Below are positions 1 through 64,000 of a DNA stretch of 64,000 nt, in pieces (position 1 is the stretch's first letter; every line of letters starts with the position of its first letter). The stretch is from Bdellovibrio sp. BCCA (GTDB lineage Bacteria; Bdellovibrionota; Bdellovibrionia; Bdellovibrionales; Bdellovibrionaceae), in contig NZ_JBBNAC010000001.1 of NCBI RefSeq assembly GCF_037996825.1, positions 3,348,001 to 3,412,000 of the forward strand. Direction: 5' to 3'. A model generated the notes under the pieces. It saw only the letters and a list, made by a program, of their open reading frames with translations. It made no database searches and had not been told where the DNA came from. The position numbers were made by a program, and so were the translations under genes.

Positions 1-196
1 GACCCTTGCTCTTTTGCGGGAAGACCAGTCACGGAAATTCATAAAAACTGTGCTCCATAGCACTTGTCGAAAAGCCCGCTCTCTTTCGAGAAAGTCACAC
101 TACCAGAGTTCGGACATGAGCTTCGCTGAAGTTTCGTTTTAAAGGACATCACTTAGGCGAGACGCTTGCATTTGGACATTCCTCATGGAGTTTTCT
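1..196. other. Unassigned window edge
   Basis: No convincing gene is visible. One plus frame runs from the edge to a stop at 58-60 and could be the last 19 codons of an upstream gene. A second plus frame stays open to about 142. On the minus strand an ATG at 42 with GGAG about 10 bases upstream could start a gene leaving the window, but only 14 codons are visible (MNFRDWSSRKRARV). None of these can be confirmed from this window. Confidence 0.3.
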
Positions 197-697
197 ATGA
201 AAAATGTTTTTATTTTTTTGGTGGTTCTTGGTTTTTCGCAATTTAGTTTTGCTAAGTTAAAACCTTTTAACTTTCCCTCTTCACTAGGAAGTCTGCGCAA
301 CGAGTGTCTTCACATTGAAGAACAGTATCCCGAGTTTGCGTGTCTCAAGTTTGAGTTCTATCAAAGTTCCCCAGACGCTTTGCAAGCGGACTTCGATGAG
401 CTCATTGACACGAATGACTACAACCTGCGCACTTCCAATTGGTCCGAGCTTATGACCATGTTGATGACTTCGATGGATGCACAGATCTATCGCTACCAAA
501 ATCCCCGCGATATTGAGATTCTCCTTCGCACAAAAGCCAAGAATCAGTGGGAACTTTTAAGACTTAAAGACGGTCTTCGCGATTTTTGGGTTGATCCCCA
601 CACCTATTGGTATCCAAGTGTGGACGCCATCAGCTTTATCGCCATCAACAAAAAGACTTCGCAAATCCTCGTAATTTCCCACGGTGAAAGAAACTAA
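197..697 (+). CDS. Small secreted protein of unknown function
   Basis: A protein of about 166 residues that I do not recognise. The start ATG at 197 has GGAG 8 bases upstream; an in-frame ATG at 185 would add four residues before an otherwise clean signal peptide. Residues 1-20 (MKNVFIFLVVLGFSQFSFA) form a type I signal peptide ending in Phe-Ala, so the mature protein starts near Lys-Leu-Lys-Pro and is probably periplasmic or secreted. It has two cysteines early in the mature part (CLHIEEQYPEFACLKF) that could form a disulfide, and no membrane segment. It lies upstream of a toxin-antitoxin pair with its own promoter, so the two are probably unrelated. Confidence 0.7.
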   Translation: MKNVFIFLVVLGFSQFSFAKLKPFNFPSSLGSLRNECLHIEEQYPEFACLKFEFYQSSPDALQADFDELIDTNDYNLRTSNWSELMTMLMTSMDAQIYRYQNPRDIEILLRTKAKNQWELLRLKDGLRDFWVDPHTYWYPSVDAISFIAINKKTSQILVISHGERN

Positions 698-740
698 GTT
701 ATTGGATTTTATATGCAATCACCTTACGAAATAAGTCAGC
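698..740. other. Short gap after the secreted protein gene
   Basis: These bases lie between the 197-697 gene and the toxin-antitoxin promoter. I see no hairpin terminator or other feature here. Confidence 0.4.
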
Positions 741-769
741 TTGACTATTTGTGCGGAATACCGCACAAT
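741..769 (+). promoter_or_regulatory. Toxin-antitoxin promoter with palindromic operator
   Basis: A -35 like TTGACT (741-746) and a -10 like CACAAT (764-769) are 17 bases apart. Between and over them lies a perfect inverted repeat, TTGTGCGG-AATA-CCGCACAA (749-768), with 8-base arms. This is the expected position for autorepression by the helix-turn-helix antitoxin encoded downstream. A ribosome-binding site (AAGGAAG, about 778-784) follows, ahead of the toxin ATG at 790. Confidence 0.7.
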
Positions 770-789
770 CAAAAACCAAGGAAGAGTTT

Positions 790-1083
790 ATGAGTTATCA
801 ACTCCTCCTAACACCAGAATTTCAAAGCTGGTTTGAGAAATTGGATCCCAAAACTCAATTGATCATCACCTCCCGATTAGAACGGCTTCAAATCGAGGGA
901 CATTGGGGATTCGTAAATCGCTTCGATAACTTAATTGAACTAAAATGGACATCAGGAATCAGAGTTTATACTTCTTTAAAGCAAAACAATATTCTCGTTC
1001 TTTTAGGAGGAAATAAAAATGGCCAAAGCAAAGACATTAAAAAAGCCCAAAAGCTCCTCGCCAAATACATTGAAGAAGTTTAA
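790..1083 (+). CDS. higB: HigB-like (RelE/ParE superfamily) toxin
   Basis: Type II toxin of the Gp49/HigB-like family, usually a ribosome-dependent mRNA interferase. The 97-residue protein has the family pattern: an N-terminal FQSWFEKL helix, an arginine-rich helix (SRLERLQ), a central ELKW..GIRVY strand pair, and the C-terminal LVLLGG.K.GQ.KDI.KA signature. ATG 790 is preferred because it has an AAGGAAG site; the upstream in-frame GTG at 751 lies inside the operator palindrome. The toxin precedes and overlaps its antitoxin by 65 bases, the usual order for this subgroup. Regulation is probably by the antitoxin binding the 749-768 palindrome. Activity is inferred from family membership. Confidence 0.85.
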   Translation: MSYQLLLTPEFQSWFEKLDPKTQLIITSRLERLQIEGHWGFVNRFDNLIELKWTSGIRVYTSLKQNNILVLLGGNKNGQSKDIKKAQKLLAKYIEEV

Positions 1084-1327
1084 TCCTAATGAAAGACTTC
1101 TTCTTAATAAAAAACTTGTGGCTGAAGTTTTGGTTGATGCTCTTATCCAGAATGACATCGAAACTTTTAGAGATGTCTTGATCTCCCATTTGCGAGCTCT
1201 ACCAAAAACAGAACTAGCAAAAAAGACGGGATTAGGCCGTAGGACTCTTTATGATTTGATGGAAAACGAGAAGTTTGACCCTCGTCTTTCTACCTTAAGC
1301 GCGCTTCTTAGTAAAATTGCCGCATAA
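1019..1327 (+). CDS. higA: HigA-like antitoxin (XRE-type DNA-binding protein)
   Basis: A 102-residue antitoxin of the addiction-module antidote family often paired with Gp49/HigB toxins. The lysine-rich N-terminus (about residues 1-25) is probably disordered. The C-terminal half carries a helix-turn-helix (LAKKTGLGRRTLYDLMENE, about residues 70-88) that should bind the palindrome at 749-768 and neutralise the toxin. It starts inside the toxin gene behind a strong GGAGG site, overlapping by 65 bases in another frame, so both come from one mRNA. The family's usual LYKAL motif appears here as LYDLM. A strong hairpin terminator follows immediately. Confidence 0.85.
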   Translation: MAKAKTLKKPKSSSPNTLKKFNPNERLLLNKKLVAEVLVDALIQNDIETFRDVLISHLRALPKTELAKKTGLGRRTLYDLMENEKFDPRLSTLSALLSKIAA

Positions 1328-1331
1328 AAAA

Positions 1332-1356
1332 GGAGAGATTGCTCTCTCCTTTTTTT
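1332..1356. terminator. Bidirectional terminator
   Basis: GGAGAG-attgct-CTCTCC (1332-1349) is flanked by an A-run on the left and a T-run on the right. It can end both the rightward toxin-antitoxin mRNA and the leftward agmatinase mRNA. Confidence 0.85.
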
Positions 1357-2287
1357 ATTTTTTCTTGAATAAGTGAAGCATTTCAAAGAGCGCATCCATA
1401 CCAGCAAGTGCCGTGATGTCAGCGTGATCGAATGGTGGGGAAATTTCTACGACGTCTCCACCCACTAAGTTTGGAATTTGAAAGGCGCGGAAAATTCTTT
1501 GCACTTCATAAGTTGTAAGGCCGCCGGGAACTGGAGTTCCAGTGCCTGGAGCACAGCTTGGATCTAAGTTGTCGATGTCATAGCTGATGTATGTTGGTGT
1601 ATCGTCAAACTTTGGAAGCGTTTTTAAAAACTCTGTGATCGGCTGATTGCGAATCTCGTCGACCGTGATCACACGAATGCCGTGTTTGTTCACGAAATCC
1701 AAATCGTCTCCGCCAGCTAAAGGACCGCGAATTCCGATTTGCACCATTTTCTTTGGATCAACCAAACCCTCTTCCACCGCATGACGGGCAAACGCGCCGT
1801 GATGGTATTCTTGCCCCCAAGCCGCTGGATATGTATCCAAGTGCGCATCGAAATGAACGAAGGCTAAAGGCTTTCCATATTTTTTGCGAAGGGCGCGAAG
1901 CACTGGCAATGTCGTTGAGTGGTCGCCACCGACGGCGAGGAATCTTTTATTGTGACTTAAAACCTCACCCACAAACTTTTCGATGCGTTCGTAAGTTTGG
2001 CGTTGATCGATTGGCACTGTCGGGCAGTCGCCGATGTCGGCTACTTTGAGTTTTTCAAAGAAGTTTTCCATGCGAGTCATATGAAAACCACGACCTAGAC
2101 TTGAAACGTCGCGCACTTTGGCTGGAGCAAAACGCCCTCCGGGACGATAGGAAACTCCTCCATCGTAAGGGATTCCGAAAATGCCGACCTCGTAGTCTGC
2201 GTCTATTGCAACGTAAGGCAATCTGAAGAAAGTTTTAATCGCAGAAAATCGGGGAAATTCGCGTCCGCTGAGTGGTTTGTATTCCAT
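1355..2287 (-). CDS. speB: Agmatinase/arginase-family ureohydrolase
   Basis: A 310-residue ureohydrolase that hydrolyses a guanidino group using two Mn ions; agmatine to putrescine and urea is the likeliest reaction. All metal-ligand motifs are present: GGDHSTTLP, HFDAHLDTY and SYDIDNLDPS. The C-terminal GTGTPVPGG loop is also intact. The length matches bacterial agmatinases (about 300). No signal peptide, so cytoplasmic. It diverges from mutY with only 38 bases between start codons. Substrate choice among agmatine, arginine, guanidinobutyrate and formiminoglutamate cannot be settled from motifs, so the gene symbol is provisional. Confidence 0.85.
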   Translation of the reverse strand: MEYKPLSGREFPRFSAIKTFFRLPYVAIDADYEVGIFGIPYDGGVSYRPGGRFAPAKVRDVSSLGRGFHMTRMENFFEKLKVADIGDCPTVPIDQRQTYERIEKFVGEVLSHNKRFLAVGGDHSTTLPVLRALRKKYGKPLAFVHFDAHLDTYPAAWGQEYHHGAFARHAVEEGLVDPKKMVQIGIRGPLAGGDDLDFVNKHGIRVITVDEIRNQPITEFLKTLPKFDDTPTYISYDIDNLDPSCAPGTGTPVPGGLTTYEVQRIFRAFQIPNLVGGDVVEISPPFDHADITALAGMDALFEMLHLFKKK

Positions 2288-2325
2288 ATTGACTCCTCAA
2301 TTATCTGAAGACTACATTACCGCGA

Positions 2326-3309
2326 ATGACTGTAAAATACGACTACAAACTCGACCACAAACAACTTACGCAATGGTACAAAAAGAACAACCGCGCTTTG
2401 CCATGGCGTGAAAGCAAGGACCCTTATCGTATTTGGCTTTCCGAAGTAATGCTGCAACAAACCACAGTCGTTGCGGTCATTCCTTATTTCGAAAAATTTC
2501 TTAAGAAGTTTCCGACAGTCCAAGATTTGGCAAAAGCTCCAGAGAGCGAAGTTTTAGAAGCTTGGGCCGGTCTTGGTTATTACTCTCGCGCGCGCAATCT
2601 GCATAAAGCAGCTAAGGCCTTGGCAGAAAATGGATTTCCACAAACAGCCGCCGAACTTTTAGAGCTTCCTGGATTTGGTCCTTACACATCTCGCGCAGTT
2701 GCCAGCATTGCCTTCGGTGAAAAGGTCGGCGTTTTAGATGGCAACGTGATCCGCGTGCTGTCCCGCCGTTACGGATTGAAATTAGAATGGTGGAACAACA
2801 AAGGCCGAGAGCAACTGCAAACGATCTCTGATGACTTGGCAGCCTTGGGGCAATCGGATGTTGTCAATCAAGGGTTGATGGAGCTTGGAGCAACGGTTTG
2901 TACTCCACAAAAGGTGACTTGCATGTTGTGTCCTTGGGCTGCGACATGTGTTTCGCGCGAAAAGAATTTGGTAGAAAAATTGCCATTGAAAAAACCGCGC
3001 AAAGAAAGCGAAGTCTGGGTCTGGAAGCCCCTTGTCGCGATCAAAGACCGTAAAGTCGCTCTTGTTAAGAATGACTACGCGCCCTTTTTGAAAGGGCAGA
3101 TGATTTTTCCTGGCGAAATCGCGATGGAAAAAAACAAGCCCAAAGCCTATGATGCCAAACACAACATCACACATCATGATATCTTTATTCAGATCTCTCA
3201 GCGAAAATCAGTAGCTGGAAAAAATATTGAATGGGTGGATTTGAAGGAGCTTAAGAAGGTCAATCCTTCTTCGTTGCTTCAAAAGGTATTGCACAAGGTT
3301 GAAATATGA
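2326..3309 (+). CDS. mutY: A/G-specific adenine DNA glycosylase
   Basis: Base-excision repair enzyme removing adenine opposite 8-oxoguanine. The N-terminal glycosylase domain shows LPWRESKDPYRIWLSEVMLQ with the catalytic Glu near residue 40, a helix-hairpin-helix (LPGFGPYTSRAVASIAF, about 112-128) and the catalytic Asp in LDGNVIRVLSRRYG. A 4Fe-4S ligand set follows with spacing C-x6-C-x2-C-x5-C (CTPQKVTCMLCPWAATC). The C-terminal NUDIX-like 8-oxoG recognition part is present but short, giving 327 residues against about 350. No good ribosome-binding site precedes ATG 2326. Its stop overlaps the next start by 4 bases. Confidence 0.95.
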   Translation: MTVKYDYKLDHKQLTQWYKKNNRALPWRESKDPYRIWLSEVMLQQTTVVAVIPYFEKFLKKFPTVQDLAKAPESEVLEAWAGLGYYSRARNLHKAAKALAENGFPQTAAELLELPGFGPYTSRAVASIAFGEKVGVLDGNVIRVLSRRYGLKLEWWNNKGREQLQTISDDLAALGQSDVVNQGLMELGATVCTPQKVTCMLCPWAATCVSREKNLVEKLPLKKPRKESEVWVWKPLVAIKDRKVALVKNDYAPFLKGQMIFPGEIAMEKNKPKAYDAKHNITHHDIFIQISQRKSVAGKNIEWVDLKELKKVNPSSLLQKVLHKVEI

Positions 3310-4328
3310 AGTGGATGAGTACGGTAGTTGCGGCGTTGTTGTTATGTGTGGGATGCACTCACCTTAGTATCACAAAAGACGTTCTGACTCCCGACTATCT
3401 TCTTGCCAAAGGTTCTAAGCAAATCACATTTTTAGGTGACAACGATCATCCCCGTTTTTCTGACGACGGCTTAAGACTTCTTTATACGAGCCGCAGTCGT
3501 GCCACTCACAAAGGTGCGCAGATTTATGAAATGGATCTGCTTAAAAACAAAGAGCGTCGCGTGACGTTCTCTGATGGCGATGCATTTGATGCGATCTATA
3601 TGAGTGATGCAGAAATTCTTTATGCATCGACCACGGACGAAATCAAAGAAAGTCCTTTGCTCAATAAAAGTTTCAATAAAGATTATCCCCCGTCGGATCT
3701 TTACATGAGTGATCTGTACGGCAACGACATCCTTCGTATCACGCAACAGCCGGGATACGATGGCGAGCCATTGTTTATTACTCACCCGACAAAGCCGTTT
3801 ATTCTTTTGACATCTCGTCGCGGAGATCTTTTAGGAATTTATCGCATTGACCTCAAACACCTTCCCGTTAGTTTGATTTCGGCAGCAAAAGAAAAAGAAA
3901 AACGTTTTCCAACCATGACGCCTGATCGCACGCAAATTGCCTGGGTTGAGAAAGATTTAAAAACTGAGGAGCAAAGCCTTGTCCTCTTTAAACTTAAAGG
4001 GAAAATTCCTTTTGTTTTAAAAAAGGGTGAAGGGGTTTACCGCGATCTTTTCTTCGCTCCCCGTGCGCCGCAAAGGCTTTTTTATAGTATTCTCCGCAAG
4101 GGCGAAAAGCAGTACCAGATTGAAGTTTATGATACCGAGAAGCAATGCACTCAGGTCGTTTTTAAGGGCAATGACTCTTTGTTTTCCCCTGTGGTCACAA
4201 ATGAATCTACGGAACGTCTAGCCTTTGTACGTTTATTTCAGGATAAGAAACAAATTTACATAGTGAATTTGCCGACCGATTTAGGCCCTTGCCTGGAGAC
4301 CCCGGCTCAAGCTACTCTTAAAGAGTGA
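3306..4328 (+). CDS. TolB-like beta-propeller lipoprotein
   Basis: A 340-residue exported lipoprotein: the signal ends in a lipobox (LLLCVGC, Cys near residue 17). The mature part has repeated WD40-like/PD40 blades such as HPRFSDDGLRLLYTS, the pattern of the TolB propeller and DPP4 N-terminal domains. No peptidase domain follows, so it is probably a binding or scaffold protein at the outer membrane facing the periplasm. It overlaps mutY by ATGA and the next gene by GTGA, so the three are co-transcribed. This is not the canonical tolB, which has a non-lipoprotein signal and sits with tolQRA/pal. Confidence 0.75.
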   Translation: MKWMSTVVAALLLCVGCTHLSITKDVLTPDYLLAKGSKQITFLGDNDHPRFSDDGLRLLYTSRSRATHKGAQIYEMDLLKNKERRVTFSDGDAFDAIYMSDAEILYASTTDEIKESPLLNKSFNKDYPPSDLYMSDLYGNDILRITQQPGYDGEPLFITHPTKPFILLTSRRGDLLGIYRIDLKHLPVSLISAAKEKEKRFPTMTPDRTQIAWVEKDLKTEEQSLVLFKLKGKIPFVLKKGEGVYRDLFFAPRAPQRLFYSILRKGEKQYQIEVYDTEKQCTQVVFKGNDSLFSPVVTNESTERLAFVRLFQDKKQIYIVNLPTDLGPCLETPAQATLKE

Positions 4329-4903
4329 AAAGCTTTTTAGGAATCCTTTTAAGTTTACCTTTAATCAGTCTGGCGGCCCCTTATCCGGCCACCAGTTCTT
4401 CGGCGCTCACGGCTCCCGAAAAAGGTCTTTATTTCCTACACAAAGGATTCACTTTAAAAACGGAAGGCACGAACTGGGTTCCGGTTCCTGGTTCTGAACA
4501 AAGCCTTCTTGATACCGTTCGCTTTTCTTCCAAAGACAATCCCAAAGATGGAAGCTTGAGCATTCGCACGGATAAAGTGGCAAAGACCGCGTCCCTGGAT
4601 CTTTACACTCGCAAGTGGATGCGCGATTACCCGAACTATGGCTTTGAGGTGATTTCTGCCAAGAATTTTACTTTGAACGGAAGTCCGGCGTTAGTTGTCG
4701 ATATGCTTTCACGCTCTAAGAACAAACAAATCCGCCAAGTGATTTTAAAAAATGAAGACCGCGTGGCCATCATGACTTGTTTGGATGATAAAGCGAATTT
4801 CAATAAGGCTTTGCAGAACTGCAATCAGATTATGAAGTCTTTCTCTTGGAATACTTTAGAAGTTCCAGAGCAAAAAACAACGCCAGCTCCGACAAAACAG
4901 TAG
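4325..4903 (+). CDS. Secreted protein of unknown function
   Basis: A 192-residue protein starting at GTG 4325, which overlaps the preceding TGA. Residues 1-17 (KSFLGILLSLPLISLAA) form a signal peptide, so it is periplasmic or secreted. The mature region alternates polar and hydrophobic residues and ends in a Thr/Pro-rich tail (TTPAPTKQ). Two cysteines about 12 residues apart near the C-terminus could form a disulfide. I do not recognise a family. It is the last gene of the mutY operon; its stop lies within the terminator hairpin. Confidence 0.7.
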   Translation: MKSFLGILLSLPLISLAAPYPATSSSALTAPEKGLYFLHKGFTLKTEGTNWVPVPGSEQSLLDTVRFSSKDNPKDGSLSIRTDKVAKTASLDLYTRKWMRDYPNYGFEVISAKNFTLNGSPALVVDMLSRSKNKQIRQVILKNEDRVAIMTCLDDKANFNKALQNCNQIMKSFSWNTLEVPEQKTTPAPTKQ

Positions 4904-4915
4904 CTGGCGTTTTCT
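4880..4915 (+). terminator. Terminator overlapping the stop codon
   Basis: ACGCCAGCT (4880-4888) pairs with AGCTGGCGT (4902-4910) around a 13-base loop, followed by TTTTCTT. The 3' arm contains the last two bases of the TAG stop of the preceding gene. Confidence 0.75.
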
Positions 4916-4918
4916 TAA

Positions 4919-6112
4919 TTAATACAAAAGATATTTCTTACGTTCTTTCGCCCAAGATTTTTCGCCTTTAGCTAAAGCCGCATCCAAATCTTTCGGTGTG
5001 GCTTTCGGATTTTCAATCCAGTCTTTCAATGCAGGGCCGCCGTTGATCACGTCAAAAGCCAAACGGTCACGCACGTACTCATAAGCAAAATCGCGATAGA
5101 TCGGATACTTGGGATGCATTTCACGGATCACTTTGAGCATCAATGCTGTTAAACGAAATGGCTTAAACTGATCGTGCTTATAACTTTTTGCATCCGTGTG
5201 AAATTGGAATCCGTGACAAAGTTTACCGACGTGTTTGTGGAAAGTCGGTTCAAAGTAACACTCACGCAAAGTCACACCTTTGTGCCATTGCGGAGCTTTC
5301 TTTTTCATGCGCAAAAGAACTTCAGCAAAATCGATATCGGAAGCTCCGATCATTTCTAAAGCTCTTGTTGTCCCGCGTGCTTCAGACAATGTTGTACCTT
5401 CAATCAAAACCGTGCCTGAATACGCTCTTGCCATATTGAGTGATGCTGCATTCGGAGACGGGTTCACCCAGGGACGCTTTGTATCCCAGCCGAAGCCAGG
5501 GCCTTTCTCCGGTGAATAGCCCTTCATCTTCACAACCTGCAAATCCAGATTCATCGTGTAGAAGTCTTTAAAATAAAGTGCGAGTTCGCCGACAGTCAGA
5601 CCGTGGCGCATAGGAATCGGAGCCGCGCCCACAAAGGATTCCCAGCCGGGAAGCATTTTAAAACCTTCAATCGGACGACCCGCTGGATTCGGACGATCCA
5701 AGACGATCACGCTTTTTCCAAGCTTCGCACATTCTTCCATCACATAAAGCAAAGTCGTGATGAAGGTGTAAATACGGCAGCCCAAATCTTGAAGATCAAA
5801 AAGGAGCACATCAAAATGCTCCATCATTTCGGCCGTTGGACGACGAACCTCACCATAGAGACTAAAAATTGGAATCTTAAGAACAGGATCAACGAAGTCC
5901 GGGCTCTCGATCATGTTGTCTTGCTTATCCCCACGCACCCCATGCTGAGGACCGAATGCGCAAGAAAGTTTTATTTTCTTCGAAAGAAGGTCCAAGCTGT
6001 GTTGAAGATTCTCGTCAACACTCGCGGGATGGCAAACAAGTCCGACTCTTTTCCCTTTGAGAGACTTGAGCATTTTGGGATTGGAAAGCAAAACTTCTAC
6101 ACCGAGCTTCAT
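4919..6112 (-). CDS. namZ: NamZ-like exo-beta-N-acetylmuramidase (DUF1343)
   Basis: A 397-residue DUF1343 protein. Characterised members (NamZ) release terminal N-acetylmuramic acid from peptidoglycan fragments. Family hallmarks are visible: GLVCHPASVD near the N-terminus, AFGPQHGVRGD, IFSLYGE..RPT, LLFDLQDLGCRIYTFI, VLDRPNPAG and PIPMRHGLTVGELA. It begins at ATG 6112 with AAGGA upstream and has no signal peptide, which suggests cytoplasmic processing of imported muropeptides. The gene lies 82 bases downstream of hemB on the same strand. In a predator a role in recycling prey wall fragments is plausible but inferred. Confidence 0.85.
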   Translation of the reverse strand: MKLGVEVLLSNPKMLKSLKGKRVGLVCHPASVDENLQHSLDLLSKKIKLSCAFGPQHGVRGDKQDNMIESPDFVDPVLKIPIFSLYGEVRRPTAEMMEHFDVLLFDLQDLGCRIYTFITTLLYVMEECAKLGKSVIVLDRPNPAGRPIEGFKMLPGWESFVGAAPIPMRHGLTVGELALYFKDFYTMNLDLQVVKMKGYSPEKGPGFGWDTKRPWVNPSPNAASLNMARAYSGTVLIEGTTLSEARGTTRALEMIGASDIDFAEVLLRMKKKAPQWHKGVTLRECYFEPTFHKHVGKLCHGFQFHTDAKSYKHDQFKPFRLTALMLKVIREMHPKYPIYRDFAYEYVRDRLAFDVINGGPALKDWIENPKATPKDLDAALAKGEKSWAKERKKYLLY

Positions 6113-6194
6113 ACAATTTCCTTGTTATCAGAAAATTGTAAACACACCCGATGGGCAGAGCAACGCAAAACACACCCAAAAGTCCAGGGGGCTC

Positions 6195-7178
6195 TTAAGT
6201 ATTCTTACGAAGCCATTCTGCCATTGGCAAAGCGAAGTATGTGAAAATGATATCGGCACCCGCTCTGCGGATCGAGTACAAAGTTTCAACCATCGCACGT
6301 GTTTCGTCGATGATTCCAGCTTTGGCTCCGGCTTTGATCAGGCCATACTCACCGCTCACATTGTAAGCAGCAACTGGCAAATGCGTGTGAGACTTCACAA
6401 GGCTGATAATATCAAGATAGCTCAACGCTGGTTTCACCATCACCATATCAGCACCCTCGAGTTCATCGAGTTCCACCTCGCGAAGAGCTTCGCGGGCATT
6501 GCGGAAATCCATTTGATAAGTTTTTTTATCACCGAATTTTGGGGCTGAATCCAAGGCTTCACGGAATGGACCGTAAAAGCTAGAAGCATATTTTGCAGAA
6601 TAAGAAAGAATGCCCGTGTCCGTAAAACCTTCGCTATCAAGCGCATCACGAATCGCACCCACACGGCCATCCATCATGTCAGACGGTGATACGATATCAG
6701 CGCCTGCTTTTGCATGAACCACAGACATCTTCGCTAAAATTTCGACTGTTTCGTCATTAAGAATTTTGCCGTTTTTCACAACGCCGTCGTGACCATCAGA
6801 GGAATAAGGATCCAAAGCGACATCGGAAATCAATGTTACATCAGGAAATTTATCGCGGATCATTTTGAGAGTCGTTGGCAAAAGACCGTTAGGATTCAGT
6901 GACTCTTTTCCATACGGATCTTTGAGTGTTTCAGAAAGTGCCGGAAACAGATCGAACGTTTTTACACCAAGGTCCACAGCTTTTTGCACTTCCTGTAATA
7001 AAATGTCAGGACTCATGCGGAAGATGCCTGGCATAGAGTTGATGGCTTGGCGTTCGCTCTTTCCTTCACAAAGGAACAGAGGTAAAACGAGCTGAGAAAC
7101 CCTTAAATCGGTCTCTGCCACCATTTGGCGCAAAGCTTCTGTTTTACGATTACGTCTCGGTCTTTGAGTGAGCTTCAT
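6195..7178 (-). CDS. hemB: Delta-aminolevulinic acid dehydratase
   Basis: Porphobilinogen synthase, condensing two 5-aminolevulinates to porphobilinogen in the cytoplasm. The 327-residue protein has the usual length and motifs: RPRRNRK near the N-terminus, SDVALDPYSSDGHDG, DIVSPSDMMDGR, the Schiff-base lysine regions YSAKYAS and MVMVKPALSYLDI, and AAYNVSGEYG. A clustered three-Cys zinc site is absent here (the DVALDPYSSDGHDG region has Asp where zinc enzymes have Cys), suggesting a Mg-dependent type. An excellent GGAGGT site precedes ATG 7178. It diverges from hemA across 102 bases. Confidence 0.95.
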   Translation of the reverse strand: MKLTQRPRRNRKTEALRQMVAETDLRVSQLVLPLFLCEGKSERQAINSMPGIFRMSPDILLQEVQKAVDLGVKTFDLFPALSETLKDPYGKESLNPNGLLPTTLKMIRDKFPDVTLISDVALDPYSSDGHDGVVKNGKILNDETVEILAKMSVVHAKAGADIVSPSDMMDGRVGAIRDALDSEGFTDTGILSYSAKYASSFYGPFREALDSAPKFGDKKTYQMDFRNAREALREVELDELEGADMVMVKPALSYLDIISLVKSHTHLPVAAYNVSGEYGLIKAGAKAGIIDETRAMVETLYSIRRAGADIIFTYFALPMAEWLRKNT

Positions 7179-7280
7179 ATTACCTCCACCCTCTGCCTAC
7201 TTTTGGGGCACATCTTTTACAGGGTCGAATGACATTTCCGTGACACTTTATTGAAAGTTTAGTGATAAACCTATCTCTAC
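7179..7280. promoter_or_regulatory. hemB/hemA divergent promoter region
   Basis: This 102-base gap must hold promoters for both haem transcripts. On the plus strand a TTGAAA (7251-7256) lies about 15 bases upstream of TATCTC, a weak promoter. The inverted repeat GTTTA-gtga-TAAAC (7257-7270) lies between them and could be an operator. hemA has no obvious ribosome-binding site, while hemB has GGAGGT. The assignments are tentative. Confidence 0.4.
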
Positions 7281-8180
7281 ATGGAAGATATACTTCTCGT
7301 TCACAGAAAATCCAATAGAAACTTCTCGGAGTCTCTTCAAGATGCAGCGATCTGGCAAACATGTTTGCGCAAGATTCTTTTTTGCACTGAAGTGGAGCTC
7401 AATACATATACGGATTTTTTGGAGGCCGACGATCAAATACTTCGCGGTGAAAAAGCATTGAGTCTTCTTTTGGAAATCTTATGCGGACTTCACTCGCCGA
7501 TCGTGGGTGAAACGGAAGTGTTCGGTCAATTTAGAAATTTCGTCGAATCTCGCAAACAACTTCAAGACATACTTTTTGGTGACCACCAAAAATGGTTGAA
7601 CTTCATCATGGCTGAAGTGAAAAAGACTCGTTCCGAACATTTGGTGGGTTTAGGCTCGCAAAGTTATGGCAGTCTTTTACGCAAATACAGCAAAGATCTT
7701 GAAACTGTAACTCTGTGTGGTTCAGGACAATTGGCGCAAGAAATTCTTCCTTGGCTTGCTCATAAAAAATCAATGCAAGTGATCTGCCGTAATCCTGCAA
7801 AAATGCAAAGCTTTGCAGAGAAGTACAATAATCTAGCTGTTACGACTTACAATGAATCTTATGTTCATGGCGAGGCGATGGTGATTGCCGCTCCGTTAAC
7901 TGACGCCCGCATTGTGGAATTGGTGAACAAACAAGACACTCGTCCTTTGATCATCTTCGACCTTCGCGGAGAAGAAAATGAATTGCCGGTTTTGGCTGCA
8001 AAACAATTCTCTCACGTCAAAGTTATGGGCCTTCATCAGTTCTTTGCAGAAATTGAAGAAACAAAAAAGGATACGCAGGTAAAGATCGAAGCTTTGAAAG
8101 CCGATCTTTTAGAAAAAGCCGTGGCCTTTACGCAAAGAACGGAGCTTCGTCCTCTTGGTTGGGACGATATATGCGCTTAA
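7281..8180 (+). CDS. hemA: Short glutamyl-tRNA reductase
   Basis: Reduces glutamyl-tRNA to glutamate-1-semialdehyde with NADPH, the first step of C5 haem synthesis. The 299-residue protein is far shorter than the usual 410-430. LLVHRKSNRN matches the family's N-terminal LGINHKTAP, and Cys28 in QTCLR fits the catalytic STCNR. GLHSPIVGETEVFGQF (from residue 69) matches GLDSxVLGExQIxGQ. The NADPH domain follows (LCGSGQLAQEILPWL). The helical stretch after the active Cys is shortened and most of the C-terminal dimerisation domain is missing. Upstream in-frame TAA at 7266 rules out a longer start. Gene order (hemC and hemL next) supports the function. Confidence 0.8.
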   Translation: MEDILLVHRKSNRNFSESLQDAAIWQTCLRKILFCTEVELNTYTDFLEADDQILRGEKALSLLLEILCGLHSPIVGETEVFGQFRNFVESRKQLQDILFGDHQKWLNFIMAEVKKTRSEHLVGLGSQSYGSLLRKYSKDLETVTLCGSGQLAQEILPWLAHKKSMQVICRNPAKMQSFAEKYNNLAVTTYNESYVHGEAMVIAAPLTDARIVELVNKQDTRPLIIFDLRGEENELPVLAAKQFSHVKVMGLHQFFAEIEETKKDTQVKIEALKADLLEKAVAFTQRTELRPLGWDDICA

Positions 8181-9673
8181 AAATCTCCGCTCGTAAGAGC
8201 GATCTGGCGCGCCTTCAGGCTTTTATGGTCGGAGACGCACTTAAAAAAAAACATCCTGGTTTGGAAATTGAATACCGCTTCAAGGAATCTTTGGGTGATA
8301 AAAACCTGACCGACCCTCTTTGGAAAATCCCTGAAAAAGGTGTTTTCACCGAAGACTTTTATGGTGAACTGATCCGTGGCGAAACTGACATGGTTGTACA
8401 CTCATGGAAAGATCTACCAACAGAGCATAAAGACGACACCATGATCGCAGCGACTTTACCTCGTGCCGATCAACGCGATCTTTTGCTTCTTAAGAAATCT
8501 CATTTCGAACAAATTAAAAATTCTCGCGCGCTTCGAGTTTACAGCTCTTCTCCGCGTCGCGAATACAATCTGACGGATTTCTTTAAAAGCCACCTGCCTT
8601 TTTCTTTAGAGTCGGTGAAGTTTGAAAGTGTGCGCGGAAATATTCCAACACGCGTGCGTAAACTTTTGGAAGATCCGAACATCGATGGTTTGATCGTGGC
8701 AAAAGCGGCTTTGGACCGTTTGCTCACGGCAACTCAAGATGAATTCAAAGAAGTTCAAGGACTTCTGCGTTCTTACTTACAAAACCTCACGTGGGCTGTT
8801 TTGCCTTTGAGTATTAATCCCAATGCAGCGGCTCAAGGCGCCTTGGCAGTTGAAATTTTGTCCACTCGCAAAGATTTGCATGACATCTTAAAAACGATTC
8901 ATGATGAAAGCACTTTCCGTTGCGCTATCAAAGAGCGCGAAATTCTTTCAAGTTTCGGCGGTGGCTGCCATCAAAAAATCGGTGTCGCAGTTTTGGATCG
9001 TCCTTATGGCGAGATCACTTTGCTTAAAGGTCTTACTGATCAAGGCAAAGTTCTTGATACCCGCTCGTTGACGGCAAATCCTCCCCAATTTTCTGAAAAT
9101 GAAATGTGGTCTGGGGACGTGAAAGCCCAACGTGTGCCACTGAATGTTGCGCCTTTGGACTCAAAAATCAATGCCTTGTACGTAGCCCGCAGTGAAGCTT
9201 GGCCTGAGAGCTTGAAATCTCCTGGATTTGTTTGGACCGCAGGGCTTAAAACGTGGAAAAACCTCGCTCAAAAAGGTATATGGGTCCATGGATCTGCAGA
9301 GAGCTTGGGAGAGCAAGAAGAGGCTCGTATTGAAATTCTTGCGGGAGCAAAATTGCAATGGGCTAAACTTTCGCACGAAGAAGGTTATGAATCTAACGTA
9401 GAAACTTTGCCTTTGATTGCGACTTACTCTTTGAAATCCACAGGGAACTTAGGTTCTTTCACGGGCAAAGAAAGCTTCTTCTGGAGCAGCGGCAGTCAAT
9501 TCCTGCAAGCTGTACAAGAAGCTCCTGAAATTATAAATAAACACCACGCCAGCGGGCCGGGAAATACTCACAAAGTAATTCGCGCTTATCTGGAAAAGAA
9601 AAATGCTTTTGATCCTTCACGAGTAAGAATTTTCTTGGATCAAGATGACTGGAGACAGCAATGCAAAAAATAA
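8171..9673 (+). CDS. hemC: Porphobilinogen deaminase with fused HemD-like domain
   Basis: Polymerises four porphobilinogens into hydroxymethylbilane. Residues 1 to about 320 are Hem[38 protein letters not shown] and the cofactor-binding Cys266 in GGGCHQKIG. About residues 332-490 form an extra domain resembling the two halves of uroporphyrinogen-III synthase ([16 protein letters not shown] and [15 protein letters not shown]). This gives 500 residues against about 310 for HemC alone. No separate hemD is visible, so the fusion probably makes uroporphyrinogen III. ATG 8171 overlaps hemA by 10 bases. Confidence 0.85.
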
Positions 9674-10941
9674 CTTCTGAAGAATTATTCCAACGCGCCT
9701 TGAAAGTAGCTCCCGGTGGAGTTCACTCCCCTGTTCGTTCTTTCAAAGGACTTGATCGCGCTCCAGTTTTCTTTAAAAAAGCCGAAGGCGCATTTTTGAC
9801 TTCTGTTGAAGATAAAAAATATATCGACTTCTGCCAAAGCTTTGGACCATTGATTCTGGGACACCTTGATCCGGAAGTGAAAGAAGAAGTTCATCGCATG
9901 GTCGACACAGCTTGGACTTTCGGTGCGACAGAAATTTACTCTTTGGAACTTGCAGAGTGGATCACATCGACTTTGCCGTTCATGGAAAAATTGCGTTTCG
10001 TATCTTCTGGAACAGAAGCCGTAATGAGCGCTTTGCGTGTCGCTCGCGCAGCAACAGGTCGTACAAAAATTTTGAAATTTGAAGGCTGTTATCACGGTCA
10101 CGTTGATAATCTTTTAGTTAAGGCCGGAAGCGGTCTTGCTGGAACGGCAGCGTCTTCAAGTGCGGGAATTCCTGCAGAAGTTGCAGCTCATACTGTTGTG
10201 ACTCCACTAGATGATGAAGCTCGCCTTGAAGAAGTATTCCAAGTTCAAGGAAAAGACATTGCGGCTGTGATCATTGAACCACTTCCTGCAAACTATGGTC
10301 TTTTGGTTCAACGTCCTGAATTCTTAAAACGTGTTGCTGAACTTTGCGAAAAAAATGGCAGCTTGCTAATTTTCGATGAAGTGATCTCGGGTTTCCGCGT
10401 GGGCCTTCAAGGCATGGTGGAAAAAACGGGAATTCGCCCGGATCTAGTGACTTACGGAAAAATCATCGGTGGCGGTTTTCCTGTAGGATGCTACGGCGGT
10501 AAAGCGGAATTGATGAACATGGTGGCTCCGAGTGGAGACGTTTACCAAGCCGGTACTTTGAGTGCGAATCCCATCGGTATGCGTGCGGGCCTGACAACTC
10601 TTAAGAAAATGCAGCGCCTAGATGGCTGGAATGTTCTTGAGAAAAGAACTCAAAAGTTTGCTGAGACTTTGCGTGCGGGCTTTGCGAAAAAAGGTGTGCC
10701 TTTGGAAGTCAGTGCCGTAGCGTCTTTGTTCTGGATTCATGGTCCAACAAAATCTCCGATTCGTTCGATTGACCAAATTCCTGGAAATCAGGGCGCGACA
10801 TTCAAAGGTCTTTTCTTAAAAGCCTTGGATAAGGGCGTTTACCTAGCACCGAATGCTTACGAAGTAGGTTTTGTCTCTATGGCTCACACGGATGAACTTT
10901 TAGAACAAGCCGCGCACACTATTATTGAGTCTGCGGAGTAA
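9661..10941 (+). CDS. hemL: Glutamate-1-semialdehyde 2,1-aminomutase
   Basis: PLP enzyme converting glutamate-1-semialdehyde to 5-aminolevulinate. The 426 residues match the family length. Motifs include [11 protein letters not shown] near the N-terminus, [20 protein letters not shown] for PLP phosphate binding, [20 protein letters not shown] and the PLP lysine in [12 protein letters not shown]. It overlaps hemC by 13 bases, which implies translational coupling. Together with hemA and hemB it completes conversion of glutamyl-tRNA to porphobilinogen. Confidence 0.97.
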
Positions 10942-10943
10942 GA

Positions 10944-11822
10944 ATGACGAAGTCCTTCCTCAAACCTCATGTGAAAACAGCATTGGCGATCGTTTGGTTC
11001 GCCTTTACGTTTTCACTTGTGGCTTGGTGGTGGGTGTTCTTCCTTTTGCGTCTGAATCCCACAGAAGAATCGAGCCTGGAGCAATTGCAAAAATCCCATC
11101 GCATGTTTGCTTGGGAAGGATCGATCTTGCTCGGAGCAATTTTGATTGGCGGAATTGCGCTCGTGATCTTTACTTATCGCGATCAAAAGCGCCATCAACG
11201 TCTGCGTTTTTTCTTTTCGACATTCAGTCATGATATTAAAACGTCCATCGCTCGTCTTCGCTTGCAAGCCGAAGTTTTAGAAGAAGACCTGCATGGAAAT
11301 ACAAACCCCGTGATGAAGCGTTTGATTCACGACATCCAACGCTTGGATCTTCAGCTCGAAAACTCTTTGCTCTTGGCAAACCTTGAGGCTGGCGAACTTT
11401 TAAAAGAAGAAATCTCGTTAAGCGATTTGCTGTCAAGCCTTCGTATTGAATTTTCTGAATTAACTTTAGAACTTGAAAAGAACGCTGTGATCTATGGTGA
11501 TCGCAGGGCTCTTTTGAGTGTTCTAAAAAATCTCCTTCAAAATGCCGTGATTCACGGAAAAGCCACCACCGTCCGTATTAAAGTGCGCGACTTGGGTGGC
11601 GGCCGCATTGAACTGCAAATTCAAGACGACGGCTTAGGTTTTAAAGGTCCTCTAGAAAAACTGGGTTTAGAGATTCTTAAATCTCAGGACTCTCGCAGCA
11701 ATGGCATTGGTTTGTTGATCACCCGACGTCTTCTGCAAAAAATGAATGGCGACGTTATTTTTGAATCCAAAGACAACGAAGGATTTAGATCCCTTGTTGA
11801 GTTGGAGGGTCATTTGAAATGA
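10944..11822 (+). CDS. Membrane sensor histidine kinase inside the haem operon
   Basis: A 292-residue sensor kinase starting 2 bases after the hemL stop. Two transmembrane helices (about residues 10-32 and 54-74) flank a periplasmic loop of only about 20 residues, too small for a ligand domain, so sensing is probably in the membrane. The HisKA motif FSTFSHDIKTSIARL carries the phospho-His, followed by an HATPase domain with LKNLLQNAVIHG (N box), DDGLGF (G1) and NGIGLLITRRLL (G2). It overlaps the response regulator by ATGA. Its place between hemL and hemE suggests it senses haem, redox or oxygen, but this is inferred. Confidence 0.85.
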   Translation: MTKSFLKPHVKTALAIVWFAFTFSLVAWWWVFFLLRLNPTEESSLEQLQKSHRMFAWEGSILLGAILIGGIALVIFTYRDQKRHQRLRFFFSTFSHDIKTSIARLRLQAEVLEEDLHGNTNPVMKRLIHDIQRLDLQLENSLLLANLEAGELLKEEISLSDLLSSLRIEFSELTLELEKNAVIYGDRRALLSVLKNLLQNAVIHGKATTVRIKVRDLGGGRIELQIQDDGLGFKGPLEKLGLEILKSQDSRSNGIGLLITRRLLQKMNGDVIFESKDNEGFRSLVELEGHLK

Positions 11823-12493
11823 GAAAAATCCTTCTTGTCGAAGATGATACGTCCCTTGGCGAAACCCTGACAGAGAGACTCAAAAAAGAATATGACGTCG
11901 CTTGGGGAAAGACCTTGGCTGAAGCCTGGACTTTGTTTTCAAAATCCAAGGACTTTGATTTGATTATTCTTGATGTGGGTCTTCCTGACGGAACAGGCTT
12001 TGAGCTTGCCGCGAAGATTAAACAAATCTCTCCCGTTTTATTTTTATTTCTCACGGCGCAAGCCGATGCAGAGTCTCGCTTGCAGGGATTCGAATTGGGT
12101 GCCGAAGAGTACATTCCTAAGCCGTTTCATTTAAAAGAGCTTTTAATTCGTGTGAAACACGTCTTAGATGCCCATGCACCGGCTCGTGAAATTGAACTTG
12201 AAAATTGCACAGTCAGCTTCACGAATATGTCCGTGCAAAAAAAATCAGGGCAGATCGAATATCCTCCCGTGACGGATATGAAGATCCTGCAACTTCTAAT
12301 TGAAAAATCCCCTCGCGTTTTAAGTCGTGATGAAATCATGAATGAGATCTGGGGTGTTGATAAAAATCCAAGCCATAGAACGATTGATAATATTATTGTG
12401 CGCCTACGCCAGCTTCTTGGTGATGACGGAGAAAAACACATTCGCTCCGTTCGCGGCGTCGGCTACCAGTGGTCCACAGAGGAGAATTCATGA
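11819..12493 (+). CDS. OmpR/PhoB-family response regulator
   Basis: A 224-residue two-domain regulator. The receiver has VEDD acidic residues, the phospho-acceptor Asp in LIILDVGLPDGTG, FLTAQA and the conserved Lys in PKPF. A winged-helix DNA-binding domain follows (DEIMNEIWG, HRTIDNIIVRLRQLL and RSVRGVGYQW). Its start overlaps the kinase stop and its stop overlaps the hemE start (ATGA), so it is translated within the haem operon. Candidate targets are the hemA and hemB promoters at 7179-7280. No binding site can be assigned from sequence alone. Confidence 0.9.
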   Translation: MRKILLVEDDTSLGETLTERLKKEYDVAWGKTLAEAWTLFSKSKDFDLIILDVGLPDGTGFELAAKIKQISPVLFLFLTAQADAESRLQGFELGAEEYIPKPFHLKELLIRVKHVLDAHAPAREIELENCTVSFTNMSVQKKSGQIEYPPVTDMKILQLLIEKSPRVLSRDEIMNEIWGVDKNPSHRTIDNIIVRLRQLLGDDGEKHIRSVRGVGYQWSTEENS

Positions 12494-13509
12494 ATACATT
12501 GTTTAAAAACGCTCAACAAAGAACCCCTCAAGCTGTTCCGCCGATCTGGTTTATGCGTCAAGCAGGCCGCTATCATAAACACTATCAAGGCTTGCGCTCT
12601 CAGCATTCATTTATGGATCTTTGCAAAAAGCCGGAACTCGCGGCGCAAGTGGCGCTGGGACCCGTGGCTGAATTTGACTTCGACGTTTCTATTTTGTTCA
12701 GCGACATCCTTTTTCCGCTGGAAGCTTTGGGCATGGGGTTGGATTATACAGATCACGGTCCTCAATTGGGATTTAAGTTAAATCCTGAAACAATCAACAC
12801 ATTAGGACCTGTTGATAAAGCTGTTGAGTTCATGGGTTTTCAAAAAGAAGCGATGAAAGCGACTCGTGCCGTTTTACCTTCAAACAAAAGTTTGATCGGT
12901 TTTGTCGGCGGTCCTTGGACTTTGTTCGTTTATGCGGTTGAAGGCTCGCACGCGGGCTCTTTGATTCAGTCAAAAACTTTGATTCATCTATTCCCTAAAT
13001 TCCTAGAGAAGATGTATCCGCTTCTTAAAGAAAACATCCGTCTGCAATTCGAAGGTGGCGCAGAAACGGTTATGGTTTTTGATACGGCTGCGGGAGAAGT
13101 CTCTCCACTATTCTTCCAAGAGTGGATTCAACCTGTTCTTGCACGTATTGCTCAAGATTATCCGGGTAAAATCGGTTACTACTCTAAAGGCACTCAGCCT
13201 GTGTTCTTTAATAAAGCCTTCACGGAACTTCCTTGGGCGGGGCAGGGGTTTGACCACCGTTGCTGGATGCCGGACTCTTTCAAGGTTCAAAACAAAGGTT
13301 TCGTTCAAGGAAACTTCGATCAAAGTTTGTTATTTATGGATGACAGTGATTTCAAAAAAGCTTTGCAAACGTTTCTTGCTCCGATGAAGGCTCTGAGTCT
13401 TCAAGAAAGAGCGGGTTGGGTTTGTGGTTTGGGTCACGGCGTTCTGCCTAAAACTCCAGAAAAGAATGTGAAACTTTTCGTGGAGACTGTCCGTAAGGAG
13501 CTCGCATGA
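12490..13509 (+). CDS. hemE: Uroporphyrinogen decarboxylase
   Basis: Decarboxylates the four acetates of uroporphyrinogen III to give coproporphyrinogen III. The 339-residue protein has PIWFMRQAGRYHKHYQ at the N-terminus, FSDILFPLEALGMG, GFVGGPWTLFVYAVEG, a DTAAGEVSP loop and GLGHGVLPKTP at the C-terminus. ATG 12490 was chosen because it gives an ATGA overlap with the response regulator and lies behind GGAG; the longer in-frame start at 12469 would overlap by 25 bases. Confidence 0.96.
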   Translation: MNTLFKNAQQRTPQAVPPIWFMRQAGRYHKHYQGLRSQHSFMDLCKKPELAAQVALGPVAEFDFDVSILFSDILFPLEALGMGLDYTDHGPQLGFKLNPETINTLGPVDKAVEFMGFQKEAMKATRAVLPSNKSLIGFVGGPWTLFVYAVEGSHAGSLIQSKTLIHLFPKFLEKMYPLLKENIRLQFEGGAETVMVFDTAAGEVSPLFFQEWIQPVLARIAQDYPGKIGYYSKGTQPVFFNKAFTELPWAGQGFDHRCWMPDSFKVQNKGFVQGNFDQSLLFMDDSDFKKALQTFLAPMKALSLQERAGWVCGLGHGVLPKTPEKNVKLFVETVRKELA

Positions 13510-14855
13510 TGAAAGATCTTTTAGCAAAATATGATGTTCCCGCTCCCCGTTATACATCTTATCCAACGGTTCCTTATTGGGAAGTAAACCCGACAAGTGA
13601 TCAATGGGTTCAGCATCTCAGAGCGACTCTTCAAGAAAAGCCAGGTGGCTGGTCGCTTTATTTGCACATTCCGTTCTGTGAATCACTTTGCACATTCTGT
13701 GGCTGCAACAACATCATCACTAAAGATCACAAAAGGGAAACTCCCTATGTCGATTTGATTCTAAAAGAATGGCAGCTTTATATTGAGCAAGTGCCTGAAC
13801 TTTTGCAAAAACCGTTAAAGCACATTCACCTCGGCGGAGGAACTCCAACGTTCTTATCAGCGGAGTCTCTAGTGCAACTCCTTCGTCCTATCATGTCGCG
13901 TGTTAAAGTCGACCTTAATGATTTTGAAGGTTCTATCGAAGTCGATCCTCGCCGTACGAATCCACAACAATTAAAGGCTCTTCGTGAGCTGGGCTTCACG
14001 CGTGTGAGCATGGGCGTTCAAGATTTCAACCCTGAAGTGCAAAGACTTGTGAACCGCATTCAGCCTTTTGATATCACTGCGAACCTCACAAAGGCCGCGC
14101 GTGATATGGGCTATACTTCGGTAAACTTCGATTTGATCTATGGCCTTGCAAAACAAACTCCTGAATCAATCCGTGAAACAGCAAAAGCCACCGTGCAACT
14201 TCGCCCGGACCGCATTGCCCTTTACAGTTTTGCTTTGGTTCCTTGGATTAAACCGGCACAAAGACTTTTTAAAGATGAAGATCTTCCGAAGTCAGCTGAG
14301 AAGCGAGAGCTTTATGAGATCGCTCGCGGCGTTTTGCTTGAGGCGGGATATGTTGAGGTCGGTATGGATCACTTTGCTCTGCCAACAGACAACTTGTGTG
14401 TAGCCATGAATGAAAAGCGTTTGCATCGTAATTTTATGGGCTACACGGATCAACGCACCGATGTTCTTTTGGGTTTGGGTGTTTCTTCCATTTCTGAAAC
14501 TCCTTATAGCTTTCATCAAAATGAAAAAGTGTTGCCTTTGTATGAAGCTGCCCTCAATGAAGGTCGTCTTCCAACACTGCGTGGACACGTTTTAACGGCA
14601 GAAGATCAAGTTCGTCGTGATCAAATTTTAAAATTGATGACCGAGTTCGAAGTAGAATTCACTGACGAGACTCAAGAGAAACAATCTGAAGAGTTTTTAG
14701 CAGAAATGATCAAAGACTCCTTGGTTGAGGTCCGTGAACACAAATTGGTTGTGAAAGAAGCAGGTCGCCCTTTCTTACGAAATGCCTGTGTGTTTTTTGA
14801 TGAGCGCTTAAAGTCCAAACAACCTCAGACAAAAATCTTCTCACAATCTATATGA
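13506..14855 (+). CDS. hemN: Oxygen-independent coproporphyrinogen III dehydrogenase
   Basis: Radical-SAM enzyme that oxidatively decarboxylates coproporphyrinogen III to protoporphyrinogen IX without oxygen. The 449-residue protein has the 4Fe-4S motif CESLCTFCGC (C-x3-C-x2-C) after HIPF, the RYTSYPTVPYW N-terminus typical of true HemN, GGGTPTFLS, and GVQDFNPEVQRLVNR. No oxygen-dependent hemF is in the cluster. Four-base overlaps join it to hemE and hemG. Confidence 0.95.
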   Translation: MMKDLLAKYDVPAPRYTSYPTVPYWEVNPTSDQWVQHLRATLQEKPGGWSLYLHIPFCESLCTFCGCNNIITKDHKRETPYVDLILKEWQLYIEQVPELLQKPLKHIHLGGGTPTFLSAESLVQLLRPIMSRVKVDLNDFEGSIEVDPRRTNPQQLKALRELGFTRVSMGVQDFNPEVQRLVNRIQPFDITANLTKAARDMGYTSVNFDLIYGLAKQTPESIRETAKATVQLRPDRIALYSFALVPWIKPAQRLFKDEDLPKSAEKRELYEIARGVLLEAGYVEVGMDHFALPTDNLCVAMNEKRLHRNFMGYTDQRTDVLLGLGVSSISETPYSFHQNEKVLPLYEAALNEGRLPTLRGHVLTAEDQVRRDQILKLMTEFEVEFTDETQEKQSEEFLAEMIKDSLVEVREHKLVVKEAGRPFLRNACVFFDERLKSKQPQTKIFSQSI

Positions 14856-16063
14856 AAAAAGTCAGCGTGATTGGCGCTGGCTTTGCCGGGCTCACCGTAG
14901 CTCTCAGGCTTGCGCAAAAAGGTTTTGAAGTCGATCTCTATGAAAGCTCTTCACGCGTGGGAGGGCTTTTAGGTACGGACGTCACCGATTACGGCATCGC
15001 AGAGCGTGCCGCCAATGCTTTGATTTGCACAGAAAAAGCAGTGGGCCTTTTCAATGAACTAGGCATAACGCCGGTCACTCCTTTGCAAACTTCGAAAAAA
15101 AGATTTCTTTTTCGCGAGACTCCTCGCGCTTGGCCACTGAGTTTTGTCGAAACTCTGGGATTTTTGGGCCGTCTTCTCCCCAAGGCTCTGGGCGGAAAAA
15201 AGAACTTAAAACCCCGTGAGAATGAAACTTTACAGACATGGGGAGTGCGCAATATCGGGCCTCACGCTACTCAATATATTCTAGGTCCCGCCATGCAGGG
15301 AATTTACGGCAATGAAATTTCAGGCCTTAGCGCGGGTTTAATTTTAGGTCCTATCTTTTCAAAAAAGAAAAAAGACAAATACAAAGGTCTTCTGACAGGA
15401 CCGTACGGCATGCAAGATCTAGTGGATCATCTGTCGATAAAACTCCAAGAACTTCACGTCAATATCCATTTAAATTCTGTCGTAGATCCAAAAACTCTCC
15501 CTGGACCTATTGTTGTCGCTACTTCAGCTCAGGCGGCGGCAAATCTTTTAAAAGCTTCGCATCCTGTTATATCAGAACTTTTAAAGCGCATTCGTATGTC
15601 ATCTTTGATGAGTGCCACATTGTTCTTCAGCAAACCTCAGACTTCTTATCAAGGTTTTGGCTGTTTGATTCCTCGTGGATATGGCTTAAAATCCTTGGGA
15701 GTTCTTATGAACTCTTATATTTTTAAAGGCCGTGATAAAACGTATAACGAGACATGGATTTTAGGTGGCGTGACAGAAGAGGCGCTTCTTGATCTTTCTG
15801 ATTCAGAAATTTTGAAACTGATCGCGGAGGAACGTCATCGTATCCTCGGTCAAAAGGAAAGCCTTCTTGATTATCGCATCAACCGTTGGAAAAATGCTTT
15901 GCCTTATTACGATCTACAGCTAGAAGAAACTTTGAGAGAATTAAACCGTGAAGCTCCAAAAGATTTGTACTTGCACGGAAATTATCTTGGAGGCATTGGC
16001 TTAAGTAAAATACTTGAGCGCAGTGACATGCTCGCAGAGGAGATTGCGAATCAACATGGCTAA
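14852..16063 (+). CDS. hemG: Protoporphyrinogen oxidase, HemY/PPOX type
   Basis: FAD enzyme oxidising protoporphyrinogen IX to protoporphyrin IX, or its coproporphyrinogen equivalent in related enzymes. The 403-residue protein starts with a Rossmann FAD motif (VIGAGFAGLTVALRLAQ) followed by YESSSRVGGLL, and has the C-terminal FAD motif LYLHGNYLGGIGLSKILE. It is shorter than the usual 450-470 residues. Because hemN gives protoporphyrinogen here, the protoporphyrin route is favoured. It overlaps hemN by ATGA and hemH by 8 bases. The flavin type is historically called HemY or PgoX. Confidence 0.92.
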   Translation: MKKVSVIGAGFAGLTVALRLAQKGFEVDLYESSSRVGGLLGTDVTDYGIAERAANALICTEKAVGLFNELGITPVTPLQTSKKRFLFRETPRAWPLSFVETLGFLGRLLPKALGGKKNLKPRENETLQTWGVRNIGPHATQYILGPAMQGIYGNEISGLSAGLILGPIFSKKKKDKYKGLLTGPYGMQDLVDHLSIKLQELHVNIHLNSVVDPKTLPGPIVVATSAQAAANLLKASHPVISELLKRIRMSSLMSATLFFSKPQTSYQGFGCLIPRGYGLKSLGVLMNSYIFKGRDKTYNETWILGGVTEEALLDLSDSEILKLIAEERHRILGQKESLLDYRINRWKNALPYYDLQLEETLRELNREAPKDLYLHGNYLGGIGLSKILERSDMLAEEIANQHG

Positions 16064-17090
16064 AAAAGGTGTCTTGCTTTTAAATATTGGAAGTCCTAAG
16101 TCCTACGAAATCAAAGACGTAAAAAAATACCTTAATACGTTTTTGATGGATAAAGACGTGATTAATTTGCCATTCGTTTTTCGTTGGCCTTTGGTTCACC
16201 TTTTGATTGTTCCTCGCCGCGCTCCTTTTTCCGCAGAAAACTACAAAAAAGTTTGGCTTCAAGGCGAAGGTTCTCCTCTTACCGTCTACACCCAGAAATT
16301 TGCCAACCGACTTCAAAAGGATCTTGGCAGTGATTATCTCGTAAAAGTCGGCATGCGCTATGCGGAACCTGGAATTGAAAAAGCTTTGCGTGAATTTGAA
16401 GAGTCTGGAGTTGAAACAATTATCCTGGCTCCTCTTTTTCCTCAATATGCAGAAGCTACGACAGAATCTTCTTTAAAAGAAGTGGATCGTCTCGCAGGCC
16501 GTTTAGGAATTGATATTCCCACAGAAAGCCTGCCTCCGTTCTTCGATGAAAAAGCATTTATTGATCCCACTGTGCGCATCATTCAAGAAACATTGGGCGA
16601 CGAAAAACCGGATCATTATCTTTTCTCTTTCCACGGACTTCCTGAAAGTCACATCCGCAAAGTGCCCGGGTGTTTACGCAGCGAAGATTGCTGTTTTGAG
16701 GAAAATGCCTGCGCGAAGAATTGTTATCGCGCTCAATGTTTTGAATCCGCAACACAGATCGCAGAATCTTTAGGACTTCTTGACAGTCACTGGAGCGTTT
16801 CTTTCCAATCCCGATTAGGTCGTGGTGAATGGTTAAAGCCAGCAACGGACCACTCTTTAGAAATCCTTGCGCAAACAGGAAAGAAAAAAGTGGCAGTGAT
16901 TTGCCCTTCGTTTGTCGCTGATTGTATCGAAACCTTGGAAGAAATTGGAATTGGCGGTCAAGAAACGTTTAAAGAACACGGTGGTCAGGAGTATCGCCTG
17001 ATTCCGTGTTTGAATGATGATAAAGAATGGACATCGAAGTTCGCTGGCTTGATTAGGGAATTAAAAATAGTAACAGCGGAATCAAGATAG
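16056..17090 (+). CDS. hemH: Ferrochelatase with internal cysteine cluster
   Basis: Inserts ferrous iron into protoporphyrin IX, the last step of haem synthesis. The 344-residue protein has LLNIGSPKS at the N-terminus, catalytic His192 in SFHGLPESH, and the acidic motif CIETLEEIG. Between them, residues 206-228 hold six cysteines (C206, C212, C213, C219, C223, C228). A subgroup of ferrochelatases, including myxobacterial ones, binds a 2Fe-2S cluster through such an internal segment. ATG 16056 was preferred to the longer in-frame start because it gives the usual N-terminus MAKKGVLLLN. It ends the operon; no terminator is visible. Confidence 0.95.
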   Translation: MAKKGVLLLNIGSPKSYEIKDVKKYLNTFLMDKDVINLPFVFRWPLVHLLIVPRRAPFSAENYKKVWLQGEGSPLTVYTQKFANRLQKDLGSDYLVKVGMRYAEPGIEKALREFEESGVETIILAPLFPQYAEATTESSLKEVDRLAGRLGIDIPTESLPPFFDEKAFIDPTVRIIQETLGDEKPDHYLFSFHGLPESHIRKVPGCLRSEDCCFEENACAKNCYRAQCFESATQIAESLGLLDSHWSVSFQSRLGRGEWLKPATDHSLEILAQTGKKKVAVICPSFVADCIETLEEIGIGGQETFKEHGGQEYRLIPCLNDDKEWTSKFAGLIRELKIVTAESR

Positions 17091-17241
17091 CCGTCATCAA
17101 GCCATTGAGCGCCATGGCAAGCCCCGCGAAGGCTCCAGCCATTTCATTGATTTGAAATGCACGGAAAGTTCCAAGGCCGTGAGCTGCAAGTCCCATGGAG
17201 AATCCTTTAACAAGCGGATCTTTTACTTTTACAAGTTTCAT
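17053..17241 (-). pseudogene. lrgB: LrgB/CidB C-terminal remnant
   Basis: The 62-residue frame matches only the last quarter of LrgB, the multi-helix partner of LrgA in murein-hydrolase/metabolite export. It carries AAHGLGTFRAFQINEMAGAF followed by a hydrophobic helix (LAMALNGLMTAILIPLLLFL); full LrgB has about 230 residues. Upstream in the same frame is a stop. A different frame at about 17245-17285 reads LVFAIMILALLI, a likely helix of the same gene, suggesting a frameshift as well as a 5' deletion. Only about 40 bases separate it from the next gene, so the N-terminal part is gone. Its end overlaps hemH convergently. Confidence 0.75.
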
Positions 17242-17284
17242 TACAAATGAGAAGCGCCAAAATCATGATGGCAAAGACTAACAC

Positions 17285-19012
17285 TTATCCGAACGTAAAT
17301 GCAAAAGCTTCCACATCAGGATCCAAGAATTCAATTTCGAAAGTGTGATCACGAATGTCGCCTACCTCTTTCTGGCGAATCAGTTGATACAAACGATTCT
17401 CTTTGACGACACCCTGACCTTTTTCATCTGCATCCATTCCGTGATCTGCACCAGGCGCCTGCCCATCAATAGTAACACGAAAACGAACCGAGGAACCCGC
17501 TTTATGGGGACCTAAAACCAAATGCAAATCGCGCGCGTGAAAACGGTAAATTATTTTTCCACCCGCTTTTGTCAATGTGGCACTTTCATTGGAAATACTC
17601 CAACGACCAGATAACGTCCACTCGTTGAGCTCCAGATTTTTGACGGCGACATAATTCTCTTCGCGGTCCGGCTTTAATATCGGTGTTAAACGTAGGTTTT
17701 CTGCACGAGCATAACCAATGTAAGTCTCTGGAGATTTTACGTCATTCATTTGCGGAGCCGCTTGCGCCCCCTTCGCTTCGACCTTCACGACATCCGAAGA
17801 TACGGCAAGGGGCCCGCCCTCCTTAAGAAGATCTTGGATGACCATTTCGGATTCTTCATATTGTCCTTCACCAAAGTGATGATGACGAAGACGGCCCTGT
17901 CGATCCAGGAAATAGTGAGCTGGCCAGTAATGGTTATCAAATGAATTCCATATACGATAGTCGTTGTCCATTGCCACAGGATATTTAATTTCAAGTTCTC
18001 TTACGGCTTTTGCAACGTTGTCAGGATCTTTCTCGAAAGCAAATTCGGGAGTGTGCACGCCAATAACCACAAGACCTTGATCTTTGTATTTCTCTGCCCA
18101 AGCTTTTACATAGGGTAGAGCCCGTAGGCAGTTGATACATGAATAAGTCCAGAAATCCACAAGCACGACTTTGCCTTTTAAAGCTTCAAAGGAAAGAGCC
18201 GGAGAATTAAGCCATTGCGTAGCTCCTGCCAAACTGATTGGAAGCGCATTCATGGTTTCTAAATCTGATTTCGTCGTCTCGCTACGTTGCGAATTTTCAC
18301 CGCGGAAAATTTGAATGAGCTTGTTTTCGATGTCTTCCGTTTGAACTTTGGAAATCCTAGTAAGAACTGTGCGATCAAGACCAAAAGTAATCGTTAAAAC
18401 TCCAAGGAGTACCGCGATACCTAGCGCGATTTTTATTTCCCGCTCTGCTTTCAAAGATTTTTTCAATGTTCCTAAAAACTTTCCACCAGCGACAAGTGCC
18501 AGCATCAGCGATGTGGCGGCTCCTAAGGCATAAGCTAAAAGAAACCAAATGGCACTTTGCGTACTTCCTCGAGAAGCCGCTCCGGTTAAAATCAATCCTA
18601 AGATGGGTCCTGCACAAGGAGCCCACAGAAGACCTGTCGCAACTCCTAACAAGAGAGATTTGGAAAAACTTGCTTGGGATTTTGAGCTCTCGCTGAGTTT
18701 TGAACCCCACCGTGTGAACGGTTCAAAGAACCTATCGAAAAACTGTGGAAAGATCAGTGACAAACCAAAGACTGTGAGAAGAACAATGGCAATCCACCGT
18801 CCCCAATTGTTGGCTTGAACAATCCATGCTCCGCCAAGAACCGCCAAACTTGAGAAGACCGCAAAAGTCAGAGCCATTCCCAACAGAAGAGGCAATCCAC
18901 TTTTTCGAAAAGGTTGATCTGCTTTCGCAAAAACAAACGGAATCACCGGAAGAATGCAGGGACTTAAAATCGTTAGAACTCCCCCAATATACGACAGCAC
19001 TAAGAGCCACAT
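17285..19012 (-). CDS. dipZ: DipZ-like CcdA-thioredoxin fusion membrane protein
   Basis: A 575-residue thiol-redox protein. The N-terminal half is a CcdA/DsbD-type membrane domain with paired Cys-Pro motifs (ILSPCILPVIPF and LLWAPCAGPILG) that carry electrons across the inner membrane. A TlpA-like thioredoxin domain follows with CINC in FWTYSCINCLRALP. The last part (about residues 430-575) is a beta-rich domain (YIGYARAENLRLTP) typical of DipZ proteins. Start ATG 19010-19012 has GAGGAG upstream; the longer frame to 19057 adds 15 residues without such a site. It probably feeds reductant for periplasmic thiols or cytochrome c maturation. Confidence 0.88.
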   Translation of the reverse strand: MWLLVLSYIGGVLTILSPCILPVIPFVFAKADQPFRKSGLPLLLGMALTFAVFSSLAVLGGAWIVQANNWGRWIAIVLLTVFGLSLIFPQFFDRFFEPFTRWGSKLSESSKSQASFSKSLLLGVATGLLWAPCAGPILGLILTGAASRGSTQSAIWFLLAYALGAATSLMLALVAGGKFLGTLKKSLKAEREIKIALGIAVLLGVLTITFGLDRTVLTRISKVQTEDIENKLIQIFRGENSQRSETTKSDLETMNALPISLAGATQWLNSPALSFEALKGKVVLVDFWTYSCINCLRALPYVKAWAEKYKDQGLVVIGVHTPEFAFEKDPDNVAKAVRELEIKYPVAMDNDYRIWNSFDNHYWPAHYFLDRQGRLRHHHFGEGQYEESEMVIQDLLKEGGPLAVSSDVVKVEAKGAQAAPQMNDVKSPETYIGYARAENLRLTPILKPDREENYVAVKNLELNEWTLSGRWSISNESATLTKAGGKIIYRFHARDLHLVLGPHKAGSSVRFRVTIDGQAPGADHGMDADEKGQGVVKENRLYQLIRQKEVGDIRDHTFEIEFLDPDVEAFAFTFG

Positions 19013-19190
19013 GATCGTCTCCTCTGCACGAGTCTGTTCTAAGACTACAACTTTCAATTATCCCCGAAAAGTTGTTAAAAACCACAGCATTGCCTAATGA
19101 CGGATTTGGTAAGCTGTCATTTCTGTAGACACCAACCTTGCCTTCTTTTGCAGCCTAACTAGCGGCATACCTTGCATATTTACGTACTTG

Positions 19191-20441
19191 ATGAACCTAT
19201 CTCAGGCATTTCTCATTTTGAGACAATTGATTCTTACGGCTCTGATCGTAGCTGTAGGGGCTTGTTCGTTCAAAAAGGATCCGGAGAAAAATCAACGTCC
19301 ACTGATCCTTATTCAAGAGAAAGAAGTAACTAAGAAGAAACTTACTCTTGAAGAAATTATTTCTCAAGAAAACGAAGAAAAAGCGCTTAAAGAGCTTTCA
19401 GAAATAAGGTTTGCGAAAATCAATGACATCAAAACAACGGATGGCTCACTGCTTGATACAGCCATCAAATTCGATAAAAAGAATATTCTTAATTATTTGC
19501 TTATTCAGGGGCACAGTCCATTCATCATGACTGAAACCACTTACAATAAACTTTCATACTCCGACGAACTAAATAAAATTATCGGAGATGCTCAAAGAGA
19601 TCGATTTATTGGAATCTTGCGCAACTATTCTTCCGAAGAGGAGAACACCAAGTTCAAAAACTCGGTTACCAGTAATAGACTCGGGTTTATTGGTTGCCAG
19701 AATTTTATCAATTTTCTCATGAATCTAAAATATTCTCACCCGGAAAAAGGGAACCCTGGTTACTACTATGAAGTTTTAAAATCTATTCACAATGAAGAGA
19801 TGATCAAAACCGTACTGAAAGAGACTGAGTGCTCCAGTCTCAGTAATAAATTTTCATCGGAAAAGTTGTCTGAGTGGCTTGCGAATGAAATTTTAGACCA
19901 GTTTAGAAGTAACTTTTCGTCGTCAGAATTTTTTGAATTTATTAGCTCTCTTGGGCCCGCAAAAGCCTTATCTATAAATCTTGCCAATAACAATAGAATA
20001 CCGGGTCCCGCATTAGTTAAAATCGACCCTATGTTACTTTTAATGATAAAAAAATCCTGCTTTGATAATGAAGAGTTATTTTTAAAATGGATTTCTTTGA
20101 TAAAAAAACATGTAGACAGGGGAGACGCTACTTATTCATTTAGGTATGTATTTCCAGACGAATTGTCTGAGAATGAAAAAGCCAATTCATGTGAAGGTGA
20201 TCCCGAGTATTGTAGCTCATTTCATGAAAATGCTAACAATATGACTTATGCTTACGGGCTTCTTTTCAAGGCTCAGCACTACGATGATATTTTATATAGT
20301 AGTATTTGGACTAATTTGTCCGAGGAACCGTTAACAGAAGAGGCTGCTAAAATAAAAAAAGAGGTATGCAAATCTTTAAATGAAAAGAGTCAAACTGAGA
20401 GTAAAAATTCTCCCGAAGATTCTGAGGGGGACGGCCTATGA
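19191..20441 (+). CDS. Ankyrin-like lipoprotein 1
   Basis: A 416-residue exported lipoprotein with lipobox VGAC (Cys near residue 25) after a hydrophobic signal. Following a Lys/Glu-rich linker there are one to two degenerate ankyrin repeats (about residues 60-115; DGSLLDTAIKFDKKNILNYL). The remaining 280 residues are helix-rich and unrecognised, with scattered Cys. ATG 19191 directly follows an in-frame TTG; no ribosome-binding site is clear. It overlaps the next gene by ATGA, and both are similar in plan (lipobox plus CSF.KD, ankyrin, about 400 residues), so they are probably diverged paralogues. The gene is markedly AT-richer than the haem operon. A role in restraining DacB is a hypothesis. 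Confidence 0.7.
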   Translation: MNLSQAFLILRQLILTALIVAVGACSFKKDPEKNQRPLILIQEKEVTKKKLTLEEIISQENEEKALKELSEIRFAKINDIKTTDGSLLDTAIKFDKKNILNYLLIQGHSPFIMTETTYNKLSYSDELNKIIGDAQRDRFIGILRNYSSEEENTKFKNSVTSNRLGFIGCQNFINFLMNLKYSHPEKGNPGYYYEVLKSIHNEEMIKTVLKETECSSLSNKFSSEKLSEWLANEILDQFRSNFSSSEFFEFISSLGPAKALSINLANNNRIPGPALVKIDPMLLLMIKKSCFDNEELFLKWISLIKKHVDRGDATYSFRYVFPDELSENEKANSCEGDPEYCSSFHENANNMTYAYGLLFKAQHYDDILYSSIWTNLSEEPLTEEAAKIKKEVCKSLNEKSQTESKNSPEDSEGDGL

Positions 20442-21649
20442 AATTGATATCTATTCTCCTTCTTGTGATACTATTCAACCTAGCCGGATGTTCATTTTCC
20501 AAAGATAAGTCGCCTGCACCTTTGATGCGGACATCTCAAGAGTCGAAGAAAACTCTTTCCGAAACTCAAAAAAACATCCTGACCGCAATAAAAATTAATA
20601 ATCTCAATAAACTCAAAGCAGTTCTCGATTCAGCGCAGCCCCAGGATTTCATTTTCCCGAAGGAAGGCTCAACTCCTATGGGATTGGCTTTGCAAATTGA
20701 TAGAAAAGAGTTTGTAGAGCTGCTCGTTAGCTCTAACGTAGATCCTACGAATTTAGGTGATCAACAGGAAATTTTTAACTCAGTAGTCTACTTAACACAG
20801 ATCCAAAAAATTTATACATCACTGAATTTAACTGAACGGGTCAAAGAAAATAGCGAGACAATGAACGCTTCCCAGACACTCCTTTTCGAAAAGTATTTGA
20901 CGATATTATCTAATGTAACTGCATTAATTGAAAAAAATGATTTCGTAAGCGCCGTAGCCGCTTATCAAAAGACTCCAATAAACTGTGAATTTATGGAGGC
21001 TCAATCCATACTTCTATACATGCAAAACGGACATAAGGATTTCGCTCAAATCGAAAAGTTTCTTTCCAAAATAGATTGTAAATCAAGTTTAAAGAAGTCC
21101 GAGATAGAAGAAATCTATCACGTGGAACTTACAAGACAGTTCCAACGTTTTTTTTCCGACGGTTCCCTACTTTCCTATATAACTCGACATCCGTCTCTTA
21201 CAAGTCTTTTATGGAATATAGACAACTCTGGTTTTTGGGTTTCTCCAAACCTGTTATTCAGGATTGCCTTCGACGAAGAGAATCGTTATCTCACAAAAAA
21301 AAGCAGCTCCGATTTTTGTGAGCCTCCATTCGGACCCGACTTCGAAGGTTGTTACCTAGAAGAAGAAATGAAAACTTATGCCTTTTTTAAGAATAACAAT
21401 ATTTTGCTTCCCGACTACGAGCTTATTCATACAAAAAATGGTTCCATCGTGACAACTTATTCATTTTTCCGTCGCCAAGTTGTCAATTCACAAGATGATT
21501 TTTATGAAAAAGTAAGCTACTTCCTGCATGGAAAAAAAGTTTACTACGACATCGAAGATCCGAACGAACGTGGAACTTACATTCAAGGCACAGTAGAAAA
21601 ACCATGGCAGATAGGTTTCCAAGAAATGGATGACGATGTCGTCGATTGA
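20438..21649 (+). CDS. Ankyrin-like lipoprotein 2
   Basis: A 403-residue lipoprotein with lipobox LAGC (Cys18) and no inner-membrane retention Asp at +2 (Ser follows Cys), so probably outer-membrane anchored. Ankyrin-like repeats cover about residues 45-105 (ILTAIKINNLNKLKAVL, then GSTPMGLALQIDRKEFVELL). The rest is unrecognised and ends in an acidic tail (QEMDDDVVD). ATG 20438 overlaps the preceding stop by 4 bases, so the two lipoproteins are made together. It lies 128 bases upstream of dacB, with an inverted repeat between them. Partnership with the DacB enzyme is inferred from position and from the known ankyrin/DacB pair of Bdellovibrio. Confidence 0.72.
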   Translation: MKLISILLLVILFNLAGCSFSKDKSPAPLMRTSQESKKTLSETQKNILTAIKINNLNKLKAVLDSAQPQDFIFPKEGSTPMGLALQIDRKEFVELLVSSNVDPTNLGDQQEIFNSVVYLTQIQKIYTSLNLTERVKENSETMNASQTLLFEKYLTILSNVTALIEKNDFVSAVAAYQKTPINCEFMEAQSILLYMQNGHKDFAQIEKFLSKIDCKSSLKKSEIEEIYHVELTRQFQRFFSDGSLLSYITRHPSLTSLLWNIDNSGFWVSPNLLFRIAFDEENRYLTKKSSSDFCEPPFGPDFEGCYLEEEMKTYAFFKNNNILLPDYELIHTKNGSIVTTYSFFRRQVVNSQDDFYEKVSYFLHGKKVYYDIEDPNERGTYIQGTVEKPWQIGFQEMDDDVVD

Positions 21650-21666
21650 TGACCTGACAACGTACA

Positions 21667-21706
21667 GTCTCAAAATGTGTCAGTGTCAAATATTGAGACA
21701 TTTGAG
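21667..21706. repeat. Compound inverted repeat upstream of dacB
   Basis: GTCTCAA (21667-21673) and TTGAGAC (21693-21699) are perfect inverted arms. An offset imperfect pairing also exists between CTCAAAATGTGTC (21669-21681) and GAGACATTTGAG (21695-21706). No T-run follows, so an operator or mRNA switch is as likely as a terminator. A good AAGGAG site for dacB lies near 21766. Confidence 0.5.
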
Positions 21707-21777
21707 ATGAAACTGAATGGGTTTCCACAGAGCACAGATTTTGAAAACGTTACAAACTGTTAAAAAGGAGCACGTAG

Positions 21778-23163
21778 ATGGCTAACAGTTTCCTTGTAAA
21801 GAGTATCGTCGCAAGCATCAGCTTTTCATCACTTGTAGCTAGTTCGGCAATGGCTGCTACATATAAAATGAATGCTATGTGCTACCTCCAGGACAAGCAG
21901 TCTGCTCAAGTTAAGGAGTTCAATCCGACACAGCAAGAAATTCGCGACACAGAAAAAGACAGCGAAGTTCGCAATGTTCCAACAAATGTTACAGCAGCAG
22001 ACGTGAACACGAAGTTCCGAGTAGCTTCTCTCTCAAAAATTCTTGTTACTCACTGGGCGGTTGCAACTTTAGGACCTGAATACCGATTCAAGACAAAGAT
22101 TAATGTTACACCAGCCGATGCTGCTAGCAAATCCTGTTATGTACATATCTCCGGCGATCAAGATATTTTCATGGGCAAAGAAATGCTTACCACTGTCTTT
22201 AATCAACTTAAACCTATTCTTGCCAAGCAGAACTGCACCACTATTTCGCAACTCTCTTATGACGAAAAATTTGTAATTCCTTTTTATACAACGAATAATT
22301 TTATTTTCGATCACAGAAAGATTTCTGGATTTAGAGGTAGAGACCCAGAAATGTTCTATGGGCCATTGACGACTCAAAAAGCACTGACATACTTTATTCG
22401 AAACTTCGGTCCTATCTCAGTTAAAACAATTAAACCGGCACGTGCTGCCGAATATAAAAAGTATGCGCAAACTGTACCCGTAAAGACTTATTCATTTAAA
22501 TCACGTCCTCTCTACATGATGATGAGAGAATACAATGCGTATTCATCAAATATTCCACCTAATATTCTTTTTGAAAAGTTAGGCGGTGCAACTGCATACA
22601 GCGCATTTATTAAAAATCGCCTCGGCTTTGATTCATCTAACTTAACGGTCTTAAATGGCTCAGGATATCCTGTTCTTCTAAACAAAGGTCAGGCCAACGA
22701 ACAAAAAGTATACAATGAAGTCACATGCGGGAGTATCGTTCGTGTGATCCAAGATTTAGACCACATGTTGAAGGCATACAAAGGTTCAAAAAACTTTCAA
22801 CTGGCGGATGTTATGGCCGTTGGTGGACCCGACGAAGATTTCTCGACATTTAAGTCACTGTATAGCGATTCAAAATATGATAATACTCTAACGGCGAAAA
22901 CTGGTTCGGCCGAAAAAGCAATTACATTTGGCGGAATGTTATCAACGGCTGATGGACCCCTATATTTTGCGGCTTTGACGGAGCCTGAGGCCTATGAAAA
23001 CTTAGGATCTCCACGCAAATATATCCGTGATTTAGTTTCTATCTTGGCAGATAGACAAAAACTAAAAAAATTCGACTATACTCAAATTGGTCCGATGAAC
23101 CCAACAGACGCTGCGGCGACTCTTGTTGAAGAGAGTACTAATTTATCAACTAAGTTGAACTAG
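21778..23163 (+). CDS. dacB: PBP4-type D-alanyl-D-alanine carboxypeptidase/endopeptidase
   Basis: A 461-residue exported S13 penicillin-binding protein that cuts the D-Ala-D-Ala or D-Ala-mDAP bond of peptidoglycan. A signal peptide ends near AMAA (residue 27). The active-site triad is complete: SLSK at 84-87, SSN at 256-258 and KTG at 374-376. The 172 residues between SLSK and SSN are fewer than in E. coli PBP4, so the inserted accessory domains are reduced, which should open the active site. Bdellovibrio uses such DacB enzymes to round up prey. The ankyrin gene follows after 10 bases, matching the known Bd3459/Bd3460 arrangement. AAGGAG precedes the start. Confidence 0.88.
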   Translation: MANSFLVKSIVASISFSSLVASSAMAATYKMNAMCYLQDKQSAQVKEFNPTQQEIRDTEKDSEVRNVPTNVTAADVNTKFRVASLSKILVTHWAVATLGPEYRFKTKINVTPADAASKSCYVHISGDQDIFMGKEMLTTVFNQLKPILAKQNCTTISQLSYDEKFVIPFYTTNNFIFDHRKISGFRGRDPEMFYGPLTTQKALTYFIRNFGPISVKTIKPARAAEYKKYAQTVPVKTYSFKSRPLYMMMREYNAYSSNIPPNILFEKLGGATAYSAFIKNRLGFDSSNLTVLNGSGYPVLLNKGQANEQKVYNEVTCGSIVRVIQDLDHMLKAYKGSKNFQLADVMAVGGPDEDFSTFKSLYSDSKYDNTLTAKTGSAEKAITFGGMLSTADGPLYFAALTEPEAYENLGSPRKYIRDLVSILADRQKLKKFDYTQIGPMNPTDAAATLVEESTNLSTKLN

Positions 23164-23173
23164 GCAGAACAAT

Positions 23174-23833
23174 ATGATGAAGCTAGACATTTTTATCGCA
23201 GCAGTATTATTCACTTTTAGCTCTGTAAGTTTTGCTGGCGGGGCGAAAGTTGAAGTTTCAAACCAGTTTTCACAAGCATACACCCAAGCATTTGAAGGAA
23301 ACTTAAAATCGTTAAAGAAATTGCTTAGTAAAAAAATCGATATCAACCAAACCAATGAAAATGGCCAAACGATGCTTATGGCAGCGGCGAGCAATGGTCA
23401 CACTGATGTCTTGAATTTTCTAATTGATAAAAAGGCAAATCTTAATACCAAAGATAGTGAACAAAAAACAGCGTTGTATTACGCAATAGACAACGACCAG
23501 ACCGAGGCCGCAAAAATTTTAATCAGCAATGGAGCTGAGCTTGCAAATTTAAATCAATGGAATGACACGGCTCTTATTCTTGCGACATCCGTAAATAACG
23601 GTGAGCTAATGCAATTGCTTCTTAAAAAACAACCCTCTCTCATTAATATAGCTAATAAGAATGGAAAAACACCTTTACTCGAAGCCGCACGTCACGGTAG
23701 TGCAAAGACAATTAAACTATTAATAGATGCTGGTGCAGACCTAAAAGCAAAAAACGACGATGGAAAAACAGCTTTAGAAATTGCTAACAAAGCTCAAAAT
23801 GAAGCAGCTATCAAACTTCTCTCAAAAAAGTAG
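23174..23833 (+). CDS. Periplasmic ankyrin-repeat protein (DacB self-protection type)
   Basis: A 219-residue exported protein: the signal peptide ends at SFA (about residue 21). The rest is five to six ankyrin repeats: GQTMLMAAASNGHTDVLNFL, KTALYYAIDNDQTEAAKIL, DTALILATSVNNGELMQLL, KTPLLEAARHGSAKTIKLL and KTALEIANKAQ. The position directly behind dacB matches Bd3460, reported to bind and inhibit DacB enzymes so that the predator does not damage its own wall while entering prey. ATG 23174 or 23177 are equally possible starts. The repeats are near consensus, unlike those of the two upstream lipoproteins. A terminator follows at once. Confidence 0.88.
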   Translation: MMKLDIFIAAVLFTFSSVSFAGGAKVEVSNQFSQAYTQAFEGNLKSLKKLLSKKIDINQTNENGQTMLMAAASNGHTDVLNFLIDKKANLNTKDSEQKTALYYAIDNDQTEAAKILISNGAELANLNQWNDTALILATSVNNGELMQLLLKKQPSLINIANKNGKTPLLEAARHGSAKTIKLLIDAGADLKAKNDDGKTALEIANKAQNEAAIKLLSKK

Positions 23834-23862
23834 AAAAAGGTACCAGGTACCTTTTTCCTTTT
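23834..23862. terminator. Bidirectional terminator
   Basis: AAAAAGGTACC-a-GGTACCTTTTT (23834-23856) is a nearly perfect palindrome flanked by A and T runs. It separates the rightward ankyrin gene from the leftward sodC gene and can serve both. Confidence 0.75.
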
Positions 23863-24399
23863 TTATTTCGTGCGATCCGGTGTTTTGATTTCACCACAGG
23901 CGATGCGTTTGCCGGAGGCTCCTGAAGGCTGGCTTTCGTAATCGTCGGGGCGTTCGTGAATGATGATGGTCGTGCCGCCTCTTTTAAGCAAAGAATTCGG
24001 GCCTTCTTTCAAAGTCACCATAGTATTGATTTCTTCCGAATGCCCCTGACCATCTCCTTTGACTTCAATATTTTTCAAATCACCTGCGTGAGGTCCGCCT
24101 TTGACATGGCCGTGCTTTTGTTTTTGGCTGGGATTGAAATGCTCACCGGCTGATTTGAAATCGGGACCTTTGCAAACACCCTTTTCATGAAAATGAACTC
24201 CGTACGTTCCTGGAGGCAGCTTCGTTAGATTGATCGTGACTTTAACACCGTCGGTTTCTTGGGTGAGATTGAGATCTCCGACTTGTTCACCTTTTGCGTT
24301 GTTGATGATGACCGCGACAGGTTCAATCACTTTTTGCGCTGCCCACGCGATCGAACCGGAACTGATGAAGACAAAGCAGAGTAAAGAAATTTTTCTCAC
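23863..24399 (-). CDS. sodC: Cu/Zn superoxide dismutase, exported
   Basis: Dismutates superoxide in the periplasm. The mature protein (about 160 residues) has the copper ligands in GVHFHEKGVC, the bridging and zinc ligands in SAGEHFNP and HGHVKGGPHAGD, the Arg-containing C-terminal SGKRIACGEI, and the structural Cys pair. I prefer GTG 24399 as start because GGGAGGG lies just upstream and it gives a clean signal peptide (RKISLLCFVFISSGSIAWA); ATG 24414 would add five residues and place that site inside the gene. It would guard against superoxide during predation or respiration. Confidence 0.92.
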   Translation of the reverse strand: MRKISLLCFVFISSGSIAWAAQKVIEPVAVIINNAKGEQVGDLNLTQETDGVKVTINLTKLPPGTYGVHFHEKGVCKGPDFKSAGEHFNPSQKQKHGHVKGGPHAGDLKNIEVKGDGQGHSEEINTMVTLKEGPNSLLKRGGTTIIIHERPDDYESQPSGASGKRIACGEIKTPDRTK

Positions 24400-24463
24400 G
24401 TAAACCCTCCCCATGACGTCATTGGAACACACGAGGAAATCGGGAGATAATTAAAAATAAGAA

Positions 24464-24485
24464 AGGGACCTTGCGGTCCCTTTTT
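24464..24485 (-). terminator. Terminator of the helicase gene
   Basis: GGGACC-ttgc-GGTCCC (24465-24480) lies just after the helicase stop. On the minus strand it is followed by CTTATTTTT, a T-rich tail. It is near-symmetric, with T's also on the plus side. Confidence 0.75.
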
Positions 24486-24495
24486 AAAATCCGTC

Positions 24496-26109
24496 TTATG
24501 AGAAAAGACGTTTGAAGAATCCTGAGATCTTTTGTCCCAGTGATTTTTGTGCGACCACCGGAGCATGCTTCTTAGCATGTTGTGGGTGTGGCCCCTTACG
24601 GTGTTCATGGCGTTTTTGATCGTGGCGCTTGCCACCTTCATGACGTCTTTGCTGATGTTGATCAGGACGCTTTCCGCCTTCGTGTTTTTTATGCTCTGGA
24701 CGTGGTCCACCAGGACGAGCACCTTGAGCAGATCTTTGTTGATCACGAGGACCTTTTTCATGACGACGTTGTTCGCCACCACGACGGTCACCTCTTGGTC
24801 CGCCTCCACTGCGACGTTCTCCGCCGCCGCCACCTTGACGCTCACGAGGAGCACGGGCACGGTCCAAAGATTTTGGATAATGACCTTCGTGATGATGAGA
24901 CATTGATTTGAATTCTTTCACCAACTGATCATTTTCCAAATAGCCAACTTCGATTTTGTGTTTCAAATAATCTTCAATGCGCGCCAAAGCTTCGATGTCT
25001 TTGTCACCCACCAAAGAGAACGCCTGACCCGTAGTGCCCGCGCGGCCTGTACGACCGATACGGTGAACATACGACTCACTGTCGTTTGGAAGTTCATAGT
25101 TGATCACCATGTCGACACCTTTGATATCCAAACCGCGTGCTGCCACGTCTGTTGCTACCAAGATGTTCATGTTGTTTTCAGCCTTGAACTGCTCAATCAC
25201 ACGATTGCGTTGCGCTTGAGTCAACAAGCTTGAGATCGCCATCGCAGGAATGCCGTTATCAACCAAGAATCTTGCGATCTTTTCAACACTCAACTTGAAG
25301 TTCGTGAAGATGATCGCTTGTTTTGGATTATGCACCTTCAACAAAGACAACAGCTGTTGAGGCTTTTCATCACTGCCGACGTGGAAGATTTGGTCTTTCA
25401 CGTTTTCAGCTTTGGCTTGATCGCGGCTGATGTTGATTTCAACCGGCTCTGATCCGAACTGATAAGCCGTGTTCAAAACATCAAAGTTCAATGTGGCGCT
25501 AAAGACCAAGAACTGACGTTCACGAGGCACTCTTTGCAAGATGTACTTCATGTCGTCTTTAAAGCCCATGTCGAACATGCGATCGGCTTCATCGAACACA
25601 ATGGCGCGAACTTGTTTCAAGTCCACCAAGTGTTCTTTGTAAAGATCAATCAAACGGCCTGGTGTTGCGACGATAAATTCAACGCCATTTTTAAGCGCCT
25701 CTTTTTGTTTGTCGTAACCCGTTCCACCGTAGATCGCAAAACCGCGAAGACCTGAATCGACGCTGAATTTTGTGATGTTCTCTTGAACTTGTTCTGCCAA
25801 CTCGCGGGTCGGAACCAAAATCAAAATAAAATTTTGCGGTTTCCAATCTTTGAAGGCGCGTTTTTCGTAAAGTGCTTTTTGTTCCTCAGTCGCGTCACCT
25901 GGTGCCGGACGAGCGCGAAGGATGCGCTCCATAAGAGGAATAACAAAAGCGGCGGTTTTTCCTGTACCTGTTTGTGCAAGTCCTGCGACATCTTTTCCTT
26001 CAAGGATGTGCGGCATGGCTTGTTCCTGAATCGGTGTGCAATCCTCGTAATTCAATTTTTGGATCGCAGACAACAAACTAGGCTCTAAATTCAACTCTGA
26101 GAATTTCAA
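24496..26109 (-). CDS. rhlE: DEAD-box RNA helicase, RhlE-like, with basic tail
   Basis: ATP-dependent RNA helicase for RNA remodelling, ribosome assembly or decay. Core motifs in order: Q motif (TPIQEQAMPHIL), I (AQTGTGKTAAF), Ia (PTRELAEQ), II (DEAD), III (SAT), IV (IIFTNFK), V (VATDVAARGLDIKGVD) and VI (YVHRIGRTGRAG). The last 140 residues form a low-complexity Gly/Arg/His/Lys-rich tail ending in LGQKISGFFKRLFS, probably an RNA clamp. The frame is open to 26241, overlapping the hydrolase gene; TTG 26109 behind GGAG gives a normal N-terminus (KFSELNL), so about 537 residues. A non-ATG start is noteworthy. Confidence 0.9.
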   Translation of the reverse strand: MKFSELNLEPSLLSAIQKLNYEDCTPIQEQAMPHILEGKDVAGLAQTGTGKTAAFVIPLMERILRARPAPGDATEEQKALYEKRAFKDWKPQNFILILVPTRELAEQVQENITKFSVDSGLRGFAIYGGTGYDKQKEALKNGVEFIVATPGRLIDLYKEHLVDLKQVRAIVFDEADRMFDMGFKDDMKYILQRVPRERQFLVFSATLNFDVLNTAYQFGSEPVEINISRDQAKAENVKDQIFHVGSDEKPQQLLSLLKVHNPKQAIIFTNFKLSVEKIARFLVDNGIPAMAISSLLTQAQRNRVIEQFKAENNMNILVATDVAARGLDIKGVDMVINYELPNDSESYVHRIGRTGRAGTTGQAFSLVGDKDIEALARIEDYLKHKIEVGYLENDQLVKEFKSMSHHHEGHYPKSLDRARAPRERQGGGGGERRSGGGPRGDRRGGEQRRHEKGPRDQQRSAQGARPGGPRPEHKKHEGGKRPDQHQQRRHEGGKRHDQKRHEHRKGPHPQHAKKHAPVVAQKSLGQKISGFFKRLFS

Positions 26110-26174
26110 CTTTCTGTACTCCAGTCTGAAGCTCCCAAAGTAATCACCGGGAAGCGAAAAGTCAAAGCAGGTGC

Positions 26175-26990
26175 TTAAAAGCCGCCCACAAACATCTTCA
26201 AAGCCTCGATGAAAGCCTGAGGTTGATCTGAGTGCACCCAATGACCGGCATTTGGGATTTCGACGCCCTTAATCATAGAATTGTGCGCCAGCATTTTTTC
26301 GTAATTTTCTCGGCTAAGTTCCTTGGAGTTTCCGCCTCGAACCAATAAAGTCGGAACCTTAAGGCTCCCCACCTCGGCCCAACGGTCCCCTTGTCTCCCT
26401 AAACGAACCGAGTCAATAATGGCTTGTTTAGAAAAACGCCAGTCCACGGTTCCATTCGGTTTTTCCTCCATATTGGAGTAAAAATAGTTCGCCATAACCT
26501 GTACGTTCTCACGCGTCTTTGCGGTCTTTACAAAATCTTCAAAGAAATAGCGCTTAGCCTCTTCACGAGTGGCAAAGGGACTCGGCACCAAATTCAATAA
26601 ATATTCGTAATACTCATGAGCTTGCGGATTGCCTTCGGGTCCGATGTCCTCAATGACAAGATGACTGAGGTATTGCGGAAAACGAGAGGCGAAGTTCAAT
26701 ACGTTGCGACCGCCCATGGAGTGACCGACAAGAATGAATTTGTCCCAACCAAGCTCATCGACAATTTTTTTAAGATCATTGGCGTAATCTTCGGGAGAGT
26801 AACCCTCCGAAGGCTGAAAAGAACGGCCGTGCCCGCGTTGATCGTAGGCCAAGCAATGTTCCGTGGCCTCAAGGCCAGAGATGATTCGACGCCAGTTTTG
26901 CCCATAACCCATCAAACCGTGCACGAAAATCCACTTCCGTCCATCTTCAGGGCCATAAAAATGATGGTAAAAATTCGCTAAATAAGACAT
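26175..26990 (-). CDS. Alpha/beta hydrolase, YbfF/ABHD11-like esterase
   Basis: A 271-residue cytoplasmic hydrolase of unknown substrate. The oxyanion HG (FVHGLMGYG), the nucleophile elbow GHSMGGRN with Ser near residue 98, and catalytic His in NAGHWVH are all present, and DQRGHGRS is typical of the family. It may act on short acyl or acyl-CoA esters, but the sequence does not decide this. An 8-base inverted repeat (26991-27018) abuts its ATG. The helicase gene follows after 65 bases on the same strand. Confidence 0.82.
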   Translation of the reverse strand: MSYLANFYHHFYGPEDGRKWIFVHGLMGYGQNWRRIISGLEATEHCLAYDQRGHGRSFQPSEGYSPEDYANDLKKIVDELGWDKFILVGHSMGGRNVLNFASRFPQYLSHLVIEDIGPEGNPQAHEYYEYLLNLVPSPFATREEAKRYFFEDFVKTAKTRENVQVMANYFYSNMEEKPNGTVDWRFSKQAIIDSVRLGRQGDRWAEVGSLKVPTLLVRGGNSKELSRENYEKMLAHNSMIKGVEIPNAGHWVHSDQPQAFIEALKMFVGGF

Positions 26991-27018
26991 GACCTTTTTA
27001 TACCCCCGAGAAAAGGTC
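26991..27018. repeat. Inverted repeat abutting the hydrolase start codon
   Basis: GACCTTTT (26991-26998) and AAAAGGTC (27011-27018) are perfect 8-base arms around a 12-base loop. On the minus-strand mRNA the hairpin ends exactly before the ATG (26990-26988), and the loop holds GGGGG, so it may control translation of the hydrolase. It also lies upstream of the divergent pcnB gene. Confidence 0.55.
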
Positions 27019-27065
27019 TCAACAACGTTTGAATTTTGATGCGAAGGGATGTAGATTCAGCCTCG

Positions 27066-28265
27066 ATGACATCTCAGCAAAAGCCCCAGCTCCATGAGGA
27101 CTGGATCGACTCCTACGCATTAAGAATTGTCCGAAGTCTGCAAGACTCCGGGTTTGAAACCTACCTTGTGGGCGGCTGTGTTCGCGACTTGCTTGTTGGC
27201 ATTCATCCCAAAGACTTTGACATCGCCACCAACGCTCTTCCTAATCAAGTTCGCAAAAAAGTTCCCAATGCCTACGTGATCGGACGTCGCTTTAAGCTGG
27301 TTCTTGTCAAACGCGGCGATCAGCAATTTGAAGTCGCTACGTTCCGCCGCAACGTCACTCCTGAAGAATTAACAGCCATGGGAGATGACACCGTCGAGGG
27401 AGACAACTACTTCGGCACTGTCGAAGAAGATGCACAACGCCGCGACTTCACGGCCAATGCAATTTTTTACGATCCCGTTCAACACAAATTGCTGGATCAC
27501 TGCGGAGGTCTTCAAGACATTCAAGATCGTGTTTTGCGCATGATCGGCGATCCGAAGGAACGCTTTATCGAAGATCCAATTCGCATTTTGCGCGCGATTC
27601 GTTTGTCGCATAAGTTGCATTTTTCTATTGAGTCTTCGATGCGCGCGGCGATTGCCGAATGCAGTGTGGAGCTTAAAAAATCCGTACTTCCCCGCCGTCG
27701 CGAAGAGTGGTTGAAGTTCTTACGTTTAAACGAACCTCACCGCGCCTTCATGGAGCTTTTTGATTTGCACATCATGGAGCAAATTCTTCCTGGCTTGCAA
27801 TCCGTGTTCGTAGATCCTGCAAAAATGGAGACTTTCGAAATCCATCTTGCAAGAATCAATTCCGCACAAATCGATAAAGCCAATCCGATCGAGCTTTTTG
27901 CGGGCTTTATGCTGGCATTCATGAAAGCGCAATACGGTGAAGAGCCTTGGAATCACGATGAACTTGCGAATGATCCGAAGCTTGCGTATTTCATGCGCGA
28001 AGAGATGGGTATTTTCAAACAAGAGATCACGATCTTCTTTAAAGCTTTGCACATCATGCAAGGTCTGCACAGAATCGAAAACTACTCTCGCAAAGGAGAG
28101 CGTCGTCAAATGGCATTCATTCACAATGAATCGTTTGGCCTGGCTTTGAAACTGGCGAAAATGGATTACTCTCTTTCCGGCGCACAGCTAGCGTACTGGA
28201 TGCAACAAATCGAAAAATACCGAGGTGGCCTTCCAATGAAGACCACTGAGGAACCTCAACACTAA
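27066..28265 (+). CDS. pcnB: Poly(A) polymerase / tRNA nucleotidyltransferase family
   Basis: Class II nucleotidyltransferase adding poly(A) tails to RNA or, in some members, CCA ends to tRNA. It has the signature TYLVGGCVRDLLVG with the catalytic acidic pair in DFDIAT, the EEDAQRRDFTANAIFYDP motif, and the neck-domain IEDPIRILRAIRLSHKL. Overall it resembles PcnB, and DPKERFIEDP fits that group. The frame is open from 27036 (TTG, then ATG 27039); I chose ATG 27066 for its position before the conserved region, but no start has a good ribosome-binding site. A tRNA CCA-adding role cannot be excluded. Confidence 0.87.
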   Translation: MTSQQKPQLHEDWIDSYALRIVRSLQDSGFETYLVGGCVRDLLVGIHPKDFDIATNALPNQVRKKVPNAYVIGRRFKLVLVKRGDQQFEVATFRRNVTPEELTAMGDDTVEGDNYFGTVEEDAQRRDFTANAIFYDPVQHKLLDHCGGLQDIQDRVLRMIGDPKERFIEDPIRILRAIRLSHKLHFSIESSMRAAIAECSVELKKSVLPRRREEWLKFLRLNEPHRAFMELFDLHIMEQILPGLQSVFVDPAKMETFEIHLARINSAQIDKANPIELFAGFMLAFMKAQYGEEPWNHDELANDPKLAYFMREEMGIFKQEITIFFKALHIMQGLHRIENYSRKGERRQMAFIHNESFGLALKLAKMDYSLSGAQLAYWMQQIEKYRGGLPMKTTEEPQH

Positions 28266-28427
28266 TCTTACGTTTCATATTCTCATTATAGTACATCGAG
28301 CTTCGATCTGAGGCTCGGAACTTGTTCCGTACTGATTGTCATAAGATAATCAAATTGTGTAACCATTAAGGAGTCGTCTCAAAGTGGCCTAAAGCCAGCA
28401 ACACGAAGACTCCAGGGAAGGTTAGCG
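28266..28427 (+). promoter_or_regulatory. Possible structured 5' leader
   Basis: A plausible promoter is TTGTCA (28336-28341) and TAACCA 18 bases on. Downstream, GGAGTC (28370-28375) pairs with GACTCC (28408-28413), enclosing a second small hairpin TGGC-ctaaa-GCCA (28385-28397). The GGGAAGG ribosome site follows directly. The fold could control translation. It contains a GGCCTAA string like that of c-di-GMP (GEMM) riboswitches but lacks their other conserved parts. Confidence 0.4.
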
Positions 28428-29183
28428 ATGGGGCAAGACAAAAAGAATACGTTTTTGATTATCAGTGGTGATAAGACGCGCATCCAGCGCTGCACCGATA
28501 TTCTCACAAGAAATTTTGAAAACAGTTCCGTCTTTCATGGAGCGGAATGGTTTGAAGCCAAATACAAACTCGACAACGTTCATCCAAAGGCCGTGCTTGT
28601 CGATGAATATCTTCCTAAAGGTTCTGGCTTTGATATCGTCGCTAAAATTTTAAAAGAAAAAAACAATAAAGACATTGCGATCATCATCATGTCTTACATC
28701 GCTGATCACGATATGTTTTCTTCCGAGGTTGCTTCAGGCCGAGTTCAGTTTCTTACCGAGCCTGATCGCGAACAAGCTCTGGTCGACTGCATTTCTAAAG
28801 TCGTTTCTCCGAAAAAGAACGACGATCAACCGCAATATCAACTAAAACAACTGCAGGCCGGTGAAGTGCTTTTCAAAGAAGGCGACAGCACGGAGCTTGC
28901 TTACATTGTTAAAAAAGGAAGTTTGAGAGCCTACTGTTTAGGTCACGATGGCGACAAAGTGATGCTTGGTGAAATCATGGCCGGAGAATTCGTCGGTGAA
29001 ATGGGTCACTTTAATCACGACCCGCGCTCTGCCACAGTGGAAGCGATCACGGAAGTGGAATTGATCGCGATTCCTAATAAGAATTTGGACAATGTGATCT
29101 TTGCCCGCCCTTCGTGGGCCAAAGCCCTTGTGAAAACACTTTCACAAAGACTTAAGAAAGCAAACAAAGCTCTTACTGGTTAG
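28428..29183 (+). CDS. Degenerate receiver plus cyclic-nucleotide-binding protein
   Basis: A 251-residue signalling protein without an output domain. Residues 1-125 resemble a receiver: Asp in VLVDEYLPKGSGF, but the usual Lys-Pro is replaced by Glu-Pro (FLTEP) and the Thr/Ser position is MSY, so phosphorylation may be altered. About residues 140-250 form a cyclic-nucleotide-binding domain with the phosphate cassette FVGEMGHFNHDPRSATV intact, including Glu and Arg. There is no DNA-binding domain, unlike Crp. It probably acts through a protein partner. Its stop overlaps the convergent peptidase gene by 11 bases. Confidence 0.8.
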   Translation: MGQDKKNTFLIISGDKTRIQRCTDILTRNFENSSVFHGAEWFEAKYKLDNVHPKAVLVDEYLPKGSGFDIVAKILKEKNNKDIAIIIMSYIADHDMFSSEVASGRVQFLTEPDREQALVDCISKVVSPKKNDDQPQYQLKQLQAGEVLFKEGDSTELAYIVKKGSLRAYCLGHDGDKVMLGEIMAGEFVGEMGHFNHDPRSATVEAITEVELIAIPNKNLDNVIFARPSWAKALVKTLSQRLKKANKALTG

Positions 29184-31296
29184 ACTTGTTACCCAGTTTT
29201 TCCCACAGATAAGTGAACTCCAAAGTATTCCATAAAATACTTTGTTCTAAGTTGGCGGTCCTTGCATGACCGCCTTCTGTATTTTCATAGTAGAAAAGTG
29301 GATGTCCCTGCGCTCTCATCTTGGCCACCATCTTACGTGCGTGACCTGGGTGAACACGGTCGTCTTTTGTGCTCGTCATAAAGAACGCTTCAGGATATTT
29401 AGTCTTTGCATCAACCTTTTGATAAGGCGAATATTTTAAAATCGCCTCGCGCATTTTTGGGTCTTCAGGATTTCCATACTCATCCATCCAGCTCGCACCT
29501 GCGAGAAGCTTGTGATAGCGAAGCATATCAAGAAGAGGCACTTGGCAAAGAACAGCGTTGAACAAATCCGGTCTTAGAACAAACGTCGCTCCTGTTAAAA
29601 GGCCTCCGTTAGATCCGCCGCGAATTCCCAAGTGTTGAGGTGATGTGATCTTACGAGCAATCAAGTCTTCTGCAATCGCGATATTGTCTTCAAAAACTTT
29701 ATAACGATTTTCCTTTTGCACAGCTTGATGCCAAGCCGGCCCAAACTCACCGCCACCACGCAAGTTGGAAAGCACATAGACGCCGCCTTTTTCCAACCAC
29801 ACTTTTCCTAAGACACCATTGTAGGAAGGCTGCATTGGGATTTCAAATCCACCGTAGCCGTACAGCAGTGTTGGATTTTTACCGTCTTTTTTAAGCGACT
29901 CTTTAGACACTACGAAGTAGGGAATTTTTGTACCGTCTTTGCTTGTCGCTTCAAAGCGCTCCGTATGCATACCGTGAGCATTGAATCTTTCCGGAGATTT
30001 TTTTAATAATGTAAATTCGTTTTTAGAGTCTTCTGCGTTTCCTAAAAAGTTTGATGAGGGTGTAAGGAAATCAGTGTACACAGCCAAGTAATTATCAGAT
30101 GTATCCTCTGTCGATGCCACCACCGCCATGCCATTTTGACCTAAAGACACTTCCTGTTGAATCCACTTGTTGGGCCCTTGATAAGTGACCTTCACAATTT
30201 TTGCTAAAACGTTGTCGGTCGTTGATAGCATCAGATAGCTTTTTGTCGAACTTGCCCACTGTAAAAACTTTTTCTCCGTCGGAGCAAAAACTAGCTGTAA
30301 AGAATCCTGCGCTTTTTCGCCATCAAAGATTTTATCAAAAGGCATCGCAACAAGACTGCCTTTTTTAAATTGTTTTAGGTCGGAGCGCAGAATGTAGAGC
30401 AGGTGATCTTTAAAGACGCCGTTAAATTGCGCATCTTGTGGCATCGGAATTTGTGTCTTCTTACCTGAAGCATCTTCGTACCAATCAATACCTTCATAGA
30501 AAGACAAACGACGTGTATGGAATGTATAGTTTTTCTCCGGCGTGAACTCCACCCAACTATAGACAGACATATCTGTCTTTTGCCCTTCGTTAACCACCTG
30601 AGCTGCCGATAACGGCGTGCCACGCTTCCAAACCTTCACGATACGGGCATAACCAGAATCCGTCATTGAGCCCGGACCATAATCAGTGCCTACGAAAACT
30701 GTATTTTCATCCTTCCACGTCAGAAGATTTTTTGCTTCAGGAACAACGAATCCATCTTTAACAAACTCTTTGGTTTTCAAATTGAATTCACGAATCACCG
30801 TGGCATCTTTACCGCCGCGAGAAAGGTGAATGAAAGTTCTTTCATATTTAGGAGGAAGTTCCGAAGAACCTTTCCACACCCAGTTCTCGTTTTCTTTTTT
30901 CGCAAGAGCATCGAGATCCAGGATAACATCCCATTTAGGACTTCCTGTTTTGTAACTAGCCACCGTTGCTTTACGCCAAACTCCACGAACATGCTTTTCA
31001 TCTTGCCAGAAATTATAAAGCTCTCCATTTCTAAGCTTCACATCTGGAACACGGTCCTTCGCTAAAACAATCTTACGGATGTCTTTTTCCAAAGATTTAA
31101 ACAGAGGATCTTTTTTGAAATGGTCCAAGGTTTTTTTGTTTTCATCTTTTGCAAATTGCAAAGCCTTCGGTCCTTCGACTTCTTCAAGCCACAAATAAGG
31201 ATCTTCGACTTCTGAAGTCGCATTGTTTTGCAGAGGTTTTGATTTGCAAGCCCCCAGCATCAGAGGCATTAGAAGGAACCACTTTGGAAATTTCAT
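29173..31296 (-). CDS. Prolyl oligopeptidase-family lipoprotein (S9A)
   Basis: A 707-residue serine peptidase cleaving short peptides, usually after proline. A lipobox (LMLGAC, Cys17) indicates an exported lipoprotein, unlike the cytoplasmic classical enzymes. The N-terminal domain is a beta-propeller; the C-terminal alpha/beta hydrolase has Ser in RGGSNGGLL, Asp in STKDDRVHPGHA and His in EGGHA. An outer-membrane or periplasmic location would suit digestion of prey peptides. Its AGGAG site is inside an 11-base hairpin immediately upstream. The stop of the upstream gene is 43 bases before its start. Confidence 0.88.
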   Translation of the reverse strand: MKFPKWFLLMPLMLGACKSKPLQNNATSEVEDPYLWLEEVEGPKALQFAKDENKKTLDHFKKDPLFKSLEKDIRKIVLAKDRVPDVKLRNGELYNFWQDEKHVRGVWRKATVASYKTGSPKWDVILDLDALAKKENENWVWKGSSELPPKYERTFIHLSRGGKDATVIREFNLKTKEFVKDGFVVPEAKNLLTWKDENTVFVGTDYGPGSMTDSGYARIVKVWKRGTPLSAAQVVNEGQKTDMSVYSWVEFTPEKNYTFHTRRLSFYEGIDWYEDASGKKTQIPMPQDAQFNGVFKDHLLYILRSDLKQFKKGSLVAMPFDKIFDGEKAQDSLQLVFAPTEKKFLQWASSTKSYLMLSTTDNVLAKIVKVTYQGPNKWIQQEVSLGQNGMAVVASTEDTSDNYLAVYTDFLTPSSNFLGNAEDSKNEFTLLKKSPERFNAHGMHTERFEATSKDGTKIPYFVVSKESLKKDGKNPTLLYGYGGFEIPMQPSYNGVLGKVWLEKGGVYVLSNLRGGGEFGPAWHQAVQKENRYKVFEDNIAIAEDLIARKITSPQHLGIRGGSNGGLLTGATFVLRPDLFNAVLCQVPLLDMLRYHKLLAGASWMDEYGNPEDPKMREAILKYSPYQKVDAKTKYPEAFFMTSTKDDRVHPGHARKMVAKMRAQGHPLFYYENTEGGHARTANLEQSILWNTLEFTYLWEKLGNKSNQ

Positions 31297-31298
31297 AG

Positions 31299-31324
31299 AT
31301 AGACTCCTGTTAGCAGGAGTCTAT
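31299..31324 (-). promoter_or_regulatory. Hairpin burying the peptidase ribosome-binding site
   Basis: On the minus strand ATAGACTCCTG-ctaa-CAGGAGTCTAT is a perfect 11-base stem with a 4-base loop. The 3' arm contains AGGAG, 7 bases before ATG 31296, so the site is fully paired. The stop of the upstream gene lies 15 bases before the stem, so a terminating ribosome could open it. Confidence 0.65.
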
Positions 31325-31339
31325 TCTTAGGGAAGACTC

Positions 31340-33010
31340 TTAAGGGTTCAAGGATTTAATAAAGGCCTCGACTTGCGATAACACTTGATCATATTCCTGA
31401 TCATGAAATCCTAATGATGAACGCATCATTTCTGGTGGCATCTGACGAGTTTTCAGTTTCACCCAGAAAGAGCTTTCAGAAGGACTTGATAAATTCAGCA
31501 TCGTGCCACGCATTTCTCCCAACATTTCTTTGCCAGTATCTTTTTGAAATTGCGTGTGGCACATTGCGCAGTTCTTTTTCACCAAAGGCACCAACGGTTC
31601 AAAGGCCTTCAATGTTTTTTCAGAGAAGTCGCCAACGACAAGATCTTCAGGACGAACTTCCGCTTTCTTACCTTGGGAAATTCTTAGGATCGCGCCGTTC
31701 TTATCATCGAGAACTAAAATAGAACCGTCATTTAAGGCCGTAAGCCCCGTCGGCGCACCACGTGGACGAACGCCTTCTTGCGCTTTCCAACCAAAGACGA
31801 TTTCCTGGTATTGAGTGTCTGTCGGGACACCTCTTTCGTCGACAGGGTAAGCGACGATGCGCTGTCCGTATTTTTGATAACCGTGCCACGCGACCAAAAG
31901 TTTTCCTTTTAAAGATGGCAATAGTTCGTTTCGATAATACAAAAGACCCAGAGGTGCTGTGTGCGCGGGCATAAATACCTTCGGAAGAGCAAATTGTTTT
32001 GCGCACATCTCAGGCGTCACTTTTCCCTGGAAATTAGGAGCCACTTCGCCGCGCGAATGACAATAAGGCCAGCCATAATGACGGCCTTCTTCTAAAATAT
32101 TTAACTCTTCATACGGAAGATCTTCATTCGGAAGATCAATTCCGTTTTCACCTTGAATCACCACACCCGAAACCGGGTGAACCGCAAGTGCCATAGAATT
32201 ACGAAGACCGCGGGCAAAAGGTGCTACCTTCGTGACTTTTCTTTGCGGGTCATTGCTAAGGTTCACTTTCCACACAGCGGCGCTCGCTAAAGGACTTTCC
32301 GACTGAATGCACTTTCCATTTTCATCTACGGTTTTGATTCCGGAACCACAATCATCCGAGGGAGCACCTACATTGATGTACATTTCCGTGAACGTGCTAT
32401 TCACCGCCATTTGCAACAAGGGATGTTTGTTTTTGAATTTCGTCGCCATGGCATTGTATTCAGAAGCACTGACATATTCATCTTTACGGAAAATAGACTT
32501 TGCAAAATCATTGACGACGACTTCAGGAGTCACATCAATATTAAAATGTCCTGTCTTTGCATCGCGTGGAGAAAAACGCACGACTCCCGTCGGAGTTCCA
32601 ACGTAAAGACGTCCTTCCGGATCCATAACAAGTCCATTAGGCATGGTCAGTTTTTTTGTTGGAAATAAATTAACGATCGCAGTTTTTTCAACACCTTGGG
32701 AATCTTTCCCGCGATACACGGCATAAATGGTGCCTTTTGCATAAGCCCAGCCACCCATTTCACTCACGTAAATCACACCTTCTTTGGATTGAACGGCGTA
32801 ACGAGGCATTTTAAGACCGTCTTGTTTTCCAGCCAAAATACCAACACAGATTCCTTCAGGCGTTCCCACCTGCACTTGCGGCAAACCGTCGCAAAGAACC
32901 GTGGCATCGACGCGATAACCCGATTTTTCAAAAACTTCAGCGTGAGCTAAAGAGCCCGCTAATACGGAAAAAAGAGTGATCCATTTTGAGACATGCCATT
33001 TTGCCTTCAT
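31340..33010 (-). CDS. Sorbosone dehydrogenase-like propeller with cytochrome c domain
   Basis: A 556-residue exported protein with signal peptide ending at AHA (residue 24). The centre is a six-bladed propeller of the glucose/sorbosone dehydrogenase family (LRNSMALAVHPVSG; EGRHYGWPYC; PAHTAPLG), which may bind PQQ. The C-terminal 90 residues hold one haem-binding motif CAMCH and a Met-containing tail (QMPPEMM), so electrons could pass to a cytochrome chain. It stands 43 bases upstream of the peptidase gene on the same strand. No PQQ biosynthesis gene is in the window, and the substrate is unknown. Confidence 0.8.
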   Translation of the reverse strand: MKAKWHVSKWITLFSVLAGSLAHAEVFEKSGYRVDATVLCDGLPQVQVGTPEGICVGILAGKQDGLKMPRYAVQSKEGVIYVSEMGGWAYAKGTIYAVYRGKDSQGVEKTAIVNLFPTKKLTMPNGLVMDPEGRLYVGTPTGVVRFSPRDAKTGHFNIDVTPEVVVNDFAKSIFRKDEYVSASEYNAMATKFKNKHPLLQMAVNSTFTEMYINVGAPSDDCGSGIKTVDENGKCIQSESPLASAAVWKVNLSNDPQRKVTKVAPFARGLRNSMALAVHPVSGVVIQGENGIDLPNEDLPYEELNILEEGRHYGWPYCHSRGEVAPNFQGKVTPEMCAKQFALPKVFMPAHTAPLGLLYYRNELLPSLKGKLLVAWHGYQKYGQRIVAYPVDERGVPTDTQYQEIVFGWKAQEGVRPRGAPTGLTALNDGSILVLDDKNGAILRISQGKKAEVRPEDLVVGDFSEKTLKAFEPLVPLVKKNCAMCHTQFQKDTGKEMLGEMRGTMLNLSSPSESSFWVKLKTRQMPPEMMRSSLGFHDQEYDQVLSQVEAFIKSLNP

Positions 33011-33145
33011 GACGTGAGTCCTTTCGAAGGAAGATCCTTCTAAGAACTCAGCAAGATTCGTGCGCCTCTGTTCGAATTATTTTACCCTGGCTTAATTCAA
33101 AATGAGATTAACGACAATAGAGCCACTATTTGTTATTCATGTGGT

Positions 33146-33508
33146 CTATCTAATCACCTTCACTCCAGCCACTGACGCAAAATCATTATCAAGCGTCAAT
33201 AGCTGAGCATGGCTAAAACGAGCACAAGCTAACACCATAGAGTCCGCCATTCCAAGATCAAACTCCAGGGATAAGTCTCCGGCCAATAGAGCAATATCTC
33301 TGTTGATTTCCATAGACTTGTACTTACTGAGTGCACTGACGACTTCTAACGAAGTTTCTTCGCTCGTTTGTTTTTTTAATTTTCTATAAATTTCATAGAT
33401 CACGAGAGTCGGAACAATAGGATCTGTATTTTTTAAAGCCTCTTCGCATTTTTTGCGAAGAGGGCCGTCACAAACAATTTCTATCCATACAGAGCTATCT
33501 ACAACCAT
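33146..33508 (-). CDS. vapC: VapC-like PIN-domain toxin
   Basis: A 120-residue PIN endoribonuclease. It begins MVVDSSVWIEI with the first acidic residue, and has Glu in YEIYRK, Asp in GMADSMVLACA and Asp in LTLDNDF. These four acids bind Mg and match VapC, which cleaves tRNA or rRNA when free. It overlaps the antitoxin by one base. The length is slightly short of the 130-140 typical of VapC. Substrate unknown. Confidence 0.88.
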   Translation of the reverse strand: MVVDSSVWIEIVCDGPLRKKCEEALKNTDPIVPTLVIYEIYRKLKKQTSEETSLEVVSALSKYKSMEINRDIALLAGDLSLEFDLGMADSMVLACARFSHAQLLTLDNDFASVAGVKVIR

Positions 33509-33726
33509 TAGATCTTTCTGTCCTTTTTATCACGAAGATCTTTGGTGTTCACTTTGCCATATTTTTTAACTGTGTCTCGCAAAACGGACAACTGTTTCAC
33601 CGGCACTATGTATGCGATTCCGCCTTTGGCAATAACGTCGACCTCAAGGCCCGGTTGAATATTGAGGGCCTCTCTAACCTCTTCAGGAATAACTACTTGA
33701 TATTTGGACGAAACTTTTACAGACAT
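33508..33726 (-). CDS. vapB: VapB-like AbrB-type antitoxin
   Basis: A 72-residue antitoxin. The N-terminus (VKVSSKYQVVIPEEVREALN) is a swapped-hairpin AbrB/SpoVT DNA-binding domain; the charged C-terminus (DLRDKKDRKI) should wrap the VapC toxin. It precedes vapC and is co-transcribed with it. There is no ribosome-binding site, and a near-perfect promoter ends 6 bases before the ATG, so the mRNA is probably leaderless. A palindrome upstream of the -35 is a candidate operator for autorepression. Confidence 0.87.
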   Translation of the reverse strand: MSVKVSSKYQVVIPEEVREALNIQPGLEVDVIAKGGIAYIVPVKQLSVLRDTVKKYGKVNTKDLRDKKDRKI

Positions 33727-33732
33727 GCATTG

Positions 33733-33774
33733 AGTATAACAGAATACTTATCGATGTCAATATCGTTGAACGAT
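33733..33774 (-). promoter_or_regulatory. vapBC promoter and palindrome
   Basis: On the minus strand TTGACA (33760-33755) and TATACT (33738-33733) are 16 bases apart, a near-consensus housekeeping promoter. The ATG of vapB is at 33726, 6 bases after the -10, which places the start of transcription at or near the ATG. Just upstream of the -35 is the palindrome ATCGT-tga-ACGAT (33762-33774), a likely VapB site. Confidence 0.75.
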
Positions 33775-33807
33775 GGCCCTGCAGTCCAACAGGGCTCCTA
33801 ATTGATT

Positions 33808-34869
33808 TTAAGCGGCGTTACGAGTTTGGATTTGGCCTAAAAGATCTCCGGCAATCTTATCCAGAGGAAGAATCTTGTCAGCAGCACCTAATGCCACCGC
33901 AGCCGCAGGCATTCCGTAGACTACGCATGTTTCTTCATTCTGTGCGACCGTGTAAGCTCCTGCATTTTTCATCTCCAACAAACCTTCAGCGCCGTCCTTA
34001 CCCATTCCGGTCAAAACAACACCCAAGGCATTTTTACCCACGTACTTCGCAACAGATTTCATCAAGTAGTCTGCCGCCGGACGCACACTGTGCAAAGCGG
34101 GTCCTTGATGAAGTTTTACGTAGTAAAAGGCACCACTGCGCGTGATTTCCATGTGATAGTTTCCTGGAGCAATCAATACGCGCCCAGGAACAACTTGATC
34201 TCCCTCTTGAGCTTCTTTTACTTCAAAAGGGAAAAGGTTATTCAGGTTTTCTGCAAAAGATTTTGTAAATCCCGGCGGCATATGCTGAACGATCAAAGTT
34301 CCCGGAATATCCGCAGGCATACCACTTAAAAAAACTTTCAAAGCTTCGGTTCCACCTGTTGAAGAGGCCACGGCGATCAATTGATGCGTGGTTCTTGCAA
34401 GTGAAGTCGGGCTTATTTTTTTTACGGGTCCCGATGCAGGAATCACTTTTTTAATAGGGTTGATACGCGCTTTGGCGACGGCTCTGACTTTTTCTAAAAT
34501 CGTTTGTGAAAGCGATTCCAAACTTTGCGAGACGTCGATGGAAGGTTTTTCCATGATCTCAATGGCACCAGCCTCAAGAGCACGCAAATAAGTTTCGGAA
34601 CCTGTTTTTGCCAAGCTTGAAAAAATAATCGTTCGAGTGGGAAAATGCTGCATGACTTTTTCAAGAAAACTAATGCCATCCATGCGAGGCATTTCCACAT
34701 CCAGAGTCATAACATCAGGTTTGAGCGTCACCAGTTTGTCTCTGGCGATGTAAGGATCTGAAGCTGTTCCTACAACTTCCATATCCGATGCGGAGCTAAA
34801 AATCTTCTCGAGAAGTTTTCTGATCACTGCAGAGTCATCAACAATCAGGACACGAATTTTCTGAGCCAT
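33808..34869 (-). CDS. cheB: Chemotaxis glutamate methylesterase
   Basis: Removes methyl groups from chemoreceptors in adaptation. The 353 residues comprise a receiver (VDDSAVIRKLL, Asp in TLDVEMPRMDG, Thr/Ser in FSSLA, Lys in MEKPS) and, after a linker, the CheB catalytic domain with Ser in ASSTGGTEAL, His in QHMPPGFTKSFA and Asp in GMGKDGAEG. It is last in the cheA-cheR-cheB operon, 12 bases behind cheR. Activity should increase when CheA phosphorylates the receiver. Confidence 0.96.
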   Translation of the reverse strand: MAQKIRVLIVDDSAVIRKLLEKIFSSASDMEVVGTASDPYIARDKLVTLKPDVMTLDVEMPRMDGISFLEKVMQHFPTRTIIFSSLAKTGSETYLRALEAGAIEIMEKPSIDVSQSLESLSQTILEKVRAVAKARINPIKKVIPASGPVKKISPTSLARTTHQLIAVASSTGGTEALKVFLSGMPADIPGTLIVQHMPPGFTKSFAENLNNLFPFEVKEAQEGDQVVPGRVLIAPGNYHMEITRSGAFYYVKLHQGPALHSVRPAADYLMKSVAKYVGKNALGVVLTGMGKDGAEGLLEMKNAGAYTVAQNEETCVVYGMPAAAVALGAADKILPLDKIAGDLLGQIQTRNAA

Positions 34870-34881
34870 AAGGCGCCTCTA

Positions 34882-35751
34882 TTAGAGCTTTTGGTAAACA
34901 GCTCTTGAAAGCGGTTTAAGTTGTTGGTGCTTGACGTTTCCAGATTCAGAGTGGCCCAAGATGAGGTATCCTCCCGGAGCCAAACAAGTCACCAAATTGT
35001 CGATCACTTTCTTCGTTGTTGCTTCATCAAAATAAATTAAAACATTTCTGCAGAAGATCACATGGAACTTATGCTGAAATTCATACTTCGGATTCATCAG
35101 ATTGAATGGCGCAAAGCGGATCATGCTGTGAATCTGATCCTTGGCTCTCCAAAACTCATCACCCTGCGCTTTGATTTTTTCAAAGTACTTGTGACGTTGC
35201 GCTGGAGGCAAACCTTGCATCTCACGCTCTTCATAAGTTCCCGAAGAAGCTTTTTTTAGAACTTGCAAATCAATGTCGGTCGCCAGAATACGTACTTTGC
35301 TAGTGGAGTTGTCACCCACAGCTTCATTGGCCGTCATCGCAATCGTGTAAGGCTCTTGACCTGTGCTGGCTGCCGCACACCAAAGGCGGATGTCATTGCC
35401 AAATTTGCGGCACAAATCAGGGAGAACACTGCCGAGGAAATCAAAATGATTCGACTCGCGATAAAACGACGTCATGTTCGTCGTCAGCGCCGAAATAAAC
35501 TCTGACACCATTTCTGGACTGCCTTTATCGATCATCGTCCAATACTCTTCGTACGATTTCAAAGAATGTCGTCTTAACAACTTCACAATGCGATTGCGAA
35601 TCAAAGCATGGTTCTTGGGAGTCAGTGGTAGATCCACACCAGCAAGTTCATACATGCGTTCCGCAAATTTTGTAAACATCTTATCGCTGAGCTTAATCTC
35701 TTCAAAATCGTAAAGAGAACCTACAAGCTCATTCTTTTTTACAGCCGTCAT
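34882..35751 (-). CDS. cheR: Chemotaxis receptor methyltransferase
   Basis: S-adenosylmethionine-dependent methylation of receptor glutamates. The 289-residue protein has an N-terminal helical CheR domain, then the methyltransferase fold with the family's MTSFYRESNHF, the SAM site WCAAASTGQEPYTIAM, ATDIDLQVL, and FCRNVLIYFD. Its start overlaps the cheA stop (ATGA), so it is translated with cheA. It partners with cheB for adaptation. Confidence 0.96.
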   Translation of the reverse strand: MTAVKKNELVGSLYDFEEIKLSDKMFTKFAERMYELAGVDLPLTPKNHALIRNRIVKLLRRHSLKSYEEYWTMIDKGSPEMVSEFISALTTNMTSFYRESNHFDFLGSVLPDLCRKFGNDIRLWCAAASTGQEPYTIAMTANEAVGDNSTSKVRILATDIDLQVLKKASSGTYEEREMQGLPPAQRHKYFEKIKAQGDEFWRAKDQIHSMIRFAPFNLMNPKYEFQHKFHVIFCRNVLIYFDEATTKKVIDNLVTCLAPGGYLILGHSESGNVKHQQLKPLSRAVYQKL

Positions 35752-37778
35752 GCTGCCATCTCCCTACCCTTAGTGACATTGCTCACTAAAGCTCCTGGTT
35801 CAAGAATAAGAACTGTACGACCATCACCAAGAATCGCGGCACCCGCAACTTCAGGAATATTTTGTCCTGTTGTAATTGGTTTAACCACCACTTGTGCCTG
35901 CCCCAAAACGTCATCCACAGGGAATGCCATTTGGCCAGTCATGGATTCAATAATCACAAGCATGGTCTCTTCACGACGAGCACTCAAAGAGTTCTCGCGT
36001 TTTGCCATGAGCTGCTGGTCTTTTTTGTTGAGTGTCCAATTGATGGATCCCAAAGTTTTTGAAACATCAATGACCGGCAAGAGCAGTCCACGAATGCTCG
36101 CCACTTTTCCTGCTCCGGAAATATGCGTGTAGTCTTTTGGTAGAACACGCACGATTTCACGAATGGAATGAATTGGTAAAATATAACGAGCCCCATCCAA
36201 AGCCACGATGATACCGTCGGTAATCGCCGTGCTAAGAGGAATCGTCAAACGGAAGGTTGTTCCCTGACCTGCTTTAGAGAAAATATTGATCTTCCCGTTG
36301 ATCTTATCCAAATTCGATTTCACAACGTCCAAACCTACACCACGGCCTGAAAGATCCGAGATCTTATCCGCCGTCGAGAAACCCGGTTGGAAAATATATT
36401 GGAAAACTTGTTCATCGGGAATTGATGCTGGATCAACACCTGTTGGCACAAATCCTCTTTCAATAGCTTTTGCTAAAACTTTTTCGCGATTGATACCGCC
36501 ACCATCGTCACAGATTTCAATGATAACGTTACCACCGGATTGTTTTGCGGAAACGACCACTTTTGCTGTAACAGGCTTGCCTCTTTCTAGGCGTGTTTCT
36601 TTTTTCTCAACCCCATGATCCATGGAGTTACGAACCAAGTGCACGAGAGGATCACCTAATAATTCAAAGACGGTTCTTTCAACCTCTGTCTCTTCACCGA
36701 TAAGTTGCAAATCCACAGGTTTATCCAAACTCAACGACACGTCACGAACGATACGTTGAATTTTGATGAACATGGATTTCAGCGGCGTCATACGAATGCT
36801 AAGTGTTTTTTCGTAAAGTTCACGAACAGCTTTATCTAACTGATCAACGATGGCTTCCAAACGAAGATTCACACCACTGCGAACTGTTTCATCATGAACT
36901 AATTGATTCTTTAAAACCACAAGCTCGCCGACGGCGTCCAATACGGAATCCACACGGCCCGTATCAACTTTGATAGCGCTTGTTTGTTTTGCCGGAGCTT
37001 TTCCAGAACCACCATTGCCGTTTGAAGAGGCTGCAGGTTCAGCCGACGCTGCTTTTGCTGGAGCCGGTTTTGGATTTTCAGCGACCACTTTCAAAGCAGG
37101 CTTTTCAGGAGTCGGTTGTGCCGCAACAGGTGTTGGAGCTGGTGCCTGTGCTGCCGCCGCTTTTTTCTCTTGTTCTTCCTTTGCATAGAACTCAGCTTGA
37201 TCTTCAGGAGATAGTTGCGCCAAAAGTTCTGCAAGCAAGTCATGATTTGTGACATCGTCCGTCGCTTCAGCCACGGGCGCTGATGCAGAAGCTGCCGCAA
37301 AGAAATCATCAGGTACTTGTTCTTTGATTTCTTCGGCAGGTGCAGGAGCTGCTTCTTTTTTATGAGAAGATGGCTTTCCTGAAAGCTCTTCCGTCAAAGC
37401 GACAAGTTGTTCTCTTAATGCCGTAGTATCCCAAGGAAGATTTTTACCTTGCTGCAAAGAAGAGACACGGTTTTTAAGTTCATCACCGGATTGAAGCAAA
37501 AGTGAAATCGCATTGGAGTTCACAAGCTCAGGGCGCGAGCGTAAAAGATCCAAAAGGTCTTCCATCACATGGGCGAATTTCGAAAGATCTGTGAGACCGA
37601 CGGCCGCTGCACCCCCTTTTACAGAGTGAGCTACGCGGAAAATATCAGTCAGATCCTTCGCAGGATCTTCACTGTTTTCCAGTCTCATCATATATTCCTC
37701 ATACTGCTCCAGCATGAACGCAGACTCGTTGAGGAAATCCATCTGCAGTTCTTCAAAAAAGGCGTTATCACCGCTCAT
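35748..37778 (-). CDS. cheA: Chemotaxis histidine kinase
   Basis: A 676-residue kinase that phosphorylates CheB and CheY. Domain order: Hpt domain with phospho-His in HSVKGGAAAVG (about residue 50), a long Ala/Pro-rich linker (about residues 140-270) where a CheY-binding P2 domain would be, a dimerisation helix pair (VGELVVLKNQL), the ATP domain (LVRNSMDHGVE, DDGGGINREK, GRGVGLDVV) and a CheW-like domain at the end. No clear P2 sequence is visible. It is the first gene of the leftward che operon. CheY and receptors are not in this window. Confidence 0.95.
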   Translation of the reverse strand: MSGDNAFFEELQMDFLNESAFMLEQYEEYMMRLENSEDPAKDLTDIFRVAHSVKGGAAAVGLTDLSKFAHVMEDLLDLLRSRPELVNSNAISLLLQSGDELKNRVSSLQQGKNLPWDTTALREQLVALTEELSGKPSSHKKEAAPAPAEEIKEQVPDDFFAAASASAPVAEATDDVTNHDLLAELLAQLSPEDQAEFYAKEEQEKKAAAAQAPAPTPVAAQPTPEKPALKVVAENPKPAPAKAASAEPAASSNGNGGSGKAPAKQTSAIKVDTGRVDSVLDAVGELVVLKNQLVHDETVRSGVNLRLEAIVDQLDKAVRELYEKTLSIRMTPLKSMFIKIQRIVRDVSLSLDKPVDLQLIGEETEVERTVFELLGDPLVHLVRNSMDHGVEKKETRLERGKPVTAKVVVSAKQSGGNVIIEICDDGGGINREKVLAKAIERGFVPTGVDPASIPDEQVFQYIFQPGFSTADKISDLSGRGVGLDVVKSNLDKINGKINIFSKAGQGTTFRLTIPLSTAITDGIIVALDGARYILPIHSIREIVRVLPKDYTHISGAGKVASIRGLLLPVIDVSKTLGSINWTLNKKDQQLMAKRENSLSARREETMLVIIESMTGQMAFPVDDVLGQAQVVVKPITTGQNIPEVAGAAILGDGRTVLILEPGALVSNVTKGREMAA

Positions 37779-38023
37779 GTGCGTGCTCCATTAGTATTAA
37801 AAAATCACAAGAAATTATCGGATGATAGGTGGGCTAACTATTTACATCATTGGTCCAGAATGAGATGAAACAGGACCTTGGTCTTTAAGTGTCTCAGTCC
37901 GAGATCTCCGTAATCCTAATTTATTATTTTTTGAAAGAGTCGAGAAATTCTCTTAAGTCCCCTTAAATTTTTCTCGAAGAGTCTTGGGTAAGATTTTATC
38001 TTCGACTTTGAAAGGCGATTACA
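37779..38023. promoter_or_regulatory. cheA/cheW divergent region
   Basis: This 245-base gap must hold the promoters of cheA (leftward) and cheW (rightward). It contains CGAGAAA (near 37936) and TTTCTCG (near 37970) as inverted arms, the repeat AGAGTC twice, and the palindrome AAGAT-ttt-ATCTT just before cheW. AAAGG is the likely cheW ribosome site. I cannot assign a sigma factor. Confidence 0.4.
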
Positions 38024-38512
38024 ATGAGCGATAAAGCAAAACCAGGTCAGTATTTGACGTTCCAATTGATGTCCGAACAATACGGAGTTGCTATTGAGAC
38101 TGTCCGTGAGATCAACCAGTTCGGTGAAATCACTCCAGTTCCGCGTACTCCTGATTATGTTAAAGGTGTGATGAATTTGCGCGGTAAAATTATTCCGGTT
38201 GTAAATCTTCGCATTAAATTCGGTATGCAACCACAAGATACAACTCGCGACACATGCATCATCGTGATCGACACTGAAATCGGTCAAGTAGGTATGATCG
38301 TAGACTCAGTGAAAGAAGTTGTAGATCTTCAAGAATCACAAATCGAGCCTTCTCCAGTACTAGGTAACGAACACGCTATGTCTTTCGTTCGCGGTATGGG
38401 TAAAGTCGACAATAAAGTTGTGATCTTGGTTGATATCGTTTCTGCATTCTCCGCAGAACAAATGGGCCACATGGCTCAGTTCTCTCACCAGGAAGAAGCG
38501 AAAGCTGCTTAA
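38024..38512 (+). CDS. cheW: Chemotaxis coupling protein
   Basis: A 162-residue CheW that links receptors to CheA. It is a single CheW domain: YLTFQLMSEQYGVAIETVREI near the N-terminus, PRTPDYVKGVMNLRGKIIPVVNLR in the middle with the usual NLRG core, and IVDSVKEVVDL. It is transcribed alone, opposite to cheA, and ended by a strong hairpin. Its separation from the cheARB operon allows separate dosage. Confidence 0.96.
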   Translation: MSDKAKPGQYLTFQLMSEQYGVAIETVREINQFGEITPVPRTPDYVKGVMNLRGKIIPVVNLRIKFGMQPQDTTRDTCIIVIDTEIGQVGMIVDSVKEVVDLQESQIEPSPVLGNEHAMSFVRGMGKVDNKVVILVDIVSAFSAEQMGHMAQFSHQEEAKAA

Positions 38513-38534
38513 TATCTTCTTAAATTATAAAAAT

Positions 38535-38570
38535 AAAACCCCATGACGAAATTCATGGGGTTTTATTTTT
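38535..38570. terminator. Bidirectional terminator
   Basis: AAAACCCCATGA (38535-38546) pairs with TCATGGGGTTTT (38553-38564) around a 6-base loop, with T's following. It separates cheW from the convergent membrane-protein gene and can serve both. Confidence 0.88.
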
Positions 38571-38576
38571 GTTCCT

Positions 38577-39107
38577 CTAGTTCTTCTGCAATTTCTTTTC
38601 AATCATTGGATAAAGAGCGAATGAAGCTCCAAATACAACGTGTGCGGCCCAATCCCAGAACATAGGAACTTCGCGGTTCCAGTAATCCACACCTTGCATG
38701 AGATTCATCACAAGCGGAATTAAGATATAAGGTCCTGCCATCGAAACCACGCTTATCCCAAGACCCAACATCAAAGCCGCGCCCTTGGAGTGAGGCTGAA
38801 GTTTACTAGCCACAACTCCGTAAAGGACACCCCAAAGAAGCGACGGCCCCAATTGATGCAACAAAAGCCCCGCCAGCAATGCTCCAAAGTGAAACCCCTG
38901 CAGAGCGGACTCACCAAACAGGACCGAACCAATCACTTGCACTGGATAAAGAGGACTTTTTCCCAAGAAGACGACAAAAACGATCATCACCACGACTGCC
39001 ATGATAAGTCCCGCGACTTGTCCAGTCACAATACCAGCAATCAAAGAGCGAGACATTCCGGAGTCTCGAGACGAAACAGCCGTTAAAGGCTTTGCAGTGT
39101 TTTCCAT
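38577..39107 (-). CDS. Four-helix membrane protein of unknown function
   Basis: A 176-residue inner-membrane protein that I do not recognise. About four to five hydrophobic segments are visible (near residues 22-50, 70-90, 90-105, 110-140 and 150-168), with short loops and a charged C-terminus (EKKLQKN). Glycines in the helices (GVLYGVVASKL) suggest tight packing. It diverges from a cysteine-rich regulator across 98 bases, which is a likely regulator-target pair. Function unknown. Confidence 0.65.
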   Translation of the reverse strand: MENTAKPLTAVSSRDSGMSRSLIAGIVTGQVAGLIMAVVVMIVFVVFLGKSPLYPVQVIGSVLFGESALQGFHFGALLAGLLLHQLGPSLLWGVLYGVVASKLQPHSKGAALMLGLGISVVSMAGPYILIPLVMNLMQGVDYWNREVPMFWDWAAHVVFGASFALYPMIEKKLQKN

Positions 39108-39205
39108 AATTACTCCTTTTATAAAATTCTTTCTGGCTTCATAATGAGCCTTGGAATAAAAATGGTAAATACTGTTTAAATTGTTTAAATGGATACGGAG
39201 GCCCT

Positions 39206-39844
39206 ATGCAAAGCCTGCACACCAATCAAAAGAAGATTTTAGAATACCTTTTGACTCAACCGGATGGGGCCACTTTGGATGAGATTGCGGACCATTTGGA
39301 GATTACAAAAACAGCCGCCAAAGAACATCTTATCAAAGTGGATGGTTTGGGATTTTTGTCTTATCGAGATGTCAAAGGCTCTGTGGGACGACCTCGCCGC
39401 TATTACCTTCTTTCGCAGGAAGGACACGAAGCTTTTCCCCGACAGTACTCGTGGCTTTCAAATATTATTTTAGAATTTCTTGCTGAAGATGTGGGAGCTG
39501 CTTCCGTCGCGAAAATGATGGAACGACTTGCTGTTCGTGTCGCCGAATCCATGAAACCCCGTTTTGAAAAAGCCAATTCCACAGCGGAACTTTTAAGTGA
39601 AATTGCGAAAGCTCTCAACGAACTCGGTTACCGCGCCACCCTTAAACAACGTGATCTTCGCAAAGGTGCTGTCATTGAAGCCACAAACTGTGTCTATCAC
39701 ACCGTTGCTAAAGCCCATCCGGAACTTTGCAAGTTCGATACGAAATTTATCGAAAAATCTTCAGGAGGACTGAACGTTAAACTGGAAAGCTGTATAGCCC
39801 GAGGTGGCTCTGTCTGCCGATTCTGCATAAGAAAAAACCCATGA
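39206..39844 (+). CDS. Cysteine-rich HTH regulator, SufR-like
   Basis: A 212-residue regulator. The N-terminal 70 residues form a winged helix (TLDEIADHLEITKTAAKEHL; then SVGRPRRYYLL). The C-terminal part holds five cysteines: C162, C175 (12 residues between), C196, C204 and C207, in NCVYHTVAKAHPELC and SCIARGGSVCRFC. This layout resembles SufR-type iron-sulfur regulators, so it may sense cluster supply, redox or NO. It diverges from the four-helix membrane-protein gene, a likely target. Cluster binding is not proven. Confidence 0.78.
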   Translation: MQSLHTNQKKILEYLLTQPDGATLDEIADHLEITKTAAKEHLIKVDGLGFLSYRDVKGSVGRPRRYYLLSQEGHEAFPRQYSWLSNIILEFLAEDVGAASVAKMMERLAVRVAESMKPRFEKANSTAELLSEIAKALNELGYRATLKQRDLRKGAVIEATNCVYHTVAKAHPELCKFDTKFIEKSSGGLNVKLESCIARGGSVCRFCIRKNP

Positions 39845-39864
39845 ATTTCTTCATGGGTTCTTTG
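39836..39864. terminator. Terminator between regulator and transketolase
   Basis: AACCCATGAA pairs with TTCATGGGTT around a short loop (39836-39859), then TCTTTG. It includes the regulator stop codon and lies between two convergent genes. Confidence 0.7.
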
Positions 39865-39887
39865 AAATCTGATTTCAATTTTCAATA

Positions 39888-41921
39888 TTACCAAGCGCCG
39901 CTTTTTTGAAAGAACGTGCCGACAGTTTCAACAATCGCCGAAGCATCCACTTTGTGTTTGCGATAAAGATCCAAAGCTGTGTAAGCGCTTTGGCCGAACT
40001 CAGCGTGAACGCCCAAGCTCTTCACAGAGATTGTCGTATCCGCCTGCAAAAGTGCATGAGTCAACATCTGACCAAAACCACCGACTAACTGATGATCTTC
40101 CACAGTCACAAGGCGACCTTGAGTTTTTTCAAGAGCACTCTTCATCGTTGCAAGATCCACGTGATTCACACACGCACAGTTCACAACAATCGCACCCACA
40201 CCTTTTGTTTCCAAATTTTTTGCAGCTTGCAAGGCTTGTGGAACTAAAGAGCCTGTTGTTGCAATCGTCACAGATTTTGTCTTGTCTTTCGCTGTATCCA
40301 CCAAGATCTGCGCTTTTTTCAAATCATAAGAACTTGGAGTCACGTAAGACTTAGGAAAGTTTTCACGACCCAAGAAGAACACCGCTGAATTTGGAACTTG
40401 CCCCTCTTTACGAGCCTTCGCAAAATTCTCAATCACCGCGTAAACCAAAGCATCGGCTTCTTCACTGCACGACAAAGAATAAACATCCACGTGAGGAATC
40501 GAAGACACCATCGCCATGTAACTCAACGCTTGGTGAGACGCTCCGTCCGCAGCATCTTGGAAACCTGTGTGCGAAAAGATGGCGATGATCGGAGCTTCAG
40601 ACAAAGCACCCATCGTCAAAGGTAACGCCCCTTTTGTTACACCAAATTGAGCGAAAGTATCTACAACAGGAATGTATCCCAATTTAGAAAGACCGGCTGC
40701 CGTTGAAACCATGTTGCTTTCGGCAATACCCACATCAAAAGAATCTTGCGGGAATTCTTTGCGGAATCCAGCAACACCTGTCGAACCTGGAAGATCCGAA
40801 GTCACACTCAAAACAGGAAGACCCGCTTTACGAGCGCGCACCATCGCCGCAGAAACACCCGTTTGAATTTTTTCGCCCGTGTCTTTCACAGCTTTCGCTT
40901 TAATCTCGGCTTCCCATTTATTAAGTTCATCAATCCATGTGTTGTAAACGGCTGGCAAAGTTTCACCGCCGTAAATTTCACTTAAGAACGCAGGCAATTC
41001 AGAAGGGCTTTTCAGAGGAAAACCGTGACCACCTGAAGCAGACTCGGCTGTTTTCTTTGTGCCAATACCCTTGATTGTTTTTGCATGAATCACAACGGGT
41101 TTCTTCGGATCAGCTTTGGCTTGCTCAATAGCTGTCACAATCGTGTCGTAACATTTTTGCAAGTCGTTGCCTTCAGCCAACGTGATCACATTCCAACCCA
41201 AATCTTTCAAAGAGTTGAATGTTGGAGTCATTGAGAAAGACTCCGCATCAATACGACCTGAAAGTTTTGTATTGTTATCACTGATGATCAAAACATAAGG
41301 ACCCATCTTGCCAGTTTGTGCAAGACCCGGAATCGCTGCGAAAGATTCTTTCGCCTCGCCTTCCATGCAGGCTCCATCAGAAATCGTCGTCACAGTGATA
41401 CGATTGCGACCCGAAATCGCTTCTCCCATCGCAAGACCTTGAGTCTGCGGGAAGGCCGAACCCAAAGGACCATTAGAAATAAAAACGCCTTCTGGGAAAC
41501 AGTGAACTTCACCGTGACCTGTTAGACCGCTTTCAATAGAACGGAATTTTTTAAGACTCTCTAACGTCAAGCCTGCCATGTGGTAGTTCGCTTTTAAAGC
41601 ATACAAACCATTTTCGCAGTGACCAGCGTCGTTCACTAAGTGAAACAAATCATACCATTGCTTTTTTTCACGAGCCGCAACATCAAAAACGTGACCATGC
41701 AAAGCTGACATCAACTCAGCCAAAGCCGCTGGTCCACCGTAGTGAGACGCTGCTCCGCCAAGGACCGCATTCATGTCCATCAAAGAAACAAGAGCACGAG
41801 TCGAACGAGGGTCCACAACTGGAATCTGACGTCCGTCTTTGCTTTTAACGAAAGTTTTAAATTGGGGTTCCTGTGAAGGGTTCCCCGCGAGTTTTGTTTT
41901 GATTTGGATGGGTTCTGTCAT
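39888..41921 (-). CDS. tkt: Transketolase
   Basis: Thiamine-diphosphate enzyme moving two-carbon units in the pentose-phosphate pathway. About 677 residues: NDAGHCENGLYALKANYHMA, the TPP-Mg motif from ISDGACMEGEAKESFAAIPG to ISDNN, then the pyrimidine domain (GIAESNMVSTAAGL, VDTFAQFG) and the C-terminal domain. It differs from the commonest motif by ISDGA in place of GDG. ATG 41921 was chosen; the frame runs to 41966 without a good start. It supplies erythrose-4-phosphate for aromatic synthesis, matching the aro/men genes of this window. Confidence 0.9.
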   Translation of the reverse strand: MTEPIQIKTKLAGNPSQEPQFKTFVKSKDGRQIPVVDPRSTRALVSLMDMNAVLGGAASHYGGPAALAELMSALHGHVFDVAAREKKQWYDLFHLVNDAGHCENGLYALKANYHMAGLTLESLKKFRSIESGLTGHGEVHCFPEGVFISNGPLGSAFPQTQGLAMGEAISGRNRITVTTISDGACMEGEAKESFAAIPGLAQTGKMGPYVLIISDNNTKLSGRIDAESFSMTPTFNSLKDLGWNVITLAEGNDLQKCYDTIVTAIEQAKADPKKPVVIHAKTIKGIGTKKTAESASGGHGFPLKSPSELPAFLSEIYGGETLPAVYNTWIDELNKWEAEIKAKAVKDTGEKIQTGVSAAMVRARKAGLPVLSVTSDLPGSTGVAGFRKEFPQDSFDVGIAESNMVSTAAGLSKLGYIPVVDTFAQFGVTKGALPLTMGALSEAPIIAIFSHTGFQDAADGASHQALSYMAMVSSIPHVDVYSLSCSEEADALVYAVIENFAKARKEGQVPNSAVFFLGRENFPKSYVTPSSYDLKKAQILVDTAKDKTKSVTIATTGSLVPQALQAAKNLETKGVGAIVVNCACVNHVDLATMKSALEKTQGRLVTVEDHQLVGGFGQMLTHALLQADTTISVKSLGVHAEFGQSAYTALDLYRKHKVDASAIVETVGTFFQKSGAW

Positions 41922-41986
41922 AGGATAAAGTTTTACTCTGGAAGACGAAGTGGGTAAAGGGAACAAAAGCTTACCGGGAGCGTTAA

Positions 41987-43012
41987 ATGGAAAAACTCTA
42001 CTCTCATAACATTCGCGATATCCTGAAAGTGGAATTACATCGCCACCTGGACTGCTCGGTGCGTTGGAGTACGCTTGTAGAACTGGCCCCTCAAGTCGGA
42101 ATTCCCCTAGCCTCGACCTCGCAAGCGCAGAAAGAACAGTTTTTAATTACAAGCCCGATGAAGGATTTGAGTTCTGTTCTTAATAAATTTCTCAATGCTC
42201 AAAAAGTCCTGGCAAGCGAAGAAATCCTCACGCGTATCGCATTTGAAGCCTGTGAGGACGCGTACAATGATGGCATTCGTCTGCTCGAACTTCGTTACGC
42301 CCCGACGTTCATTGCCGAAGGTCATAAAAATCTGACTTTCGAAAAAATCCACAAATCTTTACACAAGGGCATTGAGATGGCCCGCAAAAAATACCACATG
42401 CTCATTGGTCTGATCTGCATCGTGCAAAGAGTGAAACCTTTCGCCGAGGCAGAGAAGGTCGTGGATTTTGCGATCGCCCACAAAGATAGTTTTATCGCAT
42501 TGGATCTTGCCGATAACGAAGAGGGTTTCGATCCAAAAGTTTTTGCGCCACTTTTTCAAAAGGCGAAAAAAGCAGGTTTGCGTATTACAGTTCACTCTGG
42601 CGAAGCACCCGGGCCGCTCTCAGCACAATGGGTGCAAGACAGTATTGAAATTCTGGGCGCTGAACGGATCGGTCACGGAATTCAAATTGTACATGATCCT
42701 AAAGTGATCAACTTTGTACAAAGTCGCCGTATTCCTTTAGAGGTGTGCCCGATCAGCAATTACCTGACCCAGAGTTTTAAAACTTATGAGGACCATCCGA
42801 TTCGTCAACTGATGAATGCAGGAGTTCTTGTCACCATCAACTCTGACGATCCCGGAGTTTTTGCAACCACACTCAGTGACGACTATGAAGTTCTTCACCG
42901 CGTGCATGGTTTTACAAAAGAAGATTTTCATCGCTGCAATCAAGTCGCTTTTGACGCCAGCTTCTTTCCTGATGTAGAAAAAAATAGATTTATGACGGAT
43001 TTTTTCGGATGA
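41987..43012 (+). CDS. add: Adenosine deaminase
   Basis: Zn enzyme that converts adenosine to inosine. The 341-residue protein has the zinc motif HRHLD (ELHRHLDCSVRWSTL), HSGEAPG with zinc His and catalytic Glu, ERIGHGIQI, PISNYLTQ and NSDDPGVF with zinc and catalytic Asp. It may instead act on adenine or methylated adenosine. In a predator it would help salvage nucleosides from prey. Its start is 65 bases from the divergent transketolase and its stop overlaps the next start by ATGA. Confidence 0.92.
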   Translation: MEKLYSHNIRDILKVELHRHLDCSVRWSTLVELAPQVGIPLASTSQAQKEQFLITSPMKDLSSVLNKFLNAQKVLASEEILTRIAFEACEDAYNDGIRLLELRYAPTFIAEGHKNLTFEKIHKSLHKGIEMARKKYHMLIGLICIVQRVKPFAEAEKVVDFAIAHKDSFIALDLADNEEGFDPKVFAPLFQKAKKAGLRITVHSGEAPGPLSAQWVQDSIEILGAERIGHGIQIVHDPKVINFVQSRRIPLEVCPISNYLTQSFKTYEDHPIRQLMNAGVLVTINSDDPGVFATTLSDDYEVLHRVHGFTKEDFHRCNQVAFDASFFPDVEKNRFMTDFFG

Positions 43013-43590
43013 AACTGAAAGAAGAACTCCTCCACTTGATGCGTGAAGACGAAGCCGTTCGCGAAGCACTTGCGAGCACGGGAGAACTTTTTCAAGGATA
43101 CAATCCACAAATGGAAAAAGTGCATTTGCGAAATGCTCAGCGCCTCAAAGAACTCATCGAAGAAAACAAAGGTTTTCCAACAATCGCCCAAGTCGGTGAA
43201 GAGGCCTGTGTCGCTGCACTCAGAATTGTATTACACGCCATCAGTTGGCCGGAGTTTATGCGTGCTCAAGAACAAGTGTTGACGGATCTTGCGAAGAAAA
43301 AAGAAGTTCCCGCACTGTATGTGGCTTGTCTGGTGGATCGCATTCGTTTTTATGAAGGACTCAAACAAGTTTACGGGACAAATTCTGATTGGGATGAAAA
43401 TGGAATTCTTAGAATCACGGATGTTGAAGATCCAGACGGTCTTAACAAACGTCGCGCCGAAGTCGGACTTTCTCCTCTAGAAAGTATGATCATCACGCCT
43501 ATGAATGTCGAATATCATCCACCGGACCCGGCAAAGCGCCAGCAAGAATTTCTTGAATGGACTAAGAAAACAGGATGGCGAACGACTTAA
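43009..43590 (+). CDS. DUF6624-like protein downstream of add
   Basis: A 193-residue cytoplasmic protein resembling the DUF6624 family, whose function is unknown. Recognisable segments are GFPTIAQVGEEACVAALRIVLHA, ALYVACLVDRIRFYEGLKQVYGTN and RRAEVGLSPLE. It begins by ATGA overlap with add, which may mean a linked role in nucleoside metabolism or only operon co-occupancy. No signal peptide, no membrane segment. The family assignment is from remembered pattern and is not certain. Confidence 0.65.
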   Translation: MKLKEELLHLMREDEAVREALASTGELFQGYNPQMEKVHLRNAQRLKELIEENKGFPTIAQVGEEACVAALRIVLHAISWPEFMRAQEQVLTDLAKKKEVPALYVACLVDRIRFYEGLKQVYGTNSDWDENGILRITDVEDPDGLNKRRAEVGLSPLESMIITPMNVEYHPPDPAKRQQEFLEWTKKTGWRTT

Positions 43591-44033
43591 AATTCCAGTT
43601 CGCCTTTTTTATTAAACGGAATAGAGAAAAGCCCCATCTGAGCAGAGCCTTTAAGTTCGTATTCTTTACTCAAAGTCCCTTTTAAAAGACCGTCAACCAA
43701 AGTGCCCACGGTGTTGTATTTAAATCTCAGTGGGACGACGACCGTATTCTCACCTTGTGAGGGAACATCAACGCCCTCTTTAAATTCACCTTCGGTCACG
43801 TCTTTCCCTGACAACGTCAAAGCGTAAGTTATTTTTCCCACGCGTAACGGAACAGGATTTGGATTTTTCACATTGAGTTTCACATGCACCAAGGCGTCTT
43901 GGGCCGTGACATTGGACACATCAAGTCCCACAACGGAAACTTCCGGGTCCTTTAAAAGGCCTTTTGTGAAAGACGAACAAGCCGTTGCCATCGTTAGAAT
44001 TACTATCACGAAAAAATAAGAGATCTTGTTCAT
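43587..44033 (-). CDS. LEA14/WHy-like lipoprotein
   Basis: A 148-residue lipoprotein with lipobox TACS (ATACSS, Cys near residue 19). The mature domain is of the LEA14 (late embryogenesis abundant 2) beta-sandwich type: VKLNVKNPNPVPLRVGKI is the hallmark. Such domains are found in desiccation-related and envelope proteins. ATG 44033 was chosen because AAGGA lies just upstream; the longer frame to 44045 would bury that site. It is 9 bases downstream of the 44055-44705 gene and converges with the DUF6624 gene with a 4-base overlap. Confidence 0.75.
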   Translation of the reverse strand: MNKISYFFVIVILTMATACSSFTKGLLKDPEVSVVGLDVSNVTAQDALVHVKLNVKNPNPVPLRVGKITYALTLSGKDVTEGEFKEGVDVPSQGENTVVVPLRFKYNTVGTLVDGLLKGTLSKEYELKGSAQMGLFSIPFNKKGELEF

Positions 44034-44054
44034 AGGTTCCTTCACTGCAACTGA

Positions 44055-44705
44055 CTATTGCAAATTATCCGCTTTCGGTTCATCTGCGAAACGAATTTTG
44101 ATTTTTTCAGAAGGAATTCCTCCCGTCACTTGGGAAAGCCAGCCTTTGATGAATTGCTCAATGGATGTTCGCGCTTGTTCACGCACAGTTTTACGATGCT
44201 CAATGGATTTTTCTACAAGCAGACCCATCAACTCTTTCTGAATTTTTTCAAGAGAGTCCTTTTCACTACGAAAAAGACTGCCTTTCACCACCTCAAAACG
44301 AAGTTTGCCAATATCCACGGCCGGAGTGCTATTGCTGAGTCCTGGCACATCCACAAGAATTTCGTTATTCATCAACTGAAACTTCCAGCCTCGATTCATA
44401 TCAACGAAAAAACTATATTCTACTGGAACCGTGGCTTTTACGACCACATCCGGAAGATCCACCCAAAAAGCTTTCAGTTTTGACGTTCTTTCAAAGGCTT
44501 CGACCTCTTGAAGTTTTGCCACCTGCAAACGTTGTTTCCCGACGATTTGAGTCGCATACGAATAAAAACGATGTTCGATATTTTCCGTAAAAAGATCTTC
44601 AACGGTGGTCGCCTCTTTCCCGCGATAGGCGTTAAAAAGGCCGAAAGCCACGACGCCAATAACAAGACCGACAAGCAGATATTTAAAACGAGAAAAAGAC
44701 TTCAT
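44055..44705 (-). CDS. Membrane-anchored protein of unknown function
   Basis: A 216-residue protein with one N-terminal hydrophobic segment (about residues 8-27, YLLVGLVIGVVAFGLFNAYR) and the rest outside, probably in the periplasm. Its pattern may resemble the DUF4230 family, but I am not sure. A helical region with Gln/Glu/Lys (KDSLEKIQKELMGLLVEKS) near residues 145-180 may be a coiled coil. It precedes the LEA14-like lipoprotein on the same strand, so they may act together in the envelope. Confidence 0.6.
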   Translation of the reverse strand: MKSFSRFKYLLVGLVIGVVAFGLFNAYRGKEATTVEDLFTENIEHRFYSYATQIVGKQRLQVAKLQEVEAFERTSKLKAFWVDLPDVVVKATVPVEYSFFVDMNRGWKFQLMNNEILVDVPGLSNSTPAVDIGKLRFEVVKGSLFRSEKDSLEKIQKELMGLLVEKSIEHRKTVREQARTSIEQFIKGWLSQVTGGIPSEKIKIRFADEPKADNLQ

Positions 44706-44812
44706 ATCTGCATCTTATCTTAAGAAAAGCCAACCTGCCAAGGTCGAGAGAATTGCAGAATTACTACTCAGTCAAAATGAATCACGTTAACCTAAACAAG
44801 AGAGGCACAACT

Positions 44813-45103
44813 ATGAATATCAACTCCATTTTGCATCATCCCCTTTTTAATCAAATGGTTCTTTGGACCGTTCTTGGACTTGGAGTGGGCGTCGCCGCAA
44901 AGTTGGTCATTCCAGGCAGTGAAGCCATGGGCTGGATTCGCACGATCTTATTGGGTCTAGCTGGATCTTTTCTGGGCAACTTCCTGGCGCCTCGTATGTT
45001 TCACTGGCCTACCTACACTGCTTTTAGCTGGCAGGGAATTCTAATCGGCATTGCCGGAGCTGTTATTCTTGTTCTTATCAACCGTGTGGTCACGAGGTCT
45101 TAA
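44813..45103 (+). CDS. GlsB/YeaQ/YmgE-family membrane protein
   Basis: A 96-residue membrane protein of the transglycosylase-associated family, with three helices rich in glycine (LGLGVGVAAKLVIPG, ILLGLAGSFLGNFLA, GILIGIAGAVILVLINRV). Members are stress-induced, and no enzymatic activity is established. I chose ATG 44813 because a GAGAGGC site precedes it and it gives the usual length; the frame is open to 44753. Its TAA overlaps the ATG of the OmpA-like gene (TAATG). Confidence 0.75.
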   Translation: MNINSILHHPLFNQMVLWTVLGLGVGVAAKLVIPGSEAMGWIRTILLGLAGSFLGNFLAPRMFHWPTYTAFSWQGILIGIAGAVILVLINRVVTRS

Positions 45104-46893
45104 TGAAAATTTTTAGAGCGTTTTTAATTTGTTTTCTTGCCGCCCTCACCATAACTTCACCAGCGCAGGCGAATGTTTTGGGAAACATGCAGACCTTTGC
45201 ACCCAATCCAGATTCTCTGGTATTTCAGAACATTCATTCGTCCCAAACTTTGGAAAAAAATTATTTCAATATCGGTTTCTTCGCCGCTTACGTGCGAAAC
45301 GAACTGAGTGTTTATGACAATCTCGTGCAAAAAAACTTTGTCGATTACAAGGATAAGGCTTTTACGTTCGACTTGATTTTCGCTTGGGGCGTGACTCGCA
45401 ATTTAGAACTCACTTACTCAATGCCAGGATATTTCAGTCAAGAGCCCGACTCGGGCCAAAGCCAGCAGAACTTTATCTCTGAGGGAATCAATGGGCACCG
45501 ATTGGGATTTAAATACAATATCTCCCAAGAAAAAACTGGCGGCTTCGCTGTCGCTGGTTCTGCGGATCTCACTACTTCCGTCGACAATCCTTACATCGGA
45601 AACTCTCCGGCTCCTATTTGGAATATTGAATTCATTTACGACAAAAGAGATCGCGACAGCGGTTATGGATTTAACTTAGGTTATAGAAAGAGAACTCCCG
45701 GAGATCCTGCTGCTACAGATTATTTCTTGCCAGTGAGTGATCAGCTGATCGCCTCTGCAGGTTATGTTACGGGGCTTACAAAAAAATGGCGTTTCCATGC
45801 TGAGCTTTTTAGTTCCTACGGTCTTAAAAAAGATGATCATCCTGATCAAAAGTACATTAGTTCCCTCGAAGTTCTTCTGGGTGGAAAATACCGTCTGGCG
45901 AGAAATCTTTGGGGACATTTTGGAGCAACTGCCGAAGTCATGCCGAAAGGTCTGGCTCCGGATTATCGTGTGTATCTCGGTATCAATCATTTCTTTGGCT
46001 TCAGTTCAAAAGAAACGACAACAACGACGGCGGTTGCAAAAACCTCGACCTTGTCAGTTCTTCCTTACGAACTCAACCTCGCCCAAAATGAAAAGCAAAA
46101 AATCACTGTCAGTGGCGGCGTCGCTCCTTATCAGTATGAACTCTCTCAAGGTCTAGGTTATTTTGACGAAACGACGATGGAATACGTAGCTTACGATCAA
46201 ATCGGTGACGATGAAATCATCGTTAAAGATGCCGAAGGTGCTGTTGTCACAGTTCCTGTGCGTGTTCGCGAAAGCAATGCCTCCCCAAGCATTTCAGCAG
46301 AATCACTAGAAATCAATCCATCTGAAATCACGGTCTATACAGGTGGTGTTGCTCACATCAAAGCCAAAGGTGGAACTGCTCCCTACACAGCGGATTTAAG
46401 CCCTGAGTTTTTTGGAAGTATCTCCAGCCGCACTTTGAAGTACATGGCACCGACACATCCCGGTGACGTGGAAGTTATTGTTAAAGACGAACAAGGACAA
46501 AAAGCCAAAGCACTTGTGCATGTCGTGGCAATTCCAAAACCAGCAAAAGCGCTTCTGCTTAAAAACTTAAACTTCATTTTCAATACAAGCAACCTGACGA
46601 AAGCTTCTCAAAGAGAGTTGGATAAAAATCTTTCAAGCATGTCTCAGGTCAAAATTAAAAAAATCATCGTTGTCGGTCATACAGACAGCATTGGTTCTGA
46701 CGAATACAATCAAGAGCTCAGCCAAAACCGCGCAGAAACGGTCGCGCAAATTCTTCGTCGCAAGTTCAATCTGAGCGAAGATCAAGTTGAAGCCGTGGGT
46801 TACGGAGAAACTCAACCCATTGCCAGCAACGAAACAGAACAAGGCCGCCTTACGAATCGTCGCGTGGAATTGAAACTCTATTACAATCAGTAA
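45103..46893 (+). CDS. OmpA-type outer-membrane protein with Ig-like repeats
   Basis: A 596-residue envelope protein. After a signal peptide (ending near SPAQA, residue 24) come about 280 residues of alternating beta strands with aromatic ends, probably an outer-membrane barrel (YFLPVSDQLIASAGYVTG). Two tandem Ig-like domains follow (about residues 320-395 and 405-485), each with a Gly-Gly turn before a conserved Ala-Pro-Tyr (GGVAPYQYEL and GGTAPYTADL). The C-terminal OmpA domain (VVGHTDSIGSDEYNQELSQN; GRLTNRRVEL) binds peptidoglycan. The Ig pair between barrel and anchor is unusual. It begins by TAATG overlap with the preceding gene. Confidence 0.82.
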   Translation: MKIFRAFLICFLAALTITSPAQANVLGNMQTFAPNPDSLVFQNIHSSQTLEKNYFNIGFFAAYVRNELSVYDNLVQKNFVDYKDKAFTFDLIFAWGVTRNLELTYSMPGYFSQEPDSGQSQQNFISEGINGHRLGFKYNISQEKTGGFAVAGSADLTTSVDNPYIGNSPAPIWNIEFIYDKRDRDSGYGFNLGYRKRTPGDPAATDYFLPVSDQLIASAGYVTGLTKKWRFHAELFSSYGLKKDDHPDQKYISSLEVLLGGKYRLARNLWGHFGATAEVMPKGLAPDYRVYLGINHFFGFSSKETTTTTAVAKTSTLSVLPYELNLAQNEKQKITVSGGVAPYQYELSQGLGYFDETTMEYVAYDQIGDDEIIVKDAEGAVVTVPVRVRESNASPSISAESLEINPSEITVYTGGVAHIKAKGGTAPYTADLSPEFFGSISSRTLKYMAPTHPGDVEVIVKDEQGQKAKALVHVVAIPKPAKALLLKNLNFIFNTSNLTKASQRELDKNLSSMSQVKIKKIIVVGHTDSIGSDEYNQELSQNRAETVAQILRRKFNLSEDQVEAVGYGETQPIASNETEQGRLTNRRVELKLYYNQ

Positions 46894-46895
46894 AC

Positions 46896-46990
46896 CTTCC
46901 CTCGCGCGCTGACGGAGCGTTCTCTGTCAGCGCAGAGAACGCCTGCTTAGAATCAAATCAGAAAAATTTGCAAAGCCCGTCTTCCCTCGC
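46896..46990. repeat. Interleaved inverted repeats flanked by direct repeats
   Basis: Two perfect inverted repeats interleave: GCGCTGAC (46906-46913) with GTCAGCGC (46926-46933), and GCGTTCTCT (46917-46925) with AGAGAACGC (46934-46942). The order is A-B-A'-B', with no gap between B, A' and B'. Ten-base direct repeats CTTCCCTCGC (46896-46905 and 46981-46990) flank the block. The stems compete with each other. No T-run follows, so a simple terminator is not supported. Confidence 0.75.
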
Positions 46991-47052
46991 TAAATCAGTG
47001 GAAATCAAACAAGCCTTCGACTAGAAATGGCTTTTTCCAAGCGAGGTTTACG

Positions 47053-48009
47053 ATGTCTGTTTCTCTTCTAAAAAACGTGTCGTTCTTGTTCATCGGTTTA
47101 ACTTTATCAGCAACTACTTTTGCGCAAAACAAACCGTCTGATCTGGTTGTAAGCAAATTAGAACTCCAAACTTATCTTCAAAACAAAAACATCGTATCTA
47201 CGGTAGCAAGTCAGTGCTTGAAAAGAACTTGGGACACACACGTCGCTTTTTTTAATAAATATGGAATTTCTAAATACTACGGCGACCGCAATCCTGCGAT
47301 TGACACCCGCGAAGAACGCTTGGAAGTCATTCGTCGCGCTGGTGCTCCTGCAGAAATCATCAATCAACTTGAGGGCATTAGCTGCATAGGACTGACTCGC
47401 AAATGTCTTAAAGAAGGCTTTGAAGCGACTCAAAATCCTGTGCTTAAAAATCTGTGGGAACGCATCGACAGAAACACCATCGCCAATGGCACCTCTGGCG
47501 TTGTCCTAATTCAGCATTTGCAAAAATTAGGATGGAAAGTTCTTTACTGGAATCCTCGTCCTGACCTCAATGCACGATGGGATGCCGAAGATCCGTTGAT
47601 CATGGCTGGCAAACCAGTTAATTGGGATTCAGGCGTGCGCAATGATTTTGGACAATTCATTTATCATCCCGCTTGGGGCATGCACCAAATGCGCTATGAC
47701 GCCGTCATGAGAAGAGACATGTACTACACCGTTCGCGTTGATGATAAATCTACTTTGGTGGGCTTTGATAAAGTTCTTCCGGAAAGTTTTAAGAAAGTGC
47801 CTTTCTTCGTCGGCACGGCACACGCTGGTTATCACGTTTTTCCGGGAGCCTTCTCAAAAGTGATTGAAGCCCACAGCATGCGACGCCTTGATGCGATCGA
47901 TAATCTGGAAGTGGGAGAATTCAATCCTCTGGCTTCCGGAGGATCGCCGCGTTGGACTCGCAGTGAGAAATATCGTTCAGGAGTTATTGCCATTCCTCCA
48001 CAAGATTGA
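47053..48009 (+). CDS. Secreted protein of unknown function
   Basis: A 318-residue protein that I cannot assign. A signal peptide is visible (KNVSFLFIGLTLSATTFAQ, cleavage near residue 24), so it is exported. Cysteines near residues 56, 113 and 119 could pair. The middle (GTSGVVLIQHLQKLGWKVLYWNPRPDL) and a His-rich stretch (FVGTAHAGYHVFPGAF) hint at a metal or catalytic site, but I recognise no family. It starts behind GAGG and is 22 bases upstream of the CoA-binding protein gene. Confidence 0.65.
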   Translation: MSVSLLKNVSFLFIGLTLSATTFAQNKPSDLVVSKLELQTYLQNKNIVSTVASQCLKRTWDTHVAFFNKYGISKYYGDRNPAIDTREERLEVIRRAGAPAEIINQLEGISCIGLTRKCLKEGFEATQNPVLKNLWERIDRNTIANGTSGVVLIQHLQKLGWKVLYWNPRPDLNARWDAEDPLIMAGKPVNWDSGVRNDFGQFIYHPAWGMHQMRYDAVMRRDMYYTVRVDDKSTLVGFDKVLPESFKKVPFFVGTAHAGYHVFPGAFSKVIEAHSMRRLDAIDNLEVGEFNPLASGGSPRWTRSEKYRSGVIAIPPQD

Positions 48010-48031
48010 TTTGATTCAAGAAGGAGCCACT

Positions 48032-48442
48032 ATGAATGTCAAAGACAATGAAATTAAGAGCCTTCTAGAAAAATACAAAAAATTCACCGTCTATGGCCTC
48101 AGTGGCGATCCCACAAAAGCCAGCCACTATGTTCCCGTCTACATGCGTGACCACGGCTGGCAAATGGTGGGAACTTATCCAAAAGCCCACGATGTGGGCG
48201 GTTTTCAAATCTATAAAACTTTAAAAGAAGTTCCCGCTGAATACCGAAAATTCGTGGATGTGTTTCGCAGTTCCGAACGTATTCCCGAAGTCGTCGATGA
48301 AGTTTTAGAAGCCGGTGGGGTTGAAGTTCTTTGGCTGCAATTAGGAATCTCCAACCCCGAGGCGGAGAAACGCGCTGAAGACGCAGGAATCAAGGTCGTT
48401 TCCAATCGCTGCTTGATCATCGAACACAAAAAATGGTATTAG
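48032..48442 (+). CDS. CoA-binding domain protein, YccU-like
   Basis: A 136-residue Rossmann-fold CoA-binding protein. The N-terminal half has FTVYGLSGDPTKASHYVPVY, which matches the YccU/CoA_binding_2 pattern, and the second half has VDVFRSSERIPEVVDEVL and ends in SNRCLIIEHKKW. A conserved Cys near the C-terminus (NRCLI) is typical. AAGGAG directly precedes ATG 48032, while the frame is open to 47864 inside the previous gene. It is 6 bases upstream of hmgA. Its role is unknown. Confidence 0.82.
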   Translation: MNVKDNEIKSLLEKYKKFTVYGLSGDPTKASHYVPVYMRDHGWQMVGTYPKAHDVGGFQIYKTLKEVPAEYRKFVDVFRSSERIPEVVDEVLEAGGVEVLWLQLGISNPEAEKRAEDAGIKVVSNRCLIIEHKKWY

Positions 48443-48448
48443 CTACCT

Positions 48449-49729
48449 ATGGAAAACAAATATCTCTCTGGCTTTGGAAATCATTTTTCATCTGAAGCGC
48501 GCCCCGGTGCGCTTCCTCAAGACCAAAACTCTCCACAAAAGGCGCCTTTGGGCCTTTATCCAGAGCAGCTCAGCGGTTCAGCTTTCACAGCTCCCCGCGC
48601 GCAGAATTTGTACACGTGGCTTTATCGCCTGCGTCCGTCCGTCATGCACAAAGCTTTCAAGCCTTTGAAAGAGCTGACACAAAAAACATTCTTTAAACCG
48701 CAACACACAAATCCTAATCAAATGCGCTGGAATGCTCTTCCTGAAACCAACGGGCATTTCCTTGAGGGTATTCGCACTGTTTGCGGCAATGGCTCTAGCC
48801 ACGAACAAAAAGGCATCCACGTTCATCTTTATTCCTTCAACAAAGGAATGGAAAACCGTTACATGATGAATGCCGATGGCGATTTTGTGATCGTTCCACA
48901 AACGGGTTCTCTGCAAGTGAAAACAGAATTGGGCTTCATCGAAGCCGAACCCGGAGAAATCGTTCTTGTTCCGCGCGGAATGAAATTCCAAGTCAATCCT
49001 TTGAACAGCCCTCGCTGCACAGGATACATCGGCGAAAACTTCGGTCATCCGTTTCACCTTCCAGAACTTGGACCGATTGGTGCCAATGGCTTAGCTCATC
49101 GTCGCCACTTCCTAACTCCGGTCGCAGCCTTCGAAGATAAAGAAGGCGCTTTCGAACTTATTGGAAAATTCAACGGCGAACTTTGGAGTGCTGAAATGAA
49201 TCACGCTCCACTAGACGTCGTCGCTTGGCATGGGAACTACTGCCCATTCAAGTACGATCTTCGCAAATTCAACACAATCAACACCGTGAGCTTCGACCAT
49301 CCAGATCCTTCTATCTTTACGGTTCTGACTTCAGCTAGCGACACACCAGGAACGGCGAACGTGGACTTTGTGATCTTCCCCCCTCGTTGGATGGTCGCTG
49401 AACACACATTCCGTCCTCCATATTTCCATCGCAATATCATGAGCGAGTACATGGGCCTTATCTACGGCGAATACGATGCAAAGACAGCCGGTGGATTTAT
49501 GCCAGGTGGAGGAAGTCTTCACAACTTCTTCTCGGCTCACGGACCCGATGCCGAAACATTTGAAAAAGCGAGCAAAGCAGATTTGCAGCCAAACAAAATC
49601 CAAAATACCATGGCATTCATGTTTGAATCACGTGTGCCGTACATGGTGACAGACTTTGCTTTGCAAAAAGGATTTATCCAAGAGGATTATCAAGACTACT
49701 GGCAAAGTTTTAAAAAGAATTTTAAATAG
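48449..49729 (+). CDS. hmgA: Homogentisate 1,2-dioxygenase
   Basis: Opens the ring of homogentisate to maleylacetoacetate in tyrosine and phenylalanine breakdown. The 426-residue protein has the family N-terminus YLSGFGNHFSSEA and the iron-site motifs PYFHRNIMSEYMGLIYG (His and Glu) and FSAHGPD (His), plus PGGGSLHN. The rest of the pathway (hppD, maiA, fahA) is not in the window. In a predator it would let the cell burn prey-derived aromatic amino acids. A terminator follows. Confidence 0.96.
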   Translation: MENKYLSGFGNHFSSEARPGALPQDQNSPQKAPLGLYPEQLSGSAFTAPRAQNLYTWLYRLRPSVMHKAFKPLKELTQKTFFKPQHTNPNQMRWNALPETNGHFLEGIRTVCGNGSSHEQKGIHVHLYSFNKGMENRYMMNADGDFVIVPQTGSLQVKTELGFIEAEPGEIVLVPRGMKFQVNPLNSPRCTGYIGENFGHPFHLPELGPIGANGLAHRRHFLTPVAAFEDKEGAFELIGKFNGELWSAEMNHAPLDVVAWHGNYCPFKYDLRKFNTINTVSFDHPDPSIFTVLTSASDTPGTANVDFVIFPPRWMVAEHTFRPPYFHRNIMSEYMGLIYGEYDAKTAGGFMPGGGSLHNFFSAHGPDAETFEKASKADLQPNKIQNTMAFMFESRVPYMVTDFALQKGFIQEDYQDYWQSFKKNFK

Positions 49730-49730
49730 T

Positions 49731-49766
49731 AAAAAGCCTGGTAAGAAACCAGGCTTTTTTGTTTTT
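49731..49766. terminator. Bidirectional terminator
   Basis: AAAAAGCCTGG-taagaaa-CCAGGCTTTTTT (49731-49760) is followed by GTTTTT. It separates hmgA from the convergent hybrid kinase gene. Confidence 0.9.
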
Positions 49767-51384
49767 ACAAGGTCGAAGTCACATCATAGCTTTGATTCTG
49801 CGATGTCAACCATTCATGCAAAATACGGATCAATTCATTTCGACGAGTTGGTTTTGTTAAAACGCCATCGAATCCCGCACTCAAACATTTTCTCGTCTCT
49901 TCACTCATTGCATGAGCCGTCAGCGCAATGATCGGCGCTTTAAAGTCACGCATACGAATGCGGTGAACAGCTTCGTAGCCATCCATCACCGGCATTTGAA
50001 TATCCATAAGAATTAAATCCGGCTGTGAAGTTTGCAAAAGGTCCAAAGCTTCCTGCCCGCTTCCCGCTTGCAAAAGCGTGATATTTTGCGAGCGCAAATA
50101 TCGGTCAATCAACAGACGATTGTCGCTCACGTCATCAACGATTAAAATTGTTTTCCCTGCAATGGAAGATGCCTGTGCAGAAGAATCTTTCCCGCTCACC
50201 GTTGAAAGAGTCTGCTGCACATAAGGACTTAATTCTAACAACAAAGAAATTTCAAAAACAGAACCGACACCGACTTGCGAAGAAACAAGCTGTAAATCTC
50301 CACCCATCAAACGCGCAAGCTGCCTTGAAATCACAAGGCCCAAACCTGTTCCGCCAAAACGTCGTGCTGTTGAGACATCGGCCTGACTGAATGGCTGAAA
50401 CAGTCTTTGGACCTCGGCGTGAGTTAATCCAAGTCCCGTATCCTCAACGGTAAAAATGATCTTACGAAGTCTTCCTGCCTCTGCGGGAGATTTGCATTCC
50501 TGATCTTTCACCTGAACGCGGACTTCCCCTTTATCAGTGAATTTCACGGCGTTACCAATCACGTTCAGCAAGATCTGTTTGATGCGCAATGGATCACCCA
50601 TCATCATCAGATCTTCTTCGGGTATTGATGTCTTTAAAGCGATCCCTTTCTCACTGGCACGAAAGCCCAGAACCGATTGAACGTCGGTTAGCACATCTTT
50701 AATAGAAACTTCTTTTCTTTCAAAATCCAGGCGCTGCGCTTCGATTTTCGAAAGATCCAAAAGATCATCGATCAAACGCGATAAAAGTTCCCCGTTTCTG
50801 CGAATCGCATCCAAAAAAACTTTACGCTCGTCTTCGTTAACTTTGTCTTGATAAAGAATGTCAGCGAATCCCAGAACAGCTCCCAGCGGAGTTCGAATCT
50901 CATGGGAAATATTCGCAAGAAAATGGCTTTTGGCCGTATTTGCCTCTTCAGCTTTTCGTTTGAGCGTTTCTACTTCTTGCACATGGGCTTGAGCTAAGCG
51001 ACGTTGTTGATCCAACAAAACAAACGTGCGCACTTTGCTGCGAACGATGTGAGGATCTAGAGGTTTAAAAAGAAAATCCACAGCTCCGGTTTCATAGCCT
51101 TCAAAAAGCATGGAACGCTCGCGCTGCTCAGAGGTCATTAAGATCATGGGAAGATGTTTTGTTTTTTTAGCAGCACGGATAAGGCGGGCTAATTCAAAGC
51201 CGCTCATTCCCGGCATTTGCACATCTAACAAAGCCAAACCGAATTCATGATCCATCAAATGTGCCAACGCCTGCTCACCGTTTCTGGCAGTGATAATTTC
51301 GACATCGGCATTTGAAATCAAGTGCGACAGGAACAGAATATTTTCGATGTGATCGTCCACAACCAGCAGCTTGGTTTTTTCCAT
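49765..51384 (-). CDS. Hybrid sensor kinase, receiver-kinase-receiver
   Basis: A 539-residue soluble signalling protein with no membrane segment. Order: receiver 1 (VVDDHIENILFL; Asp in LLDVQMPGMSG; Lys in FKPLD), a coiled linker (about residues 125-155), HisKA with SHEIRTPLGAVLGF, an HATPase domain (LNVIGNAVKFTDKGE; DTGLGLTHAEV; GTGLGLVISRQLARLMGG) and receiver 2 (VDDVSDNRLLID; Asp in LMDIQMPVMDG; Lys in TKPTR). A phosphorelay among these domains and an unknown outside partner is likely. It is transcribed alone, with a terminator shared with hmgA. Confidence 0.93.
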   Translation of the reverse strand: MEKTKLLVVDDHIENILFLSHLISNADVEIITARNGEQALAHLMDHEFGLALLDVQMPGMSGFELARLIRAAKKTKHLPMILMTSEQRERSMLFEGYETGAVDFLFKPLDPHIVRSKVRTFVLLDQQRRLAQAHVQEVETLKRKAEEANTAKSHFLANISHEIRTPLGAVLGFADILYQDKVNEDERKVFLDAIRRNGELLSRLIDDLLDLSKIEAQRLDFERKEVSIKDVLTDVQSVLGFRASEKGIALKTSIPEEDLMMMGDPLRIKQILLNVIGNAVKFTDKGEVRVQVKDQECKSPAEAGRLRKIIFTVEDTGLGLTHAEVQRLFQPFSQADVSTARRFGGTGLGLVISRQLARLMGGDLQLVSSQVGVGSVFEISLLLELSPYVQQTLSTVSGKDSSAQASSIAGKTILIVDDVSDNRLLIDRYLRSQNITLLQAGSGQEALDLLQTSQPDLILMDIQMPVMDGYEAVHRIRMRDFKAPIIALTAHAMSEETRKCLSAGFDGVLTKPTRRNELIRILHEWLTSQNQSYDVTSTL

Positions 51385-51535
51385 GCATTTCCCCTACCCA
51401 TGAAATTATATCCGCTGACGTGCTGTTGGGGACTGCATAACACAGGGATTGTGAATTACCAAAGAAAAATAAACCCGGATCCTTTGTGTTCAATGGCAAC
51501 TAGGGCCTATCCGCAGTTTATGCTACTTTAAACCC
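51385..51535. promoter_or_regulatory. Kinase/YihY divergent region
   Basis: This 151-base gap holds the start regions of the leftward kinase and the rightward YihY gene. I see no strong repeat or consensus promoter and no clear ribosome-binding site for YihY. Nothing further can be supported. Confidence 0.3.
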
Positions 51536-52375
51536 ATGAAACTCTCGGCCTCCCTTCGAAGCATTCTTAGTAATGAGTTCCTAGATAAGCTCGACAGAGA
51601 TAAAATTTGGGATCTCTCAGCGTCCCTTTCTTATTACACCGCACTTTCACTGGCTCCGTTGATGATTCTTTTGATCACCTTTGTTTCTTTTTTAGGAGCT
51701 GATTTTAAGAATGAATTGATTCACCAGGTAGAAGGCTTAGTCGGTGCTCAAGCCAGTCAAGCGATCAAAACCATTGCGCTGAGTGCGGATAAAACGCCCG
51801 AGGCTCGCGGATTTGCCGGCATCATCGGGGTTATCACTTTGCTTTTTTCAGCAGGAGCGATCTTCAGTCAATTGCGCCGCTCTCTCAATACCATCTTCGA
51901 AGTCGACATGGCTCCTGCCGAAGGTGAACCGGGATTTCTTCAATCGTCGATGGACTTTGTAAAGCGGCGAATCTTCAGTATGGGAATGGTGCTGGCTTTC
52001 GTTTTTATTTCCTTGGTGTCACTGGTTGTTTCTTCATTTATTTCCATGACCCTTCATGGGCTGGCCGCTGTCGTCGTGCAATCTATCAACCTTTTAGTTT
52101 CGCTGATTATTTTTAGCATTCTCTTTGGCGCGATTTACTTTTTCATTCCTCAACGACCGATCCCCGCCGTCGTTGCCATCACGGCTGGACTGATCACGGC
52201 GTTTTTATTTTCTATTGGAAAAACATTGATCGGCCTTTATTTGGGCCAAAGTGCTTTAGCCTCTTTGTATGGAGCGGCTGGCTCTTTCATCGTTCTTCTG
52301 ATGTGGGTGTATTACTCTTCGATCATCATTTTCATCAGTGCTGAAATCGCCAATGAAATTAATAAAACCCATTAG
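51536..52375 (+). CDS. yihY: YihY/BrkB-family membrane protein
   Basis: A 279-residue inner-membrane protein of the YihY family, formerly called ribonuclease BN by mistake. It has the motif DKIWDLSASLSYYTALSLAP at the N-terminus and about six hydrophobic segments (near residues 40-60, 95-115, 140-165, 175-200, 210-230 and 245-268). The role is not known; transport of a lipid or small compound has been suggested for the family. The C-terminal cytoplasmic tail is very short here. Confidence 0.85.
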   Translation: MKLSASLRSILSNEFLDKLDRDKIWDLSASLSYYTALSLAPLMILLITFVSFLGADFKNELIHQVEGLVGAQASQAIKTIALSADKTPEARGFAGIIGVITLLFSAGAIFSQLRRSLNTIFEVDMAPAEGEPGFLQSSMDFVKRRIFSMGMVLAFVFISLVSLVVSSFISMTLHGLAAVVVQSINLLVSLIIFSILFGAIYFFIPQRPIPAVVAITAGLITAFLFSIGKTLIGLYLGQSALASLYGAAGSFIVLLMWVYYSSIIIFISAEIANEINKTH

Positions 52376-52460
52376 ATCTTTATAAGCCGCTCCACACTTT
52401 GACAAAGCCACCAAGCTAAGAGAAATTCTGGGACATCACTTCAACCATGAGGAGTATTCC

Positions 52461-53408
52461 ATGCTTGAGCTTTTTCCAGAGATTGAACCCTTCAATAAAG
52501 GCATGCTGAAAGTTTCAGATATTCACACTTTATACTGGGAAGAGTGTGGAAATCCGCAGGGAAAACCAGTGGTGTTCTTGCACGGCGGACCAGGTGGTGG
52601 AGTTCATCCTGATTATCGTCGTTTTTTTGATCCAAAAACTTATCGCATTGTTCTTTTTGATCAACGCGGTTCTGGACAATCTACTCCGAACGCTGAACTT
52701 CGCGAAAATACGACGTGGGATTTGGTGAAAGATATCGAAACCATTCGCGAAATGCTTAAGATCGACAAATGGGTGGTCTTCGGCGGCAGCTGGGGCTCTA
52801 CTTTGGCTCTGTCTTACGCGATCACTCATCCGGAACGCACCAAAGCGCTTATCTTGCGTGGAATTTTCTTGTGCCGTCCTTCTGAAATTCAATGGTTCTA
52901 TCAAGAAGGCGCTTCACAAATTTTCCCTGACGTATGGGACGAATATCTCAAACCGATTCCAGAAAACGAACGCCACGATATGGTGGCCGCTTACTACAAA
53001 CGCCTGACTCACGAAAATTCAGACGTGCGCTTGCAGGCAGCTAAAGCGTGGAGCAAGTGGGAAGCGGCGACTTCTCGTTTGATTGTGGACCCTAAAGCCA
53101 TCGATGAATTTGATGATCCCGAATATGCTTTGAGCTTTGCGCGCATTGAGTGCCACTACTTCACGAACAACGCTTTCTTTAAAACCAACAATTGGCTTTT
53201 GGAAAACGTTGCGAAGATCCGCCACATTCCCGGCGCTATCGTGCAAGGTCGTTACGATGTTGTGTGCCCGGCGCGCTCTGCGTGGGAACTTCACAAGGCG
53301 TGGCCTGAAGCAAAATTTACAATCGTTCCTGACTCGGGCCATGCAGCTATGGAGCCTGGAACACGCTCAGCTCTTATTGAAGCTACAGAGAGCTTCAAAC
53401 ATCTGTAA
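52461..53408 (+). CDS. pip: Proline iminopeptidase
   Basis: S33 peptidase releasing N-terminal proline from peptides. The 315-residue protein has the oxyanion HGGPGGGVHPDYRRFF, LFDQRGSGQS, the nucleophile elbow GGSWGSTLAL, Asp near YDVVCP and His in SGHAAMEPG. No signal peptide, so cytoplasmic. It would finish breakdown of proline-rich prey peptides together with the lipoprotein peptidase. GAGGAG lies near 52449. Confidence 0.94.
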   Translation: MLELFPEIEPFNKGMLKVSDIHTLYWEECGNPQGKPVVFLHGGPGGGVHPDYRRFFDPKTYRIVLFDQRGSGQSTPNAELRENTTWDLVKDIETIREMLKIDKWVVFGGSWGSTLALSYAITHPERTKALILRGIFLCRPSEIQWFYQEGASQIFPDVWDEYLKPIPENERHDMVAAYYKRLTHENSDVRLQAAKAWSKWEAATSRLIVDPKAIDEFDDPEYALSFARIECHYFTNNAFFKTNNWLLENVAKIRHIPGAIVQGRYDVVCPARSAWELHKAWPEAKFTIVPDSGHAAMEPGTRSALIEATESFKHL

Positions 53409-53418
53409 GAATTTCATC

Positions 53419-53446
53419 CATAAGGGATCTCGCGGTCCCTTATGGA
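53419..53446 (+). terminator. Hairpin after pip
   Basis: CCATAAGGGA-tctcgcgg-TCCCTTATGG (53419-53446) is a perfect 10-base stem just after the pip stop. No T-run follows, so it may protect the mRNA end or need Rho rather than end transcription itself. Confidence 0.5.
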
Positions 53447-53526
53447 AGCCATAAATATTATCAACTTGTAAAGTGGTTCCAAATTGGGTTTATTAGCTTT
53501 CACGCATCACAGAGGGTTGTGGTGTG

Positions 53527-53540
53527 AATCCGGGGGGATT
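53527..53540 (+). promoter_or_regulatory. Small hairpin over the protease ribosome site
   Basis: AATCC-gggg-GGATT (53527-53540) contains the GGGGGGA ribosome-binding site of the protease gene, whose GTG begins at 53543. The stem has only 5 base pairs and may be weak. Confidence 0.4.
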
Positions 53541-53542
53541 AA

Positions 53543-54373
53543 GTGAAACTGAATAAATTGCTTTTGGCGGGGATCGTTTCAAGTCTGGCTCTTACAGCCT
53601 GCGCACCTCAAGCTAACAATTCATCAGGCGAAGTTCAGGCGACAGGCGACGGAATCATTGGCGGCACAGAAGTTAAAGCCGGTGATAAAATTCTAGAAAG
53701 TATCGTGGCTGTTTATGACTCTTACGAAGGCCAACTTTGCACAGGTTCTCTTCTTCCAAACAACTTAGTTCTCACGGCAGCTCACTGTATCGGGCAATTC
53801 GAAGACGCTATGTACGTCATGTTCGATACGGCTTTGGGACCTAAATCAGAGCGTCGCCAAGTTGATAAAATCGAAATTTCTCAATACTGGGAATCTCGTC
53901 AAAACGAAAAGAAGGATACTGGCGACATCGCTTTGATCCATTTCACAGGAACAGTTCCTGCCGGTTACAAACCAGCGACTTTCCTTAGCAATAGTAATAA
54001 AAAACTTCTTAAAAAAGGTGCTTCTGTCGTTCTTGCTGGATACGGAATCACAAACGGTGTGACGGGAGACGGCGCGGGAACTTTGCGCATGACGACTGTT
54101 AAGATCGAAGATCCTCAGTTCAGCACTTCTGAAATCAAGTTGAACCAAACTGAAGGCACAGGCGCTTGCCACGGTGACTCTGGCGGTCCGGCGTACATCG
54201 AAATCAAAGGTAAATACTACCTTTGGGGTGTTACAAGCCGCGGAGTTGACGACCTTGCCAATGACTGCACGAAGTACTCTGCTTACACAAGTGCTTTGTA
54301 CTACAAGACATGGTTGAACAGAATGGCCAACAAACTTTCCACTTCGTTGGTAAGTCCTCAGATTCAAAATTAA
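53543..54373 (+). CDS. Chymotrypsin-family protease lipoprotein 1
   Basis: A 276-residue exported serine protease with lipobox LTAC (Cys20). After a short spacer comes GIIGG, the cleavage site that activates this family, then His in TAAHC, Asp in DIALI and Ser in GDSGGP. The residue six before the Ser is Gly (TGACHGDSGGP), not Asp as in trypsin, so specificity is probably for small or hydrophobic residues. Four Cys fit two disulfides. GTG 53543 has a GGGGGGA site that lies in a small hairpin. A paralogue follows. Prey-protein digestion is an inferred role. Confidence 0.9.
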   Translation: MKLNKLLLAGIVSSLALTACAPQANNSSGEVQATGDGIIGGTEVKAGDKILESIVAVYDSYEGQLCTGSLLPNNLVLTAAHCIGQFEDAMYVMFDTALGPKSERRQVDKIEISQYWESRQNEKKDTGDIALIHFTGTVPAGYKPATFLSNSNKKLLKKGASVVLAGYGITNGVTGDGAGTLRMTTVKIEDPQFSTSEIKLNQTEGTGACHGDSGGPAYIEIKGKYYLWGVTSRGVDDLANDCTKYSAYTSALYYKTWLNRMANKLSTSLVSPQIQN

Positions 54374-54412
54374 TCTCGGATAAGAAACCAAAAAGTTTTT
54401 TCAAACTGCAAA

Positions 54413-54445
54413 GGGCTGCTAGGAAAATAGCAGCCCTTTTGTTAT
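54413..54445 (+). terminator. Terminator between the proteases
   Basis: GGGCTGCTA-ggaaaa-TAGCAGCCC (54413-54436) is followed by TTTTGTTATT, a standard intrinsic terminator. The two protease genes are thus separate units. Confidence 0.9.
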
Positions 54446-54470
54446 TGAATGGACGCTCAATTGGGGAAAT

Positions 54471-55313
54471 ATGAAAACGAAGTTGTACGTCAGCTCATTA
54501 ATCGTTTTAGCTTTGACGGCGTGCGGAGGATCTCAATCCGCGATAGACACGCTGGTGGATTCAGACGCTATCGTAGGTGGAAAGGACACCACGAAAGACA
54601 ATGTGATTTCAAAATACGTTGTGCTTATCTATGACAATCCAACAAAAACCTACTGCACAGGTCTTCTTATCAAAAAAGACGTGATCCTGACGGCCGCTCA
54701 CTGCGTGGGAGCCGACTACAAAGGTCTTACCTTGGCATTCGGCCTAAAGCCTCTGTCTGGCGACTATGTCATGCGCTATGCTGCAAAAACATGGGTGCAT
54801 GATAAATACAAAAAATCCAATTCTGCCGATCGCAATGATCTCGCTTTGATTCTGATTAAGGGCAATGCTCCGGACGGTTATCAAACTTTACTTCTTCCCG
54901 ACAGCAGCTTTCCTTTAAAGGCTGGTTATACCTTCACAGCCGCAGGCTACGGCCGTGTTTCTGGCAAAAAAGTTCCAAGTACCGACACGCAAGGCTCCGG
55001 CTTTCTTCGCAACGTCGATCTTAAAATCGACAGCATGAGTGCCAACGAAAGCCAATTCTACGTGGACCAAAAATCGGGACAAGGTATTTGCAGCGGTGAC
55101 TCTGGCGGACCGGCTTTGATGCGCTATCAAGGCAAAGACTACGTTGTGGGAATTGCTTCCGCGATTTCATGGACCGTTCCTGACGAAATTCGCGAAGACG
55201 AAAAGAAACAGTACATCGACAACAAAGATGTCTGCGCAGAAAAATCCATCTACATGAATGTTAAACAATATCGCACATGGATTGATGACGGCTTAAAGAA
55301 GCTGCTGAATTAG
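54471..55313 (+). CDS. Chymotrypsin-family protease lipoprotein 2
   Basis: A 280-residue paralogue of the preceding protease. Lipobox LTAC (Cys18) then GGSQS; activation site AIVGG; His in TAAHC, Asp in DLALILI and Ser in GDSGGPAL. The residue six before the Ser is Gly (QGICSGDSGGP), as in its neighbour. It carries a longer segment (residues near 235-255, VPDEIREDEKKQ) before the last helix. It starts behind GGGGAA. Its stop overlaps the convergent menH gene by 21 bases. Confidence 0.9.
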   Translation: MKTKLYVSSLIVLALTACGGSQSAIDTLVDSDAIVGGKDTTKDNVISKYVVLIYDNPTKTYCTGLLIKKDVILTAAHCVGADYKGLTLAFGLKPLSGDYVMRYAAKTWVHDKYKKSNSADRNDLALILIKGNAPDGYQTLLLPDSSFPLKAGYTFTAAGYGRVSGKKVPSTDTQGSGFLRNVDLKIDSMSANESQFYVDQKSGQGICSGDSGGPALMRYQGKDYVVGIASAISWTVPDEIREDEKKQYIDNKDVCAEKSIYMNVKQYRTWIDDGLKKLLN

Positions 55314-56051
55314 TTGACGGATTCTTTCGCCCAAATCTTTGGGGCTATCAAAAAGAACACGATGGGAAGAGGCTGGTACGGTTTCTAAACGAAGCCCCTG
55401 TACCTCTTCCTGCAAACGACGAGACATCTCCATAAATTTTTCGTCGCGCTCCCCGACCATCCAAATCACTTTTTGAATATTCTTTTGAATCACCGAACGC
55501 ATGTTTTTTTGTTGCGCCAAAGACCATTGGGTTAAGGCAAGACTCAAAGTCTCACGAGAATATTCTTTTTCAATACGCAAAGGTTCCGTTTCTCCTCCAC
55601 CAAAAATAGGCTGCGCATTCCAATTGCGTAAAACCGTTTCCCACGGAGCTTTTAAAAACTCTTCGGCCCAGTAGGAATCATTCATCCAACGTTGACGGCG
55701 CTCTTCAGAGATCGGATCAAAACTTTCGTGAGGATCGTTAAAGCCAGGATTTGTGGAAACTAGAATTGTCTTATACCAAAGCGCCGGCCTTTTTTCGAGA
55801 GCGTGCAAAGCCAAGCGCCCGCCAAGAGAGTATCCGATAAGGATGTTGCGTTCTCCTGCGCAACCGTGGGCTTCAACAAGTTTTATGAAATTGCCGGCCC
55901 ACTCTTCAAACGTGTGTTGTGGTCCTAAAGCGGCATCTTTGAAATAATCAGGAGTAAAAATACGAAGACCATCGTGCTGCGGGAGATGTGCTTTCACCAC
56001 CGCCCAATCCGAAGGTCTTCCTAAAAATCCGTGAAGGAAAAAGAGGTTCAC
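55293..56051 (-). CDS. menH: SHCHC synthase-like alpha/beta hydrolase
   Basis: Likely converts the MenD product to 2-succinyl-6-hydroxy-2,4-cyclohexadiene-1-carboxylate in menaquinone synthesis. About 252 residues with FLHGFLGRPSDW, nucleophile GYSLGGRLAL (Ser in GYSLGG) and a His in SSHRVLF. Position after menF-menD supports the call over a general esterase. GTG 56051 overlaps the menD TGA by GTGA; the longer frame to 56102 lies inside menD. The last 21 bases overlap the convergent protease gene. Confidence 0.82.
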   Translation of the reverse strand: MNLFFLHGFLGRPSDWAVVKAHLPQHDGLRIFTPDYFKDAALGPQHTFEEWAGNFIKLVEAHGCAGERNILIGYSLGGRLALHALEKRPALWYKTILVSTNPGFNDPHESFDPISEERRQRWMNDSYWAEEFLKAPWETVLRNWNAQPIFGGGETEPLRIEKEYSRETLSLALTQWSLAQQKNMRSVIQKNIQKVIWMVGERDEKFMEMSRRLQEEVQGLRLETVPASSHRVLFDSPKDLGERIRQLIQQLL

Positions 56052-57619
56052 TCTTTCCACAGAGATTCGTACTCCTTCCAGAATTCTTGAGTTTGTTCCC
56101 AATTAGGGATGAGCTCGATGATTTGATGATCGTCCAATTGTGTATTCACAGGAATATTATGCCACTTTTGGTAAGACCAATTCCACATCTTTGCCCACGA
56201 TTCGAAAGAAATCTGGTGTTTGTTTACGAATATCTCTTTTTTGAACATACGAGAGAAGATTTGGCCTCCTCCGTTGTTGATGACGACAATACGAAGTTTA
56301 CGCGCATCGAGCTGAGAAGTTGCCCAAAGTGACGATAAATCATACAGCGCTGTTAAATCCCCAACAAGGCACCAGTTTTCTGCCTCAGGATGGGCCCATC
56401 CCAAGAACGTCGAAAGCTGTCCATCAATGCCGTTGGCTCCGCGATTGGCGGCAACACGCAAAGGAATAGCATCGTGCGAAGAGCACGAATCCCATTCACG
56501 AATCGGGAGTGAATTTCCAAGGTAGATCGAGCCGCCTTTCATCTTTTGCGAAAGTGCGTAGATCATACCTTGTTCTGAATCAGGATATTTCATCAAAAGA
56601 CCGCGCACGGTTTCCGCGCGACTGCTGTCTTCGATGTTCAATTTAATATTTTCACGCTGAGGATTTGAAAACTCCACCTGGCTTAACAAATCCAAAGAGT
56701 TCACGTGCTGCACAGGGCGACTGAGTCCTGTGTAGTGATTAAAGCTCACAGAGAACACCGGAATATCTTTGTACTTGTCTTCAAGATCACGCCACACGCG
56801 CGTCGTGGGAACTCCACCGATACGCAAGATAGAGTCACAGAGTTGCGATTTTAAAACTCGATGAATCATCTGCTCGCCAGAGCGAATTTCAATGTCTTTG
56901 ATGTCGGGATGACCGCGCAGACTTGAAATGCCTTCGCAGTAAACCGGAGCTTTGTATTGCTTCAAGAAATCAAGCACGGTGCCGTAAGCTTTCTCTGGCA
57001 AAATGCCCACCATCACCAGAGGTTTGTGAGAGTTCAGGAAGTTTTCCATCTCTTTCAAAGTTCCGAGTGGCAACTGCCCTGGAAGTTTTGTTCTTTCGGA
57101 GTGACCTGGGAAATCAATCTTAGGAACGGGACCGTCGATGAGCGGCTCTTCAAAACACACATTCACATGGATTGGTTTTTTCCAAGAAAGAGATTTGAAA
57201 GACACGTGAGAATTTTCTGCATCAATATCCAGAGCAACTTCGTTGTAGTAAGAAAAGATTCCCACTTGTTCAATCGTCTGCGGAGCCCCTGTGCCGCGAT
57301 AGTGTTTCGGACGATCTGCTGTCACCATAATCAGTGGCAATGAAGAATAAGTTCCTTCAACAGCCGCAGGCAAAAGCTCTGCGACGGCTGTTCCCGATGT
57401 GGTGATGATCGCAACCGGACGACGTGTGCTTGCGATACGGCCTAAAGCAAAAAATGCCGCCGAACGCTCTTCAAAGAAGGAATACACTTTGAGGTCTTTG
57501 TTCTCTTCAAGGATATACACTAGCGGACTGTTGCGTGCACCAGCGCAAAGAACAAACTCGCGCACTCCGGTGTACACCAACTCTTGAATGACTTTTCCCG
57601 CTAACTCCATATTTGTCAT
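56048..57619 (-). CDS. menD: SEPHCHC synthase
   Basis: Thiamine-diphosphate enzyme adding 2-oxoglutarate to isochorismate. The 523-residue protein has the TPP catalytic Glu region (ARNSPL), TTSGTAVAELLPAAVEG, TADRPKHYRGTGAPQTIEQ, SNRGANGIDGQLSTFLGWA and a GDLTALYDLSSLW binding motif. It is slightly shorter than the E. coli enzyme (556). The start overlaps the menF stop (ATGA) and the stop overlaps menH (GTGA). Confidence 0.95.
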   Translation of the reverse strand: MTNMELAGKVIQELVYTGVREFVLCAGARNSPLVYILEENKDLKVYSFFEERSAAFFALGRIASTRRPVAIITTSGTAVAELLPAAVEGTYSSLPLIMVTADRPKHYRGTGAPQTIEQVGIFSYYNEVALDIDAENSHVSFKSLSWKKPIHVNVCFEEPLIDGPVPKIDFPGHSERTKLPGQLPLGTLKEMENFLNSHKPLVMVGILPEKAYGTVLDFLKQYKAPVYCEGISSLRGHPDIKDIEIRSGEQMIHRVLKSQLCDSILRIGGVPTTRVWRDLEDKYKDIPVFSVSFNHYTGLSRPVQHVNSLDLLSQVEFSNPQRENIKLNIEDSSRAETVRGLLMKYPDSEQGMIYALSQKMKGGSIYLGNSLPIREWDSCSSHDAIPLRVAANRGANGIDGQLSTFLGWAHPEAENWCLVGDLTALYDLSSLWATSQLDARKLRIVVINNGGGQIFSRMFKKEIFVNKHQISFESWAKMWNWSYQKWHNIPVNTQLDDHQIIELIPNWEQTQEFWKEYESLWKE

Positions 57620-58701
57620 ACATCAAGCCCCAAAATCTTTCTTACGGACAGGCGTTTTTGATAAAGCTCTCTCCACTCACGCTCCAATTCACTGGCAGCG
57701 ACAACGCCGCAGCCGGAACCAATCATAGAAGACGTCTTATTCCACTGCAAATTTCGAATGGCGACAAGACACACAGCCTCCTCTTTACCGATAAAGGCAA
57801 AGGGACCGCCAAAACCGCCGCGCCCCTCTTGTCCGGGGAACTCTTTCATCCATTTGTACCCTGCCGAACGAGGTGCTACTCCCAGCGCAGGAGTGGGATG
57901 CATTTGCTGAATCAATGAGAAAAACTCAGGCTTTGTTTTGCATTGAATTTCAACATCGGTTTTTAAATGGTACAGCGTCGGGAGCTCCACAATTTTCGGA
58001 CCTTCGGTCTTCACATCACCCCACGGGTGCAGCACCGACATCAAGTCTTCTAAAACGTAGAGGTGCTCTTGCATTTCTTTTTCATCGCGAAGCAAAGATT
58101 CACGACGTGTGGATTCACTCTTGGGACATGTGCCGGCCAAAGCCATCGTTCGCAGATGTCCTTTTGCATAATCAAAAAGAAGTTCTGGAGTGGCTCCTAA
58201 AACGCCTTCGCCATTTTGCCATAAACCATAGACGTACAAAGTTTTCGGCGTTTCCAAAAGAGTCAAAATCATCTGCGCGCGCTCTTGCGGAGTCACTGTT
58301 TGCTCAGAGCGAGCAAAGACCGCCGGAACGGTTTTTTTTATTCTACCTTCTTTGATGAGATCTTGCGTGCGATGTAAGGCTGTTGCGAAATGCTCTTTCA
58401 AAGGTTCGTTCCAAGGTGCTTTTCCTACGGGGGCCGCAGCAGGTTTCTGACCTAAGAAGGCCTCACAATTCTTACGCAGCTCCTCTGTAGAAAGGCGATG
58501 GATTTTGGCTCCGGCGAGTGCTGGAGAAGAGCCCAAATCGTAGAAATCAGGGAAAAACACTGTAATTTCGTCACGATTTGCGTCGGAAACAGGGTGAAAA
58601 GGCCCCTCAATAAGAATCCATTGATCCCTATGGCGCAAGAGGGCCCCTGCCTCCAAAAAGTTTGTAATGCCCGAGAGCGTTATGCTATTCTGCCGTTCCA
58701 T
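57616..58701 (-). CDS. menF: Isochorismate synthase
   Basis: Converts chorismate to isochorismate, the first step of menaquinone synthesis. The 361-residue protein has the chorismate-binding enzyme fold: GVLGATPELLFDYAKG, RTMALAGTCPKSES, the LYHLKTDVEIQCK region, LHPTPALGVAPRSAG near (here QQMHPTPALGVAPRSA) and GSGCGVVAASELEREWREL. It is short of the 430 of E. coli MenF, missing part of the N-terminal half. Its start is only 15 bases from the divergent aroF start. Confidence 0.92.
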   Translation of the reverse strand: MERQNSITLSGITNFLEAGALLRHRDQWILIEGPFHPVSDANRDEITVFFPDFYDLGSSPALAGAKIHRLSTEELRKNCEAFLGQKPAAAPVGKAPWNEPLKEHFATALHRTQDLIKEGRIKKTVPAVFARSEQTVTPQERAQMILTLLETPKTLYVYGLWQNGEGVLGATPELLFDYAKGHLRTMALAGTCPKSESTRRESLLRDEKEMQEHLYVLEDLMSVLHPWGDVKTEGPKIVELPTLYHLKTDVEIQCKTKPEFFSLIQQMHPTPALGVAPRSAGYKWMKEFPGQEGRGGFGGPFAFIGKEEAVCLVAIRNLQWNKTSSMIGSGCGVVAASELEREWRELYQKRLSVRKILGLDV

Positions 58702-58716
58702 TTAAGAAGTCGTATT

Positions 58717-59550
58717 ATGGAAATGCCAACTATGCAAACAACTCCCTCAACCCAAATCGTCAATATCGGTGGATATGATATCGGCGGATCTAACTTCACA
58801 GTCATGGCTGGGCCTTGCTCTATCGAAAGTTACGAGCAGTTCATGGAAACAGCGAAAGGTGTGAAGGCTTCCGGCGCGCACATTCTTCGTGGCGGTATTT
58901 GGAAGATGCGCACTTCTTCAAAAGACTTCCAAGGCTTGGGTAAAAATTCTTTCGACTTCATCAAAGCGGTCTGCAAAGAGACCAACATGAAACTTGTTTC
59001 TGAAGTGACAGACGCTCGTCAAATCGAAGAGGTTTACGACATCGTTGAATGCTTCCAAGTCGGTTCTCGCAATATGCATAACTATGCTTTGCTTAAAGAG
59101 TTGGGCATGCAAAGAAAACCTGTGTTGTTAAAACGCGGTTTTGCAGCCTTGATCACGGAATGGATTAAAGCGGCGGAGTACGTGACTGTCGGTGGAAATC
59201 CGAACGTGATTTTGTGTGAGCGTGGTATTCGTACTTTTGAAACTTCGACTCGCAACACTTTGGATCTTAATGCCGTGGCGTTTGCGAAAAAGAATTCTCA
59301 CTTACCTGTTATCGTAGATCCTTCTCACGCTGTGGGCATTCGCGCCTTAGTTCCTGATTTGGCTTACGCTGCTGCGGCTGTGGGAGCTGACGGCATCATC
59401 GTGGAAGTTCATCCTCGCCCGGCAGAAGCCCTTTCTGACGGCATGCAAGCTCTGACTTTGGATGATTTTAAAAACATGATGACGAAGCTTGATAAGATTC
59501 TTACGGCGATCGACAGACCTCTTCATAAGGTGGCTCCTCATGCAAACTAA
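58717..59550 (+). CDS. aroF: DAHP synthase, class I-beta
   Basis: Condenses phosphoenolpyruvate and erythrose-4-phosphate to DAHP, the first shikimate step. About 277 residues: MAGPCSIESYEQF, AHILRGGIWKMRTS, SEVTDARQIEEVYD, QVGSRNMHNYALL, LLKRGFAALITEW, CERGIRTFE and VDPSHAVGIRALVPDLAYAA. The metal Cys is in GPCS. No ACT or chorismate-mutase domain is fused. ATG 58717 is preferred, with in-frame ATGs at 58723 and 58732 possible; the frame is open far upstream through menF. A candidate promoter overlaps the 5' end of menF. Confidence 0.93.
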   Translation: MEMPTMQTTPSTQIVNIGGYDIGGSNFTVMAGPCSIESYEQFMETAKGVKASGAHILRGGIWKMRTSSKDFQGLGKNSFDFIKAVCKETNMKLVSEVTDARQIEEVYDIVECFQVGSRNMHNYALLKELGMQRKPVLLKRGFAALITEWIKAAEYVTVGGNPNVILCERGIRTFETSTRNTLDLNAVAFAKKNSHLPVIVDPSHAVGIRALVPDLAYAAAAVGADGIIVEVHPRPAEALSDGMQALTLDDFKNMMTKLDKILTAIDRPLHKVAPHAN

Positions 59551-60253
59551 ACATTCTCCAAATCCGGAAATCATCCGCTCGATGTTTTCAAAAGTGGCTG
59601 CGAATTACGACAAAGGGAACAACGTTTTGTCGATGGGCATTCACCACTTGTGGAGAAAAAAGTTAGTTAAGTACAGTGGCGCCAAAACCGGCGATAAAGT
59701 TTTGGATTGCGCGACAGGCACGGGCGATCTTGCGATTGAATTTAAAAAAACTGTAGGCACAACAGGCGAAGTGGTTGGAACAGACTTCTGCGCAGAAATG
59801 CTCATCCCTGCTCCTGGCAAAGCCAAAGAACGCGGTCTTGAGATCAAGTTTGAACAAGCCGATGTCACGCAACTTCAATACGCTGATAAAGGTTTTGATG
59901 TTTGCAGTATCTCTTTTGGTATTCGCAACGTCGGTGACCCGGTGAAGGCTTTGCGCGAAATGGGACGTGTGACGAAATCAGGTGGTACTGTGATGGTACT
60001 TGAGTTCGGACAAGTGAACGTTCCTGTTTTTGGTGCGCTTTACAATTTCTATTCTCAGAATATCTTGCCTAAAATCGGTGGTCTCGTAACAGGTCAAAAA
60101 GAAGCTTACGAATACTTGCAAAAGTCTTCAGCGGCTTTCCCTTGCCGTGACGAGTTCTTGGGCCTTATGAAAGAAAGTGGTGCTTACTCTCACTGTGAGT
60201 ATGTGTCTCTTACGGGCGGCATCGCTTACATCTATAAAGGCATCGTTAAGTAA
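59540..60253 (+). CDS. menG: Demethylmenaquinone methyltransferase
   Basis: SAM-dependent last step of menaquinone synthesis; UbiE/MenG family. The 237-residue protein has FSKVAANYDKGNNVLSMGIHHLWRK, the SAM motif LDCATGTGDLAI, ISFGIRNVGDPVKALREMGRV and FNFYSQNILPKIG (here LYNFYSQNILPKIGG). ATG 59540 overlaps the aroF end by 11 bases, so the two are translated together and link the first shikimate step with the final quinone step. Confidence 0.94.
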   Translation: MQTKHSPNPEIIRSMFSKVAANYDKGNNVLSMGIHHLWRKKLVKYSGAKTGDKVLDCATGTGDLAIEFKKTVGTTGEVVGTDFCAEMLIPAPGKAKERGLEIKFEQADVTQLQYADKGFDVCSISFGIRNVGDPVKALREMGRVTKSGGTVMVLEFGQVNVPVFGALYNFYSQNILPKIGGLVTGQKEAYEYLQKSSAAFPCRDEFLGLMKESGAYSHCEYVSLTGGIAYIYKGIVK

Positions 60254-60255
60254 AA

Positions 60256-60456
60256 TCATTGCATCGCTAACATGCGACGAAATTCGACGCGAACTCCGAC
60301 GGGTGGAGCATTTCCTTCTAAGCTAAGAAGTTCTTCGTAGTTGGAGACTTGAGGTTGAGGCGGATGCGGATCAGGAATGTACTTCTTGGTCGGACATCCC
60401 CAGAATGCCAATCCAATCATAACAACCAAAAGAACGAAGAGAGAGAGCTTTTTCAT
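60256..60456 (-). CDS. Small lipoprotein of unknown function
   Basis: A 66-residue lipoprotein: hydrophobic signal (LSLFVLLVVMIGLAFWGC) with Cys near residue 20, then a Pro-rich segment (YIPDPHPPQPQ) and an Arg-rich end. I chose ATG 60456 because GAGAGAAGAT lies upstream and the frame beyond adds only charged residues. It converges with menG, with 2 bases between stops. Small Pro-rich lipoproteins often tether to the outer membrane or the wall, but nothing specific can be said here. Confidence 0.6.
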   Translation of the reverse strand: MKKLSLFVLLVVMIGLAFWGCPTKKYIPDPHPPQPQVSNYEELLSLEGNAPPVGVRVEFRRMLAMQ

Positions 60457-60535
60457 GGCTCTATCTTCTCTCTGTAAAGTCCGCACAGGAAGCGGTTTTA
60501 ACTGAAGTGAGACAACTCACAAAGAGTTATGGATA

Positions 60536-60573
60536 AAGATCCCTATTCTTTAAATTCTCGCAATAGGGATCTT
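60536..60573 (-). terminator. Terminator-like hairpin of the PLD gene
   Basis: AAGATCCCTATT (60536-60547) pairs with AATAGGGATCTT (60562-60573) around 14 bases, just after the PLD-like gene's stop on the minus strand. A weak T-rich TTTAT follows. Confidence 0.6.
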
Positions 60574-60577
60574 AGCT

Positions 60578-61792
60578 TTAGTCCTGAGAACAATTTTTTA
60601 CGAGCTTCAAAACCTGACGAATTTCGGAAACACTCAGAGCCATCGGCTTGATTGCGCAGGAGACTTTGCTGGAAGTTTTCAAGTAATCGCTGAGAGGCTT
60701 TAAGCTTTCGCGATTCATATTCCAAAGATCATTAAACTCTTTGTTGTAAGACGGAAGAACATCATCTGCGGCCTGACCACTGAGTTCTACCAGATTTTCG
60801 ATATGGCTCTTTTCACTGCTCTCGGACCAATTGAAAGATCCTGAAAGAACTTTGGCATTATCGACGATCATAAATTTATTGTGCATTTGGAAGGCCATGT
60901 ATTCCGAAACCTCCAAATTGTAGAACTTCACTCGCAATTGCAGGTTGCGATTGCTTAACAGGTATTGCGCTCTTTTTCCAATGTCCATGAAGTCGTCTTG
61001 GCTAATCACAAGATAGATTTTCACACCACGGTTGGCCGCCGCTTGCAGGGCCTCAAGCACTGGTTTTAAGCGCACGCGCGTTGTTGCGATTTTGATTTCG
61101 CTTCGAGCTTCGTTAATAAGACGGACCACTTGATCGGTAAGACGCGATGGCTCGTTTGATTTTTTATCCAATGTGCGAGGTGAATTAAAGAACACTTCCA
61201 CATCGCCCTGGTCAAAGAAGCTCACTTCACTTGTTTCGTTATTATCTGAGTGCTGACCAAATTCTTTGGAGTTCATCCATAGACGATTGAACTCTTGCAG
61301 ATAGCGGCTTGTGATTTCATTTTCTTGAGTAAAGAACAGGATGTTTTCATTGTAGTTACGGTAAGAAGACAGAGACCAGTTCGCACTCCCAGTAATCACT
61401 TTGTGATTGCTTAGACCTGCGTCGATAACGGCAAACTTGTGATGAACCTTTACAGATTTTCCTAAATAACGAACGTCAATGCCAAGGCTTTCTAGAGCTG
61501 CCATCTTCTTTTCATTTTCTTCTGGCGTCGCGTACCCTTCAAAGATCAAACGGATTTGAAGACTTCCTTCTTGAATACGTTTCTGCACTGAAGGCGATTG
61601 GAGAGCTTTAATCACTGGGGACGCCGATGTAGTTTCCATATTGTACATGGCAATATCAACGGTGCTTTGTGCCTCTTCAATCCAAGTAGCGATCTTTTCC
61701 AAAGTTGGATCGTGTGGATGAAAAAGGACTTCCACTTTGGCATAGGAATTTAGCGCAAAAAACACGGAACAAAAGAAAAGAATCGTTTTCAT
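60578..61792 (-). CDS. Secreted phospholipase D-like protein
   Basis: A 404-residue exported member of the PLD superfamily, with signal peptide ending at SYA (residue 18). Both catalytic HKD motifs are complete: HHKFAVID followed by ITGSANWS (near residue 122) and MHNKFMIVD followed by LSGSFNWS (near 297). Members include phospholipases, nucleases and transferases, so the substrate is open. A role in cutting prey membrane or DNA is plausible. It lies between menB and a lipoprotein gene with its own region, so it seems an insertion into the men block. Confidence 0.88.
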   Translation of the reverse strand: MKTILFFCSVFFALNSYAKVEVLFHPHDPTLEKIATWIEEAQSTVDIAMYNMETTSASPVIKALQSPSVQKRIQEGSLQIRLIFEGYATPEENEKKMAALESLGIDVRYLGKSVKVHHKFAVIDAGLSNHKVITGSANWSLSSYRNYNENILFFTQENEITSRYLQEFNRLWMNSKEFGQHSDNNETSEVSFFDQGDVEVFFNSPRTLDKKSNEPSRLTDQVVRLINEARSEIKIATTRVRLKPVLEALQAAANRGVKIYLVISQDDFMDIGKRAQYLLSNRNLQLRVKFYNLEVSEYMAFQMHNKFMIVDNAKVLSGSFNWSESSEKSHIENLVELSGQAADDVLPSYNKEFNDLWNMNRESLKPLSDYLKTSSKVSCAIKPMALSVSEIRQVLKLVKNCSQD

Positions 61793-61860
61793 AAAGTCTC
61801 CTCGACGAGGAACTTCTAGCCGACATTCGGATCTTATGTCATCTGCATGGTAAAGAGATT

Positions 61861-61905
61861 ATTATTCTTATAAGGAATAATGGGTTTGGCGAACCCAAAC
61901 CCATT
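61861..61905 (-). terminator. menB operon terminator
   Basis: AATGGGTTTGG-cgaac-CCAAACCCATT (61879-61905) forms an 11-base stem just after the menB stop. On the minus strand a T-rich stretch follows, with a second stem ATTATTC-ttataag-GAATAAT (61861-61881) overlapping its base. Confidence 0.75.
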
Positions 61906-61914
61906 TTAAAAGAC

Positions 61915-62820
61915 TTAGTAGTGCCAAGGGAACTTAGAGAAATCTTTAGGACGTTTTTCTACGAAAGAATTTCTGCCTTCGACAGCTTCTTCCGTTCCGT
62001 AAGCCAAGCGAGTCGCTTCCCCGGCGAACAATTGCTGACCCACCAAACCGTCGTCGCAAAGATTGAATCCATACTTCAACATGCGCATCGCTGTTGGTGA
62101 TTTTGAATTCATTTCGTAAGCCCACTCCAACGCCACTTTCTCAAGATCTTTGTGAGGGATCACAGCATTGACCATGCCCATTTCAAAAGCCTCTTGAGCA
62201 GAGTAATTGCGACCTAAGAAGAAAATCTCACGCGCACGCTTTTGCCCAACCATGCGGGCCAAGTAAGCTGAACCGTAACCGCTATCAAAACTTGCGACGT
62301 CTGGATCTGTTTGTTTAAAGACCGCGTGCTCTTTACTTGCAAGGGTCAAATCACAAACCACATGAAGTGAGTGACCGCCACCGACAGCCCAACCAGGAAC
62401 TACGGCAACCACAATCTTAGGCATAAAACGAATCAAGCGCTGAACTTCCAAAATATGCAAACGACCCAAACGAGCCAAATCCATTTTTCCAACAGCTTCT
62501 TTATCTTCGTATTTGTATCCGTCTTTTCCACGAATACGTTGATCACCGCCAGAACAGAAAGCCCATCCACCATCTTTAGGAGAAGGACCATTGCCTGTGA
62601 TCAAAACAACACCGACGTCTGCCGTGATACGCGCATGTTCTAAAGCCGTATAAAGTTCATCCACCGTTTGTGGACGAAAAGCATTGCGAACCTCAGGACG
62701 ATTAAAAGCAATACGAACAGTTCCCTGATCTTTCGCACGATGATAAGTAATATCCTGAAACTTCACGCCAGGAATTTGAACTTCTGTCCACCACTCTGGA
62801 TTAAAAATATCCGAAACCAT
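61915..62820 (-). CDS. menB: 1,4-dihydroxy-2-naphthoyl-CoA synthase
   Basis: Crotonase-family ring closure of succinylbenzoyl-CoA in menaquinone synthesis. The 301-residue protein has FNRPEVRNAFRPQTVDELY, FCSGGDQRIRG with the active loop, VPGWAVGGGHSLHVVCDLT and TDPDVASFDSGYGSAYLAR, the last typical of MenB. It is about 15-25 residues longer than the E. coli enzyme. It follows aroC by 11 bases on the same strand, with aroE before. Confidence 0.96.
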   Translation of the reverse strand: MVSDIFNPEWWTEVQIPGVKFQDITYHRAKDQGTVRIAFNRPEVRNAFRPQTVDELYTALEHARITADVGVVLITGNGPSPKDGGWAFCSGGDQRIRGKDGYKYEDKEAVGKMDLARLGRLHILEVQRLIRFMPKIVVAVVPGWAVGGGHSLHVVCDLTLASKEHAVFKQTDPDVASFDSGYGSAYLARMVGQKRAREIFFLGRNYSAQEAFEMGMVNAVIPHKDLEKVALEWAYEMNSKSPTAMRMLKYGFNLCDDGLVGQQLFAGEATRLAYGTEEAVEGRNSFVEKRPKDFSKFPWHY

Positions 62821-62831
62821 TTTATACCTCT

Positions 62832-63857
62832 TTAGATACGGTCCGTTTTAGACCATAAGTAGTGATCTGCCAACACCAGCCATGTCATAGATTCCAGAAC
62901 TGGTATAGCTCTGGTGACAATACAAGGGTCATGACGACCTTTTTTAGCGACATCTAAGATGGAACTTGTCGGTTTAAAAGAAACTCGCAATAAAATGCTT
63001 TCACCCGTTGAAATTCCACCGCGAATACCGCCATAGGCAGTTTGTGAGCCTTGGTGGAAGTCCGTACCCTTTACTGCAACCGCATCAAAACCTAAACCCA
63101 ACTCAAATCCATTCGTGGCACCTACGCTTAAGAAGGCCTGCGCCAAATCAGATTTCAATTTATGAAATACAGGTTGTCCTAAATAACCGGGCGGATTCTG
63201 AATCAGAATTTCAGCGACGCCACCATAGCTGTCTCCCTGCTCTTGCGCCTTCTTTAGCAAAGCATCAACTTCATGATCGCGTGTTGAAGGAAAGCGCGCC
63301 TGGAAAGAATCAATGTTTTTAGATGTGACTTGTTCACGCTCTTCTTGAGACAACGTGAAAGGACCAATTTGTGAAGCATAACCAAGGACCTTTGTTGGTG
63401 CACTTACATGCTTCATCATCATTTGTGCTACGGAACCGGCCATCACACGCGATACGGTTTCGCGACCGGAAGAGCGTCCACCGCCACGATGATCACTGTG
63501 ACCGAATTTATTTTTCCACATGTCATCGGCATGACCTGCGCGAGGACTTGTTTTAATATCTTTATAATCTTGCGAGCGTGCATCTTGATTGCGCACGATC
63601 ATGGCAATCGGAGTTCCTAAAGTTTGCCCTTCAAAAACGCCGCTTAAAATTTCCGGCGTATCTGTCTCTTGGCGGCTTGAAACAATTTGTCCCGAACCAT
63701 GATGACCAGGACGGCGACGCTCCAACTCTTTTTTTAAAAGAGCCTCATCAAACTTCACACCCGCAGGACATCCGTCAATCACGACTCCTAAAGCCGTTCC
63801 ATGACTTTCACCAAAACTTGTTATCACAAAACGGGAACCGATTTGATTTGCGCTCAT
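62832..63857 (-). CDS. aroC: Chorismate synthase
   Basis: Makes chorismate from EPSP using reduced FMN. The 341-residue protein has ITSFGESHGTALGVVIDGCP, RRPGHHGSGQIVSSRQETD, the EILSGVFEGQTLGTPIA segment, a DHRGGGRSSGRETVSRV FMN site and AYGGIRGGISTGESI. Its start codon overlaps the aroE stop (ATGA). It supplies chorismate to menF and to aromatic amino acids. Confidence 0.97.
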   Translation of the reverse strand: MSANQIGSRFVITSFGESHGTALGVVIDGCPAGVKFDEALLKKELERRRPGHHGSGQIVSSRQETDTPEILSGVFEGQTLGTPIAMIVRNQDARSQDYKDIKTSPRAGHADDMWKNKFGHSDHRGGGRSSGRETVSRVMAGSVAQMMMKHVSAPTKVLGYASQIGPFTLSQEEREQVTSKNIDSFQARFPSTRDHEVDALLKKAQEQGDSYGGVAEILIQNPPGYLGQPVFHKLKSDLAQAFLSVGATNGFELGLGFDAVAVKGTDFHQGSQTAYGGIRGGISTGESILLRVSFKPTSSILDVAKKGRHDPCIVTRAIPVLESMTWLVLADHYLWSKTDRI

Positions 63858-64000
63858 AGCGCCTCCTCACAGTTTTTCCAGAAAATTCTTTGGCCTTGTG
63901 CTTGACCTGTGAACATCACAAGTCCTGACTGATAATTGGCTCCGCACTTTTGTGCGTACTCGCGCCCCAGAGAGTCCTCTTTATAATTTAAATCGAATAC
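63854..64000 (-). CDS. aroE: Shikimate dehydrogenase, C-terminal part
   Basis: Only the last 48 codons are in the window; the gene continues beyond position 64000. The visible part, starting VFDLNYKEDSLGREYAQKC and containing GLVMFTGQAQ, matches the C-terminus of AroE (VxDxxYxP, then A..G......GxxMLxxQ). AroE reduces 3-dehydroshikimate to shikimate with NADPH. Its stop overlaps aroC by 4 bases, fitting an aroE-aroC-menB transcript. Confidence 0.8.
   Translation of the reverse strand, partial: VFDLNYKEDSLGREYAQKCGANYQSGLVMFTGQAQGQRIFWKNCEEAL

Follow-up and report, generated by a model that had tools for sequence, protein, structure and literature searches.

Tandem ankyrin lipoproteins beside the Bdellovibrio DacB–ankyrin pair and their association with peptidoglycan enzymes

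The Bdellovibrio ankyrin protein Bd3460 inhibits the product of its neighbouring gene, Bd3459, and binds Bd0816 (Lambert et al. 2015, PMC4686830). The same study places the genes for a further ankyrin protein, Bd1180, and for the L,D-transpeptidase Bd1181 in one operon and predicts that the two form a protective pair (Lambert et al. 2015, PMC4686830). Here we analyse a 64,000-nucleotide stretch of a 4.0 Mb Bdellovibrio-type genome (G000:C1:3348001-3412000), referred to as the window. Four open reading frames on its + strand, at 19191-23833, encode in order two lipoproteins, LipA and LipB, a DacB enzyme and an ankyrin protein, Ank.

The dacB–ank pair and its chromosomal site

The dacB gene (21778..23163, + strand) encodes an exported S13 DD-carboxypeptidase/endopeptidase. 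The protein scores 31.5 bits against PF02113 (S13) in Pfam, over a cut-off of 22.8, and retains the intact SxxK, SxN and KTG motifs of an S13 member (S84LSK, SSN256 and K374TG). Its PDB matches are 3v39, 5cec and 5cer; among proteins of solved structure, it is most closely related to the Bdellovibrio endopeptidases Bd3459 and Bd0816. Ank (23174..23833, + strand) forms a canonical ankyrin stack (Ank_2, 1.9e-33) and aligns with Bd3460 (5cea) along its length, over 3-219. Like Bd3460, it is exported, composed of ankyrin repeats and encoded directly after dacB at the site between hemH and the DEAD-box helicase gene, and by position it is the orthologue of that DacB inhibitor. Inhibition of the window DacB by Ank is predicted by analogy with Bd3460, for which both binding and inhibition are known (PMC4686830).

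Across almost all of the genus genomes examined, 18 kb neighbourhoods show dacB and ank between hemH and the DEAD-box helicase/pcnB genes; the window has the same gene order as Bd3459–Bd3460. By sequence and position, dacB–ank is the orthologous core Bd3459/Bd3460 locus of Bdellovibrio and no recent import, which bears out the original prediction that this is the known pair. Sequence identity to that pair is 30-32% for DacB and 38% for Ank. Two DacB subfamilies occupy this site across the genus, one Bd3459-like (26-32% identical to the window protein) and one window-like (46-68%), and the window DacB falls in the second, distinct from Bd3459. One genome, G018, carries both in tandem with one Ank behind each DacB (L102:5758-9900); its window-like DacB (55%) is followed by a window-like Ank (55%), and the remaining Ank (39%) and DacB (40%) stand closer to Bd3460 and Bd3459, respectively. 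At the level of sequence, this arrangement fits cognate enzyme–inhibitor pairs. The Bd3459-type DacB copy of G018 has a lipobox (LLTSC). A genome-wide S13 search of the window's own genome found only two DacB-type genes (at 3140503 and in the window) against three in strain HD100, and the Bd0816 equivalent is seemingly absent.

The four genes have a GC content of 36-40%, compared with 43-45% for the haem genes, and the original prediction had read this contrast as a hint that the whole island was acquired. The contrast itself holds, but dacB and ank are AT-richer than their haem and helicase neighbours in 19 of 20 genomes (mean difference, -2.4 points), and their AT-richness is therefore no mark of acquisition. 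Nor is acquisition of the island as a whole supported: dacB–ank is core, and only the lipoprotein genes are present or absent as a unit.

The gap between lipB and dacB (21650-21777) holds no regulatory hairpin better than those of shuffled sequences (z -0.74). A phage-defence reading of the locus was dropped, as PADLOC returned weak matches only. In most genus members, two genes for LrgA/CidA- and LrgB-like membrane proteins, named by eye, lie divergent from dacB (L082:7325-8391 and equivalents); in the window they are replaced by a gene for a DsbD-thioredoxin-like fusion (17285-19057), which adjoins the lipoprotein genes. On the other side, a gene for a SodC-like Cu/Zn superoxide dismutase, also named by eye (23863-24432), follows ank on the opposite strand; among the loci looked at, it occurs there only in the window, G007, G018, G019 and G001.

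Architecture and fold of LipA and LipB

The lipA (19191..20441) and lipB (20438..21649) genes lie upstream of dacB on the same + strand and are joined by an ATGA overlap. Both products carry a lipobox (VGA before the lipidated Cys25 in LipA, LAG before Cys18 in LipB) with Ser at +2, a lipoprotein signal of the kind found in NlpI/Lpo-type adaptors. In LipA, a degenerate ankyrin region (~49-137) is followed by a helical domain with conserved C169/C214; in LipB, the ankyrin region (~40-110) precedes a conserved C183/C214 domain with ELxRQFQ and WNIDNSG blocks and a variable C-terminus. Profiles of the two align with 99% probability over 249 columns in hhalign, and by this measure LipA and LipB are ancient tandem paralogues.

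Taken singly, the two sequences say little about fold: LipA has no Pfam match at E < 0.01, and LipB reaches only a sub-threshold 15.8 bits against Ank_2. An alignment of 32 family members reveals a shared order of CSFxK, ankyrin and a domain with two near-invariant cysteines, with an ankyrin pattern (DGxSLLxVAxxRGNxxILxxLLxxGASPF) that is clearest in distant members, 7 of the 32 matching Ank_2 at E < 0.01 when taken singly. The profile of these 32 relatives matches solved ankyrins with E values down to 3e-42 at profile positions of about 45-135, corresponding to about two degenerate repeats in each of LipA and LipB.

AlphaFold models were built from four-row alignments, since searching named genomes with the LipB alignment yielded a single locus. 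Confidence is found mainly in the N-terminal repeat region, and the C-terminal halves have pLDDT mostly < 50. With VIA-align, residues 39-154 of the LipB model match an ankyrin (Z 8.8, rmsd 2.5 Å, 88 residues), residues 49-137 of the LipA model do likewise (Z 8.8), and the LipA model matches Bd3460 (Z 7.9, rmsd 3.2 Å, 83 residues). VIA-align warns about Z values near this level in repeat proteins, and the argument for an ankyrin fold therefore depends on the sequence profile. Plain Foldseek gave no match at E < 0.001 for either model, which leaves VIA-align and the profile as the basis of the ankyrin match. The original prediction had described two overlapping lipoproteins with degenerate repeats near their N-termini; open reading frames, lipoboxes, overlap and, in both models, an ankyrin fold are all present.

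Neither protein is, over its whole mature length, a soluble periplasmic ankyrin stack of the Bd3460 type; both have a lipobox and, beyond the ankyrin region, ~280 more residues that include two conserved cysteines. This last portion had been thought to match nothing. No Pfam or PDB match was indeed found for it, but much of it is shared between LipA and LipB and by a genus-wide family.

A long form of the family consists of single proteins of 811-830 residues with the same lipoprotein/ankyrin start (L163:6238-8673, L165:50-2491 and L173:4012-6504). The same superfamily also includes a single CSFQKxP lipoprotein whose gene follows one for an APP1-like phosphatase at a site conserved in several genomes, the window's own included (L171:6696-8695, L159 and L172).

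Distribution of the pairs and their neighbouring enzymes

Searches of 66 family and 369 phylum genomes placed convincing LipA–LipB pairs within the genus only, in 13 of 24 genomes and, by our count, at 11 distinct sites. The pair lies beside dacB in the window and G018 alone, which together make one of these sites, and most genomes have dacB–ank without it. A role as dedicated DacB lipoproteins is rejected, with ten of the 11 sites lacking dacB. The original prediction saw in the lipoproteins further immunity factors or DacB regulators. Specificity for DacB is not supported, the pairs occurring away from dacB as a rule, an outcome that the prediction itself had named as refuting; the broader idea of immunity factors or regulators is strengthened in an unforeseen form, with relatives adjoining many kinds of peptidoglycan enzyme.

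In HD100 (represented by the HD100-like genome G006), G023 and G002, lipB is followed by the gene for a YcbB-type L,D-transpeptidase (Scaffold 1e-22, YkuD 5e-19, PG_binding_1). By position and neighbour, we infer that the HD100 LipB and this enzyme are Bd1180 and Bd1181. HD100 LipB belongs to the same family as the window LipB (32% identity), and the single ankyrin gene named in the earlier work (PMC4686830) corresponds here to the second half of a lipoprotein pair; the window differs in having dacB as the neighbour, and other pairs adjoin other enzymes. A second YkuD-like gene near the HD100 transpeptidase site is, from gene order, probably Bd1176, which is reported to reinforce invaded prey (PMC10482364). 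A second HD100 pair neighbours an AmiA-like amidase (2e-60). The two pairs of G005 have a NodB deacetylase (Polysacc_deac_1, 3e-25) and, with one small gene between, an SLT transglycosylase (2e-8) as neighbours, and in G009 a single lipoprotein lies beside a YkuD enzyme (1e-18). All of these neighbours, like the window DacB, exceed their Pfam cut-offs. Fainter cases are a G016 neighbour (L106:6101-7741) that is NodB-like by motifs alone (AFDG, HAVGH and FRAP) and has no Pfam or PDB match, an SLT-like neighbour of the G018/G020 pair (motifs, and BLAST 2e-6 to an SLT protein) and an SLT-like neighbour of the G012/G021 pair (a weak profile match, 0.011).

We compared adjacency with random placement in five genomes (29-32 enzyme genes each), using five enzyme families defined by Pfam and leaving the three fainter cases uncounted. 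Six of 12 pairs lie ≤ 1.5 kb from a counted wall enzyme, compared with 0.50 expected, a 12-fold excess for families chosen with the neighbours already in view; a count of six was never reached in 20,000 random placements. The two dacB sites represent one event, and merging them gives 5 of 11. We guess that adding other wall enzymes would raise the expectation, to about 1. As a protein, the window DacB exceeds the Pfam cut-off, but in the six-frame search of the genome it falls slightly short; it is included in the count. Proximity to a prey-wall enzyme, as for Bd3460, thus holds in the window and as a statistical rule with some sites excepted.

This enrichment bears on the possibility that a mobile or AT-rich island, functionally unconnected with wall enzymes, has produced the neighbourhood by chance. 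The cassette is AT-rich at every site and comes or goes as a unit, as such an island might, yet a 12-fold excess is hard to attribute to chance, both dacB–ank and the transpeptidase site belong to the core and exist where the cassette is missing, and no transposase or integrase was noticed among the adjoining reading frames. We disfavour this explanation as very improbable.

A more substantial alternative concerns the sign of the action. In enteric bacteria, NlpI, LpoA and LpoB are outer-membrane lipoproteins that act on wall enzymes, NlpI as an endopeptidase adaptor and LpoA/LpoB as PBP activators; NlpI and LpoA have helical repeats. LipA and LipB might likewise be outer-membrane scaffolds or activators that dock wall enzymes and switch them on, the opposite of inhibition. 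As lipoproteins with short helical repeats, they adjoin enzymes as different as hydrolases, transpeptidases and deacetylases; in L107 a class A PBP is encoded two genes away from the pair; and self-lethality is less obvious for deacetylases and L,D-transpeptidases than for endopeptidases. However, NlpI, LpoA and LpoB contain no ankyrins and show no sequence relation to LipA/LipB, whose best fold matches, in models with poor C-terminal halves, are ankyrins, as in the known inhibitor Bd3460. The enteric proteins are also conserved, whereas LipA and LipB change fast, and their local hyper-divergence (below) is unlike that of conserved scaffolds. On balance, we think a scaffolding role unlikely.

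Several of the 11 sites have no recognised wall enzyme directly adjoining the pair; at one the neighbour is an RND pump and at another an uncharacterised secreted protein. In at least five genomes, the gene immediately ahead of a LipA/LipB-type pair encodes a member of a secreted family of 441-500 residues (L162:8628-10025, with orthologues in L097, L156, L157 and L158). No Pfam match was found for this family, which is possibly a wall enzyme or a partner.

A two-gene cassette within a divergence hotspot

LipA–LipB is a two-gene cassette that, at sites conserved in other respects, is either there as a whole or missing as a whole. At the transpeptidase site, G000, G018, G005 and G012 have an upstream gene of 544 residues and the transpeptidase with no pair between them (in G012 another small gene intervenes), and in HD100, G023 and G002 the pair lies between the two. 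The dacB site shows the reverse pattern of presence. In a tree of LipA, the copies from the transpeptidase site form a group with that of G016, which lies beside the NodB-like gene (100/99), and the G005 copy from the same NodB site is distant; the same cassette lineage thus stands beside different enzymes.

The cassette also diverges sharply within conserved surroundings. Between HD100 and G023, none of the 25 orthologues compared at two loci (median about 97%) is as poorly conserved as LipB (77%) and LipA (81%). In the comparison of HD100 with G002, a nucleotide identity of about 90% drops to 39-71% over most of LipA–LipB; it is still 62-81% in the transpeptidase gene and the one that follows, and recovers abruptly to 94-100% beyond them. 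The signal and ankyrin start of LipA are kept (90-95%) and its tail is lost (20-30%); overall, LipA is 62%, LipB 34-35% and the adjacent transpeptidase 74% identical, with flanks mostly at 95-99%. Similarly, G012 and G021 share 38% in LipA, 35% in LipB and 55% in the SLT-like neighbour, with other flanking genes at 81-95%. At the S9 site (G012 versus G022), the pair is 86-89% identical against 96-97% for its neighbours, the adjoining uncharacterised gene included; here the pair is fast-changing and the neighbour is not.

Strong local divergence and block replacement, together with the sites that lack an adjoining wall enzyme, could also describe fast-evolving surface lipoproteins selected by phages, prey or rival predators, with enzyme adjacency reflecting co-expression during invasion only. 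Such an account sits poorly with enrichment beside several unrelated enzyme families and with the unusual divergence of the adjacent enzyme at two sites (the transpeptidase at 74% and the SLT-like protein at 55%), and we consider it distinctly unlikely. A hypervariable block could nonetheless move by recombination without functional coupling.

The reading we lean towards, tentatively, is that LipA and LipB are membrane-anchored partners of prey-directed wall enzymes, probably inhibitors or docking factors, extending the Bd3460 principle. Ankyrin alone is a generic binding fold; an anchored ankyrin partner accounts for fold, lipobox, enzyme range and shared divergence together. In this model, dacB–ank would supply a core predatory endopeptidase with its periplasmic ankyrin inhibitor, and LipA–LipB would be a separate cassette of ankyrin-derived lipoproteins, most likely in the outer membrane and facing the periplasm. 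Their ankyrin and two-cysteine domains would bind the enzyme encoded alongside: DacB in the window, the L,D-transpeptidase in HD100, and a deacetylase, amidase or lytic transglycosylase elsewhere. The bound enzyme would be kept inactive or docked at the predator envelope until release on prey, and this restraint would spare the predator's own wall. We infer the membrane location, binding and inhibition from these comparisons, as we do the choice of DacB as partner in the window. That choice is the least certain step, because Ank already accompanies DacB and the pair is missing from this site in most genomes; for the same reasons, the pair is no needed DacB inhibitor. With somewhat greater reserve, we suggest that genus-specific, hypervariable tandem ankyrin lipoproteins pair and co-diversify with many prey-directed wall enzymes in an effector/immunity-like manner, Bd3460 being the soluble case.

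How a predator keeps its own wall safe while digesting and remodelling that of its prey has been answered for one enzyme class only, Bd3459/Bd0816 with Bd3460. The cassette yields candidate enzyme–partner pairs in HD100: Bd1180/Bd1181, and the lipoprotein pair together with the AmiA-like amidase that it adjoins. Being hypervariable, the cassette would make the wall enzymes of predators resemble effector/immunity pairs, and its occurrence beside varied wall enzymes suggests a wider self-protection kit than the single known case.
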